Shown: positions 1 through 41,031 of the stretch, in pieces
How the letters are laid out: the number at the start of each line of letters is the position of its first letter
How positions within the stretch are numbered: position 1 is the first letter of the stretch
Made by a program: the position numbers and the translations under genes
DNA from: Vulcanimicrobiota bacterium
Lineage (GTDB): Bacteria; Vulcanimicrobiota; Vulcanimicrobiia; Vulcanimicrobiales; Vulcanimicrobiaceae
DNA length: 41,031 bases
Assembly: GCA_027364935.1 (NCBI GenBank)
Contig: DAHXOK010000008.1
Location: 11,853-52,883, forward strand
Direction of reading: 5' to 3'
The notes under the pieces: generated by a model
The model's database searches: none
Told to the model about the DNA's origin: nothing
What the model saw: only the letters and a program-made list of their open reading frames with translations

Positions 1-413
1 ACGTACGCCCACGTGCGTCCCTCGAAAAGATCGCTTCTTGCCGCGAGCGGGCCGCTGCCTTCGCCTCCGGCCATCGGATGCGTCGCGACGAAGTTACGGA
101 CGCCGCGCCCTGCGTCCACGACCGGCCGCTTGACCGACGCGACGTCCACGAGCAGCGTCCATTTCGATTCGCTCCCTCGAAGCGCGATCAGCTCGGCGCA
201 CGTGGTCGCTAATGGAGCGGCGATGACGATCGTGGCGCACCGGGTGTAGAGCTCCTCACGGCTCGCGCGCCCGTCGAGCGCGCCGAGCTCGAGCGCCTGC
301 GCCGCAAACTCCTCTTCCAGGTCGTAGCCAAAAACGCTAACGCCATTACGACGAGCGCGCATCCCGATCGACGCACCGATCAAACCGGTTCCGAGAATGC
401 CGAGGCTACTCAC
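1..413 (-). CDS. tyrA: Prephenate dehydrogenase, N-terminal part (runs off window)
   Basis: NAD(P)-dependent oxidative decarboxylation of prephenate to 4-hydroxyphenylpyruvate, the tyrosine branch. The 137 visible residues begin with the Rossmann loop GILGTGLIG, followed by an acidic residue at the end of the second strand (VFGYD) and the family signature THPMAGGEGSG near residue 112, which belongs to the substrate-binding region. The GTG start at 413 overlaps the aroH stop as GTGA, so translation is probably coupled. The gene is cut by the window edge, so the C-terminal dimerisation domain and any ACT domain cannot be judged. Identification rests on motifs and on the operon: the preceding genes make prephenate. 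Confidence 0.9.
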   Translation of the reverse strand, partial: MSSLGILGTGLIGASIGMRARRNGVSVFGYDLEEEFAAQALELGALDGRASREELYTRCATIVIAAPLATTCAELIALRGSESKWTLLVDVASVKRPVVDAGRGVRNFVATHPMAGGEGSGPLAARSDLFEGRTWAY

Positions 414-769
414 CGTACGAGGTCCGGACGCAACGCAACCGCGCCTTCGAGATAGACGTGTTCCACCTCGGCTTGCACGCGAGGCGTGTTCACGTGCATC
501 AGCACGCGAATCACGCGCGGCATCGCATTGGGAACGTCGATCTCGCTGAAATGCAGCATCGGCACCTGAACCCAGCCGAGCTCGCGCGCGCCGAGCGCGG
601 GAAACGCAGCGCGCAGATCGGGCGTGAGACTGAACAGGATCGACGCGATGGAGTCGGTCTCCACATCGTTACGCTGCGTCATCTCGCGCAAGAGGCGCTT
701 CGTCGCGGCGAGAATTGCGTTGCGATCGTCCGCGTCGACGGTAATCGCCCCGCGGATCCCGCGGATCAC
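410..769 (-). CDS. aroH: Chorismate mutase, AroH type
   Basis: Monofunctional chorismate mutase that converts chorismate to prephenate. It is 119 residues long, the usual size for the Bacillus AroH trimer family. The start is the GTG at 769, which overlaps the stop of the upstream fusion gene (GTGA) and gives the expected N-terminus VIRGIRGAITVDAD. The catalytic residues of the B. subtilis enzyme have matches at Arg6, Glu76, Arg88 and Tyr106 (HVYLEGAVALRPDL). The AroH fold is unrelated to the helical AroQ mutase more common in proteobacterial P-proteins. A longer in-frame reading from 946 exists, but its extra 59 residues are antisense-like and unrelated to the family. Product and substrate partners are the flanking PheA and TyrA. 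Confidence 0.95.
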   Translation of the reverse strand: MIRGIRGAITVDADDRNAILAATKRLLREMTQRNDVETDSIASILFSLTPDLRAAFPALGARELGWVQVPMLHFSEIDVPNAMPRVIRVLMHVNTPRVQAEVEHVYLEGAVALRPDLVR

Positions 770-2526
770 GCGAAGGTGACGTCCGGAACTGGAATCCGCT
801 CCAAGTCCGCAACGATCGCGCTGAAGTCTTCGAAGGTTAGGGCCTGTTCTTTGTCGCTCTTTGCTTCCGCCGGGTTCGGGTGGACCTCGACGAGCAATCC
901 GTGCGCGCCGACGGCTTTCGCCGCACGGCACAGCGGCCGAATCCATCGGCGAACGCCCACGCCGTGACTGGGATCGACGAGCACCGGTAGATGCGAGCGC
1001 TCGCGCAGCACGGGTACTGCAGAGAGGTCGAGCGTATTTCTCGTGGTCGGCTCGAACGTGCGAATGCCGCGCTCGCAGAGCATCACGTTCGGATTGCCCT
1101 CCGCGAGAACGTACTCCGCCGCGGCGAGCAGTTCGTCGAGCGTCGCCGAGAGACCGCGCTTCAAGAGCACGGGGCGACCCGCCCGGCCGACCGCTTTCAG
1201 GAGATCGAAGTTCTGCATGTTACGAGCACCGATTTGCAGCACGTCGACGTGCTCGGCCATCCGCGCAACTTGGTCGGTCGTCATCACCTCGCTCACCGTC
1301 GGAAGCCCGCTCGCACGGCCCGCTTCCGCGAGCAGGGTGACGCCTTCCCATCCCAATCCCTGAAAGGCGTACGGGCTCGTGCGCGGCTTGAACGCGCCAC
1401 CGCGCAGCATGACGGCGCCGCGCGCCTGAACTTCCCTGGCAGTCTCGAGGATCTGCTCGCGCGACTCGATCGAACACGGCCCTGCAATGATGACGAACTC
1501 GCCGTCGCCGATGCGCACGTTACCGACGCGCAATACCGTCCCGCCGGGCTTCGTCGGTAGCGCGACGCGCGGGAACGGCGACTCCACCAGCGGTACGATC
1601 GGTTCGACGGAGCGCCGCTCGGGGACGCGCTCGAGCGAAGGCCGGACGGCAGCGTCGCTCGTCCCCACCGGCTCGCCGACGTGCGCGTCGTAGCTCCCGA
1701 GAACTGCGAGGGTCTTGCACGCGCCGCGCAATTCGACGAGCGCCCGTCGCACGTTCTCGTCGCGCACGTCCCCGTCGAAATCGACGTAGAAGATGCGCTC
1801 GGCGCCGTGACCGAGGTACGGCTTGGACTCGAGCTTGTCGCCGTTGATTCCGGCTTCGGCGAGAATCCCCAAGCAGCGCGCGAGCGATCCCGTGCGCTCT
1901 TCGACGGAAAAAATAATCGAGGTTTTGCGCCGGAGAGCGCGCTCGCCGCCGATCTCCTCGCCGTGCGCGCCGTGGCGCGGCCGAACGATGAGAAATCGGG
2001 AATACGTTGCCGGATGGTCGGCGCAGTGCCCGGCCAGCTCAACCAAATCGTAGATGGCAGCTGCCGACGCCGGTGCGAGTGCCGCGACTTCGGGGCTGCC
2101 GCCGCGCGCGACCTCGCGCGCCGCAACGCCGGTATCCTCGCACGGTATGGCGCGCGCTTTCTCCAACCCGCTCAGGAACTTGCCGCACTCGGCGATCACC
2201 AGCGGGTGCGCGAGCACTTCGCGTACGTCGCGCAACGTCGCGCCACGGACGCCCAGCAGCCTGTGGTCCGTGCGCCACAACACCTCCGCCACCGGCGCCA
2301 CGTCGAACTCGCCGAGCAAATCGTACGCTTCACGCACGGTTCCTCCGATGGCATTCTCGATGGGAATCACGCCGAAGTCGGCACGCAAGCTGGAGAGCGC
2401 GGTCACGAGCTCGCGATAGCTGGGCACGCCGAGGGTGTTTGCGGAAATGCCGCGCTCTCGTATGAAATGTTCGAGAACGAGCTGCGAGTACGCTCCGTCG
2501 ACGCCTTGATAGACCGCAATGCCCAC
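766..2526 (-). CDS. pheA-aroF: Prephenate dehydratase-ACT fused to DAHP synthase (type I beta)
   Basis: Bifunctional 586-residue protein. Residues 1-185 are prephenate dehydratase (IPIENAIGG at 54-62; the catalytic TRF motif appears as SRF at 176-178, which keeps a hydroxyl). Residues 200-280 are an ACT domain with the phenylalanine-binding ESKP (233-236) and a GSL variant of the GAL motif. After a linker of about 50 residues, 335-585 form a KDO8P-synthase-like DAHP synthase (AGPCSIES, GGAFKPRTSPYAFQG, DPSHGVG). It therefore joins the first shikimate-pathway step to the phenylalanine-branch step, with an ACT domain that could pass Phe feedback to either. An in-frame TAA four codons upstream fixes the GTG start at 2526. 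First gene of the pheA-aroF, aroH, tyrA operon. Confidence 0.93.
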   Translation of the reverse strand: MGIAVYQGVDGAYSQLVLEHFIRERGISANTLGVPSYRELVTALSSLRADFGVIPIENAIGGTVREAYDLLGEFDVAPVAEVLWRTDHRLLGVRGATLRDVREVLAHPLVIAECGKFLSGLEKARAIPCEDTGVAAREVARGGSPEVAALAPASAAAIYDLVELAGHCADHPATYSRFLIVRPRHGAHGEEIGGERALRRKTSIIFSVEERTGSLARCLGILAEAGINGDKLESKPYLGHGAERIFYVDFDGDVRDENVRRALVELRGACKTLAVLGSYDAHVGEPVGTSDAAVRPSLERVPERRSVEPIVPLVESPFPRVALPTKPGGTVLRVGNVRIGDGEFVIIAGPCSIESREQILETAREVQARGAVMLRGGAFKPRTSPYAFQGLGWEGVTLLAEAGRASGLPTVSEVMTTDQVARMAEHVDVLQIGARNMQNFDLLKAVGRAGRPVLLKRGLSATLDELLAAAEYVLAEGNPNVMLCERGIRTFEPTTRNTLDLSAVPVLRERSHLPVLVDPSHGVGVRRWIRPLCRAAKAVGAHGLLVEVHPNPAEAKSDKEQALTFEDFSAIVADLERIPVPDVTFA

Positions 2527-2619
2527 GATTACTCGTTAATACGGAAGCGGTAGGTCATGCCCTCTTTAAAATAGCGCGCCGGCATCGCAGCGTGGGCCCC
2601 CAAGTGTTATAGTGCCAAC
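2527..2619. promoter_or_regulatory. Divergent promoter region
   Basis: This 93-bp gap separates the aromatic operon from the acyltransferase gene. On the plus strand TATAGT at 2608-2613 lies seven bases before the GTG start. On the minus strand TATTAA at 2541-2536 lies nine bases before the operon GTG. No convincing Shine-Dalgarno precedes either start, so leaderless or near-leaderless transcripts are possible in both directions. No good -35 element is visible, so this is a weak call. Confidence 0.35.
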
Positions 2620-3792
2620 GTGGCTGCGAGCGGCACCCCGTACGAAGAAACGCGCCTCACCGCGCTCGACGGGCTGCGTGGCATCGCCGTGCTCCTGGTC
2701 CTCTGGTATCACGTTTGGGAGATATCCTGGCTGCCCGCGCCCGTCCCGTGGCTCGAGTTCGTTCCCGAGACGGGCTTCATCGGCGTCCATCTCTTCTTCT
2801 TTCTGAGCGGCTTCGTCATCACGTATCCGTTCCTCCGCGCGCTCGCACGCAAAGCGAAGGCGCCGGCGTGGCGACATTTCGCGTGGCGGCGTTTCATCAA
2901 GATCGTGCCGTCGTACGTACTCTCGATCGCACTCGCCTATGCGATCGGATACGCGCAGCGCCAGGATGCGGTGCCCGCGTGGCAGGCGATCGCGACCCAC
3001 CTGCTCTTCGTGCACACATGGTTTCCTTCGACGTACGGCTCGATCAACGGCGTCCTCTGGACCCTTGCCGTCGAGGTCGAATTTTACGTCCTCTTTCCGC
3101 TCGTGTGGTGGTTTTTTGCGCGCGTGCCGTGGCTCACCGCACTCGGCATGATCGCGTTTTCGATGCTCTGGCGCGCCGGCTTCGCCGCGTGCTGCTACAG
3201 TACGCTTTTCGCACCGTACAGCGAGAATCTCCCCGGCTATCTCGGCATCTTCGCCTGCGGCATGCTCGCCGCGTGGATCTTCTGTCGTTACGACGCGAGC
3301 GTCACGCAATCGTACCGGCGATTCGCGCCGTTGCTACTACTCGCGGGCACGATCGGGCTTGTCGTTCTCTTGCAAAGCCTGTACGCATACCGGCACGAAG
3401 ACCAGTGGGCGTCGGTCTGGCAGATCTGGCGGCGCGAATGGTTCGGCGCGGCGTTCGCCGCCATCGCTCTCGGAGCGCTGTGGAGCGCACGCGGTTGGCA
3501 ACCCTTGCTCGCAAACCGGTTGCTCGTCTTTCTCGGCGCGATCTCCTACAATCTCTACCTGTATCATCAAGTGCTCGCTCGCGAGCTGCTCTGGGAGCGC
3601 GTTCCGGGGTATGTCGGCAGTCCGCATGCGGACCCTCACTGGCAAGTACTCTACACGATCGTCGCGTTTGCCGCATCGATCGCTCTCGCGGCACTCATCA
3701 CGTATATATTCGAGCGGCCGTTGCTGCGTCTGCCCGATCCGCCGCGGCTTGGGGCACTACCCCGTACGTGGGGCAACGCGGTCAAACGCTGA
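2620..3792 (+). CDS. Membrane acyltransferase, acyltransferase-3 (OafA/YrhL) family
   Basis: A 390-residue integral membrane O-acyltransferase with about ten hydrophobic segments. The N-terminal signature is LDGLRGIAVLLVLWYHVW, with Arg20 and the conserved catalytic His31. Further family features are FIGVHLFFFLSGFVI in the second membrane segment and WTLAVEVEFYVLFPL near residue 150. Members acylate exported or cell-surface sugars and lipids from the cytoplasmic membrane; the substrate here cannot be predicted. No SGNH domain is fused. The 3' end overlaps the start of a prepilin gene by 25 bases in another frame, so the two may be cotranscribed. Confidence 0.9.
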   Translation: MAASGTPYEETRLTALDGLRGIAVLLVLWYHVWEISWLPAPVPWLEFVPETGFIGVHLFFFLSGFVITYPFLRALARKAKAPAWRHFAWRRFIKIVPSYVLSIALAYAIGYAQRQDAVPAWQAIATHLLFVHTWFPSTYGSINGVLWTLAVEVEFYVLFPLVWWFFARVPWLTALGMIAFSMLWRAGFAACCYSTLFAPYSENLPGYLGIFACGMLAAWIFCRYDASVTQSYRRFAPLLLLAGTIGLVVLLQSLYAYRHEDQWASVWQIWRREWFGAAFAAIALGALWSARGWQPLLANRLLVFLGAISYNLYLYHQVLARELLWERVPGYVGSPHADPHWQVLYTIVAFAASIALAALITYIFERPLLRLPDPPRLGALPRTWGNAVKR

Positions 3793-4211
3793 TCGAAACG
3801 GTCGTTGCGGTCGCCATCCTAACGATCGTGACCGGCGCGGTCCTTGCCGGTACGATCGCTTCAGCGGCCCACTTCGGTCCGGATCCGGCGCGGACGGCGC
3901 TCGATGATGCGCTCGCGCGCGAGATGAGCGTCGCGCGCAATCTCGCGAAGTACCAGGGAGCGACGATCGCGCCGGCTTCCATCCAAACGGCGGTTCCGCT
4001 CGCCGACGCGTCGCCGCTTCCGGCAACCCTCGAGCTACAGGTGACGCAGCTGCCCGGAGGTGGCATCGCGCTGACGATCTCCGGAAGCGCAATCTGGCGC
4101 GGCGCAAACGAGCGTCGCTCGCTTTCGAGCACGCTTCCGCCGCCCGCGCCCATTCCCGGATCCTCCATCACGCTGCCGGGACTCGCACCCGCGCCCACCG
4201 GCGCACCGTGA
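3768..4211 (+). CDS. Type IV prepilin-like protein (short)
   Basis: A 147-residue protein starting at the GTG inside the acyltransferase 3' end. Its N-terminus MGQRG-QTLIETVVAVAI is a class III signal: short charged leader, Gly before the PilD cleavage site, Glu at position +5, then about 20 hydrophobic residues. The rest is Ala/Pro/Thr-rich with a small beta-like globular part and a Pro-rich tail (PPPAPIPGSSITLPG). It is probably a minor pilin or pseudopilin. No assembly ATPase or PilD gene lies in the window, so it must use machinery encoded elsewhere. The next gene, seven bases on, is probably its partner. Confidence 0.75.
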   Translation: MGQRGQTLIETVVAVAILTIVTGAVLAGTIASAAHFGPDPARTALDDALAREMSVARNLAKYQGATIAPASIQTAVPLADASPLPATLELQVTQLPGGGIALTISGSAIWRGANERRSLSSTLPPPAPIPGSSITLPGLAPAPTGAP

Positions 4212-4218
4212 GATCTGC

Positions 4219-4854
4219 GTGCTCCTGCGCGTTCTGTTTCTCTGCGGTGCCATCGTCGTACTCGGTGAAACGCTTCTCCAAGCCGCCGCGTCTCTCGCGG
4301 TGGCCGCGCTGCATCGCCGCAGCGTGACGGCTGCGCAGAATGCATTCGCCGGCGCGCAGCAACTCGCGCAAGCTACCCTCGCCGCAGCGATGGCGGGGGG
4401 AGCGACCCCGCCTGCATCGCTGCCACCGGTACAGTCGTGCGTCGAGCGCGATGGAGCAAGGTGCACGATGATCGCGCAGACGGACGTGACCCTCGCAACG
4501 CCCATCCCGACGCCGTGCCCGAGCGCCGGCTGCAGCACGTATCTTCAGGAGAACGATGCGGTCGACGAGGGCCGCGTCGTCGCATCGATTGCCACGACGG
4601 TCACGCTCGGTTCGGGCACGCCGATTGCCGCGCGCAGCGGCTCGGTGATCTTTCGAACGCTGCGCGCGCCACCGTATGCCGTTGCGTCGGGCATGCTCGA
4701 CGGCACGCTCGACGATTCGGAGAGCGGCGCCGGTGAAGCCGCCGGGCTCATCCAGGTGCTCTACCAGAATGCGATCAGCGGTGCCACGATGCCGGCAAGC
4801 GTTTGGAGCGCAACCTCGTCCGCGGTTCCGAGCGCTAGCGGATGGTCCCCGTGA
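4219..4854 (+). CDS. Exported pilin-accessory-like protein
   Basis: A 211-residue protein with an N-terminal hydrophobic segment (LLRVLFLCGAIVVLGETLLQ), then a helical Ala/Gln-rich stretch (AAQNAFAGAQQLAQATLAAA) and an extracytoplasmic part with four cysteines (positions near 74, 81, 99 and 104). The layout of a long N-terminal helix followed by a small beta-rich domain resembles minor pilins such as PilX/PilW, but the cleavage Gly and Glu+5 are not convincing, so the family is not certain. It follows the short prepilin by seven bases. The 3' end overlaps the convergent DUF4870 gene by 20 bases. Confidence 0.6.
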   Translation: MLLRVLFLCGAIVVLGETLLQAAASLAVAALHRRSVTAAQNAFAGAQQLAQATLAAAMAGGATPPASLPPVQSCVERDGARCTMIAQTDVTLATPIPTPCPSAGCSTYLQENDAVDEGRVVASIATTVTLGSGTPIAARSGSVIFRTLRAPPYAVASGMLDGTLDDSESGAGEAAGLIQVLYQNAISGATMPASVWSATSSAVPSASGWSP

Positions 4855-5182
4855 GCATGCGCTCCGTAAGCGAAGCGATGCCGGGGAGCCGTGCCTTCTT
4901 GCCGAGGAATGCCTGCGCCGGCGAGTACGCCAACGCTGCGATGAAGGCGACGTCGAGCACGCGGTAGATCCAGGCGTGGATCTGCGGGAATCCAGCCGCG
5001 GAGCTCGCACGCGTGACGAGCATCCACGCCACGAGCCACGCGAACCAAAGAACGATCGCTTGGCCTGCGGACCAGCGCACGAACGTATCCGTCGCGCCGG
5101 CCGCGAGCATGACGATGCCCCCGAAGAGTGAGAAGAGCGATGCCATTCCGGCTGCGACGCTCGGCCGCAGCCCGAATGGCAC
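4835..5182 (-). CDS. Small membrane protein, Tic20/DUF4870-like (copy 2)
   Basis: A 115-residue protein with about three transmembrane segments. It begins PFGLRPSVAAGMASLFSLFG and is clearly homologous to the gene just upstream, which begins PFGLEPNVAAGLAYLFTWVG. Both share the FVRW.A.Q.I.LW motif in the second membrane segment and a C-terminal cytoplasmic stretch ending LTE. The GTG start is six bases downstream of the stop of the first copy, with AGAAGG immediately before it, so the pair is one transcription unit. Family members are uncharacterised polytopic proteins; no function is assigned. Confidence 0.75.
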   Translation of the reverse strand: MPFGLRPSVAAGMASLFSLFGGIVMLAAGATDTFVRWSAGQAIVLWFAWLVAWMLVTRASSAAGFPQIHAWIYRVLDVAFIAALAYSPAQAFLGKKARLPGIASLTERMLTGTIR

Positions 5183-5187
5183 GCCTT

Positions 5188-5559
5188 CTACAGCATCGAC
5201 TTAAAAATGCTCTCCGTCAGGCCGGCGACGACCGGAATGCGGACCTCTTTGCCCTGGAACGCGCTGATCATCGTCCAGAGCCAGAGCAAGAGTCCGAGCA
5301 CCGACCACAGACTCCAGAGCGGAAACTCGAGCATCCAGAGATGCAACATCGGGAAAATGAACGAGAAGACGGCGATATCGAGCACCCACCAACCGACCCA
5401 TAAGGTAATCGATTGCGCGGCTGCCCATCGCACGAACTTGTTCGTTCCTCCACCGACGAGCATGACGAGGCCACCTACCCAAGTAAACAGGTACGCGAGC
5501 CCGGCGGCGACATTCGGCTCGAGGCCGAAAGGCGTGTCTTTCGTAGGCTGACTGGCCAT
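5188..5559 (-). CDS. Small membrane protein, Tic20/DUF4870-like (copy 1)
   Basis: A 123-residue membrane protein with the same architecture as the following gene: N-terminal TPFGLEPNVAAGLAYLFTWV, then NKFVRWAAAQSITLWVGWWV, a Trp/Leu-rich third segment and a C-terminal EVRIPVVAGLTESIF. The ATG start has a good AGGAGAGG ribosome-binding site about 14 bases upstream. The tandem copies probably arose by local duplication. DUF4870 proteins are widespread and of unknown role. It is divergent from the DUF3311-symporter pair. Confidence 0.78.
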   Translation of the reverse strand: MASQPTKDTPFGLEPNVAAGLAYLFTWVGGLVMLVGGGTNKFVRWAAAQSITLWVGWWVLDIAVFSFIFPMLHLWMLEFPLWSLWSVLGLLLWLWTMISAFQGKEVRIPVVAGLTESIFKSML

Positions 5560-5646
5560 TCTCTACAGTGCCCTCTCCTAACGGTTAAGCGCGCGAAAGT
5601 GCGCGAACTTTGGCAGAGCCATTCGTCGGAGGGGTCGCTCGCTCTT

Positions 5647-5662
5647 CTCGCCGAACGGCGAG
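5647..5662 (+). promoter_or_regulatory. Hairpin overlapping the DUF3311 ribosome-binding site
   Basis: CTCGCCG and CGGCGAG form a 7+7 inverted repeat separated by AA. The right arm contains the GGCGAGG that serves as Shine-Dalgarno for the ATG at 5667. If it folds in the mRNA it would hide the ribosome-binding site of the symporter operon. It could equally be a DNA operator. Confidence 0.35.
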
Positions 5663-5666
5663 GCCG

Positions 5667-5855
5667 ATGGCCAGCCGCCTGAGGTATCTTCTCCTCCTGC
5701 TGCCCTTCATCGCATATCTCGACCCCGCGCTTTACGACCGGGTCGAGCCGCGGTTGCTCGGCTTTCCGTTCTTCTATTGGTATCAGCTCCTGTGGGTCGC
5801 TGCAACCTCGGTGATCCTGGGCGTCGCGATCTTGCTCGGGCGTCGGAAGCAATGA
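5667..5855 (+). CDS. DUF3311 small membrane protein (symporter partner 1)
   Basis: A 62-residue protein with two transmembrane segments. Its core YDRVEPRLLGFPFFYWYQLLW is the DUF3311 signature (acidic and Pro-rich loop followed by an aromatic helix). The ATG at 5667 was chosen over an upstream in-frame start at 5610 because it has GGCGAGG in front and removes a non-hydrophobic 19-residue extension. The stop overlaps the symporter start as ATGA. DUF3311 genes are regularly found before SSS-family transporters, in the same arrangement as YhdT and PanF, and are presumed small subunits or assembly partners. Confidence 0.85.
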   Translation: MASRLRYLLLLLPFIAYLDPALYDRVEPRLLGFPFFYWYQLLWVAATSVILGVAILLGRRKQ

Positions 5856-7372
5856 CGCTGTCGGTCCGCGACGAGGTCTTCGCCGGGCTCGTCGTCCTCG
5901 TAACGCTGATGGGCTTCGTGGCGGCGCGTTGGCGCGCCGGCAACCTGCACCAGCTCGAAGAATGGGCGCTAGGAGGACGGCGCTTCGGGACCATCGTCTC
6001 CTGGTTTCTCATCGGGGGAGACATCTACACGGCGTACACGTTCATCGCCGTGCCGGCGCTCGTCTACGGCGTCGGCGCCCTCGGATTCTACGCGGTTCCT
6101 TACGCGGCGATAGCGTATCCGTTCGGTTTTCTCTTTCTCTCTCGGTTTTGGTCGGTCGCGCGGGTTCGCGGATACGTCACTTCCGCCGATTTCGTGCGCG
6201 ATCTCTTCGGCAGCCGGCCACTCGAGGTTGCCGTCGCTCTGACCGGCATCCTCGCCACGCTGCCGTACATCGCGCTCCAAGTGATCGGCATGAAAGCCGT
6301 CCTCATGCATCTGGGCGGAGCCTTTGCGATCGGCAACGGCGACCTCGCCTTGAGCATCGCATTTCTGCTTCTCGCCGCCTATACGTTCACGAGCGGCTTA
6401 CGCGCGCCCGCGATGATCGCATTCGTCAAGGATACGCTGATCTACGGAACCGTCGTCGCCGCCATCGTCATCATTCCGGCCAAGCTCGGCGGCTGGGCAC
6501 ACGTCTTCGACGTCTCCGCCGCCACGCTGGCTGCCCGGCCCAAGCCCGGCGCAATCCTCCTGTCCGCAAATCTCCAAGTCGCGTACGCCACGATGGCATT
6601 GGGCTCGTGTCTTGCGCTCTTCGTGTACCCGCACTCGATCACGTCGGTGCTCGCGGCGAAGAGCAAGGCCGTGGTGCAGCGCAACATGGCGCTGCTGCCG
6701 ATCTACTCGTTGATGCTCGGATTTCTCGCGTTGCTGGGCTACTGCGCCATCGCCGCCAACATAAGAACCACGGACACGAGCAGCGTGATCCCGACCTTGC
6801 TCGACACGTATTTCCCTGGCTGGCTCTCCGGCGCCGCGCTCGCAGCAATCGTCATCGGTGCGCTCGTTCCGGCGGCCATCATGGCGATCGGCTCGGCGAA
6901 CCTGTTCGCAAGCAATATATTCGGCGAGTTCACGCCCGGACGCGCACACGCGGACGCGCATCTCTCTCGCCTCTTGACGCTCGCGCTCTGCGCATTTGCG
7001 CTCGGTTTCGTCATCTTCGTTCCGACGACGTACGCGATCAACTTTCAACTCCTCGGCGGCATCTGGATGGTGCAAATCGTGCCCGCATTCGTCCTCGGAC
7101 TCTACACGCGCAAACTCCACCCGCTCGGGCTCTTGCTCGGCTGGCTCGCTGCCATGGCCGCCTCGACCGCCATTGCGGCGAGCACGGCCGTCGCCGGTAA
7201 GGGCATCTCGGTGAACGTCACGTTACCGCTCTTCGGGCATAGCATCACCGTATTCGTCGCGCTCTACGGACTTGCGATCAACCTCGTCGTGGCGATCGCC
7301 GCATCGCTCCTACTCCGGCTCTTCCGCGCAAACCCCGGAACCGACGGGACGACGCCGAGCGCCTACGCGTAG
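5852..7372 (+). CDS. Sodium:solute symporter (SSS family) 1
   Basis: A 506-residue transporter of the SSS/LeuT-fold family with about 13 membrane segments. Characteristic stretches are EEWALGGRRFGTIVSWFL near residue 36 (the GGR motif before TM2), GGDIYTAYTFIAVPALVYG, and FTSGLRAPAMIAFVKDTLI in the central region, where family members coordinate sodium and substrate. The start is the ATG that overlaps the DUF3311 stop; a longer in-frame reading begins at 5777 inside DUF3311 and is unlikely. SSS proteins of this branch (near monocarboxylate and pantothenate permeases) import small organic acids with sodium, but the substrate is unknown. A second homologue lies at 11270. Confidence 0.88.
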   Translation: MTLSVRDEVFAGLVVLVTLMGFVAARWRAGNLHQLEEWALGGRRFGTIVSWFLIGGDIYTAYTFIAVPALVYGVGALGFYAVPYAAIAYPFGFLFLSRFWSVARVRGYVTSADFVRDLFGSRPLEVAVALTGILATLPYIALQVIGMKAVLMHLGGAFAIGNGDLALSIAFLLLAAYTFTSGLRAPAMIAFVKDTLIYGTVVAAIVIIPAKLGGWAHVFDVSAATLAARPKPGAILLSANLQVAYATMALGSCLALFVYPHSITSVLAAKSKAVVQRNMALLPIYSLMLGFLALLGYCAIAANIRTTDTSSVIPTLLDTYFPGWLSGAALAAIVIGALVPAAIMAIGSANLFASNIFGEFTPGRAHADAHLSRLLTLALCAFALGFVIFVPTTYAINFQLLGGIWMVQIVPAFVLGLYTRKLHPLGLLLGWLAAMAASTAIAASTAVAGKGISVNVTLPLFGHSITVFVALYGLAINLVVAIAASLLLRLFRANPGTDGTTPSAYA

Positions 7373-7384
7373 CTGCGCAACCTG

Positions 7385-7828
7385 TTACCGTATCTCGAAG
7401 GGAACGTCTTCTTCCACGAGCTCGCCTTCGGCGTTACGAGCGATGACGCGCAGACGGTACTTCCGTAGGAAAATCGGCGGCGTGTCGTAGACGTCGAGCG
7501 AAAACGCAAAGCGGCCTCGTCCAAGCTTCGGAACGTTGATCGCAAAGAGATTCGTCCGAACCTCCATGCTGGCGACGTTCGACGTGGTAACGAAGGCCGC
7601 ACGCCACGTCGTTCCACGCGGTACTGACACGGACGAGAAATACATCGCGACGATCTGCGGCGCCGCAATCGGCGTGGCTGCCCGTGGCGTCGGCCACGCG
7701 CGCGGCATACGCCCGACGCTTGCATTCGCGGGAAGCAGCGTCGGCTTCGACGCGCACCCTGCGGCTCCGAGGATGCCGCACGCGAGAACGCACGAGAAGA
7801 ATGCCGCCCTGGTCTCTTCGAAACTCAC
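7385..7828 (-). CDS. Putative lipoprotein, unknown function
   Basis: A 147-residue protein. The GTG at 7828 was preferred over an upstream in-frame start because it places a signal peptide at the N-terminus: VSFEETRAAFFSCVLACGIL, then GAAGC with Cys25 as the likely lipidated residue. The mature part has a Pro-rich linker (PRAWPTPRAATPIAAPQ) and a compact beta-rich domain of about 95 residues (FAFSLDVYDTPPIFL, YRLRVIARNAEGE) that reads like an Ig-like or beta-sandwich fold. It is convergent with the symporter (12-base gap) and divergent from the next membrane gene. No homologous family was recognised. Confidence 0.65.
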   Translation of the reverse strand: MSFEETRAAFFSCVLACGILGAAGCASKPTLLPANASVGRMPRAWPTPRAATPIAAPQIVAMYFSSVSVPRGTTWRAAFVTTSNVASMEVRTNLFAINVPKLGRGRFAFSLDVYDTPPIFLRKYRLRVIARNAEGELVEEDVPFEIR

Positions 7829-7887
7829 GCGTTTTAGCTCAGAGGTTCGGGCGGATATTCCTGCGTGGAGGCGTAACGGAGTCCGTG

Positions 7888-8901
7888 ATGCGATCGCTTG
7901 CATTCGATTATGCCGTGAGCATCTGCTGCGTATGGATCGTCGCCGGCTTCTTCCTCGATGCCTGGGCGCACGGCCACGTCCCGATAGAAACGTTCTTCAC
8001 GCCGTATCATGCCCTCTTTTACTCCGGCATGCTGCTCCTGATCTGCATCGTTGGTGGGTTTGCGGCGCGCAACCGCGCTCGCGGTCTGTCGTGGTCGCAG
8101 AGCGTGCCGCCTCCGTACCGTTTGGCGCTCTTGGGCTTTCCGATCTTCCTGCTCGCGGGCGTCGGCGACCTCTTGTGGCACCTGCTGCTCGGAGTCGAGA
8201 TTGGCATCGACGCATTGCTGAGCCCTACGCATCAAGCGCTCGGGCTCGGCATGTTCTTTCTCGCGAGCGGACCGATCCGCTCGACGCTCGCGAACCGCGC
8301 GACCAGCACGACGCTCTCGCGGCAGCTTCCCTTCGTCTTCGGGATCGTCGCATGGTATGGGCTGGTCCACTTCGGCACGGCGTACGCATTCATTCCCGGT
8401 GCCGCGCGCACGGACGCACCGCCGTCGATTACCTTCTCGCCGAACTACATGACCGCGCTCGCCTTCGCGTACTACAAGGTCGCGATCGGCGTGCTCATCC
8501 TCATCTTCCAGGGAGTCCTCGCCGCGGGATTCGCGCTGTGGTCTGCATCGTCGCTTCGGCTGCGGCCCGGCGTATTCACCATTCTCTATCCCTGCGCGAA
8601 CGCAATGGCTGCCGCGCCCTTCACGAACTCGACTCCGCTGCTTGCCGTGACGCTGGTGGCATCCTTCGCTACGGGCATCGCAGCGGACGTCATGGTCGCG
8701 CGGCTCGACCCGCAGCCGTCGCGACCCTGCGCGTATCGCTGGTTTGCGGTGCTCGTGCCGATGATCTACGCTGCCACGTTCCTCATCGGCACCGACCTCG
8801 CTTCGGGGATCTGGTGGGATTGGAACGTCGCGCTCGGCGCGTGGTGCTGGACGGGCGTCGCCGGGTTCGGCCTCAGCTTCATCGGTCTCGCGCGCAGGTA
8901 A
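7888..8901 (+). CDS. Polytopic membrane protein with conserved-looking His residues
   Basis: A 337-residue protein with about nine hydrophobic segments; no family recognised with confidence. ACGGAG precedes the ATG at 7888 by seven bases, which decides the start. Within the first 120 residues, polar residues sit inside or at the edge of membrane helices: WAHGH (His28, His30), PYHALFYSG (His41), GVGDLLWHLLLG (Asp94, His98) and SPTHQALGLG (His115). Such a set could bind a metal or heme, but this is only a pattern reading. It lies in the 59-bp divergent arrangement with the lipoprotein gene and 43 bases before the large prepilin. Confidence 0.7.
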   Translation: MRSLAFDYAVSICCVWIVAGFFLDAWAHGHVPIETFFTPYHALFYSGMLLLICIVGGFAARNRARGLSWSQSVPPPYRLALLGFPIFLLAGVGDLLWHLLLGVEIGIDALLSPTHQALGLGMFFLASGPIRSTLANRATSTTLSRQLPFVFGIVAWYGLVHFGTAYAFIPGAARTDAPPSITFSPNYMTALAFAYYKVAIGVLILIFQGVLAAGFALWSASSLRLRPGVFTILYPCANAMAAAPFTNSTPLLAVTLVASFATGIAADVMVARLDPQPSRPCAYRWFAVLVPMIYAATFLIGTDLASGIWWDWNVALGAWCWTGVAGFGLSFIGLARR

Positions 8902-8944
8902 GCACCGTGTCCCGCGACCCGATGCCGCGGGCACTCGTCATCAC

Positions 8945-11002
8945 ATGGGTGCGCGGGAACGCGGCTTCACGCTGCTCGAGGCCCTCGTCACGGTCGGGAT
9001 CCTCGCGTTGCTGCTCGTCGCCGGCGCATGGGCCTTCTCGCTCCATCCGAACGCGCTCGTCGCCGCAACCGACGACGTCGACGCGGCCCTCGCCTCGGCA
9101 CGCGCGATTGCGGCATCGAGCGGGAACGGCGCGACAATCGCTTTCGCGCCGCGCGCCGACGCTCGCGGAAATCCTCTCGCCGGCTTCACCCTGCGCATCT
9201 ACAGCGGACGCCCGGATGCGCCCGGCGCCGTCCGCGCGACGTCGGCAATGCCGGTCATTGCGGATGCGAGCGTACGCGAGCGCACGCTGGGCGCGCCGCC
9301 GTTCTCGATCTTCATCGACAGCGCCGGCAATGCGAGCGGCGCAGCGTCGTATCCCGCAATTGATGCGAGCGGAAACGCGAGCTTTGCGACGATCGCGCAA
9401 GAGCCCGCCTGTCCGCCGGGCGGCTTCACGCTTACGCTGCGCGATCTCCAATCGCGCGCGAGCGCGACGCGCACGCTCTCCTGCCGCGTCGCGCTCAGCG
9501 CCCCTGGCGCCGCGAACCCTTCGCCGACGCCCAACGTGCCGCTCGCCACGCCAACCGCGCTGCTCTTTCACTGGCCTCAAGGCGAGCGGGAACAGTTCGT
9601 CGCGACCGAGTGGGGATACGCGCATTGGTTTGCCGCCCCCGGCTTCGCCTGCGGAAACGACGTGGCTGCCTTCCCCGACGTTCTTCCCTCGCCGTACTCG
9701 CCGGCGTACTCACCTGCCGAGGCAGCACGCTCGCCCTTGCCTCCGCCGGCAGTGCCGTACTCGTATCCCAATGCAAACGGGGGAAGTATGAACGATGCTC
9801 CCGCCACTTTTCCGTTGGAGCCGCAGAGCGCCGGACTCTGCAGTGCGTCCGTGCGCGACGCGTACGGCCAGGTCGCTTCGACGTCCGTCGCGGTCATGGG
9901 TTGGCTAACCGCCGCGTACGGTTCGGGTCAGGCGACGCACGCCCAGGGTGCGATCGCAATTCCCGCACGTGCCCTCGCACATGCGGGAAGCAGCGTCACC
10001 ATCGCACTCACCAAGACGTTCGACGCGGCGTCTCTCGCGCCGCGCGTAGCGTTCACCGGCAGTAGCGCTGCCGCTTGCGCGAGCGATCTCGCAATCGCGA
10101 CCGCGGCCGGAACGACACCCGCAACGCCGTCGCCGACGCCTGCGACCGCTGCGATTGCGCTCACGGTAACGCTCGTCCCGCCCTCGGCACTCGACTGCAA
10201 CGGCATCATCTACAATCACTATGCCGATCCGAGCGCGCCGTCTGATTCCGTCTCGGAAAGCTCTGAAGGCGTCGCGTTTACGGCCTCGCTCGAACCCGCT
10301 ACCGGGCCCCTCTCGACGCTGGGCAGGATCGTCTTTTGGAAGAGCCCCGGCAGCGGGGGAGCCTGTTCGTACGCGCAACTCTACCTGCCGAGCGGGAGCC
10401 TCGATGCGAACGCACCGAGCCATGCCGATGCCTACAACGTCACCGATGCCGATGGCTGCGTGACGAACCAAACGGTCCGCATATGGGCTGCTGAAGCACA
10501 CTATACAGGGCAGTTTTCGCTCTTCGCCGGGACCTGCTACAGCGAACTCTCGTTCAACGCGCTGAATTGGCTCGCGAGCAGCTATGCAACGGCAACGCCG
10601 ACGGGCATCACGCCCGGCTGCGCGTTCGAGGTACAGTCAGCAGATCAGACCCTCGTAAATGGAGGAGCCAAAACCGTAGGCGTCGTCGTCGACTCGTGCC
10701 AGGGAACGTCGCTGATCGTTGCAATTGGAACGGGCTGCGCCGTGACGATTCCGAGCGCCGGAACCACGGGAAGCCTCGATTGCACCGGCGGCGGATCCGG
10801 CGGCAGCGAAACCGACACGAGCGTTGCCTGGAATCCACCGCTGCCTGCGCTCGGAACGTTCGATGGGACGACATGGACGCGCACGGCACCTGGAACCCAG
10901 ACGGTGTCGTGGATTAGCGTAACGGAGGCGTGCTTCTTCACTGGAGACCACGGTGCGCCGGGCGTCGTCAACACCTCGCACGGGGGCTACACGTTCAACT
11001 GA
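8945..11002 (+). CDS. Very long type IV prepilin-like protein
   Basis: A 685-residue protein with a textbook class III signal: MGARERG-FTLLEALVTVGI, in which Gly7 precedes the cleavage site, Glu is at +5 and a 20-residue hydrophobic helix follows. The next 170 residues look like a GspH/FimT-type pseudopilin domain. A Pro/Thr linker (SPTPNVPLATPT) leads to an unrelated large beta-rich, Cys-containing passenger (FHWPQGEREQFV, ending SHGGYTFN) with Thr/Pro-rich spacers such as TPSPTPAT near residue 395. Ordinary pilins are 120-250 residues, so this could be a tip adhesin on a minor-pilin stem. Start codon, frame and length are unambiguous; function is inferred. Confidence 0.75.
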   Translation: MGARERGFTLLEALVTVGILALLLVAGAWAFSLHPNALVAATDDVDAALASARAIAASSGNGATIAFAPRADARGNPLAGFTLRIYSGRPDAPGAVRATSAMPVIADASVRERTLGAPPFSIFIDSAGNASGAASYPAIDASGNASFATIAQEPACPPGGFTLTLRDLQSRASATRTLSCRVALSAPGAANPSPTPNVPLATPTALLFHWPQGEREQFVATEWGYAHWFAAPGFACGNDVAAFPDVLPSPYSPAYSPAEAARSPLPPPAVPYSYPNANGGSMNDAPATFPLEPQSAGLCSASVRDAYGQVASTSVAVMGWLTAAYGSGQATHAQGAIAIPARALAHAGSSVTIALTKTFDAASLAPRVAFTGSSAAACASDLAIATAAGTTPATPSPTPATAAIALTVTLVPPSALDCNGIIYNHYADPSAPSDSVSESSEGVAFTASLEPATGPLSTLGRIVFWKSPGSGGACSYAQLYLPSGSLDANAPSHADAYNVTDADGCVTNQTVRIWAAEAHYTGQFSLFAGTCYSELSFNALNWLASSYATATPTGITPGCAFEVQSADQTLVNGGAKTVGVVVDSCQGTSLIVAIGTGCAVTIPSAGTTGSLDCTGGGSGGSETDTSVAWNPPLPALGTFDGTTWTRTAPGTQTVSWISVTEACFFTGDHGAPGVVNTSHGGYTFN

Positions 11003-11087
11003 CGACGGCCCGCTGACGCCGCGACGTTTCGCGAGCAACCTCCTTGCACCAAGGGTATCGTCGCGAGCGCCGCGCACGTTTCACCCC
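11003..11087 (+). promoter_or_regulatory. Possible structured leader before second symporter pair
   Basis: The 85-base gap holds nested inverted repeats: CGCGACG at 11020-11026 pairs with CGTCGCG at 11059-11065, and inside lies CCTTG-CAC-CAAGG at about 11042-11054. TCGCGAGC also occurs twice (11029-11036 and 11061-11068). This could be a terminator for the prepilin gene or a leader structure for the transporter genes. There is no U-tract, and no known riboswitch class was recognised. Confidence 0.3.
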
Positions 11088-11273
11088 ATGACGCTGCTGC
11101 GCGCGACGCTCGTCCTCGTCCCGATCCTCGCGCTGACGATCGCCGTGCCGTTCGTCAACCGTCTCGATCCCACGATCTTCGGACTTCCGTTCGTCCTGTT
11201 CTGGGTGGTGGGATGGGTCTTCGCGACGCCCCTCTTCCTCTGGTTCGTCGGCCGCGTGGAGGGGCGCTGGTGA
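11088..11273 (+). CDS. DUF3311 small membrane protein (symporter partner 2)
   Basis: A 61-residue protein with two transmembrane helices and the DUF3311 signature NRLDPTIFGLPFVLFWVVGW. It matches the pattern of the 62-residue copy at 5667 (Asp-Pro or Glu-Pro, a Leu/Gly-Phe-Pro turn, then an aromatic helix). An in-frame reading extends upstream to 10953 inside the prepilin gene, but the first 45 residues are Arg-rich and not family-like, so the ATG at 11088 is preferred. The stop overlaps the next GTG start as GTGA, so the small protein and the symporter are translationally coupled. Confidence 0.82.
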   Translation: MTLLRATLVLVPILALTIAVPFVNRLDPTIFGLPFVLFWVVGWVFATPLFLWFVGRVEGRW

Positions 11274-12724
11274 GCGCCGCCGGCCTCGCGCTCGGAATCG
11301 TCGCCCTCGTCATCGTGGCGACAATTCTCTTTGCGCTCTGGAGCTCGCGGCACGTGCACACGACTCCTGCGGAGTTCATCGTCGGCGGACGCTCCTTCGG
11401 TGCGATCTTTCTCTGGCTCTTGCTCGCCGGCGAAGTGTACACGAGCTTCACCTTTCTCGGCGCGGCCGGCTGGGCGTACGGCCGCGGCGCGCCCGCATAC
11501 TACATTCTGGCCTACGGCACGATCGGCTACGTCATCGGGTACTTCTTGCTTCCGGCGATCTGGCGCGTCGGCAAGGAGCGCGGCCTCCTCACGGGACCCG
11601 ATTTCTTCATCGATCGCTACGGAAGCCGCACGCTCGGTGTCGGCATCGCGCTCGTGCAGCTCGTCTTCATGATTCCGTACGTGACGCTTCAGCTGAGCGG
11701 CTTGCAGACGCTCCTCACGCTCGCCGGATACGGCACGTTCGACGCTACGGCCACCGTCGGCATCGCGTTCCTGCTGATCGCGCTCTTCGTGTTCTCTGCC
11801 GGATTGCGCGGCACGGCGTGGGCGAGCGTCGTCAAGGACGTCTTGGTGCTTGCCGCGGTAATCTTTGCCGGCATAGCCATTCCTCTGCACTTCTTCGGCT
11901 CGATACCGGCGATGTTCGCGCACCTGCGAGCGACGCACGCTTCGATGCTGACGCTCGCTCCGGCGGGAGCGCCGAGCGGCACGGTCTGGTACGTCTCAAC
12001 CGTGCTGCTGACCGGCATCGGCTTCTTCATGGGGCCGCAATCCTTCGCAGCGACATACAGTGCGCGCAGCGAGAACGTCTTGCGGCGGAACGCCGTCTTT
12101 CTGCCGCTCTATCAAGTCGTGCTCGTCCTCGTCTTCTTCGCTGGTTTCAGCGCGCTGCTCATCGTTCCAGGGTTGAAGGGAACCCGCGTGGACGAATCCT
12201 TCCTCCTCGTCGTCCAACGCTTCTATCCGCCGTGGGTCATGGGCCTCGTCGCGGCAGCCGGAGCGCTCGCCGCCCTCGTGCCCGCATCGGCGCTGCTGCT
12301 GGGAACCGCAAGCGTCGCTGCAAAGAACGTTCTGAGCGACGGGTTCGGTCTCGCGCGCAGCGATGCCGCCCGCGTGCTCGCAACTCGCGTTTTCGTTCTC
12401 GTCATCGCGTTGCTCGCGCTCGTCCTATGGCTCTTCGAGAAACAGACCCTGGTCGGACTGTTGCTGATCGTGTACGACGGCATCACCCAAGCCGCGCCCG
12501 GCGTCGTCTGCGCGTTCGTTTGGCGCCGCGCGACCGCGTGGGGCGTCGGCGCCGGCGTCACAGGTGGGATTGCGACCGTCGCGCTGCTGGGCACGACGCC
12601 GACTCCCTGCGGCGTGAACCCCGGATTCCTCGGCTTGCTCGCGAACGTCGTGCTGCTCGTCGCGGTCTCTCTGGCGACGAAAAGCAGTCGCGACGGCAGA
12701 CCGGCTTACCGCCGCGCGGGTTGA
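11270..12724 (+). CDS. Sodium:solute symporter (SSS family) 2
   Basis: A 484-residue SSS transporter with about 13 membrane segments. The family motifs are PAEFIVGGRSFGAIFLWLLL near residue 34, GEVYTSFTFLGAAGWAYGRG, and FSAGLRGTAWASVVKDVLV in the centre. It aligns along its length with the protein at 5852 but is clearly divergent. The GTG overlapping the DUF3311 stop is taken as start. Substrate unknown; the M20 amidohydrolase that follows after 58 bases raises the possibility that an N-acylated or amidated compound, or its product, is transported (inference from context only). Confidence 0.87.
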   Translation: MSAAGLALGIVALVIVATILFALWSSRHVHTTPAEFIVGGRSFGAIFLWLLLAGEVYTSFTFLGAAGWAYGRGAPAYYILAYGTIGYVIGYFLLPAIWRVGKERGLLTGPDFFIDRYGSRTLGVGIALVQLVFMIPYVTLQLSGLQTLLTLAGYGTFDATATVGIAFLLIALFVFSAGLRGTAWASVVKDVLVLAAVIFAGIAIPLHFFGSIPAMFAHLRATHASMLTLAPAGAPSGTVWYVSTVLLTGIGFFMGPQSFAATYSARSENVLRRNAVFLPLYQVVLVLVFFAGFSALLIVPGLKGTRVDESFLLVVQRFYPPWVMGLVAAAGALAALVPASALLLGTASVAAKNVLSDGFGLARSDAARVLATRVFVLVIALLALVLWLFEKQTLVGLLLIVYDGITQAAPGVVCAFVWRRATAWGVGAGVTGGIATVALLGTTPTPCGVNPGFLGLLANVVLLVAVSLATKSSRDGRPAYRRAG

Positions 12725-12782
12725 TCCGGTAAGAGTCCCTGCCGCGTGGGCCTCCAAAGCCCCGCCGCCGAACGCGCAAGAC

Positions 12783-13958
12783 ATGTCCGCGCTCGCAGTC
12801 CCTTCGGAGCTGGTCGACGACGTCGTTGCCATCCGACGCCACCTCCACATGCAGCCGGAGCTCGGTTTCGAGGAGCAGCGCACCGCAGCGTTCGTCGCGC
12901 AGCGACTCCGCTCTCTCGGCTTCGACGTGTACGAGCGCATCGCGACGACGGGCGTCGTCGGCGTCATGCGCGGCGCGCGGCCCGGGCGTACGATCATGCT
13001 CCGAGCGGATATGGACGCGCTGCCGGTTCTCGAGGAAACCGATCTCGCGTATCGCTCGCGCATCGACGGCACGATGCACGCGTGCGGCCACGACGGCCAC
13101 GTAGCGATTCTGCTCGGTGCCGCAACGCTCGTCGCAAGCGCTCGTAACGAGCTCGCGGGAACACTCTGTCTCGTCTTCCAACCCGCGGAGGAAGGCAAGG
13201 GCGGCGCGAAAGCGATGGTCGACGAAGGCGTCATCGAACGCTTCGGGATCGAGCGCGCGTACGGACTGCACCTGTCGTCGAACTACCCGACGGGCACGCT
13301 CGGCTTCCGCGCTGGCCCCATGTACGCATCCAGCGATTCCATCGAGATCGACGTCCTCGGCGTCGGCGGACACGGCGCGGCGCCGCACGAAACCATCGAT
13401 CCCATTCTCGTTGCGGCCAATTTCGTCACGTCGGTGCAACAGGTCGTTTCGCGCGCGATCGACCCGCTCGAGCCTGCCGTCGTCACCATCGCCTCGATTC
13501 ACGGCGGGACGATCCACAACGTCATTCCGCGCTCCTGCCGGATGTTGGGAACGGTCCGCGCCTTCTCCGCCGACATTCGCAACGCTATGCCGGAGCGCAT
13601 CGAGCGCGTGCTGCGCTCGTGCTGCGATGCGGCAGGAGCGAAGTACGCGTTCGACTACCTCTGGCGCTATCCGGTAACGGCGAACGATCCGGATCAAACG
13701 GCATACGCGCGTGCGCTCGCGGCGCGGTTGGTCGGAGAAGAACGCGCCGTCGAGGCGAACCGCCTGATGGGAGCCGAAGACTTCTCGTTCTTCGCGCAGC
13801 GCGTTCCCGCGTGTTTCTACATGCTCGGCTCTCGCGGCGGCCCGCCCACGGCGCACCCGCACCATTCGAGCCTCTTCGACATCGACGAATCGGCGCTGCC
13901 GACCGGCGTAGCAATGATGACCGCGCTGGCCCTGGACGCCGCGAGCAACGCACCGTGA
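12783..13958 (+). CDS. M20D-family amidohydrolase (N-acyl amino acid hydrolase-like)
   Basis: A 391-residue di-metal amidohydrolase of the IAA-amino acid/hippurate hydrolase group. Family marks are RRHLHMQPELGFEE at 18-31, LRADMDALPV at 73-82, HACGHDGH ending at His106 (metal ligands Cys101, His103), QPAEEGKGGA with the catalytic and metal Glu136/Glu137, His163 in GLHLSS, and the C-terminal HPHHSSLFDID. Members release free amino acids from N-acyl or conjugated forms in the cytoplasm; the exact substrate is not readable. The dimerisation domain (about 180-290, GHGAAPHETIDP) is intact. It lies downstream of symporter 2 and overlaps the next gene as GTGA. Confidence 0.92.
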   Translation: MSALAVPSELVDDVVAIRRHLHMQPELGFEEQRTAAFVAQRLRSLGFDVYERIATTGVVGVMRGARPGRTIMLRADMDALPVLEETDLAYRSRIDGTMHACGHDGHVAILLGAATLVASARNELAGTLCLVFQPAEEGKGGAKAMVDEGVIERFGIERAYGLHLSSNYPTGTLGFRAGPMYASSDSIEIDVLGVGGHGAAPHETIDPILVAANFVTSVQQVVSRAIDPLEPAVVTIASIHGGTIHNVIPRSCRMLGTVRAFSADIRNAMPERIERVLRSCCDAAGAKYAFDYLWRYPVTANDPDQTAYARALAARLVGEERAVEANRLMGAEDFSFFAQRVPACFYMLGSRGGPPTAHPHHSSLFDIDESALPTGVAMMTALALDAASNAP

Positions 13959-14473
13959 CCGCAACGATCCCGGAGATCGTCACGCCGACCACGCTCGACG
14001 GCTATCTCGAAGTCCTAACGCGCGCCGTCTTTCAGGCAGGCGTGAGCTGGAAGCAGATCGCGGCACGGTGGGACGCGTACGGCCGCGCGTTCGATGGATT
14101 CGACGTCGCGCGCGTCGCCGCGTTCACGGACGCGGATGTTGCGCGCGTTCTCGAGACAGACGGCCTCCTTCGCTCGCCCCGTAAGGTCCAGGCCACCATT
14201 CGCAACGCGCGCACCTTGCTCGAGCTCGACAGCGAGTACCGAGGCTTCCGCGCTTATCTGCGCAGTTTCAAAGATTACCATGCCGCGGCAAAGTCGCTCA
14301 AAAAACGTTTCGCCTTCATGGGCGAGATGAACGCGTGGTACTTCCTCTTCCGCGTGGGCGAACCCGTGCCGCGGTTCGAATCATGGGTGACGCCGATCCC
14401 CGGCACTCATCCCCGAATGCGCGAGATGGTCGAGCTCGCTCGTAAACAGGGCCGCTCTCCCGAACGGCCCTAA
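13955..14473 (+). CDS. TagI-like (3-methyladenine DNA glycosylase I family) divergent protein
   Basis: A 172-residue protein translated from a GTG overlapping the M20 gene stop. The central part matches the Tag family: FQAGVSWKQIAARWDAYGRA, FDGFDVARVAAFTDADVARV and RSPRKVQATIRNARTLLEL correspond to the HhH-fold core. It lacks the N-terminal Cys/His pair and the C-terminal His/Cys pair that bind zinc in E. coli Tag, and the residue aligned with the functional Glu38 appears to be Ala. So the fold is recognisable, but 3-methyladenine glycosylase activity is doubtful. The coupling to an amidohydrolase has no evident biochemical meaning. Confidence 0.75.
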   Translation: MTATIPEIVTPTTLDGYLEVLTRAVFQAGVSWKQIAARWDAYGRAFDGFDVARVAAFTDADVARVLETDGLLRSPRKVQATIRNARTLLELDSEYRGFRAYLRSFKDYHAAAKSLKKRFAFMGEMNAWYFLFRVGEPVPRFESWVTPIPGTHPRMREMVELARKQGRSPERP

Positions 14474-14483
14474 CGGCGGGAGA
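14456..14483. terminator. Hairpin between convergent genes
   Basis: TCTCCCG (14456-14462) and CGGGAGA (14477-14483) form a perfect 7-bp stem with a 14-base loop. It spans the stop codon of the TagI-like gene and abuts that of the convergent TonB receptor, the place expected for a bidirectional terminator. No U-tract is present on either side. Confidence 0.45.
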
Positions 14484-17400
14484 TTACGGCGGCGAAGGCC
14501 GCGGCGCCGGCGGGACCGGCCGCATCATGTAGATGCCCAAGACGGATGCGTAGTTCAGTTCGGGGACGCTTTTTCCGTCCCATCCGCGCTGCTGGAGTTG
14601 CTCGGCGGTTGCGCCGGCGACGCGACCACAGCGCAAGAGTGCGCCCAGGGTTGCCGGATCGCCGGGATCGAGCTCGTACCACGTCCCCGCCCTGGCACGG
14701 TGTGCCGTAATCGTGAAGCTCGGTGTGGGCGAGCCCTCCGTGAAGTGCGCGCGCAGCTCGCCGATGAGCTCGACTGCGGTATCGCGCTCCGCTCCCGAGC
14801 ACGAACCGCCGCTGCGGACTTCGAACGGATTGGCCGGAGCGGTCGAAGGGAGGACATAGACGCGGAAGTTCTCCTCTCCCGGCTGCGGGCGCCGCGGCGC
14901 AAAATACAGTCCTACGGCAGGCATGAACTGCAGCTGAGGAACCATGAAGAGCTGCGTCTGCGGCTGGTAGAGATGACGCGCCGTAACGTCGTCCGGGGTC
15001 GCGCGATGAACCGTCAGACAACCCACAATCGGCCGCATACGCTCGAACGATCGCGGCGTGACGGTCAGAACGTAGGTCGAGCCCAGGCCGTGATACGCGA
15101 TCGTCGCATCCGCGACGCTCGCAGGCGTCATCGTCGCGGGATATCCCGTGACCGTCCTGCCGGCCTCGACGCGCGCCACGAACGCAGAGAGCGCGTCCGC
15201 GAGTTGCCGTGCGTAGGCCACCTCGCTCGCTCCGCACAACTGCGCTTCGTTCTTCAATGCAAACGGCTGTACGGGCGGGCTCGCCGGCAGCGGCGAGAAG
15301 AGTTCGCGGAAACCCCCACCGCGCGCGCCTCCCGCGCCCCGCGGACCGCCGAAGAAGGGCGGGCGACCGCGCGGCGCTTCACCCGCAAGGGCCGACTGCG
15401 TCGTCACCTGCTGCGCCCCGGCGCCGAACTTCACCGTGTAGGTGACCGAATACATGCGCGGCTGCAACGGCCGAGCGAGATTCGCGATCTGCGCGCCGCC
15501 GAGGGTGACGTACGGCACTTCCCATTGGGGGCTCGTAAACACACCGCCGTATGCGTTGGTCACGTTGCTCGCGATCGCCGTCAACGTCCCGTGCTCGAGC
15601 TGTGCGCTCAGACCCCCGTCGAGCGTTACATAGCCCGGAAGATGGCTCCAGTTGTTGCTTCCGGTGTACTGTGCGTCGAGCAGATATTCGAGCGACGAAC
15701 CGGGCATCGTATAATCGAAGGTGATTCCCGCACGGTTCAACGGAACGTTGGGAATCTGTTTGCCGGAAATGACAATCGAATACGGGTTCTGGATGCGCGG
15801 GTCTACCGAGAAGACCGTCGCCGAGGTGAGATTGTAGAACGGCTGCACGACGAGATTGCCGAACGTCAAGTACGACGACAGCTCGACGCCTTGATAGACG
15901 CGTTGCGTCCCGCCGATCGGCGTCGTGAAATAGAGCTGCGTCGCAGAAAACGGCGTTCCGGGCGCTCGATCGCAACCCGCCGACGAGTCCCAGATCGGCT
16001 GCACGAGCGATGGGTACGCCGGAGGAACGACGCCCATCGACGTAAGGACCGAACCGTTCACCTCGACAGGAAGCACGACGTCGTTTTCGACTTGGCGATA
16101 CACTTGCAAAGAAATGTTGCCGCCCGCAAGCGTGTGCGTGTACGCGGCGCGCAGCGACGTGGACGAGCTGGTGCCGGGCTGGTCGCCCGGTGCGCTTCCG
16201 TACGCGACGTTGCCGTAGCAGTCGAACTGCAGTGAGGCCGGATCGGTCAACGTCGTCTGCCGCGTTCCCCCGGCCGCGACGCCGCCGAGTGCGTACGAGA
16301 GCGCATACGTGTCGCGCGCGGTCGGACGCCACGTCATGCCGGCGTTCGCCAGGAGTGTCGAGGACGCGTACGACGCGTGGCTGATGCCGAGGGTGTCGGT
16401 CAAGGTCAGTTTGTCGTTGGAATGGATCGTATCCGTGACTTGCAGTGCGTCGTACGACGACTGCGCCGCGCCCAAATAGTACGGAATCGCCTGCGCCACG
16501 AGCGGCGTGCTCGTCACTTGCGTCGTCGTGCCGTACGCGACGATCGCGATCGTGTGGCGCTGCCGGGACGGCAGCATCGCGTTGATCGAAAACCCGCGAC
16601 TCGCGGCGTTCGTCGCAAAGCCGTTGGGATCGGCAACGCCGCCGACGAAGCGGTTGAGCTCGTTACGTACGCTCTTTGCGTCCATGCCGTAGATCGACGC
16701 CTGCAGGGTCGTTGCGCCCAAGAGCGCGTCGTCGGTCAGCGAGTACATATCGAAGTTGCTCTGCATGCCGTTGTTGGGGCCATATCCGCACGGCAGCGTA
16801 CCGTCGATGCGCAAGCACACAAGTCCGCTCTCACGCGTAGCGTTCATGAACGTGCCGACCAGCGTCTGCGTATCGCTGAACGCGTAGTGCAACTTCACGA
16901 GCTCGCCGCCGATGGAGGTGTTCCCATTGTGAATGTAGTCGAGGCCGCTTGCGTCGAGGTAGCGCTCGCCATCGACCAAGCTAGGCGTGTAGCGATCCGT
17001 CGTCTCGAGCGCCACGCCTAACTTGCCGTCGGAACCCGTCTGTGCCAGAGAATAATTGTAGCGCCCGTACGAGCCTGCCGAGAACGTCAGAGAGGAGAGC
17101 CAGCTCAGGGTCGGCTCCAGGGTCGAAAAGTTCACCCCGCCGCCGAGCGCTCCGACCTGCGGTCCCATGCGCACGGAGGCACCCGTAAAGAGGTCCGTAG
17201 CGAACGTACCGAGGTTACCGGCCGTGCCGGGAGCGTTGAGCGGGATTCCATCGAGGGTGAGCTGCGTCTGGCTCGCGTCGTGGCCCTCGAGCGAAACGGT
17301 CTGCGTCGCGTCGCTGTCGTCATTCGAAGTCGAGACCGAGACCCCCGAAAGTTTGTTGAGCGCGTCTGCGAGATCGCTCGAGAGTCGCCGCTGCGCGGAG

Positions 17401-17834
17401 TCTTGGTTGATGGTATCGGGCGATACGGCGGTCGAAGAGTGCACGGTCACCCTGCCGATGACGCGTAATCCCGACGTTGCAGCCAAGCTCACGCTCACCT
17501 CGACTGCTCGCCCTTCGATGATTTCGAACTGCGGCGACGTGGCGGCTTCGTAGCCGTCCTTGACGACGCGCGCGCGATAGATTCCGTCGGGGACGTCGGT
17601 GAAGAGCACCTGCCCGTTGTTGCGGGTCAGCTCGCTCGCGATCACCGGGCCGGTGAGCAGTACGCGCGCGAGCGCTACCGGAGCCTTCGACGAAGCGTCG
17701 ACGACGGCGATGCGGATCCGGCCCGAGTCGCTCTGCTGTGCGAGACCTGGAAGCGGCATCACCGCGGCGATCGCGAGCGCTGCCATCGCGCGGAAGATGA
17801 GCCGGCGTACCATCGCTTGCGATTGTCGCGGCAT
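14484..17834 (-). CDS. TonB-dependent receptor with extra C-terminal domain
   Basis: A 1116-residue outer-membrane protein. A Sec signal peptide ends near residue 32 (PLPGLAQQ). Residues 36-118 are a carboxypeptidase-regulatory-like beta-sandwich (APVALARVLLTG, VPDGIYRARVVKDGYEA). The plug covers about 140-245 (ALNKLSGVSVST, SLEGHDASQTQLTLDGIPLN), and the beta-barrel runs to a last strand RMYSVTYTVKFG ending near 804. Normally such a protein would stop there. Instead a Gly/Arg/Pro-rich linker (810-845) leads to about 270 further residues with several cysteines, which I could not assign. No TonB box is obvious. Substrate unknown. It follows the histidine kinase by 42 bases, so that two-component system may control or be served by it. 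Confidence 0.9.
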   Translation of the reverse strand: MPRQSQAMVRRLIFRAMAALAIAAVMPLPGLAQQSDSGRIRIAVVDASSKAPVALARVLLTGPVIASELTRNNGQVLFTDVPDGIYRARVVKDGYEAATSPQFEIIEGRAVEVSVSLAATSGLRVIGRVTVHSSTAVSPDTINQDSAQRRLSSDLADALNKLSGVSVSTSNDDSDATQTVSLEGHDASQTQLTLDGIPLNAPGTAGNLGTFATDLFTGASVRMGPQVGALGGGVNFSTLEPTLSWLSSLTFSAGSYGRYNYSLAQTGSDGKLGVALETTDRYTPSLVDGERYLDASGLDYIHNGNTSIGGELVKLHYAFSDTQTLVGTFMNATRESGLVCLRIDGTLPCGYGPNNGMQSNFDMYSLTDDALLGATTLQASIYGMDAKSVRNELNRFVGGVADPNGFATNAASRGFSINAMLPSRQRHTIAIVAYGTTTQVTSTPLVAQAIPYYLGAAQSSYDALQVTDTIHSNDKLTLTDTLGISHASYASSTLLANAGMTWRPTARDTYALSYALGGVAAGGTRQTTLTDPASLQFDCYGNVAYGSAPGDQPGTSSSTSLRAAYTHTLAGGNISLQVYRQVENDVVLPVEVNGSVLTSMGVVPPAYPSLVQPIWDSSAGCDRAPGTPFSATQLYFTTPIGGTQRVYQGVELSSYLTFGNLVVQPFYNLTSATVFSVDPRIQNPYSIVISGKQIPNVPLNRAGITFDYTMPGSSLEYLLDAQYTGSNNWSHLPGYVTLDGGLSAQLEHGTLTAIASNVTNAYGGVFTSPQWEVPYVTLGGAQIANLARPLQPRMYSVTYTVKFGAGAQQVTTQSALAGEAPRGRPPFFGGPRGAGGARGGGFRELFSPLPASPPVQPFALKNEAQLCGASEVAYARQLADALSAFVARVEAGRTVTGYPATMTPASVADATIAYHGLGSTYVLTVTPRSFERMRPIVGCLTVHRATPDDVTARHLYQPQTQLFMVPQLQFMPAVGLYFAPRRPQPGEENFRVYVLPSTAPANPFEVRSGGSCSGAERDTAVELIGELRAHFTEGSPTPSFTITAHRARAGTWYELDPGDPATLGALLRCGRVAGATAEQLQQRGWDGKSVPELNYASVLGIYMMRPVPPAPRPSPP

Positions 17835-17876
17835 TCTCTGGACGCAGGCTGAGAGGCTCCGAAGTCCGACAAGCTC

Positions 17877-19301
17877 CTAGAGCGTGATGCTCACCGTGGT
17901 CCCTCGTCCGGGAGCGCTCTCGATGGCGATCGATCCTCCCGCACGTTCGACGGCGCGTTTGGCGATCGAGAGGCCCAGGCCGCTTCCGGCGATCTCCCCG
18001 CGCTGGTCGCCGCGGTAGAAACGCTCGAAGGCGTGAAGTCGCTCGGGCTCCGACATCCCCGGGCCCTCGTCGCGCACGGAAATCGTCGTGTGGCCGTTGG
18101 TTCCCATCGCGGCGAGATGGATCGGGCTCTCCGGCGCGTACTTCAGCGCGTTTTCAACGATGTTCCAGAGCGCCTCTCCGATTTCGGCCCGGTCGGCCAT
18201 GATCTCGGTCGCAGCCTCGACGCTATAATCGATCGTGCGTTGCTCGTCGTACCTGCGCGCCGCGTCGCATTGCGAGCGCAGCAGGTCGAGTACGTTGATG
18301 GCCTCGGCGTTTGGACCAGCCTCCGCATCGAGACGCGCCAAGCGCATGAGTCGATCGATCAACCCGCGCATGTGCTCTTTCTCGAGCGCCATCGTCGCCA
18401 AGATCTGGCGCGCAACCCGGACCTCTTCTACGGCGCCGCGCCGTAAAACGTCGATGTAGCCTCCGATGACCGTCAGCGGCGTGCGCAACTCGTGCCCCGC
18501 ATCGGCGACGAAGAGCCGCATGCGTTCTTCCGTCGCCCGGCGCTGCTCCATCGCCGAAGCGACGGAGGCCGCGGCGTCGTTGTACGCGCCCGTCAACGTC
18601 GCGATTTCATCGCCGCCGGCCATCACGAATCGCCGCTGCGTGTAATCGCCCTCCGCGAGGGCTCGCAGTGAGTCGGTCACGTCGTTGAGCGGACGCAGCG
18701 CTTGCGCGGCGACGAGCCGGCCGCCGAACCACGAGAGGACCGTCGCTCCACTCGCGAGGCCGAGGACGACGAACCAGTACGGCATGAGCGACCCAAGCAA
18801 GAGCCAGAGCGACGTCTCGATCCCGACGAATCCGCCCGCGACCGCGGTGATGCTGCGCGTCGGAGGCCCGTGCCCGATCGGCAGCGGCGGCCCGGCTTGT
18901 CCCGGCGGCATGACGAACACGCGCGGAAAGCGCGTCACCTGGTTCAACGTTTCCAAGTGATGGAGGCGCAGCGCGAGCATACGGTCCAAACCGGCCGGAT
19001 GGAGATTGCGATCGCCCGCGAGATACGCACCTTGCTGATCGTACACGGCGACGCGCGTTCCCAGATTGCTCAGCTCGCTGACGATCGCGGGCGCGGCGTG
19101 CCGCAGCGAGAGCCCTGCGTCCTGGTATCCTTGCGCGATGAAGCGCGCCTGTTGCTGTTTGCCGATCATCAGCTCGAGCTCGAAATGACTCAGCTCGGCG
19201 ACGAGTGCGATTGCGGAGGCGAGGACCACGAGGAGAATTGTCACGCCGAAGATCGCCGCGTAGAGTAACGCGAGGCGCGACGCGACCGAGCGCTGGAACA
19301 T
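17877..19301 (-). CDS. Sensor histidine kinase
   Basis: A 474-residue membrane kinase. TM1 covers about 9-36 and TM2 about 164-193, enclosing a sensor region of about 125 residues with no recognised domain. A HAMP segment follows (196-250). The HisKA motif is FVADAGHELRTPLTVIGGY with phospho-acceptor His270. The ATPase domain shows the N box NIVENALKYAP (380-390), G1 VRDEGPGM, F box AFERFYRGD and G2 GSGLGLSIAKR, and ends GRGTTVSITL. The start is the ATG that shares one base with the regulator stop (TAATG); a longer in-frame reading from 19439 lies inside the regulator gene. It pairs with the OmpR-type regulator directly upstream. Confidence 0.95.
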   Translation of the reverse strand: MFQRSVASRLALLYAAIFGVTILLVVLASAIALVAELSHFELELMIGKQQQARFIAQGYQDAGLSLRHAAPAIVSELSNLGTRVAVYDQQGAYLAGDRNLHPAGLDRMLALRLHHLETLNQVTRFPRVFVMPPGQAGPPLPIGHGPPTRSITAVAGGFVGIETSLWLLLGSLMPYWFVVLGLASGATVLSWFGGRLVAAQALRPLNDVTDSLRALAEGDYTQRRFVMAGGDEIATLTGAYNDAAASVASAMEQRRATEERMRLFVADAGHELRTPLTVIGGYIDVLRRGAVEEVRVARQILATMALEKEHMRGLIDRLMRLARLDAEAGPNAEAINVLDLLRSQCDAARRYDEQRTIDYSVEAATEIMADRAEIGEALWNIVENALKYAPESPIHLAAMGTNGHTTISVRDEGPGMSEPERLHAFERFYRGDQRGEIAGSGLGLSIAKRAVERAGGSIAIESAPGRGTTVSITL

Positions 19302-19987
19302 TATTGCGACAGGCCGTAGCCGACGCTGCGCACCGTGCGTATGAAGGAGCCAGGCTCGCCCGATCGATCGATTTTTGCCCTGAGATACGAAATGTACGTC
19401 TCGACGATGTTCGGCCCGCCTTCGAAGTCGTGTCCCCACACGAGTTCGAGAAGGTGGTCTTTGCTGAAGACGCGACGCGGCTCGCGCATGAAGACGGAGA
19501 GGAGATCGAACTCCCGATGCGTGAGCTCGATCGGGTCCTTGCCGCGGCGAACCTCACGCGTGTCGGTGTTGAGCGAGAGATCGCGCCAGTGCAGCACTTG
19601 CTCCTCGATTAGCTGCGGGCGCCGCAGCTTGGCTTGTATGCGCGCGATCAGCTCCTCGAAGATGAAGGGCTTGACGAGATAATCGTCCGCGCCCGCACCG
19701 AGACTGCGTACTTTGTCTTCGAGAGCGCCTTTGGCCGTCAGCATCAAGATCGGGACGTGGCTGATCTCGCGCAGCATGGGAAGCAACGCGAGGCCGTCGA
19801 TCTTCGGCATCATGATGTCCAGGATGATGACCTCGGGGTCGAAGCGCCGCACGAGCTCCAGCGCAGCCAGCCCGTCTGCGGCCGTGGCTACCTCGAAGCC
19901 TTCGCGAGAGAGCCCAAGCTCAAGCATCTCCCGAATCATGCGGTCGTCGTCGACCACCGCGACACGCGCGTTCGTCACCCCATTCAT
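19301..19987 (-). CDS. OmpR/PhoB-family response regulator
   Basis: A 228-residue transcription factor. The receiver domain has the acidic pocket VVDDD (11-15), phospho-acceptor Asp57 in IILDIMMPKIDG, Thr84 and Lys106 (VKPF). The C-terminal winged helix (about 130-226) shows LTHREFDLLSVFMREPRRVF, VWGHDFEGGPNIVETYISYL and IRTVRSVGYGL, typical of the OmpR subgroup. An AGGATG sequence lies upstream of the ATG. It is translationally linked to the kinase gene and is the expected output of that kinase. A plausible target is the adjacent TonB receptor gene; that is inferred from position. Confidence 0.95.
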   Translation of the reverse strand: MNGVTNARVAVVDDDRMIREMLELGLSREGFEVATAADGLAALELVRRFDPEVIILDIMMPKIDGLALLPMLREISHVPILMLTAKGALEDKVRSLGAGADDYLVKPFIFEELIARIQAKLRRPQLIEEQVLHWRDLSLNTDTREVRRGKDPIELTHREFDLLSVFMREPRRVFSKDHLLELVWGHDFEGGPNIVETYISYLRAKIDRSGEPGSFIRTVRSVGYGLSQ

Positions 19988-20047
19988 CTACGCTGCATCC
20001 TGCTGCCGAACCCTGTGCCCGGCCTGAGGCGCGGCCAGGAGAGGGTG

Positions 20048-21034
20048 CTAGACGACGGCGTGCAGCATCCGCGGCGTGGCCGCCGGCACCTTCCGCTCGA
20101 AGAGGGCGAGGAAGGCATCCACGATGTTCGGATCCCATTGGGTACCGCGTCCTTCTTCGAGGATCTTCATCGCGGCGCGGGGAGCCATAGCGCGGCGGTA
20201 CGGGCGATCGGTCACCATCGCGTTGAAAGAATCGGCCACGGCGATGACTCGCGCCTCGAACGGAATCGCGTTCCCGCGCAGCTGGTCGGGATAGCCGTTG
20301 CCGTCGAACCGCTCGTGGTGGGAGCGGACGACAAACGCGCAGCGGCGCAGCGAGGGAATTTGCTCGAGGATTCGCGCCCCCGCAGCGGCGTGACCCCGCA
20401 TCACTGCCCATTCCTCGGGCGTCAATGGTCCGGGCTTCTTGAGGATCGCGTCGGGCGTAGCGACCTTGCCGACGTCGTGCAGTAGACCGCACAACTCGAC
20501 GAACTCGACGCCGTCGGAATCGAATCCAAGTGCCGTCGCGAGACGGCGCGCCCACACCGCGGTAGCCTTCGAGTTACAACTCGTCGCCGCATCACGCTCG
20601 GCAAGCATTGCCAACAGCACGTCTGCCGCCCGGTCGACCTCCGTCTGCGTCGTCGCTGTGGAGGGCGTCCCGAACGCGGCGCGCTGCGCCTCGGCTGCAA
20701 GAAGATCGAGAGATGCCACGACCCGCGGGCGGTCTATCGAGTACGATCCTGCAGCAACCGAGATCGAATGCGCTGCGGCGCAGAGCATATCGCTCACGCC
20801 CGCGCGCCCGACCCGGCGCACCTCGCGCTCCGCCCACGTCACCAATCCGATCGGCTTCGAGAGTGCGAGCGAGAGGCACATCCGATCCAAGAGCGTCTCC
20901 AGCGCCGCGTCCGTCGCGGTATCGCCGCTCAGCTCAGGGAGCGTCAGTTGCTCGATCGCGCTGCGTTTCAGCGCTGCGAGGTCCCGTCCCAGGACCTCGC
21001 CGAGCGAAGTAATTGTGATTTCGGGATCGGGCAC
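20048..21034 (-). CDS. HD-GYP domain protein, first metal His replaced
   Basis: A 328-residue cytoplasmic protein. The C-terminal HD-GYP domain (about 150-325) belongs to the cyclic-di-GMP phosphodiesterase family: GLLHDVGKVATPDAILKKPG (His186-Asp187), MRGHAAAGARIL (His215), HHERFDGNGYP (His239, His240, GYP at 247-249), VADSFNAMVTDRPYR (Asp268). The His that usually begins the domain (HSxRV) is Asn154 in the context TSCNSKATAVWARRLA, so one metal ligand appears to be missing; activity may be reduced or altered. The N-terminal 145 residues are helical and unassigned. The GTG start has AAGGA nine bases before it. It is 44 bases downstream of the peptide A gene. Confidence 0.88.
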   Translation of the reverse strand: MPDPEITITSLGEVLGRDLAALKRSAIEQLTLPELSGDTATDAALETLLDRMCLSLALSKPIGLVTWAEREVRRVGRAGVSDMLCAAAHSISVAAGSYSIDRPRVVASLDLLAAEAQRAAFGTPSTATTQTEVDRAADVLLAMLAERDAATSCNSKATAVWARRLATALGFDSDGVEFVELCGLLHDVGKVATPDAILKKPGPLTPEEWAVMRGHAAAGARILEQIPSLRRCAFVVRSHHERFDGNGYPDQLRGNAIPFEARVIAVADSFNAMVTDRPYRRAMAPRAAMKILEEGRGTQWDPNIVDAFLALFERKVPAATPRMLHAVV

Positions 21035-21078
21035 CAGAGACGTCCTTTTCTCTCATGCCGCGAACTCTTCGAGGTAGC

Positions 21079-21189
21079 TTAGCCTACTCCAGCCGGCGGT
21101 GAGGCTTCCGCTGCGAGCCCGGGAAGCGCGGATACTCCGCCGAGAATATGCATTGCGAACCCGGCAAGGGCGAGCAGAGCAGTTAACAT
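21079..21189 (-). CDS. Small peptide A (36 aa), hydrophobic N-terminus
   Basis: A short frame too small for default gene calling. The ATG at 21189 has a strong ribosome-binding site (AGGAGA, nine bases upstream) and a promoter-like upstream region. The peptide starts MLTALLALAGFAMHILGG, a membrane or signal-like segment, and ends in a small Pro/Ala/Gly-rich tail (EASPPAGVG). After the hydrophobic part ALPGLAA could serve as signal-peptidase site. It sits between the LAL regulator and the HD-GYP gene, on the same strand as both. No known family was recognised; a membrane micro-protein or a secreted signal peptide are both possible. Conservation is untested. Confidence 0.55.
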   Translation of the reverse strand: MLTALLALAGFAMHILGGVSALPGLAAEASPPAGVG

Positions 21190-21226
21190 GTTGTTGGTTC
21201 TCCTGGGTAGAGGTGTTCTCGCCCTC

Positions 21227-21256
21227 AGAATAGTCGAGCGCGGAGCGGACTGTCTC
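21227..21256 (-). promoter_or_regulatory. Candidate promoter of peptide A gene
   Basis: On the minus strand TATTCT (21232-21227) is a reasonable -10 element. About 18 bases upstream is GAGACA, sharing G-A-C-A with the consensus -35. The 16-bp palindrome ends just upstream of the -35, and the ATG at 21189 would leave a leader of about 30 bases. Assignment is by eye. Confidence 0.4.
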
Positions 21257-21272
21257 TACCCAAATTTGGGTA
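21257..21272. promoter_or_regulatory. Perfect 16-bp palindrome, candidate LuxR-type operator
   Basis: TACCCAAATTTGGGTA is a perfect dyad. Its centre lies about 44 bases before the predicted start of the peptide A transcript, next to the -35, which is where LuxR-family activators usually bind. The LAL regulator gene that could act here ends 19 bases away. The element overlaps the neighbouring stem-loop by two bases. Confidence 0.5.
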
Positions 21273-21290
21273 TGCCTGTTTTCAGGCATA
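21271..21290 (-). terminator. Stem-loop just after the LAL regulator stop
   Basis: TATGCCTG and CAGGCATA form a perfect 8-bp stem with a 4-base loop. It begins at the base after the regulator stop codon, so it probably ends or attenuates that transcript. There is no downstream U-run, so it could also be an mRNA-stabilising or processing hairpin. Confidence 0.5.
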
Positions 21291-23942
21291 CTAGCCGAGC
21301 AGCGCTTCGAGCCCCCGATGGTGGATCGCGGTTACGAGCTCCGCCGTCCCACTGCAGTTGAGCTTGGCTATGGCGTGTTTGATGTGCGTCTGGACGGTCA
21401 GGACCGAGCGCTCGGTCTCCGCAGCGATCTCTTTCGGGCTCAGACCCTCGGCCAGAAGGCGAACCACTTTGATCTCGGCTTCGGTGAGCCGCTCCCGCTC
21501 GTTCTCCTGGGCGCCGTTCTTCTTTAAGTGCTCTTCGGCAACCGCGAGAAGCCGCGCAAATCCACCGAGCGCGTGCTCCGAGGCCTGCGCGAGTGCGTCG
21601 TCGATCTCGGCCGGCCGGAACGGCTGGCGCTCGACGCTGCGCAAGAGCTTCGTAACGCCTTCCCTCAGCGCTTCCGCGCTGGGGCGGCCCGAGAGAGCCG
21701 GCCGACGCTTCAGGAGGTTCGCCGCGACCGTCCGACGCCCGGCGACGATCTCGGCAAGGATCCCTAGGAGCTGCGCGATCTCCAGACCGAGCGAAGCAAA
21801 CCCATCCCGCTGCGGCGCTTCGGCGTCGATGGCCGCCATCAGCGCCGCCGTCTCGTCCTTCGATTCTTTGAACTTGCCGTCGAGAGAGAGGCAGAGCGTG
21901 TAGACGGCACGCGCTACGATCCGATCGAAGCCGTGCGCCACGCGATCGAGCACGGTCGCGAGCGCGCTATGCGCTTGCGCGAAGCGCCCCTCCCACGCGT
22001 GACGATACGCGTGGCTCTCGACGACGTACACGCCGCGCGAGGCATCGCTCGTGCGCAGTTCGCCGGCTTGGCGCTCGAGCGCGACCATGCGCTCGACGTT
22101 TCCGCGCCAGGTTTCGATGGCGAGCAACCGCAGCGCCGTTGTCTGCATGCTGAAGATATCGCCGGATTTCGCGGCCGCGCCGGCGGCCTGCTGCGCGTAC
22201 CACAACGCGTAGGGAACGTCGTTCTCGCAATGCCACGCCTCCAGCGCCAGCGTGTCCAACGCGAGACAGGCGAGACTGTGGAGCGAGAGCCGGTTCGCCA
22301 TCTCCGAGCTACGCGCGAGCGCGAAGCGCGCCCGTTGATCCTGACGCAGCTCCCACGCCGCGACGCCAACGCGCTGCAACGTGCGCGCGAGCGAGTCGCT
22401 CTCCTCGAACATCTGCACGACCGATTCTACCCGATCGAGAAGCGCGGTCGCCCGTTCCGCTTCACCGGCTCGCGCGGCGACGACCGCGCGTAAAGCGAGC
22501 GCCTCGGCCAGCAGCGGAGCGGGGACGCCCTCGTCCGTCGTCAACGGATCCAGCACCACGGTCGCGTCCCTGCCTTGGTTCACGTACAGCAGCGCGAGGC
22601 GCATCGCAATCGCCGCGCGTAAGCCGGCGTCTTGGCTGAGCTCGAGGCTGTGCTTCAGCAGCGGCTCCGCCTCCGCAAAGCGTCCGATCGAAGACTCGAG
22701 CACGCCACGCAGCGCGAGGACGACGGGATGCTCGCGCCGATGCTGCTCGGTGAGCGCCGCGATCGCAGAGAGCGCGAGATCTGTATGCCCGGTCGCGAGG
22801 AGGTCGAAGCCTCGCGCTTCAACCAAACGCAGAACCGATGCTTCCGCTCCGGCTTCGGCGTACAGCCGAAGCGCGACGTTCGGCCGCGAGAGCGTCTCCA
22901 TCGCGCCGGCAATGACGCACCGCAAGCGATTCGTCGCCACTTCGCCTTCCAGCGACAACTCGTGCAGGACGAAATCGCGGAACAGGTCGTGACACCGATA
23001 GACGCCGGGCCGCACTTCGTACAAAAACGCAACGCGCTCGCGAAGGTCGCTGATAAGCTTTCTCGCTCGGTCGAATCCGATCGCCACCATGACTTCGACG
23101 TCGATCTCCGAGAGCAGCGATATCGCTTCGAGGAACTGACGCTCCTCGTCGCTGAGCGAGCGGTACACCTGCTCCGCGAGGTATTGATAGATCATCTCGC
23201 GCGTCATCGTGGTGATAGACCGGAGATCCACCGAACGCGTCGAGGTGCGCAGCGCGAAGCTCAGCGCGGTCGGCCACCCTTCGGTGAGGTCGAGGAGCGA
23301 GCGCAGCTCCTCTTCGCGCACGCCGAGCTTGAACGCGGCGGCCGCCTGTTTCGCCTCATCCGTCGTAAAGCAGAGATCGCGCTCGTCGATCATGAGATCG
23401 CAGTCGCCATAGGCAAGCCACGTTCCGACCGGGAGCCCGGCGGCGCTACGCGTCGAGATGATCCAACGAATATGGGTCTTCGTTCGCTCGATGAGCGCGA
23501 CGAAGAACCGGACGACCTCGGGATCCTTCTCCGCGACGTGCAGATCGTCGACGGCGATCGTCCCGCGCCACGCCTTCAGATGTTGGTACATCCACAGCGC
23601 GAGGTCCGCACCGGCGGTGGCGGAGGCGCGGTTGCGCTCGTATGCGCCCGCGAGAGTGCGGCGCGCTTCGGGGGCGACCTCTTCGAGCGCCTCCGTGAAA
23701 CCGCGCAACACGCCGGGCAGCGTGTCGTGCTCGGGGCGCAAGTCGAAGCGCAGCCACGCTTCGTCGAGCTCTCGCAAGAACTGCGATAGCGCAACCGATT
23801 TTCCGTACCCGGCTGGAGCGACGATCAGCGCGATGCGCTGCGTGGCCGCAGCGGCGATGCGGTCTACCACGCGCGGTCTCGGGATCGGCTTGAACGTCCC
23901 GCCGGTTTCGATGCGACCGTCGGGGCGAACCGGACGGATCAT
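21291..23942 (-). CDS. LAL-type (MalT-like) LuxR transcriptional regulator
   Basis: An 883-residue STAND-class regulator. Residues 41-49 are a Walker A loop (APAGYGKS, Lys48) and GTIAVDDLHV near 128-137 is the Walker B. A WH-like region contains YRCHDLFRDFVLHEL, typical of MalT. Residues about 380-780 are helical, TPR-like sensor repeats. The C-terminal LuxR helix-turn-helix (about 816-883) reads LTEAEIKVVRLLAEGLSPKE, then VLTVQTHIKHAIAKL. The ATG at 23942 overlaps the stop of the amidase-like gene as ATGA; a longer in-frame reading from 24053 adds an Arg-rich stretch and is rejected. Such proteins multimerise and activate transcription on binding an inducer plus ATP. The inducer is unknown. 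Confidence 0.93.
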   Translation of the reverse strand: MIRPVRPDGRIETGGTFKPIPRPRVVDRIAAAATQRIALIVAPAGYGKSVALSQFLRELDEAWLRFDLRPEHDTLPGVLRGFTEALEEVAPEARRTLAGAYERNRASATAGADLALWMYQHLKAWRGTIAVDDLHVAEKDPEVVRFFVALIERTKTHIRWIISTRSAAGLPVGTWLAYGDCDLMIDERDLCFTTDEAKQAAAAFKLGVREEELRSLLDLTEGWPTALSFALRTSTRSVDLRSITTMTREMIYQYLAEQVYRSLSDEERQFLEAISLLSEIDVEVMVAIGFDRARKLISDLRERVAFLYEVRPGVYRCHDLFRDFVLHELSLEGEVATNRLRCVIAGAMETLSRPNVALRLYAEAGAEASVLRLVEARGFDLLATGHTDLALSAIAALTEQHRREHPVVLALRGVLESSIGRFAEAEPLLKHSLELSQDAGLRAAIAMRLALLYVNQGRDATVVLDPLTTDEGVPAPLLAEALALRAVVAARAGEAERATALLDRVESVVQMFEESDSLARTLQRVGVAAWELRQDQRARFALARSSEMANRLSLHSLACLALDTLALEAWHCENDVPYALWYAQQAAGAAAKSGDIFSMQTTALRLLAIETWRGNVERMVALERQAGELRTSDASRGVYVVESHAYRHAWEGRFAQAHSALATVLDRVAHGFDRIVARAVYTLCLSLDGKFKESKDETAALMAAIDAEAPQRDGFASLGLEIAQLLGILAEIVAGRRTVAANLLKRRPALSGRPSAEALREGVTKLLRSVERQPFRPAEIDDALAQASEHALGGFARLLAVAEEHLKKNGAQENERERLTEAEIKVVRLLAEGLSPKEIAAETERSVLTVQTHIKHAIAKLNCSGTAELVTAIHHRGLEALLG

Positions 23943-24556
23943 CTCGGATGCCCAACCATTGCGCGAGGCAACGGCACGTGCCCGCGGTCGATCACGCGTC
24001 CGATCCAGTACGCGACGAGCGCGCCAAGCCACTGGAGGCGCGGTGCGAGCCACGCACGCTGCGCCGGACAGGTCATCTCACCGAGTTCGAGCACGTACGC
24101 TCCGTCGGTCGTACGCGCTTGGGCGTAACCGTAGTACTCGCGCAGGCCGATGCTGAAGTTGTCCGGCCGAAACCCGAATCGGAAGTACCGGCCGTACAAA
24201 CGCTTCCACAGCGCGGCCTGCGTGCGGTCTTTCGCGCTGGGATAACCGACCGACGCGGCGCTGCTGCACGCTGGACTCGCGCCGTCGAAATGAACGAATA
24301 CGGCTGCACGAACCGCGTACGTGTCGGGATAATCTGCCGGGAGGCGCACGACGCGAACGCCGTGCTCGCGCAGAACCCGCGTCGCCGCGTCCGCGACGAT
24401 CGGGGTCCACGCGCGCTCTCCGGCGGTACCGAGATAGCAGTGACGCGCGGGGAATCGCGCGCAGCTTTGCGGCCGGCCTTCGTGCCCCGCAGAGATCAGC
24501 ACGTCGTACCCTCGCACGATCGGGGCGGTTACGGGCGGCGACGGTACTACTGCCAT
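23939..24556 (-). CDS. Zn-dependent N-acetylmuramoyl-L-alanine amidase-like protein, no signal peptide
   Basis: A 205-residue protein with the Amidase_3 metal pattern: VLISAGHEGRP (His25), GERAWTPIVADAATRVL (Glu47), AVFVHFDGAS (His89) and VLELGEMTCPAQRAWL (catalytic Glu157 region). Members cleave the amide between muramic acid and peptide stem. Unlike housekeeping amidases there is no Sec or Tat signal (N-terminus MAVVPSPPVTAPIVRGYD) and no cell-wall-binding domain, so it may act in the cytoplasm. It starts three bases after the TPR gene stop and is translationally coupled to the LAL regulator, which suggests a sensory rather than cell-division job (inference). Several cysteines (32, 40, 97, 163) are present. 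Confidence 0.72.
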   Translation of the reverse strand: MAVVPSPPVTAPIVRGYDVLISAGHEGRPQSCARFPARHCYLGTAGERAWTPIVADAATRVLREHGVRVVRLPADYPDTYAVRAAVFVHFDGASPACSSAASVGYPSAKDRTQAALWKRLYGRYFRFGFRPDNFSIGLREYYGYAQARTTDGAYVLELGEMTCPAQRAWLAPRLQWLGALVAYWIGRVIDRGHVPLPRAMVGHPR

Positions 24557-24559
24557 GGC

Positions 24560-25855
24560 CTACGCGATGCTCGTCACGGAGGCGTGATGCCGGCGCTCGC
24601 GGTCCGCAATCAAGCCGAGCCACGAATTCGGGAAGCGGCGCAGCACGGTGTCGATGTATTCGTCATACGTGCGATCGTCCGGAGTGATATCGCGCTCCGC
24701 AACAAGCGTGAGGACGGCACGCCACTCGAAACCGAGTCGCCGGTAAATCGAGTACGCACGGTTGAAGTGCGCTGCCGCCGCCGGCGCGTTGCCCAATCCC
24801 TTTTCCACCAACCCCGCCGTAAAATGTTCCCACGCTTCCACGTGCGGCTCGTGCCGGAATGCCGCGGAGAATGGGCCCGGTTCGGGAACGGCTTTGTAGC
24901 GGCGCCAGCACCGCTGCGCCTGCAGAGGACGATGCAGCGCGAAGACGTTTGCGAGATAGAGCAGCGCAACGCGCTCGCTGCCCTTGAACGTCTCCCATTC
25001 GAGCTGGTCCGCAAGCGCGAGCGCCTGATCGGCGACGAGCCATCCGTTGACCTCTTCACCGAGCGCGAGCGAGAGATACGCGCGGTCGCAGAGGGCGAAG
25101 ACGTGCCACGATCGCTCCACCTGAAACGAATCCAGCGCGCTGAACTGCTGCATAGCTCGAGCGAAATCGCCGTCGATTGCCGCAAACCACGCTGCAGCGC
25201 GCGTGATTTGGTAGAGCGTGAGCTCGAGATACGGCGTTCGAGCGACGCTCTCCACGCGATGCAGGACGCCCGACATCACGGCCGGGATGTACATCTCGCG
25301 CGCGTAGATCGCCGCGTTCGAGAGCGACGCTGTGACCACCATGAGATCTGCCCCCGCGAGGGTTGCCGCCTGCTCGAAGCGCCGGATCGCGCTTGCGTAA
25401 TCCGCGCGCTCGACGGCAAGCCAGGCGCGCAGCTCTTCGGCAACTGCGGAGAACGTGCCGAAGTCCTCGTTCTCCAAGATCGCGCTCGCTGCGTCGGTCT
25501 CGTGGAGCATCCAATGCAGCAAAGCCCGCTGATAGCGGGCCTCCGCGCGCTCCTCTTGCGTTCTGGCCGTTGCGAGTGCGACCTCGATGAGCGCCCGGGC
25601 GCCGTCGGTATCGCCTTGGCGCCCGATCGCCGCGCCGGTAAGCGCAGCCCAGGTGGAGCGCTTCTTCGCTCGCGATGCGCGCAGAACGCGTTCCGCGTCG
25701 TCGTGACGCCGCATACGAAGGTAGGTTCTGGCTAAGAGAAAGTCTCGTTCGGCGCCGCGGCGCCCGCGAAGGATCTCGACGCACGCGTCATAGTCCGCGC
25801 GTAGGAACGCCTCGCGCGCTATCCTCAGGCCCAGGGTCGAGGCCTTCGCAGCCAT
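24560..25855 (-). CDS. TPR-repeat protein
   Basis: A 431-residue all-helical protein with tandem tetratricopeptide-like repeats: DYDACVEILRGRRGAERDFL, RRHDDAERVLRASRA, QGDTDGARALIEVALATART and further degenerate units up to FNRAYSIYRRLGFEWRAVLT near 385. No signal peptide and no DNA-binding or catalytic domain are visible. The repeats resemble the sensor half of LAL regulators, such as the one two genes downstream, so it may be a protein-interaction partner or a remnant regulator. It is cotranscribed with the amidase-like gene (three-base gap). The start ATG has no clear Shine-Dalgarno; it lies 49 bases after the peptide B stop. Confidence 0.8.
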   Translation of the reverse strand: MAAKASTLGLRIAREAFLRADYDACVEILRGRRGAERDFLLARTYLRMRRHDDAERVLRASRAKKRSTWAALTGAAIGRQGDTDGARALIEVALATARTQEERAEARYQRALLHWMLHETDAASAILENEDFGTFSAVAEELRAWLAVERADYASAIRRFEQAATLAGADLMVVTASLSNAAIYAREMYIPAVMSGVLHRVESVARTPYLELTLYQITRAAAWFAAIDGDFARAMQQFSALDSFQVERSWHVFALCDRAYLSLALGEEVNGWLVADQALALADQLEWETFKGSERVALLYLANVFALHRPLQAQRCWRRYKAVPEPGPFSAAFRHEPHVEAWEHFTAGLVEKGLGNAPAAAAHFNRAYSIYRRLGFEWRAVLTLVAERDITPDDRTYDEYIDTVLRRFPNSWLGLIADRERRHHASVTSIA

Positions 25856-25877
25856 CTACGAAGGCTTGTCGTTGTGC

Positions 25878-25898
25878 GCGGCCCCCTCCTGGGGCCGC
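25878..25898 (-). terminator. Strong GC hairpin between peptide B and TPR gene
   Basis: GCGGCCCC and GGGGCCGC form a perfect 8-bp all-GC stem with a 5-base loop. The hairpin begins six bases after the peptide B stop and ends 22 bases before the TPR start. With no U-tract it may act as attenuator or processing barrier, letting the peptide be made in excess of the downstream regulators. Confidence 0.5.
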
Positions 25899-25904
25899 CA
25901 GTCC

Positions 25905-26060
25905 CTAGCCGGTCGGAAGTGTGCCCACGTCCATGATGCGTGCGTGATGAGAGGGCGGGATCGAGGTAAAGCTGGCGGCGGCCCCGGTCGGGCCGATGCC
26001 CGTATCCATCCCGTGCATGCCCGCGAAGCTCAAGAGAAGACTGAGGAAGAAAGTGAACAT
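25905..26060 (-). CDS. Small peptide B (51 aa), hydrophobic N-terminus
   Basis: An unannotated-size frame on the same strand as the TPR-amidase-LAL operon. It begins MFTFFLSLLLSFAGMHGM, a signal-like or single membrane segment, followed by a Gly/Thr/Ser/Pro-rich tail of about 33 residues (IGPTGAAASF, IPPSHHARIM) ending in PTG. Like peptide A it carries a Met-His pair at the end of the hydrophobic part, and it lies about 50 bases in front of a signalling gene. The ribosome-binding site is weak (GGTTGGAAG is too close to the ATG). No family was recognised; real expression is uncertain. Confidence 0.4.
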   Translation of the reverse strand: MFTFFLSLLLSFAGMHGMDTGIGPTGAAASFTSIPPSHHARIMDVGTLPTG

Positions 26061-26105
26061 ACTTCCAACCTAAGCGAGGCGTCACACACGGCATAGGGCC
26101 GGTCT

Positions 26106-26136
26106 GTAAGGAAACGGCCAGAGAAACGTAAGGAAA
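26106..26136. promoter_or_regulatory. Phased direct repeats upstream of peptide B
   Basis: GTAAGGAAA occurs exactly twice (26106-26114 and 26128-26136), 22 bp apart, i.e. two helical turns. A related AGAAACG half-site lies in between, giving an RGAAA core roughly every 11 bp. On the minus strand they cover about -30 to -60 relative to a weak TATGCC -10 for peptide B. This layout suits an OmpR-type regulator such as the one encoded at 19301. The plus-strand nuclease-helicase gene begins at 26200, so it too could be affected. Confidence 0.4.
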
Positions 26137-26199
26137 TTGTATAGCGCCTCGAGCGCATCGCGCCAGGCGTATGGCACGCGGACCGCATAGGATGGGGCC

Positions 26200-29100
26200 A
26201 TGCAGCGCATCGCTGGCCGCCTCGTCTTCTCCGCCTCGGATCTTAACGGTTTCCTGGAGTGCGAAGCCCTTGCGCAGTTCGAGCGCGAGGCGGCGGAGCG
26301 TCTGCGCGTCCGTCCGGAGCCAGACGAGACGGCGCGACTGCTCGCGCGTAAAGGCGACGAGCACGAGCGCAGGTACCTCGACTCGCTTCGCTCGAGCGGC
26401 TTAGACGTGTGCGAGATCCGCCACGGAGAGCGCCTCGACGCGCAAGAGCTACACGAAGCAGAGCGCGCGACAGCCGCCGCGATGGAGAACGGCGCCGCCG
26501 TCATCTACCAGGCCACGTTCTTCGACGGCACGTTCATGGGCCATGCGGACTTTCTTCGCCGCGTCGAGAGCCCGTGCGCGCGGTGGCCGTGGAGCTACGA
26601 GGTCCTCGACACCAAGCTCGCTTTGACAACCAAGACCTACTTTCTCGTGCAACTCTGCAACTACAGCGAGCACGTCGCACGCTTGCAGGGCACCATGCCG
26701 CAGCGCATCGTGGTCGTTCCCGGCAACAACGTCGAAGCGTCGTACGACCTCGCCACCTATCTCGCGTACTACCGCCATTTGAAGGCAGCCTTTCTCGAGC
26801 GCGTGAACGGCGGGCGCAACGGCGCCTATCCACACGAAGTCTCGCACTGCAGGGTCTGCCGCTGGAACCCGATCTGCGACGCGCGCCGCGAAGCGGACGA
26901 TTACCTCGGGCTCGTCGCGTGGATGCGCCGCGACGACATCCGCCGGCTCTCCGGCAGCGGCATCGCGACGATCGCGCAGCTCGCTCGCGCCGGCGAGGCG
27001 ATGCGCCCCAGCGGCATGACGCCTGAGACGTTCGAGCGCCTCCGCGAACAGGCGAACCTTCAGCACGAGCAGCGTACGACCGGAGTGCTGCGTTACGAAC
27101 TACTTGCCTTGCAGCCGTCACGCGGCTTCGCGCTCCTGCCTGCGCCGGACGAGGGCGATCTCTTCTTCGATATGGAAGGCGATCCGCTCTACACGCCGCA
27201 GCGCGGGCTCGAGTATCTCTTCGGCGTCCATCTCGCGAAGGAGCAACGGTACGTCGCCTACTGGGCGAAGAGCGCTCGCGACGAGCGTTCGGCGTTCGAA
27301 GCGCTCGTCGACCTCCTCGCGCGCCGCCGCGCCGAGTATCCGAACATGCACGTTTACCACTACGCGCCGTACGAGACGACGGCGCTCAAGCGGCTCGCAG
27401 GTTTCTATGCGACGCGTGAAGAGGAGCTGGACACCCTGCTCCGAGCGCAGTCCTTCGTCGACCTGTACGCCGTCGTACGGCAAGGCTTGCGCATCTCGCA
27501 GCCGTCGTATTCGATCAAGAAACTCGAGCCGTTCTACGGCTTCGCCCGCGAAACCAAGACCCAACGCGGCGACGACTCCATTCTCATGTTCGAATCGTGG
27601 CTGATCGACAACGACGACAACATCCTCGTCGACATCGAGAACTACAATCGCGACGACTGTCTCTCCACGCAACGTCTTCGCGACTGGCTGCTCGAGCGCA
27701 GAGCCGAGCTCGTCGCACGCGGCGGTGACTTTCCATGGAAGGCGCCGCCCGAACCGCACGAGGAGGCCGCGGAGCAAGAGAGCGACGAGCGCGCGCAGCT
27801 TCGCGACGCGCTCCTGGCCGGGCTCGAGGCGCCGCAAAGCGTCGCCGTCTTGCGCGACGCCGATGAGCGCTTTCGCGCGCGCTGGCTGCTCGGACACTTG
27901 CTCGACTATCACCGTCGCGACGATAAGCCGGCCTGGTGGGCGTACTACTATCGGTGCGAGAATCAAGATGAACTCGTCGAGTTCGACCGCAAGGCGATCG
28001 GCAGCCTTCGCTATCGCAGCGACGTCCCGCCCTACCGGCTGACGCCCAAACAGAACCCCGTGTACGTCTTCTCCTTTCCGGATCAGCTCCATGGCTTCGA
28101 GGCCGGCGACGGCGCGTACGTGCTCGATGCGGCACGCCCACACGAAGCGGGAACGATCGTCGGCGTCGACGACGACGTGCTCGAAATCCACGTAAAGCTC
28201 CGTGGGGGAGTTGAGCCTGCGGATCTGGACGCGCTCGCGCCGGTGCCCACCATCAACGCGACCCTGTTGCGCGATAGCCTGCAACGTGTCGCACGCACGT
28301 ATCTCGACGGAGAGCTGGAGCGGCGCCATCCCGCCCTCGTCGACGTGCTCCTTCGGCGCTTGCCGCGATTACGCGGTGAGGCTCCGGGGCAGCGCTTGCA
28401 GCCAGAGATTCCCGACGCAGCGTCGATCGCTACGATTGCGCAACGCCTCGACGGCAGCTACCTTTTCGTGCAAGGCCCTCCGGGAAGTGGAAAGAGCACG
28501 ACCGGTGCCGGCGTCGTGCTCGACTTGCTCGGTTCGGGCAAGCGCGTCGCGATTCTCGCTAACTCGCATAAGGTGATCCACAACCTGCTTCACAAAATCG
28601 AAGAGCAAGCGATTCACCGCGGGCAGAGCTTTCGCGGCATTCAGCGCTACAGCAAGACCACCGAGGGTTCTCGCTTTGAATCCAAGCTGCCGGAATCGTT
28701 CATCGCTCCCTCGCTCGCTACCGACGCACTGTCCGAGCCGCACGACCTGGCGGCAGGCACGGCCTGGAGCTTCGCCCGCGAGGAGCTAACCGGCGCGTAC
28801 GATTATCTCGTCATCGACGAGGCGGGGCAGGTCTCGCTCGCCAACGCGATCGCCTGCGCTCCCTGCGCGCACAACGTCATTCTCCTCGGCGATCCTCTGC
28901 AGCTAGCGCAGGTCTCGCAGGGCGCGCACCCGCCCGGCGTCGAGCTCTCGGTACTCGCGCACTTGCTCGGTGACGACACGACCGTTCCGCCGGAGCGCGG
29001 CGTGTTTCTCGACCATTCGCATCGGATGCATCCGCAGATTTGCGCGTTCATCTCGGAGAGCGTCTATGCGGGCCGTCTGCGAGCGAGCGAGGCGACGCGC

Positions 29101-29643
29101 TGCAATCGCGTGGATTCCGAGGGAGTGTGCGGGAGCGGTCTGCGGTATCTGCCGATCGCGCACGAAGGGAATCGGCGCGAGTCGCGTGAGGAAGCCGAGG
29201 CTATCGTACGCGAGATCGCCGGGCTTCTTCAAGGAACGCTCGCGGTCGCGACGCTCGAAGACCCGACGCCCCAGCCGCGGTCCTTCACGCAACACGACGT
29301 GCTCGTCGTCTCACCGTACAATGCGCAGCGCCGCCTCATCGGGCAACGGTTGGCCGACGCCGGACTGCACGGCGTCGCCGTCGGAACCGTCGACAAATTT
29401 CAGGGTCAGGAAGCTCCGGTCGTCTTCTATTCGATGGCGACCTCCAGCGGCGACGAGATCCCGCGCGACATCGGCTTTCTTTTCGAAAAGAATCGCCTCA
29501 ACGTCGCGATCTCGCGCGCGCAATGTGTGAGCGTGCTCGTCTGCTCGCCGCGTCTGCTCGACACGCGCTGTTCTACGCCGGAACAGATGGCGCTCGTAAA
29601 CCTGCTTTGCAGATATGCAGAAGTGGCTTCGGCAATCTCGTAG
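26200..29643 (+). CDS. TM0106-family RecB-like nuclease fused to RNase H-like domain and SF1 helicase
   Basis: A 1147-residue DNA-processing protein. The N-terminal PD-(D/E)XK nuclease has GHADFL (Asp117), LDTKLA (Asp137, Lys139) and QLCNYSEH, plus four cysteines in Cas4/AddB layout (Cys21, then Cys217, Cys220 and Cys226 in HCRVCRWNPICD) that probably hold a 4Fe-4S cluster. Residues 320-530 are a YprB-type RNase H-like domain (LFFDMEGDPLY; YNRDDCLSTQRL). The C-terminal half is a DNA2/NAM7-type SF1 helicase: Walker A GPPGSGKS (759-766), DEAG (873-876), LLGDPLQLAQVSQG, VSPYNAQRRLIG, VDKFQGQEAPVV and NVAISRAQ. It probably works in repair or recombination end-processing; the biological role of the family is not established. 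It is monocistronic and divergent from the signalling island. Confidence 0.93.
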   Translation: MQRIAGRLVFSASDLNGFLECEALAQFEREAAERLRVRPEPDETARLLARKGDEHERRYLDSLRSSGLDVCEIRHGERLDAQELHEAERATAAAMENGAAVIYQATFFDGTFMGHADFLRRVESPCARWPWSYEVLDTKLALTTKTYFLVQLCNYSEHVARLQGTMPQRIVVVPGNNVEASYDLATYLAYYRHLKAAFLERVNGGRNGAYPHEVSHCRVCRWNPICDARREADDYLGLVAWMRRDDIRRLSGSGIATIAQLARAGEAMRPSGMTPETFERLREQANLQHEQRTTGVLRYELLALQPSRGFALLPAPDEGDLFFDMEGDPLYTPQRGLEYLFGVHLAKEQRYVAYWAKSARDERSAFEALVDLLARRRAEYPNMHVYHYAPYETTALKRLAGFYATREEELDTLLRAQSFVDLYAVVRQGLRISQPSYSIKKLEPFYGFARETKTQRGDDSILMFESWLIDNDDNILVDIENYNRDDCLSTQRLRDWLLERRAELVARGGDFPWKAPPEPHEEAAEQESDERAQLRDALLAGLEAPQSVAVLRDADERFRARWLLGHLLDYHRRDDKPAWWAYYYRCENQDELVEFDRKAIGSLRYRSDVPPYRLTPKQNPVYVFSFPDQLHGFEAGDGAYVLDAARPHEAGTIVGVDDDVLEIHVKLRGGVEPADLDALAPVPTINATLLRDSLQRVARTYLDGELERRHPALVDVLLRRLPRLRGEAPGQRLQPEIPDAASIATIAQRLDGSYLFVQGPPGSGKSTTGAGVVLDLLGSGKRVAILANSHKVIHNLLHKIEEQAIHRGQSFRGIQRYSKTTEGSRFESKLPESFIAPSLATDALSEPHDLAAGTAWSFAREELTGAYDYLVIDEAGQVSLANAIACAPCAHNVILLGDPLQLAQVSQGAHPPGVELSVLAHLLGDDTTVPPERGVFLDHSHRMHPQICAFISESVYAGRLRASEATRCNRVDSEGVCGSGLRYLPIAHEGNRRESREEAEAIVREIAGLLQGTLAVATLEDPTPQPRSFTQHDVLVVSPYNAQRRLIGQRLADAGLHGVAVGTVDKFQGQEAPVVFYSMATSSGDEIPRDIGFLFEKNRLNVAISRAQCVSVLVCSPRLLDTRCSTPEQMALVNLLCRYAEVASAIS

Positions 29644-29809
29644 GGCCCTCCGCAGAGATCAACTCCGAACCCTTTTCCCGAACTCACAGCACAGCGTCTT
29701 GTGGCTTCGTACGCCGCGACTACTCGCGCCTTCGCGTCGGGGGCAAGACCAGCTGCCTGGTTGGGTGGAAATCCACTGTTATCCCCGGCTCCAATTTCAG
29801 GGCCTATCC

Positions 29810-30013
29810 CAGGCGTATTTCGCCTTCCCGCAAGCGAGCTGGAAGAGCTTGCGCACGACTAATCCGATCGAATCGATATTCTCAAGCGTTCGACTGCGGA
29901 CCAACGTCGCAAAGCGATTGCGCAGCGGCGAGTCGGCGCTCTACCTCGTCTTCAAACTCATCGAACGGCTCTCGCACACGTGGCGACGCATCGACGGTTA
30001 TCAAACGATGTGA
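29810..30013 (+). pseudogene. IS256-family (Mutator-type) transposase, C-terminal remnant
   Basis: About 65 residues in one frame match the end of IS256-type transposases: AYFAFPQASW, SLRTTNPIESIFSSVRLRT (conserved TTNPIEStF.tVR.RT), VFKLIERLSHTWRRIDGY. The upstream DDE catalytic part is gone; the 160 bases between the nuclease stop and this point contain no recognisable transposase. The frame stops at 30011-30013, earlier than usual for the family. No terminal inverted repeats were found. It marks past mobile-element activity at the left edge of the Rhs segment. The rest of 29644-30059 holds no feature I can support. Confidence 0.8.
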
Positions 30014-30059
30014 AGGACTACGCCGCTCTACGTATTTCCCCGAACATCGGCGCGACCTC

Positions 30060-30473
30060 CTACCCAACTCGGGGACAGTACAAAGCCCAGTTCGTCGTCG
30101 TTCCGTCGACAATGTAGCGCAGCAGGACTTCATGGATGCCGACAGCCACGGTCCCCGTGTATAGGTCGATCACGGAGGTATCGTTCCCGGCGCCCAAGTA
30201 GACCGCCGGTAGCCCATCGAGTTGGTAATAGAGTAGAGTTCCATGATGGAGTCCCGATATTCCGGTTGACCATGCAGCCTTATTTCTAAACCATATCAGG
30301 GTGTGGATTCTTCGGCCGACGGATTCGACTTGCGCCCTGAAGCCTGGCACTCCGATGCCCAGCACGAACCGCGAGTGCGCGACGCAGGACTTGGCTGTGG
30401 CATACTCTGGTAGCCCAAAGCAGATCGCTGCCATCAAGAGCGATAGCAGTCGTAGAATCGCGATGGTTCGCAC
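30060..30473 (-). CDS. Small exported protein next to Rhs, candidate immunity or accessory protein
   Basis: A 137-residue protein. The GTG at 30473 is preferred because AAGGGGG lies six to seven bases upstream; another GTG two codons earlier is possible. A Sec signal peptide is clear (IAILRLLSLLMAAICFGLPE, cleavage near EYATAKS). The mature part, about 110 residues, has two cysteines and aromatic-rich beta-like stretches (LIWFRNKAAWS, LLYYQLDGLPAVYLG, NWALYCPRVG). No family recognised. It is the first gene downstream of the Rhs gene on the same strand, 76 bases from its stop, where cognate immunity genes normally lie. Base composition is less GC-rich than the flanking chromosome. Confidence 0.6.
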   Translation of the reverse strand: MRTIAILRLLSLLMAAICFGLPEYATAKSCVAHSRFVLGIGVPGFRAQVESVGRRIHTLIWFRNKAAWSTGISGLHHGTLLYYQLDGLPAVYLGAGNDTSVIDLYTGTVAVGIHEVLLRYIVDGTTTNWALYCPRVG

Positions 30474-30496
30474 GGGCACCCCCTTGTCTTGATCCA

Positions 30497-30515
30497 GAAT
30501 CCTTAGTCAGGATTC
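30497..30515 (-). terminator. Hairpin between Rhs and small exported gene
   Basis: GAATCCT and AGGATTC form a perfect 7-bp stem with a 5-base loop, 34 bases after the Rhs stop. It may terminate or reduce read-through into the small exported gene, or stabilise the Rhs mRNA 3' end. No U-tract follows. Confidence 0.4.
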
Positions 30516-30549
30516 GAAAAGCCCAGTTCCGGCAAATCTAGCCTTCTCC

Positions 30550-33500
30550 CTACAGGCTTAGTGGAACAGCCGTCGTCGCCGAAACGTCGATTTCATCTTC
30601 ACCGCCGTCGGCGCTTTCGTCTTCAGGTCCCGCGTTTGGATCGTCACCAGCCTTCGTTCCCCCCAATGCAGGCTTGACCCCTAGCTGCGTCAATACCTCA
30701 TCCCTGACCTTGTAGCCGATGTCGTCCTCCGCGCTTACTGAGGTTCCTACAGACGCAGGAAGGCTCGATCGCTCACCGTTACGTTCAGCGAACGCAGCCG
30801 GATCCATCACTTGATGAAGTGCGTGAACTAACTCCGCCGCCAAATCTGCTACCAGCTCAGCTCGGCTGGCTGTCGCGCCTGACGTCAGGCCGATAGTGAT
30901 GTGACCGTAGAGGTCCCCGTTCGTCAATTGCCCAGCTGGAACCGTAACAGACTCGCACCCCTGACAGCTCTTGATATTGCTACGTATGTAGACAACTGCT
31001 ATCTTTGTCGAACCGTTCTTACCGATGTGATTCTCTACACCTAGGGCGATCTTCCTAAAGAGTGCGCTGTGCTTCAATCCCCAGGTCCATGCATTCGTTA
31101 AACTTGTGGGGATATTGATCGGATTATATCCAGTAGGATCTGAATATGCCTCAGGATTGCTTCCGTTCCACATGTAGGATTTCTGCGATGCGGGGTTGTC
31201 GACAGTGCCGGCGTAGGCGTCGGGGGTCGTCCACGTACCAGCGTTGGAGTCGTACGTGCGCACGCCTTGGATTGTGTCGGTGCCGTCAGTCAGACCGTCG
31301 GTCCGCGGCATGCCCAGCACGCCGCCGTTGCCGATGGGGTTGCTTGCCGGGCCCAGCGCTTTGGGAGCGCCCCACCAGTTGATCGAGGTCGGCATGTTGC
31401 TCGCGGCGTTGCACGGCGATCGCTCAAACGCTCCGAATCTCGTATCGAACGTGTACGAGTTCGACAAGCCGGCAAAGGTCGCGCCAGAGGCGTTGTGGCA
31501 GCCCATCACGCCGCCTGCCGGATCCCGATCGTAAAACGTCAGGCCCTTGTAGCCCGGGTCCAGCGGTAGAACGTCGCCTTGCGCACCGACCTTGATGTCG
31601 TCGAGCTGTCCCGAGGAGTTCGTGGTGAAGAGCAGCATGCCGCCGTCCCAGTGCAGCGTGTCGTACTGCGGGGAATCGCCAAGTTTCAAAGTCGATCCCA
31701 CCATGATGGGATGCCCATTCGGGCCCCAGAGCAAGCTGTTCCCCGACGGCTGGCCAGTGCCGTAATCCATCGGCCCTGAGAGAAGCGTATGATTCTCCGC
31801 ATCGTAAGTCCGACTGACAGTCGTGTCGTCGGTTGGATCGCCGTTGCTGTCGCAGCACGAGTACTGGCTGTCGGTCGTCAGGCGACCTGCGGCGTCGTAG
31901 ATCATGCCCGAACTCGCGTTTGAATTGCCCGAGGTCCAGTTTGTTCCCAGCGCGATGCCCATGCGGCCATCCCAGGTAACTTGCAGCGTGCCGGTGCGTT
32001 GTGCTCCCTGTATTTGCACGCCGTTGGCGTACCGGCTAGACGAAGTGAGGGAAGATCCCGGCCATGATGTCAGTTCACCACGTACCGAGTACGTGTATCG
32101 CGCGGGCACGTTACTCGCAGGTGTCATGACGCCGAGAACCTCGCCCTGCGCGCCATATTCAAAACTCGAGAGGGTGGCGCCTGGGATCGTCTCCGCGCTC
32201 TCCTGGCCGTAGGCGTTATGGGTCATCGTGACCGACGTACCGTTGGCCGCGGCGCCGCTCTCGCTACGCTGCGTCATCCTGCCCGCAGCTGTGTACGTGT
32301 ACGAAAGCGTCGTCGTTCCAGCGTTGACGATTCCCGCAACGCTCGCATCATCGATTGCCTGCGTCTGCAGCCGCCCGTCGGGACGGTAGGAGTAGGCGAA
32401 GAGGCTTGCCTGCGTCAGGGCCGAGGAGCTGACGTCGAGGCTCTCCTGCGTGCCGTCGGCATAATAATGGTGGGTGAGCAACGCGGGCGAAGTAGTTCCG
32501 CCGCCGCTGGGGTCCTGACTCGTACTTAAACGCCCATCCGCATCGTACGTATAGCTCTGCGCTCCGAATACCGACGAGGTGACCGACATCACGCGACCGT
32601 CGGGATCGTATAGCATCGTGCGCCACGGGGTTGAGTCGCTGAACTGGACCGCCGTTGCCGAGCCACGCGAGTCGTATAAGAAGTCCTGGCATTGCGCGAG
32701 TTGATTGCGGTCAGAAGTGAGGAGGCCGAGGCGGGTTGGGTCGGCATCGTAGGTGAGCGACTCGGTGTTCAGCGCATCGGCCTGGGTATTGCTGTTGTAG
32801 ACCAAGGAGTACTTCGCCGTCGGGCGATCGAGGTTATCGAAAGCCGTGCCCTTGAGGTCTTGATAGACGGTGTTCGGGATCGGTGAGGGTGTCGGCTGCG
32901 GCGGCCAACTCGTGTACGTCACCGTCTGCGTCCCCGAGCCCTGCGGCAGCAACTCCACGGTTTTGTACAAGTTCCCGTGCGCGGCGATGCTCTGTCCGTC
33001 GAAAGTAATGGAACCGATGCCACCGTTCTGCGAGAGATCGTAGAGATAGCGCGTGACCCAAGGATTCGTGTACGAGTCATTCGCGGAATCGTACGGCTGC
33101 TCGACCTCCACGAGCCGGTCGTCGGCGTCGTAGAACTTCTGCGTGACACCTTGTGTGGTCGGCAGCGTCGGCGAGCCGTTCTGCACATACGTTCCGCCGT
33201 GTACGGCGGTCTGCGTGAGCACGTCACCGTCCGCATCATACGTGAAGGCGCTTGCGTAGATGCCGGGTGGTGATGCCGCGCAACCCGATGCGTTGCCGTC
33301 GAGCGCGTGCTGGTAGGAGGACTCACTGTAGTGCGTGCTGCCGTCGGCGTAGTAGCAGACGTAGGAGTACACGCCGTCGGGGTCTTCGCGCGTAAGCACG
33401 CGGTTCAGGCTGTCGTACGCGAGACGCCAGCTGCCGTTGCCGGGATTGTACGTCTGCACGTTGCCGTAGCTGTCGTAGGTGAAACTCTGCGTTGGCGTGC

Positions 33501-35880
33501 GCTGTGTGCCGTCGGCCTGCGTCATCGTGTCGCCCACGACCGAGAGCGGCATCCCGTTCTGATCGTACGAAAGATGGTGGTGATACCCGAGCGGCATGTA
33601 CGTGTCGGTGAGCTGTCCGTAGATCTCCGGCGCGGAGCCCGTTGCCCACACGTAGTGCACAACGCCGCTAGGACTGCCCGTGCAGGGATTGCTTCCGTTT
33701 GGATAGTCGCCGTTGTGCTGGTGCGCCCAGTTCGGATCGCAGTAGTAGAGCAGATTATTGTACTGGTCGTACTGATACCACGCCGTCGGCTGGAACGTCC
33801 CCATCGAGGTCGTCACCTGCGGCTGCGCCTCCATGACCGCGTTCCCGCTACCGTCATAGGCAAAGGTCGATTCGTAATCGCGCTCGTCGGTGAAGGCGAT
33901 CAGGTTATCGTTACTATCCCACTGCTCGTAGGAGACCAGCCACTGGCTGCCGGTCCACTCCTGCGTCATCGTCACGCGCCACAGGCCGTCGAAGGTCCAC
34001 ATCCGCGAATGCCCGTCGGAATCGCTCACGGTGGTGACGCCGGAGCCGTAGCCGGAGAAGCTCTCCGTGTACCAGCTCTGCAACCCGGTCGGATAGCCGC
34101 TCTGCAACACCCCTTGACTCCCCAGTCCGGGGCTCACGCCGTCTTGCGGCGTGAAGTTCACCACGCCGTCGTCGGTCATCGACGTTGCACGGCGGCTGCC
34201 ATCGAAGGCGAAGTTCACGGTGTCGCCCTCTTGCGCCGTGCCGTGCGCGCGTTGGCTCACGGTATAGCGCGGTGAGTTCGCGCTTGCGATCAGGTAGCCG
34301 GCGTTATACGTGTACGTCTCCGGAATGCAGGCCGTGTTGGTGCTGCTGCACGTCTGCGCCGAGGTCGTCGCGTTGCCCGGACGGTCGACTTCGGTCAGAT
34401 CGCCCGTGCTGTCGTACTCGTAGGAGATCGTCGAGCCGTCCGGACGCGCGATCGACTGGAGTTCATCGGGGCCCGTACCGTTGAGCAGGCCGAAGGTCAA
34501 GGTAACTGACTGCCCGTCGCTATGCGCCACGACAATTTGCGTGAGGTTCTCGGGATTGCTCGCATCGCCGTTCGCCCACGAGTAGGTGAAGGTCAGGCTG
34601 TTGTTGACGTTACGGCCTTGAATGGCGAGAATGCGCCCCGACAACCCTGCCGCGATCTGTGTCCCGCAGCTTGAGGGCTGATTCGGCGCCTCGAAGTAGT
34701 AGGCGGTGCCCGTTTTCTTCGTCCAGTAGTAGCCGCAGGCTCCGTCACTCGTGAGCGTGGTGTAGTCGTTCTCGCCTGCGTTGCCGCAGGCGTTCCATTG
34801 CCCTTGGCCGTTTGCGCAGAAATCGTAACGCGCACCATCGATGTCGTAGACGGAGATGATGTTGTACGTCGCGTTATAGGCGAGGTGCGCATCGAACGTG
34901 TTCGTCCAGCCGTTGCCGAAGACCGACGGCGTCGACCCGTCGGTATTGCTCGCATCATGCTGGCTTTGCGAGTTGTAGGTGCGCCGGAACGCGAGATCGA
35001 TGCCCCGCTCCGGAATATCCAGGTCATCAACTTGGACCAGCAGGTTGCCGTTGCCGACGTTGACCATCGCCTTGCCGATGCCGGGTAATGGCTCTTGCTC
35101 GTAGGTCCAATAATGGTTGATGCCGGTGGTCGAGGGAGAAAGTCCCGGTGTCGGCTGGGGCGTTGGGGTGGCGGTGACGCAGTTGGGCGGAATGCCGCTG
35201 TCGCCCGGCGGACATGGCGTCGGCACGGGCGTCGGCGTTGGGATCGGGGTAGGCGTCGGTGTGGGTGTCGGGCTGGGAGTTGGACTCGGCGTTGCCGTAG
35301 GCGGCGGCGTGATGCAGCCATTCAGGCCACAGTACATCGGCGAAACGTGTGAGCCCGGCGCAGGGCTTGCGGTGTTCTCGATCATCGGATGTACGCCTGT
35401 GAGCGCGAACCGGCCGCGCGCGTTCCAGCGCGGAGCAACAACAAAACCCTGCGACCGCGGCTGCGTTGCTGTTCCGGGAGCCGAGCTGCGGCGCAGCGCA
35501 AGCGGATCGCGCGGCGCCTTGCGCGGATCGATCGCCTCGGGTCGATGCAATCCGGGAACCCGAGCGACACTACCGTAGCGCCGTACGAGGCGCGCGTTGC
35601 GCCAGCGACTGGCACTCGGCGGCCGCGCGATGCGAATCACGCGCGGAAAGGAGGGGGCCGGCGCGTGCATCGCCTCGTAGCGACCCATCTGCCCCGTGAG
35701 CATCGCATGCGTTGCCGAGTTCAACCAGGCGTTACGCAGCGGCGTCATGACCGCAGCGGCAAAGATGCCGCCAACGGTAGCAACGACGTTAGCGGGCGAA
35801 CCGCTTGCTGCAAGCGCACTCGCTCCCGAACTTTGCGCGAGCAGAACGATGAACAACACGCCGGCGATGATGCGTCGCAT
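30550..35880 (-). CDS. Sec-exported Rhs/YD-repeat protein with variable C-terminal domain
   Basis: A 1776-residue protein. The ATG at 35880 was chosen for its AGGAGAGG site and because it places a signal peptide at the N-terminus (RRIIAGVLFIVLLAQ). After an Arg/Pro-rich region come a Thr/Pro linker (about 192-248), a DUF6531-like start (VDDLDIPERGIDLAFRRTYN), and many YD repeats forming an Rhs shell. The core ends with the hallmark YSDPTGYNP. The last 193 residues are unrelated to the core and less GC-rich, as in swappable Rhs toxin domains. They contain DLAAELVHALHQVMD, like the helix of M91-type zincins (HELxHALH) but with Ala for the first His, and EDDIGYKVRDE further on. The C-terminus is acidic. 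Toxin function is inferred. Confidence 0.9.
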   Translation of the reverse strand: MRRIIAGVLFIVLLAQSSGASALAASGSPANVVATVGGIFAAAVMTPLRNAWLNSATHAMLTGQMGRYEAMHAPAPSFPRVIRIARPPSASRWRNARLVRRYGSVARVPGLHRPEAIDPRKAPRDPLALRRSSAPGTATQPRSQGFVVAPRWNARGRFALTGVHPMIENTASPAPGSHVSPMYCGLNGCITPPPTATPSPTPSPTPTPTPTPIPTPTPVPTPCPPGDSGIPPNCVTATPTPQPTPGLSPSTTGINHYWTYEQEPLPGIGKAMVNVGNGNLLVQVDDLDIPERGIDLAFRRTYNSQSQHDASNTDGSTPSVFGNGWTNTFDAHLAYNATYNIISVYDIDGARYDFCANGQGQWNACGNAGENDYTTLTSDGACGYYWTKKTGTAYYFEAPNQPSSCGTQIAAGLSGRILAIQGRNVNNSLTFTYSWANGDASNPENLTQIVVAHSDGQSVTLTFGLLNGTGPDELQSIARPDGSTISYEYDSTGDLTEVDRPGNATTSAQTCSSTNTACIPETYTYNAGYLIASANSPRYTVSQRAHGTAQEGDTVNFAFDGSRRATSMTDDGVVNFTPQDGVSPGLGSQGVLQSGYPTGLQSWYTESFSGYGSGVTTVSDSDGHSRMWTFDGLWRVTMTQEWTGSQWLVSYEQWDSNDNLIAFTDERDYESTFAYDGSGNAVMEAQPQVTTSMGTFQPTAWYQYDQYNNLLYYCDPNWAHQHNGDYPNGSNPCTGSPSGVVHYVWATGSAPEIYGQLTDTYMPLGYHHHLSYDQNGMPLSVVGDTMTQADGTQRTPTQSFTYDSYGNVQTYNPGNGSWRLAYDSLNRVLTREDPDGVYSYVCYYADGSTHYSESSYQHALDGNASGCAASPPGIYASAFTYDADGDVLTQTAVHGGTYVQNGSPTLPTTQGVTQKFYDADDRLVEVEQPYDSANDSYTNPWVTRYLYDLSQNGGIGSITFDGQSIAAHGNLYKTVELLPQGSGTQTVTYTSWPPQPTPSPIPNTVYQDLKGTAFDNLDRPTAKYSLVYNSNTQADALNTESLTYDADPTRLGLLTSDRNQLAQCQDFLYDSRGSATAVQFSDSTPWRTMLYDPDGRVMSVTSSVFGAQSYTYDADGRLSTSQDPSGGGTTSPALLTHHYYADGTQESLDVSSSALTQASLFAYSYRPDGRLQTQAIDDASVAGIVNAGTTTLSYTYTAAGRMTQRSESGAAANGTSVTMTHNAYGQESAETIPGATLSSFEYGAQGEVLGVMTPASNVPARYTYSVRGELTSWPGSSLTSSSRYANGVQIQGAQRTGTLQVTWDGRMGIALGTNWTSGNSNASSGMIYDAAGRLTTDSQYSCCDSNGDPTDDTTVSRTYDAENHTLLSGPMDYGTGQPSGNSLLWGPNGHPIMVGSTLKLGDSPQYDTLHWDGGMLLFTTNSSGQLDDIKVGAQGDVLPLDPGYKGLTFYDRDPAGGVMGCHNASGATFAGLSNSYTFDTRFGAFERSPCNAASNMPTSINWWGAPKALGPASNPIGNGGVLGMPRTDGLTDGTDTIQGVRTYDSNAGTWTTPDAYAGTVDNPASQKSYMWNGSNPEAYSDPTGYNPINIPTSLTNAWTWGLKHSALFRKIALGVENHIGKNGSTKIAVVYIRSNIKSCQGCESVTVPAGQLTNGDLYGHITIGLTSGATASRAELVADLAAELVHALHQVMDPAAFAERNGERSSLPASVGTSVSAEDDIGYKVRDEVLTQLGVKPALGGTKAGDDPNAGPEDESADGGEDEIDVSATTAVPLSL
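35216..35307 (-). repeat. Low-complexity Pro-Thr linker repeat inside Rhs gene
   Basis: About 90 bases of short imperfect GGTGTCGG-like units encode alternating Thr-Pro and Ser-Pro dipeptides between the Rhs N-terminal region and the YD shell. The unit is short and irregular with no spacers, so it is a coding microsatellite-like tract that could vary in length. Confidence 0.7.
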
Positions 35881-35921
35881 ACGCCCCTCTCCTGAGATAC
35901 AGAAGCAGCTTTGTGCAGCCA

Positions 35922-35951
35922 ACTATACGGCGCTCGGCCGCCATCGCGCAA
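35922..35951 (-). promoter_or_regulatory. Candidate Rhs promoter
   Basis: TTGCGC (35951-35946) and TATAGT (35927-35922) are separated by 18 bases on the minus strand. They lie about 42 bases before the Rhs ATG, leaving a leader of about 35 bases that carries the AGGAGAGG site. The fit to a housekeeping promoter is fair. Confidence 0.5.
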
Positions 35952-35969
35952 ATCAAGAAAGGTGGTCCA

Positions 35970-36010
35970 GATACCACCCGATACCATGAGAGCGCCATGA
36001 GATACCATGA
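35970..36010. repeat. Four-unit tandem 10-11 bp array upstream of Rhs promoter
   Basis: The contiguous units are GATACCACCC, GATACCATGA, GAGCGCCATGA and GATACCATGA. Two units are identical and the others share either the left (GATACCA) or right (CCATGA) part. The array lies 19 bp upstream of the Rhs -35 and 24 bp from the stop of the HTH gene. The period equals one helical turn, so protein monomers would bind on one face, as excisionases and some activators do. Confidence 0.6.
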
Positions 36011-36034
36011 CGTACTACCGGATGCGTTCAGATT

Positions 36035-36247
36035 CTACGAAACGAGATCTCTTGCGGACTCGATCAGCTCGTCCAAGGCTGCCTTCGGGATGAGGATGCA
36101 GCGGCCGAACCGCGTGTGTGGGATTCTCCCCTGATGGAGCGCCTTATCAAACGTCTTGCGTGACATGCGCAGGTAGCGCGCTGCTTCGTCGGGTTTCATG
36201 ATCTCGGGCCACTCGCCATTCGACGGTATGATCTTGCCGTTTCTCAT
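36035..36247 (-). CDS. Excisionase/MerR-like helix-turn-helix protein (70 aa)
   Basis: A 70-residue DNA-binding protein of the excisionase-type HTH_17 family: MKPDEAARYLRMSRKTFDKA is the winged-helix start, then LHQGRIPHTRFGRCILIP and the C-terminal helix KAALDELIESA. The ATG at 36247 overlaps the lipoprotein stop as ATGA, so it is read from the same mRNA as that gene. It precedes the Rhs gene on the same strand, with the tandem repeat array in between. In mobile elements such proteins control excision; elsewhere they act as small transcription factors. No integrase gene is visible in the window, so a regulatory role at the array is the simpler reading. Confidence 0.85.
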   Translation of the reverse strand: MRNGKIIPSNGEWPEIMKPDEAARYLRMSRKTFDKALHQGRIPHTRFGRCILIPKAALDELIESARDLVS

Positions 36248-36909
36248 GGCTGCACGACCAGCACGTCGCGGTAGCTCGTGATCGTGTTGTAGTAGTCCAG
36301 ATCGCCGAAGTAGTAGGTGCCTGCGTGTAATGTGAAGGCTTGCGAGAAGCAGAGTTGCCCGTTCTGCGCCGGCGGGATGCGCCCGGTGGACCAAAACGGC
36401 TGCGCGCTGCTGCCGATAACCGTGTTCGTCGCGGTTGCAGCGTTCGCGGGAAAAGTGTAGGGCTCACTCGGAAATGCGTGGCCCGAGAACGCGACTGCGG
36501 AGTGGTAGATCGTATCGGTCCCTAGCTCGATGTTGGTGAACTGCACGGTATCGCTCGCGGTAATGGCTGCGCCTGAGGAAGTCTTGCTAATAACCTGTGC
36601 CAGATCGGGAAGATCGGTACCATTGAAGACCGCATACCCCGCTATCGCGCCGTAGGTCGGATCGGTGACCGTGGTGACCTCGCTGCCGATGCCGATCAGT
36701 ACGACATTCGGATTGATACTCGGCACGGTGTTGCACGCTCCGGGTGCAATCGTTGGGGTTGCGCTCGGCGACGGCGAGGGTACGACTCCGCCACCGGAGA
36801 GGTTCGCGCAACCTGCGAGGAGCGCCGCGATGGCGAGCGTGGCAATGCAAAGGAGTTGCCCTTCGACTTCGCGCTCTGCGCTACGCCCAGGGTGACAACG
36901 TCGGTTCAT
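36244..36909 (-). CDS. Lipoprotein, possibly cupredoxin-like
   Basis: A 221-residue lipoprotein. The signal sequence GQLLCIATLAIAALLAGC ends at Cys34 after an atypically long polar N-terminus that lies in a dispersed-repeat-like sequence. A Pro/Ser-rich linker (VVPSPSPSATPTIAP) follows, then a beta-rich domain: DTVQFTNIELGTDTIYHSAV, FTLHAGTYYFGDLDYYNT and YRDVLVVQP. The pattern of a strand with His followed by a late HAGTYYF strand recalls cupredoxins, but the full copper ligand set (two His, Cys, Met) is not obvious, so the fold is tentative. It overlaps both neighbours by four bases: the Ig-like fragment upstream and the HTH gene downstream. Confidence 0.7.
   Translation of the reverse strand: MNRRCHPGRSAEREVEGQLLCIATLAIAALLAGCANLSGGGVVPSPSPSATPTIAPGACNTVPSINPNVVLIGIGSEVTTVTDPTYGAIAGYAVFNGTDLPDLAQVISKTSSGAAITASDTVQFTNIELGTDTIYHSAVAFSGHAFPSEPYTFPANAATATNTVIGSSAQPFWSTGRIPPAQNGQLCFSQAFTLHAGTYYFGDLDYYNTITSYRDVLVVQP
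36858..36898 (-). repeat. Dispersed-repeat-like sequence in the lipoprotein 5' end
   Basis: Read on the minus strand the segment begins GTCACCCTGGGCGTAGCG and ends GAAGTCGAAGGGC. This layout (CACCCTG-x-GCGTAGCG then GTCGAAGG) is familiar from short intergenic repeats found in many copies in other high-GC genomes. Here it encodes residues CHPGRSAEREVEG before the lipoprotein signal. No second full copy was found in the window. Confidence 0.45.
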
Positions 36910-37175
36910 TGCCGCACCACCGAGAGCGGAATCGGCACGGAGACGGTCGCGCCCATCGCGTTGGACGCGGTCAAGCTCATCTGCACGTTGCCTTGCGCGG
37001 TCGGGCCGGCATCGAACGCGAAGGTCGCCTGCCACTTACCCGGGGCGATCGAGGTAAGCTCCGCCTCCGGCGTAACCGCATTCGGGCCGAAGACGAGTTT
37101 CGCCACGTTGGTCGTCGTGATCGCGGAGATCGTGATCTGCCCTCCGGGCGCGACCACCGTCGGCGATACTTGCAC
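36906..37175 (-). CDS. Ig-like beta-sandwich fragment, probably 5'-truncated
   Basis: An 89-residue frame from a GTG at 37175, with no ribosome-binding site. MQVSPTVVAPGGQITISAIT, GKWQATFAFDAGPTAQGNVQ and SVPIPLSVVRQ look like one bacterial Ig/FN3-type domain from an exported protein. There is no signal peptide, and the frame stays open upstream without a start codon, so it is likely the 3' remnant of a longer exported protein. Its stop overlaps the lipoprotein start (ATGA), which suggests it was once part of the same operon. Confidence 0.5.
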   Translation of the reverse strand: MQVSPTVVAPGGQITISAITTTNVAKLVFGPNAVTPEAELTSIAPGKWQATFAFDAGPTAQGNVQMSLTASNAMGATVSVPIPLSVVRQ

Positions 37176-37417
37176 GTAGAAGCAGTGAAGGCGTTCGTCC
37201 GCGAGGAGCTGCGCGCGTTGACTCCGCTGGAGCGCCTGACTGCATTACTCGACCGAACCTCACTGGCGCTTATCGCCGGCCCGCATGAGGACGCCGATGA
37301 CGCGAGCGCCTCTTGTCGAAAACGCGGCCGAAGACCCGGCTTGACGTTCCACCGCCGCCGGTCCGACAGTGGCACCGCACGCTGGGTTTTGCTCGGCTCC
37401 GACGAACTTCGGCCCTC

Positions 37418-37984
37418 GTGGCTGCTCCGCGCACGCCCTTCGAACCACCCTCCGCCGGGCAGCGAGCCTTCTTGGAACGCGCCATGGAGCAATACGGCAA
37501 GGCGACCTACAACTTCGCCTACCGCCTGACGCGCAACGGCGCCGATGCCGCCGACCTGACCCAGGAGGCCTTCATTCGGGTCTATCGGGCCTGGCGCAGC
37601 TTCGTCCCGGGGACCTCCTTCCTCTCGTGGATCTACCGAATTGTCACGAATCTCTATCGGGACGAACTTCGGCGCCAGAAGGGACGTTATCAGGAGGAGA
37701 TCCCCGAGGACAACGCACCACAGGCTTTCGGGGGAAGCCGGCCATTGGCGGTCGAGCCGATCGACGAGTATGTCGAAGGGCAGATGAGCGAACCGGTGGC
37801 CAAGGCGCTCGATGCCCTCACACCCGACCAGCGAGCCGTGCTGGTACTTGCAGACATAGAGGAGTATAGCTACCAGGAGATCGCGGAGATTGTCGGCTGC
37901 TCGATCGGCACGGTGCGCTCGCGCCTCCACCGAGCCCGCCACCAGCTCCGCAGACTCATAACCGAGCACTCAACAGCATCATGA
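37418..37984 (+). CDS. ECF-type RNA polymerase sigma factor (RpoE-like)
   Basis: Sigma-70 of the extracytoplasmic-function class. Region 2 reads YNFAYRLTRNGADAADLTQE, then AFIRVYRAWRSF and LSWIYRIVTNLYRDELRR. Region 4 reads ALDALTPDQRAVLVLADIEE and EIVGCSIGTVRSRLHRARHQ. The start is uncertain: GTG at 37418 (188 residues) keeps the first helix FLERAMEQYGKATYN. TTG at 37313 gives 223 residues and ATG at 37484 only 166. TTGACG at 37341 and GACAGT at 37365 (18-base spacer) form a possible promoter favouring 37418. The stop overlaps the anti-sigma start as ATGA. It probably responds to envelope stress through the two following genes. Confidence 0.92.
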   Translation: MAAPRTPFEPPSAGQRAFLERAMEQYGKATYNFAYRLTRNGADAADLTQEAFIRVYRAWRSFVPGTSFLSWIYRIVTNLYRDELRRQKGRYQEEIPEDNAPQAFGGSRPLAVEPIDEYVEGQMSEPVAKALDALTPDQRAVLVLADIEEYSYQEIAEIVGCSIGTVRSRLHRARHQLRRLITEHSTAS

Positions 37985-38505
37985 CAAACGAACACATCGA
38001 CAGCAGCATCCTCACCGACTACCTCCATCACGAGCTCGCGCCGGGAGAAGACGCGCGGGTACTCGCCCATTTGACCGCCTGCACGGAGTGTGCCGGTGCG
38101 TACGAGGCGGAGGCTCGTCTAACGGAAGCACTGCGCGCCGAGGCGCGTGCGGCCGAGCGAGAACTTCCCTTACGCGTAGAGAACCGCGTCTTGGCCGGCA
38201 TTGAGGCTTCGCGCATGCCGGCGTGGCTACGGCAGCTACGGCTCGTGGCACGCCCTGCGATAGGGTTGCCGGTCGCTGCAGCAATCGTGCTGGCGGCCGC
38301 GCTCGGTTTCGTATCGCTCGGCTCGCATACGGCGCACGCACCCACGATCGCGGCGGCGTACTATCTCGACGATCACGCAGCGCTGTCGAACAGCTCGCTG
38401 CCCTTCGCGCAGACCGCCGTCGTGCCGGGCTCGCTTGAAAACGGCACTGCCAACGGTGGCGCAACGAGCGCTGCCGTCGGCGCGAACACGATCGCAAGCG
38501 AATGA
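37981..38505 (+). CDS. Zinc-finger anti-sigma factor (RseA/ZAS-like)
   Basis: A 174-residue single-pass membrane protein. The N-terminal zinc-binding anti-sigma domain has the His-x3-Cys-x2-Cys motif in VLAHLTACTECAGAY (His30, Cys34, Cys37), followed by helices that would clamp the sigma factor. The transmembrane segment is about 91-113 (AIGLPVAAAIVLAAALGFVS), and the last 60 residues are Ala/Ser/Thr-rich and extracytoplasmic. It overlaps both neighbours with ATGA, so sigma, anti-sigma and RseB-like protein are made together. Release of the sigma factor would need regulated proteolysis; no protease gene is in the window. Confidence 0.9.
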   Translation: MTNEHIDSSILTDYLHHELAPGEDARVLAHLTACTECAGAYEAEARLTEALRAEARAAERELPLRVENRVLAGIEASRMPAWLRQLRLVARPAIGLPVAAAIVLAAALGFVSLGSHTAHAPTIAAAYYLDDHAALSNSSLPFAQTAVVPGSLENGTANGGATSAAVGANTIASE

Positions 38506-39530
38506 CGCTGCGCCGAACGCTGACGCTTCTGCTCGTCCTCGCCGCAGGAGCGCAAGCGCAGGCAGCAACGGCGCAGACAGACGCCAAGGCGATTGCGCTG
38601 CTCCACGCCGCCGCCGAGGCACCGCTCCACGTGTCGTTCGTAGCGCAGGTCGAGCTCTTGACGATCGGTTCCCACGGATCCGACGCCTCGGTTTTTCGCG
38701 TCGATCACCGCGCTCCGAACCTGACGCGTCGCTGGTATCTCGCGCCCTCGAACCTCTACGGCGACTGGGTGCTCTCGCGCGGCGGATCGACGTACGCCGT
38801 GGACGTCAAGCGCCGTCGCATCGTCGTGACGCGTAACGACGCCTTCGGCGTGCACGTCGGCTGGAGACACAACCTCGCGCTCCTGACGAGGAACTATGCG
38901 CCCGTGATGGGGCGCGACGCGCAGGTTGCGGGACGCCCGGTACATACGATCTCGCTCGTCAATCGCTACACCGGCCTCACGACGATGCGGCTCTGGATCG
39001 ATGCCGCAACTGGCCTCATGCTTCAGCGGCAAGTCTACGCGACGAACGGATCGCTCGTCGTGCAGATGCACTTCGACGACGTGCGGCCAACGAACGGCAT
39101 TCCGCCTTCGACCTTCGACCTTCCGAGCAACTACGCGCAGATCGCCGGACCGAGCCACGGCATTCCCGACGACGATCCCAACCGGGTCATCGCACGCTGC
39201 GGTTTCCAATCCCGCGTTCCGCACTACCTGCCGGAAGGCTTTACGCCCGTCGCAGCCGATCTCGGTAACGAAAGCGGCGTGCGAACCCTGCACATTCTCT
39301 ACTCCGACGGTCTGCGCACGGTCTCGCTCTTCGAGAATGCCCGTGGCGCGGCCGTCGATATGTCCGGGTATCATCCGGTCGCTCTAACGGTCGGCCCGTT
39401 GAACGTGGAGTCCGTGGATCGCGGCCCAACGACGCTCCTCGCGTGGTCGCAAGGGAGCTTACACTACGCTCTCGTCGCCGACTTGACGCGCGAGGACTTG
39501 GAGAAGATCGCGCTCTCGCTCGCGCGCTAG
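38502..39530 (+). CDS. RseB/MucB-like sigma regulatory protein
   Basis: A 342-residue exported protein with a Sec signal peptide (LTLLLVLAAGAQAQAATAQT). Residues about 28-215 form a lipoprotein-carrier-like N-domain (APLHVSFVAQVELLTIGSHG, NRYTGLTTMRLWIDAATGLM, YATNGSLVVQMHFDDV). Residues about 225-340 form the smaller MucB/RseB C-domain (VPHYLPEGFTPVAADL, LHILYSDGLRTVSLFEN, LHYALVADLTREDLEKIAL). RseB guards RseA from proteolysis in the periplasm and senses misassembled envelope lipids or proteins; the same role is likely here. Gene order sigma-antisigma-rseB mirrors the enterobacterial rpoE operon. Confidence 0.85.
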   Translation: MTLRRTLTLLLVLAAGAQAQAATAQTDAKAIALLHAAAEAPLHVSFVAQVELLTIGSHGSDASVFRVDHRAPNLTRRWYLAPSNLYGDWVLSRGGSTYAVDVKRRRIVVTRNDAFGVHVGWRHNLALLTRNYAPVMGRDAQVAGRPVHTISLVNRYTGLTTMRLWIDAATGLMLQRQVYATNGSLVVQMHFDDVRPTNGIPPSTFDLPSNYAQIAGPSHGIPDDDPNRVIARCGFQSRVPHYLPEGFTPVAADLGNESGVRTLHILYSDGLRTVSLFENARGAAVDMSGYHPVALTVGPLNVESVDRGPTTLLAWSQGSLHYALVADLTREDLEKIALSLAR

Positions 39531-39543
39531 GCCTCAGCGCGAG
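39519..39543. terminator. Hairpin between convergent RseB-like and propeller genes
   Basis: CTCGCGC (39519-39525) and GCGCGAG (39537-39543) form a 7-bp stem with an 11-base loop, across both stop codons. An alternative pairing CGCGCT with AGCGCG shortens the loop to seven bases. Probable bidirectional terminator without U-tract. Confidence 0.45.
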
Positions 39544-40889
39544 CGGATCCGGCGAAGCGGAACCGCGATCACTCCTTCTTGCGATCCATCGATCAAACTA
39601 TCGTTGACGATAATGGGCGAGCCGACGTTGAAATGAAACGCCGTAGCCATTTCCCCGATCGTACGGCCCGTTGCCGCATCGACGGCCCAAAGATGGCCGC
39701 TAAGATCTCCAAAGTATACGACGCCGTCGCGTGCAACCAGGCCCCCTTTGACCGGCCCTTTCACGCGTAGTTGCCAGAGCACGCGGCCGGTGTGCAGATC
39801 GAGCGCGCTCACCATTGGAGCCACGGCGCTTCCGATGAAGATTCGCTCTCGATAGACGAGCGGAATTGCTGCTTCGTTGAATGCCGGTGCCCGGCCCCTG
39901 ACGCGTGCGAGCGTGCGGTCCCAAAGCACGCGCCCCGTATCCTTTGCCAGAGAGAAGACGTGTTGGCGTGCGAGCGATCCAAACTGCACCGTCCAGCCCG
40001 CCGCACCGCGCGCAAGCGGCTCGAGATACATGCCGACGAGCGCGTGCGCCGTAGAGGCAAGCGGCGTCGCGGGAAGGGCGCCGTCAAAGCGTGAGAACGC
40101 TCGCCTCCACACGACGGTTCCGGTTTTCGCGTTCAGCGCGTACACCGTGTTGGGAAAACCTCCGGCGACATACGCGTCGCCGTCGCCGCCGTCGGCCATC
40201 GCCGTCATCGCGAAGAATGACGGAAGCGTCGTGTGCCAGCGATAGGTGCCGTTGCGCGCATCGAGCGCGACCACGGCGCCGGCGCCGTCTGCGTGCACGA
40301 TCGCGCCGTCGATCAAGAGCGGCGTCGGCATGCCGGTGCCGGCGATGCCTTGCGACCACGTCTCGCGTCCCGTCGCGGCATCGATCGCCTCGATGCGATT
40401 CGTTCCCAGACCCATGACGACGTACGCCGGCGGAAAGTACGCCGAACAATCGGAGTTTCCGGTCGCGACGAAGATCGTGCCGTGCTCGTAGAGCGGTTGC
40501 GTCATGAGCTCGTTTTCAGCCTTGTAGATCCGGCGAACCGCGCCGGTAGCCGCGTCGAGCGTATAGAGACGATGGTCGTTCGCCGCAACGACGATCTGAT
40601 CGCGATAGACGACGGGAGACGACGAAATGCTTCCGGTTCGAACGCTCCAGGAAAGCTCGCGCGGCAGGTTCGGATTCACGACGACGACGTTGAGGCCGCC
40701 GCCTAAGCGAAAGCGCGTCCACGAGGTTTGGCGATCGGCACGAAAGACGCTCACGCGCGGGTCCGGCGTACCTGCGACGCCCATAGCGCTCGAGGCGTAT
40801 TGCCTCGAGCACGCGCTGAGCGACAGCGCAAGCAGCGCGATCCAACGCAAGACTCTCGCGGGCGGCGTCACCTCCGCTTCATTCGCCAT
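39534..40889 (-). CDS. PQQ-type beta-propeller lipoprotein
   Basis: A 451-residue lipoprotein. The signal is VLRWIALLALSLSAC with Cys27 in an LSAC lipobox. The mature part is built of PQQ_2/BamB-like propeller blades: SSPVVYRDQIVVAANDHRLY, LDAATGAVRR, IEAIDAATGRETWSQG, VVALDARNGTYRWH, VYALNAKTGTVVWRR, SALDLHTGRVLWQLRVKG and LWAVDAATGRTIGEM. Seven or eight blades are likely. It has no dehydrogenase active-site signature, so it is a binding or scaffold propeller like BamB rather than an enzyme. An in-frame extension to 40994 overlaps the divergent gene and is rejected. Confidence 0.82.
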   Translation of the reverse strand: MANEAEVTPPARVLRWIALLALSLSACSRQYASSAMGVAGTPDPRVSVFRADRQTSWTRFRLGGGLNVVVVNPNLPRELSWSVRTGSISSSPVVYRDQIVVAANDHRLYTLDAATGAVRRIYKAENELMTQPLYEHGTIFVATGNSDCSAYFPPAYVVMGLGTNRIEAIDAATGRETWSQGIAGTGMPTPLLIDGAIVHADGAGAVVALDARNGTYRWHTTLPSFFAMTAMADGGDGDAYVAGGFPNTVYALNAKTGTVVWRRAFSRFDGALPATPLASTAHALVGMYLEPLARGAAGWTVQFGSLARQHVFSLAKDTGRVLWDRTLARVRGRAPAFNEAAIPLVYRERIFIGSAVAPMVSALDLHTGRVLWQLRVKGPVKGGLVARDGVVYFGDLSGHLWAVDAATGRTIGEMATAFHFNVGSPIIVNDSLIDGSQEGVIAVPLRRIRSR

Positions 40890-40937
40890 CCCGAGGGCGT
40901 GGCGCCTGGTCGGGAGAAAGGCGGAGTCGTGGCATCC

Positions 40938-41031
40938 ATGAGGCATACGCGGCTTTGGTACGCCGCGCTCGCACTCGCTGCATGCTCGCAGCATCGCGCA
41001 GCCGTTACGATGGGCGTATCGGGACCTCGCG
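40938..41031 (+). CDS. Divergent lipoprotein, N-terminus only (runs off window)
   Basis: Thirty-one residues are visible. RLWYAALALAAC is a lipoprotein signal with an LAAC lipobox at Cys16. The mature start CSQHRAAVTMGVSG resembles the start of the divergent propeller lipoprotein (CSRQYASSAMGVAG), so it is probably a paralogue. The two start codons lie only 48 bases apart. GGCGGAG lies in front of the ATG at a rather long spacing. Confidence 0.6.
   Translation, partial: MRHTRLWYAALALAACSQHRAAVTMGVSGPR

Follow-up and report, generated by a model that had tools for sequence, protein, structure and literature searches.

A putative peptide autoinduction circuit with a MalT-like LAL receptor and a linked HD-GYP gene in Vulcanimicrobiota

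A 36-codon frame between the gene for a LAL (MalT-like) regulator and an HD-GYP gene is a conserved gene under purifying selection, and the locus containing it is likely to be a peptide autoinduction circuit with the LAL protein as receptor (probability roughly 0.68, with no experiment behind it). The locus lies on the minus strand of the window, i.e., the whole stretch of 41,031 nucleotides that was analysed, where the LAL gene is followed in order by a dyad, a −35-like hexamer, a −10 element, an AGGAGA site, the 36-codon frame and the HD-GYP gene (Table 1). The genes, the operator, coding and C-terminal conservation, linkage and domain make-up are all established by sequence comparison. A circuit of closely placed regulator, operator and peptide was the original prediction, which is supported, although activity of the circuit is still unproven.

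Conservation of the locus and its operator

All coordinates and elements originally predicted held, except for the distance from the LAL stop codon to the dyad, which is 18 rather than 19 bases. The perfect 16-bp dyad was confirmed, but the 41-kb window has five perfect palindromes of 16 bp in all, and the dyad alone is therefore unremarkable. The promoter-like pair (spacer of 18 nt between GAGACA and TATTCT) is where it was placed; a sigma-70 consensus scan makes no promoter call there, and the −10 assignment rests on conservation in relatives rather than on that scan. Lack of conservation of the frame or the dyad in relatives had been named as grounds for refutation, and this was not fulfilled: both are conserved in all seven genus genomes that contain the region and also, though their sequences diverge, across the family. 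The observation is real and its extent larger than stated. Three features had been missed: the conserved part of the peptide is its C terminus (PP-x(1-5)-stop), the HD-GYP gene that comes next usually belongs to the module, and some precursors contain tandem peptide copies.

Table 1. Features of the locus (window coordinates)
Feature	Position	Strand	Basis
LAL / MalT-like regulator gene	21291..24053	-	Pfam GerE; NCBIfam MalT below cut-off; PDB profile and fold matches; AlphaFold
LAL stop codon	21291-21293	-	Read from sequence
Dyad operator TACCCAAATTTGGGTA, extended by GAGAC	21257..21272	.	Proposed LAL binding site, without binding data
-35-like GAGACA abutting dyad	21251..21256	-	Sequence; AGAC beside dyad invariant in genus
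-10 element TATTCT	21227..21232	-	TAnnnT 31-33 bp from dyad centre in relatives
Shine-Dalgarno AGGAGA	21199..21204	-	Sequence; CCCAGGAGAAC in 6/7 genus members
36-aa peptide MLTALLALAGFAMHILGGVSALPGLAAEASPPAGVG, proposed pheromone precursor	21079..21189	-	pN/pS; matching position and layout in relatives
PPAGVG codons, proposed mature-signal core	21082..21099	-	PP position across tabulated peptides
HD-GYP protein gene	20048..21034	-	PF13487 5e-40; both HD-GYP motifs
Second dyad TATGCCTG-TTTT-CAGGCATA between LAL stop and operator	21271..21290	.	Largely kept in 5/7 genus members
Extra operator half-site CTACCCA overlapping Shine-Dalgarno	21204..21210	-	TACCCAG kept in 7/7 genus members

The peptide frame runs from an ATG at 21187-21189 to a stop codon at 21079-21081 (minus strand) and is separated by 44 nt from the HD-GYP gene, which has its own AAGGA site. 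The LAL start is probably the ATG at 23942, an inference suggested by conservation.

The window belongs to a genome of Candidatus Eremiobacterota, the phylum of the MAGs that carry the closest LAL genes among named relatives. The LAL gene is found in all eight genomes of the genus (relatives 64 to 92% identical); seven entered the downstream comparison, G005 being left out because the region is cut off. All seven share the order of dyad, TATNCT, Shine-Dalgarno site overlapping CTACCCA, hydrophobic peptide and HD-GYP gene. Their peptides have 26 to 45 aa and a variable middle, with ALPG mid-peptide in six of the seven, and every one ends PP-[AGV]-[GS]-VG-stop. The peptide differs from its nearest relative by 12 synonymous and 6 nonsynonymous changes, and pN/pS pooled over ten close pairs is 0.40 (Fisher 3e-12), against 1.21 and 1.87 in shifted-frame controls on the same pooled pairs. 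Codon-level conservation together with these controls rules out a chance ORF.

LAL relatives (E ≤ 1e-60) occur in 79 of 99 family genomes, and 105 distinct regions after LAL genes were surveyed. The module following close LAL relatives consists of a dyad, a TAnnnT −10 element, a Shine-Dalgarno site, a hydrophobic peptide of 20 to 45 aa, in most cases with the ending PP-x(1-5), and usually an HD-GYP gene. In the LAL groups nearest that of the window, the peptides mostly have 20 to 25 aa and start 63 to 130 nt after the LAL stop codon (e.g., MDLLIDLAIIVGIDIPPSIG, MIVLLALAIVAAIVIPPTPMGG, MSLVLALLALAAAGIVFPPTGG, MLTLIISLILAMAVAPPDPF, and MIAAIVATIAVFAAVAVCYVPPMGG). Hydrophobicity combined with a near-terminal PP characterizes 42 of 58 Shine-Dalgarno-preceded small ORFs in this slot downstream of LAL genes, versus none of 876 small ORFs elsewhere in the same Eremiobacterota contigs (850 kb, both strands counted); a P value for this enrichment is only indicative, as related loci were treated as independent. 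No recognisable peptide follows several LAL genes of genus g46. Such peptide-less loci are possibly decayed or, by analogy with the eavesdropping proposed for some RRNPPA receptors (PMC9765709), possibly eavesdroppers.

Variant arrangements were also seen. Two tandem LAL genes precede one peptide gene in G031, G104, G106, G107, and G108 (e.g., G031:C6:903586-908875), and G100:C44 has a row of four LAL genes. In family f2 (L189-L191), a LAL gene is followed by a dyad, a lipoprotein of 50 to 51 aa ending PDSGG[ML]PPN[LH] and an ORF resembling a degenerate HD-GYP protein; these loci are from the same taxonomic order, and the module seems to extend to a second family.

The case for the operator rests on position, uniqueness and covariation, because per-locus shuffling P values are weak (below 0.05 at 14 of 59 loci) and the automatic dyad pick was wrong for some. 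The 21-bp operator occurs, with ≤3 mismatches, exactly once per genome in six of the seven genus genomes, always at this locus, whereas in the seventh, G002, the site found at this position is a diverged one; with three mismatches allowed, the reversed control gave zero matches. The dyad centre lies ∼74 nt upstream of the start codon (s.d. 4.6) and, wherever the dyad is clear, 31 to 33 bp from a −10 element that is usually TAnnnT. A distance window was built into the dyad search, and an unconstrained pick also gave 31 to 32 for most loci. This distance would place the dyad near −43, where LuxR-type activators act. Arm sequences differ by clade (TACCCA..TGGGTA, TACTGA..TCAGTA, TAGTGA..TCACTA, TCGTCC..GGACGA), yet the two arms remain complementary to each other, and positions 4 to 7 of the arms show several pair types, as in a DNA site that is bound by a dimer and diverges with its protein. 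That coding-type substitutions, a single operator site per genome and peptide enrichment after LAL genes coincide makes the locus more than a product of chance.

A role of the operator as LAL terminator was ruled out, as the T-run is on the other strand and the arms show covariation while keeping a constant distance to the −10 element, and a structured RNA was rejected in the absence of an Rfam match. The second dyad shares two bases with the operator and shows a paired change in G006. The extra half-site may possibly permit repression or looping.

Receptor, precursors and linked genes

By every feature tested (NTPase, TPR-like superhelix, and GerE HTH), the receptor belongs to the LAL regulators. 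The ∼885-aa protein has a STAND NTPase, a TPR superhelix and a C-terminal LuxR-type HTH, with a Walker A motif (APAGYGKS) in which A-P-A-G-x-G-K is invariant in the alignment. Profile searches matched the MalT NTPase (8bob; E 3e-20), TPR proteins and LuxR-type HTHs, and GerE (PF00196, 1e-9) matched residues 820 to 873; the NCBIfam MalT model matches below its cut-off. The AlphaFold model (pLDDT 88) has an N-terminal alpha/beta NTPase, a long helical repeat superhelix (residues ∼336 to 773 all helical) and a C-terminal HTH. Foldseek returned MalT first (8bob, TM 0.77 to the target) and then the TPR-sensor STAND protein PH0952, with MalT domain III (1hz4) among the further matches. Identification as a defence STAND protein was rejected, as PADLOC hits were confined to the HTH and HD parts, with CARF and Cas3 as the models matched. 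A LAL relative without the NTPase is found in G015 (501-aa frame with TPR plus HTH; G015:C1:2927546-2928970; single-contig 3.5-Mb genome), followed by a 20-aa frame (MTRFASPSIDVLFFTQPIGC) ending QPIGC, a 121-aa ORF and a relative of the HD-GYP protein. That the peptide was kept when the NTPase was lost suggests that TPR and peptide belong together, albeit in one genome only.

Of 47 tabulated peptides, 40 have PP among their final 8 residues, and in none does PP fall within the N-terminal 60%. Lys and Arg are entirely absent from 45 of the 47, which makes a classical Sec signal unlikely. We propose the C-terminal end of the window peptide, around SPPAGVG, as the signal, its maturation being inferred; the pheromone is at the C terminus in most RRNPPA propeptides, in which tandem signal copies are also common (PMC9765709). 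Tandem copies occur in the same slot here. In G034, the slot frame MYASRISSISVVPVGGAVSVVPVGGAMSVVPVGGA contains three copies of SVVPVGGA and no obvious hydrophobic segment; each pairwise comparison of the copies gives six codon differences, all synonymous, i.e., at least 10 changes and no replacement. As all eight codons are fourfold degenerate, one-third of random changes would be silent, and the probability of ten out of ten is ∼2e-5 (calculated by hand). G009 has five ADSAGGYVK-type tandem copies after a hydrophobic segment, G080 has five SIxPFPV-type copies, with synonymous differences, behind a lipoprotein signal, and G121 has the start of a similar AGAYPAS array, mostly masked. Lipoprotein signals (LAAC) are present in some, more distant, precursors and would fit with export, itself inferred.

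A second LAL group (L063, L064, L066, L067, L069, L072, L075, L162, L165-L171, and L185-L188 surveyed) often directly precedes ∼400-aa lipoproteins with N-terminal tandem units (e.g., NGATGLPGG, GDNPSALP, ESATGLPG, and DSLSAMPG; ALPG is also found mid-peptide in the genus). These LPG-repeat lipoproteins are conceivably another type of signal precursor. Naming them sedolisins was dropped in the absence of a PDB sequence match, and a 260-aa N-terminal piece gave only a sub-threshold collagen match in Pfam.

The window HD-GYP protein meets both motif criteria, HDxGK (LLHDVGKV) and HHExxDGxGYP (HHERFDGNGYP), and is proposed, from sequence alone, to be the c-di-GMP phosphodiesterase output; Pfam finds no membrane domain in it. 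Both motifs occur in the gene after the peptide at 39 of 58 loci, often <50 nt away, and degenerate or partial HD-GYP relatives follow the peptide at several further loci. In the clade with PPDPF-type peptides, the place of the HD-GYP protein is taken by another small protein (MDEYFIGAGA...) of unknown family, and c-di-GMP turnover is thus the usual but not the sole linked function. The MDEYFIGAGA... protein has ∼150 to 170 aa and lies behind a repeated CACCCAGTTGGCACTCGTCCATGCC motif (L042, L044-L046, and L140-L141); one member, searched as a 70-aa piece only, had no Pfam match.

Proposed circuit and alternative explanations

We predict the following. The LAL protein would be a cytoplasmic receptor and activator that binds the dyad beside the −35 element and turns on the peptide and HD-GYP genes, which, from their position, are likely co-transcribed. 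The pheromone precursor would leave the cell and be trimmed, its C-terminal end becoming the signal, which would return to the cytoplasm and bind the TPR superhelix. Peptide-bound LAL protein, with ATP as for MalT, would then oligomerise on the operator, giving positive feedback and, with increasing population density, a fall in c-di-GMP. From sequence alone we infer that the peptide is exported, matured, re-imported and bound; the direction of regulation and the dependence on density are inferred in the same way.

A bolder reading, which we favor by a narrow margin, is family-wide peptide quorum sensing in a diderm phylum, with MalT-type STAND activators as cytoplasmic pheromone receptors, each having its own operator type and peptide, tandem-copy precursors included; the usual output would be c-di-GMP turnover. 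Covariation of peptide and receptor beyond common descent has not been shown.

The alternative that survives best, though unlikely, is a membrane miniprotein acting in its own cell, e.g., by holding or tuning the LAL or HD-GYP protein at the inner membrane, without any cell-cell signal. The peptides are hydrophobic, mostly 20 to 25 aa long and nearly free of Lys and Arg, and position implies co-transcription with the HD-GYP gene. Against this, it is the C-terminal tail and not the hydrophobic part that is conserved, precursors of the tandem-copy and lipoprotein types are found in the same slot, and the HD-GYP protein has no Pfam membrane domain. Tandem units kept at the protein level are hard to square with a membrane anchor or with a leader peptide.

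There is very little support for such a leader peptide, in which ribosome stalling at Pro-Pro near the stop codon would control translation or transcription of the HD-GYP gene. The location of PP 1 to 5 codons before the stop in most peptides (40/47) and the short gap to the next gene favor it. However, 7 of the 47 have no PP in their last 8 residues, the tandem precursors lack it too, and slot peptides without PP exist (PGPTVG, PANGD, VGGNMG, and tandem copies). Moreover, there is no Rfam match, no coding-strand terminator was found, the HD-GYP gene comes with an AAGGA site of its own, and upkeep of tandem copies at the amino acid level would need another reason. Self-sensing, in which the peptide binds the LAL protein inside the producing cell without export (e.g., as negative feedback), is likewise very improbable: most members lack a clear Sec signal and the G034 tandem precursor lacks a hydrophobic segment, but the hydrophobic N terminus of most members and the lipoprotein signal of several distant ones point to the membrane or beyond.

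Significance and comparison with known systems

Descriptions of peptide communication through cytoplasmic receptors come from Gram-positive Firmicutes and from the mobile elements of these bacteria. In the open-access literature searched, which excludes most subscription papers and preprints, there is no description of LAL/MalT regulators with encoded peptide pheromones or of peptide signalling or quorum sensing in Eremiobacterota. If the autoinduction circuit is confirmed, it would represent a separate, apparently convergent version with a LAL receptor in a phylum with an outer membrane, point to natural ligands for the large class of LAL regulators that are orphans, link signalling by peptides with c-di-GMP and offer many receptor-operator-peptide sets for specificity testing. 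The first member of the phylum to be cultured, Vulcanimicrobium alpinum, has a circular genome of 3,508,363 bp and a typical Gram-negative wall with an LPS-covered outer membrane (PMC9758169), and a relative may be testable in culture.

Enterococcal sex pheromones (cAD1 and cCF10) are cut from lipoprotein precursors and may be compared with the lipoprotein-type precursors of the G080, G121, and f2 genomes. Those pheromones are by-products of signal-peptide cleavage, whereas here it is repeats or tails within the mature part that have the look of a signal. MalT and other LAL regulators share the domain order of NTPase, TPR, and LuxR-type HTH. The inducers known for such regulators are either small metabolites or regulatory proteins; the present LAL gene differs in being adjoined by the gene for a candidate peptide ligand.

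The closest parallels in logic are found among RRNPPA systems. In the streptococcal Rgg/SHP and ComR/ComS systems, a tiny hydrophobic precursor likewise adjoins a TPR-containing transcription factor, a C-terminal signal is expected, the operator lies at the peptide's own promoter and the logic is one of autoinduction. In Rap/Phr, PlcR/PapR, NprR/NprX, and AimR/AimP, some precursors likewise have tandem signal copies (PMC9765709), but the receptors are not homologous to the LAL receptor over their full length. Unlike all of these, the present receptor is a MalT-like STAND NTPase of ∼885 aa with a C-terminal LuxR-type HTH, the phylum is diderm, the peptides have no basic N terminus and an HD-GYP gene is usually linked. 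DNA-binding RRNPPA receptors carry an N-terminal XRE-type HTH. Of the criteria for RRNPPA receptors, the presence of TPRs is met, and a small (250 to 500 aa), NTPase-free receptor is not. As RRNPP_detector requires receptors of 250 to 500 aa (PMC10075063), it could not have found the LAL system. We infer that the LAL-peptide system would work like RRNPPA/SHP systems without being a member of them, given the lack of an XRE HTH, the MalT-like NTPase and the different phylum.

What the first reader, a model, noticed from the sequence alone, without database searches (positions are those of the whole stretch)
35922..36247. Helically phased 10-bp array between an excisionase-like gene and the Rhs promoter
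Four contiguous 10/10/11/10-bp units occur just upstream of the Rhs -35, directly next to a gene for a small HTH_17 protein. Excisionase-type proteins bind direct repeats cooperatively along one DNA face. With no integrase nearby, the pair looks like a dedicated on/off switch for a secreted Rhs protein, which would be unusual control for this family.
Basis: partly seen in the sequence, partly recalled or inferred. Interest (0 to 1): 0.6.

Follow-up and report, generated by a model that had tools for sequence, protein, structure and literature searches.

The report
Small regulator with ten-base operator array
Just in front of a gene for a large secreted Rhs protein in an uncultured bacterium sits a row of about seven ten-base repeats next to a gene for a tiny DNA-binding protein, and relatives keep the pair but with different repeat letters, which suggests a matched switch that has been swapped or re-tuned during evolution.

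Summary
The 10-bp array runs about 70 bp (36034-35964, about seven units), directly from the stop codon of the 70-aa HTH_17 gene towards the Rhs gene. On its own it is only modestly significant (lag-10 p 0.004; 0.07 over all lags). The comparative test carries the case. Of 44 usable Rhs loci only these three have the HTH, and they are three of the four with a lag-10 array; the fourth lies in a GC-rich stretch that reads as coding. No tyrosine integrase lies on any of the five contigs holding this HTH subfamily. Between window and G007 the HTH gene and array are replaced together between conserved flanks. Best reading: a BldC/Apl-like protein polymerising head-to-tail on direct repeats to control Rhs. 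Binding, sign of regulation and signal are untested. The terminator-like hairpin and the -35 are not supported. In passing: secretin genes sit beside many Eremiobacterota Rhs genes (21 of 48).

The parts
35964..36034 (-). Array of about seven ~10-bp head-to-tail units (one 11-bp step), starting at the base after the HTH stop codon
   Evidence: lag-10 self-match 21/40, best of lags 5-20; core seen by the repeat finder
36035..36247 (-). 70-aa HTH_17 / TIGR01764 'excisionase family' DNA-binding protein (P0001)
   Evidence: A2-profile relatives
36244..36909 (-). Lipoprotein-like gene (lipobox-like LLAGC read by eye); its TGA overlaps the HTH ATG by 4 bp
   Evidence: relatives in 11 of 60 genomes
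36906..37187 (-). C-terminal remnant matching the end of the secretin that precedes the lipoprotein gene in G007; the TGA of its ORF 36906-37175 overlaps the lipoprotein ATG
   Evidence: 58.5% identity over 94 aa, 36912-37187; the G007 copy is a full secretin
30550..35880 (-). Rhs gene, 1776 aa: signal peptide read by eye, Pro/Thr-rich linker, DUF6531, RHS repeat, variable C-terminal tip from about residue 1590
35922..35927 (-). -10-like TATAGT of the Rhs gene; G007 has TATACT at the aligned place
   Evidence: no promoter called by the scanner
35960..35979 (-). Terminator-like hairpin GGGTGGT...ACCACCT plus T-rich tail overlapping the last units; not conserved, no better than chance
   Evidence: (2 found, 1.6 expected)

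Best explanation
The 70-aa protein is a dedicated local DNA-binding regulator of the BldC/Apl working type. It is made with the upstream lipoprotein from one operon and binds the direct repeats just past its own gene, one protomer per helical turn, head to tail and cooperatively along one face. The resulting protein-DNA filament abuts the Rhs promoter and sets whether Rhs is transcribed. Shown here: the gene, the array, their joint presence at three Rhs loci of the genus, their joint divergence, and the absence of a tyrosine integrase on the contigs. Inferred from relatives in print: cooperative head-to-tail binding. Guessed: the sign; the position just upstream of the promoter favours activation over occlusion, about 60:40. 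The inducing signal is unknown.
For: Orthologous Rhs loci G007 and G003 keep HTH and array in the same place: G007 23/40 (p 0.002 for lag 10; 0.024 any lag), G003 31/40 (p 0.0002 both), against window 21/40. G006, cut by the contig end 37 bp after the HTH coding frame, shows two 10-bp units there: 14 of 27 lag-10 matches, 61 of 5000 shuffles as good. Of 44 usable Rhs loci, 3 have an HTH_17 ORF within 1500 bp upstream and all 3 have lag 10 as best of lags 7-16 with at least 21/40; of the other 41, 1 does (L191), in a GC-rich stretch that I read as coding. Own arithmetic: 3 of 3 against 1 of 41, hypergeometric 3e-4; leaving the window out, 3e-3. Among 111 HTH_17 genes of the phylum with 150 bp or more downstream, lag-10 mean 15.4 sd 2.8; 5 reach 21, and only the three Rhs-linked ones do so with lag 10 above the other lags compared (lags 9, 12, 15 set aside). 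Unit sequences are not alike between species (all six pairwise tests p 0.34 or more) and the HTHs differ too (51, 24, 33, 21% identity to the window's). DNA identity window/G007 is 0.88 at the lipoprotein end, 0.32-0.60 across HTH-array-promoter, 0.78 at the Rhs start. No PF00589 place on C150 (0 of 6 in the genome) or on the four relatives' contigs (0 of 30). [quoted passage not shown]
Against: The window's own array is weak by itself (p 0.07 over lags 5-20) and has an 11-bp step. Only three complete cases, all one genus, all fragmented assemblies. In G005 the same HTH subfamily follows the lipoprotein tail but the next gene is another lipoprotein-like one and there is no array. G007's HTH is below Pfam's HTH_17 cut-off (19.9 vs 27 bits) and G005's gives no Pfam match. 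G003's contig ends about 150 bp upstream of the HTH domain, next to what I read as a deoC fragment, and may be chimeric. Fold searches of the single-sequence model give BldC, Xis and RdfS only with non-significant scores.
Confidence: 0.6

Rival explanations
1. Relic of an integrated element: HTH is or was an excisionase and the array its arm sites; the Rhs gene is just the neighbour.
For: TIGR01764 and PHROG 'excisionase and transcriptional regulator' matches; arrays one turn apart are typical of recombination directionality factors. In the same genome three other HTH_17 hits share a contig with an integrase, two of them within 2.2 kb (C73, C33) and one about 9 kb off (C80).
Against: No tyrosine integrase on any of five contigs; HTH start overlaps the lipoprotein stop in 4 of 4 readable loci; same place and same neighbours in several species, both flanks conserved.
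Confidence: 0.15
2. Array is a binding site for another factor or acts as a roadblock/terminator between the lipoprotein-HTH operon and Rhs, and the HTH acts elsewhere.
For: Last units overlap a terminator-like hairpin; another Rhs gene without an HTH carries a 13-bp array instead (L031).
Against: Hairpin is at chance level (2 found, 1.6 expected) and absent in G007; 10-bp arrays track the HTH gene, not Rhs genes in general.
Confidence: 0.15
3. Chance or decaying low-information repeats with no function.
For: Window array alone p 0.07 over all lags; 3 such places per 41 kb at lag 10.
Against: Lag 10 is the best lag at all three loci with different letters each time, and 0 of 5000 shuffles match G003.
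Confidence: 0.1

Closest known systems
BldC of Streptomyces (MerR-like, 68 residues; PMC5859096, passages read)
   Same: About 70-aa single winged-HTH protein of the HTH_17 type; direct repeats in varying number, about one per helical turn; acts on promoters without an integrase.
   Different: BldC is a pleiotropic developmental regulator with AATTXXXX(C) sites of 9 bp per protomer; here one local array, other sequence, gene embedded in a lipoprotein-Rhs locus. Binding not shown.
Apl of phage 186 / Cox-Xis recombination directionality factors (PMC7498355, passages read)
   Same: Seven direct repeats with 10-11 bp spacing near promoters; excisionase-type protein that also regulates transcription.
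   Different: No integrase or attachment site found; no phage context.
RdfS of ICEMlSymR7A and Pukovnik Xis (PMC11963761, passages read)
   Same: HTH 17 grouped, filament-forming; Pukovnik Xis (4j2n) is the credible PDB sequence match, E 0.011 (the lower-E 8vd6 match looks compositional to me).
   Different: Excision factors of mobile elements; RdfS has no consensus site.

Membership tests
BldC family | Small protein consisting of one winged HTH of the HTH_17/MerR-like type | tested here: met
   70 aa, PF12728 residues 17-65, E 6e-13; AF2 model has helices and strands in a wHTH-like order, pLDDT 80.6
BldC family | Direct repeats about one helical turn apart next to a promoter | tested here: met
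   for three loci; spacing 10 bp; the promoter itself is only -10-like
BldC family | Structural match to BldC | tested here: inconclusive
   6ama ranks 2nd by Foldseek but E 0.93; VIA Z 2.3
BldC family | Head-to-tail cooperative DNA binding, monomer in solution | not testable with these tools
   needs protein
Recombination directionality factors (Xis/Apl/Cox) | Excisionase-family DNA-binding domain | tested here: met
   TIGR01764 51.6 bits, cut-off 28.8; phrog_66 E 9e-7
Recombination directionality factors (Xis/Apl/Cox) | Companion integrase nearby | tested here: not met
   tyrosine family PF00589 only: 0 of 6 places on C150; 0 of 30 on the relatives' contigs C14, C72, C12, C225; serine recombinases not searched
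Recombination directionality factors (Xis/Apl/Cox) | Attachment sites flanking an element | not tested
   no element boundaries were looked for

The most novel reading that the evidence does not exclude
HTH gene and array form one exchangeable regulator-operator cassette, like a phage immunity region but with a direct-repeat filament protein, which is swapped between conserved flanks at a secretin-lipoprotein-Rhs secretion locus so that each lineage runs its Rhs protein under its own private specificity.
Probability: 0.3. Interest if true: 0.65.

Novelty: new variant of a known kind. Interest (0 to 1): 0.5.

Why it matters
If true, excisionase-like HTH_17 proteins, usually annotated as mobile-element factors, include dedicated promoter regulators with readable, self-adjacent operator arrays. 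Three species with three different arrays and proteins give a natural test of how such a protein's recognition helix sets its repeat sequence, and a handle on how Rhs proteins of an uncultured phylum are switched on.

Tried and rejected
Terminator reading: the hairpin 35979-35960 looked persuasive, but it is at chance level, folds only z -1.2 and has no counterpart in G007; G003 has one at another place.

Second array elsewhere in the genome: C55:20044 (L166) has 2 mismatches but reads as coding sequence and lag 10 is not its best lag.

Common unit motif across species (GGT or ATCT cores by eye): no pair of unit profiles is more alike than column permutations.

General rule that HTH_17 genes carry 10-bp arrays upstream: only a weak excess, 5 of 115 at 23/40 or more for lag 10 against 0-3 for the other lags 5-23; not pursued.

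Phage or plasmid origin of the HTH: one weak phage hit (38.5% over 52 aa), none in plasmids.

Structure: single-sequence AF2 model; Foldseek best E 0.46, VIA best Z 2.8 with unrelated regulators, so no fold claim is made.

Rows dropped in the Rhs count: one search listed 53 rows, two of them second pieces of one gene, so 51 places; three not fetched (G086:C134, G123:C4, G123:C67); of 48 distinct places in 50 loci, L186 gave no tblastn hit, L187 and L189 no start, L207 has a masked run of N, L221 and L222 duplicate others: 44 used. Some loci had under 330 bp upstream (L190: 110 bp). Some start choices by the script are doubtful, for example L034.

Full report
What was checked. The window is contig C150, 11853-52883, of an unnamed 2.24-Mb assembly (161 contigs, 85.8% complete). 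Of six relatives of the lipoprotein-like gene found in titled records, four are titled Candidatus Eremiobacterota; G007's Rhs contig is probably JAKAPO010000023.1 (same length, 15142 bases), titled only 'bacterium isolate YF1.bin71'. On the - strand the order is: C-terminal remnant of a secretin (36906-37187), lipoprotein-like gene (36244-36909), HTH gene (36035-36247), array (36034-35964), Rhs gene (35880-30550). Each upstream gene's stop overlaps the next start by four bases (ATGA) up to the HTH.

The array. Lag 10 is the best lag among 5-20, 21 of 40 matches; lag-10 p 0.004, any-lag p 0.07. The window has three places as good at lag 10, so the window alone would not convince.

The comparative test. 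G007 (75% identity to the Rhs N-terminus) and G003 (63%) have an HTH gene upstream of Rhs and, between the two genes, eight in-phase 10-bp units (G007, the first including the stop codon) and seven (G003): 23/40 and 31/40 at lag 10. G006's contig ends 37 bp after the HTH frame and shows two units there. Unit consensus: window nATCTnnTnG, G007 GnAnnnTnGC, G003 GATCnAGnCn; no pair is alike beyond chance.

Controls. Rhs genes without HTH: of 44 usable Rhs loci (from a search that rang in 30 of 149 genomes), 41 have no HTH_17 ORF within 1500 bp upstream (less where the contig ends), and 1 of these 41 reaches 21/40 at lag 10 with lag 10 on top (L191, in a GC-rich stretch that reads as coding). HTH genes without Rhs: 111 HTH_17 genes with 150 bp or more downstream average 15.4 (sd 2.8); five reach 21, of which the two that are not Rhs-linked have another lag as strong. 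Profile A2 separates five genus members (E 6e-25 or better) from the rest (4.6e-12 or worse), but four of those five built the profile.

Against the reading. G005 has the lipoprotein tail and the HTH but another lipoprotein-like gene next and no array. G041, of another family, has lipoprotein-like and Rhs genes as neighbours at three places, and no HTH_17 ORF was found upstream of those Rhs genes. So the HTH-array unit is an addition within one genus, not part of the core locus. Numbers are small and the assemblies are fragmented.

Joint replacement. Window against G007: identity 0.88 at 36241-36300, 0.60 at the first 60 bp of the HTH gene, 0.32-0.52 through the rest of HTH, array and promoter region, 0.78 from the Rhs start. 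HTH identity is 24% while the lipoprotein is 71% and the Rhs N-terminus 75%. That fits either exchange of the HTH-array unit or fast joint change; the data do not separate them.

Not an excision module by the features tested. None of 6 tyrosine-integrase places in the genome is on C150, while C73 and C33 carry an HTH_17 hit within 2.2 kb of one, and C80 one about 9 kb off; none of 30 places in the four relatives is on the contigs concerned. Serine recombinases were not searched.

How it probably works. By analogy with BldC, Apl and RdfS (passages read), protomers line up head to tail, one per turn, and act cooperatively. The array ends about 36 bp upstream of TATAGT, so a filament would sit against polymerase at the Rhs promoter. 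Activation is my preference on position alone. The HTH is probably made with the lipoprotein, so Rhs output may follow the activity of that operon. These steps are inference.

Rhs protein. 1776 aa with signal peptide (by eye), DUF6531 and RHS repeat; similarity to G003 and G004 ends at residues 1586 and 1590, so the last 190 or so residues are a variable tip, as in polymorphic Rhs proteins (recalled).

Novelty. Paper searches: 'Eremiobacterota' with 'Rhs' gave one paper, a list of names; at least two of 'Rhs', 'excisionase', 'BldC' gave 17 papers, and in the ten listed none had a title or abstract start on this; 'secretin', 'RHS repeat', 'lipoprotein', 'helix-turn-helix' (three of four) gave 78, ten listed, none on such a locus by title. 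Only listings were seen. The parts are of known kinds; the placing and the species-specific arrays are the new variant.

Noticed in passing
window 36906-37187; L229 2436-4937; 21 of 48 distinct Rhs loci: Secretin genes (PF00263, Secretin_N) lie beside Rhs genes in many Eremiobacterota: tblastn hits at E 1e-4 or better in 21 of 48 fetched Rhs places, a lower bound because flanks were short; in G007 secretin, lipoprotein, HTH and Rhs are in a row. Suggests a dedicated outer-membrane exit for these Rhs proteins.
   Followed up: partly
L031 upstream of Rhs (G036:C13): An Rhs gene without an HTH carries a different array, four or five 13-bp units of the type TTTTGATAATCAC (lag-13 self-match 32/40).
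   Followed up: no
L127, L154, L144: Other HTH_17 genes in the phylum have clear 10-bp arrays upstream of their own start, e.g. TGTCACAAAG- and AGGCTTAGCC-type units: possibly autoregulatory sites.
   Followed up: partly
L059: In G005 the same HTH subfamily follows a lipoprotein tail but precedes another lipoprotein-like gene, with no intergenic gap and no array.
   Followed up: partly
window 27226-27313 (+): ARAGORN calls a tRNA-Ser with anticodon ACT inside the 26200-29643 reading frame; probably a false positive.
   Followed up: no
window 30550-31110: C-terminal tip of the Rhs protein differs from G003 and G004 after about residue 1590.
   Followed up: partly
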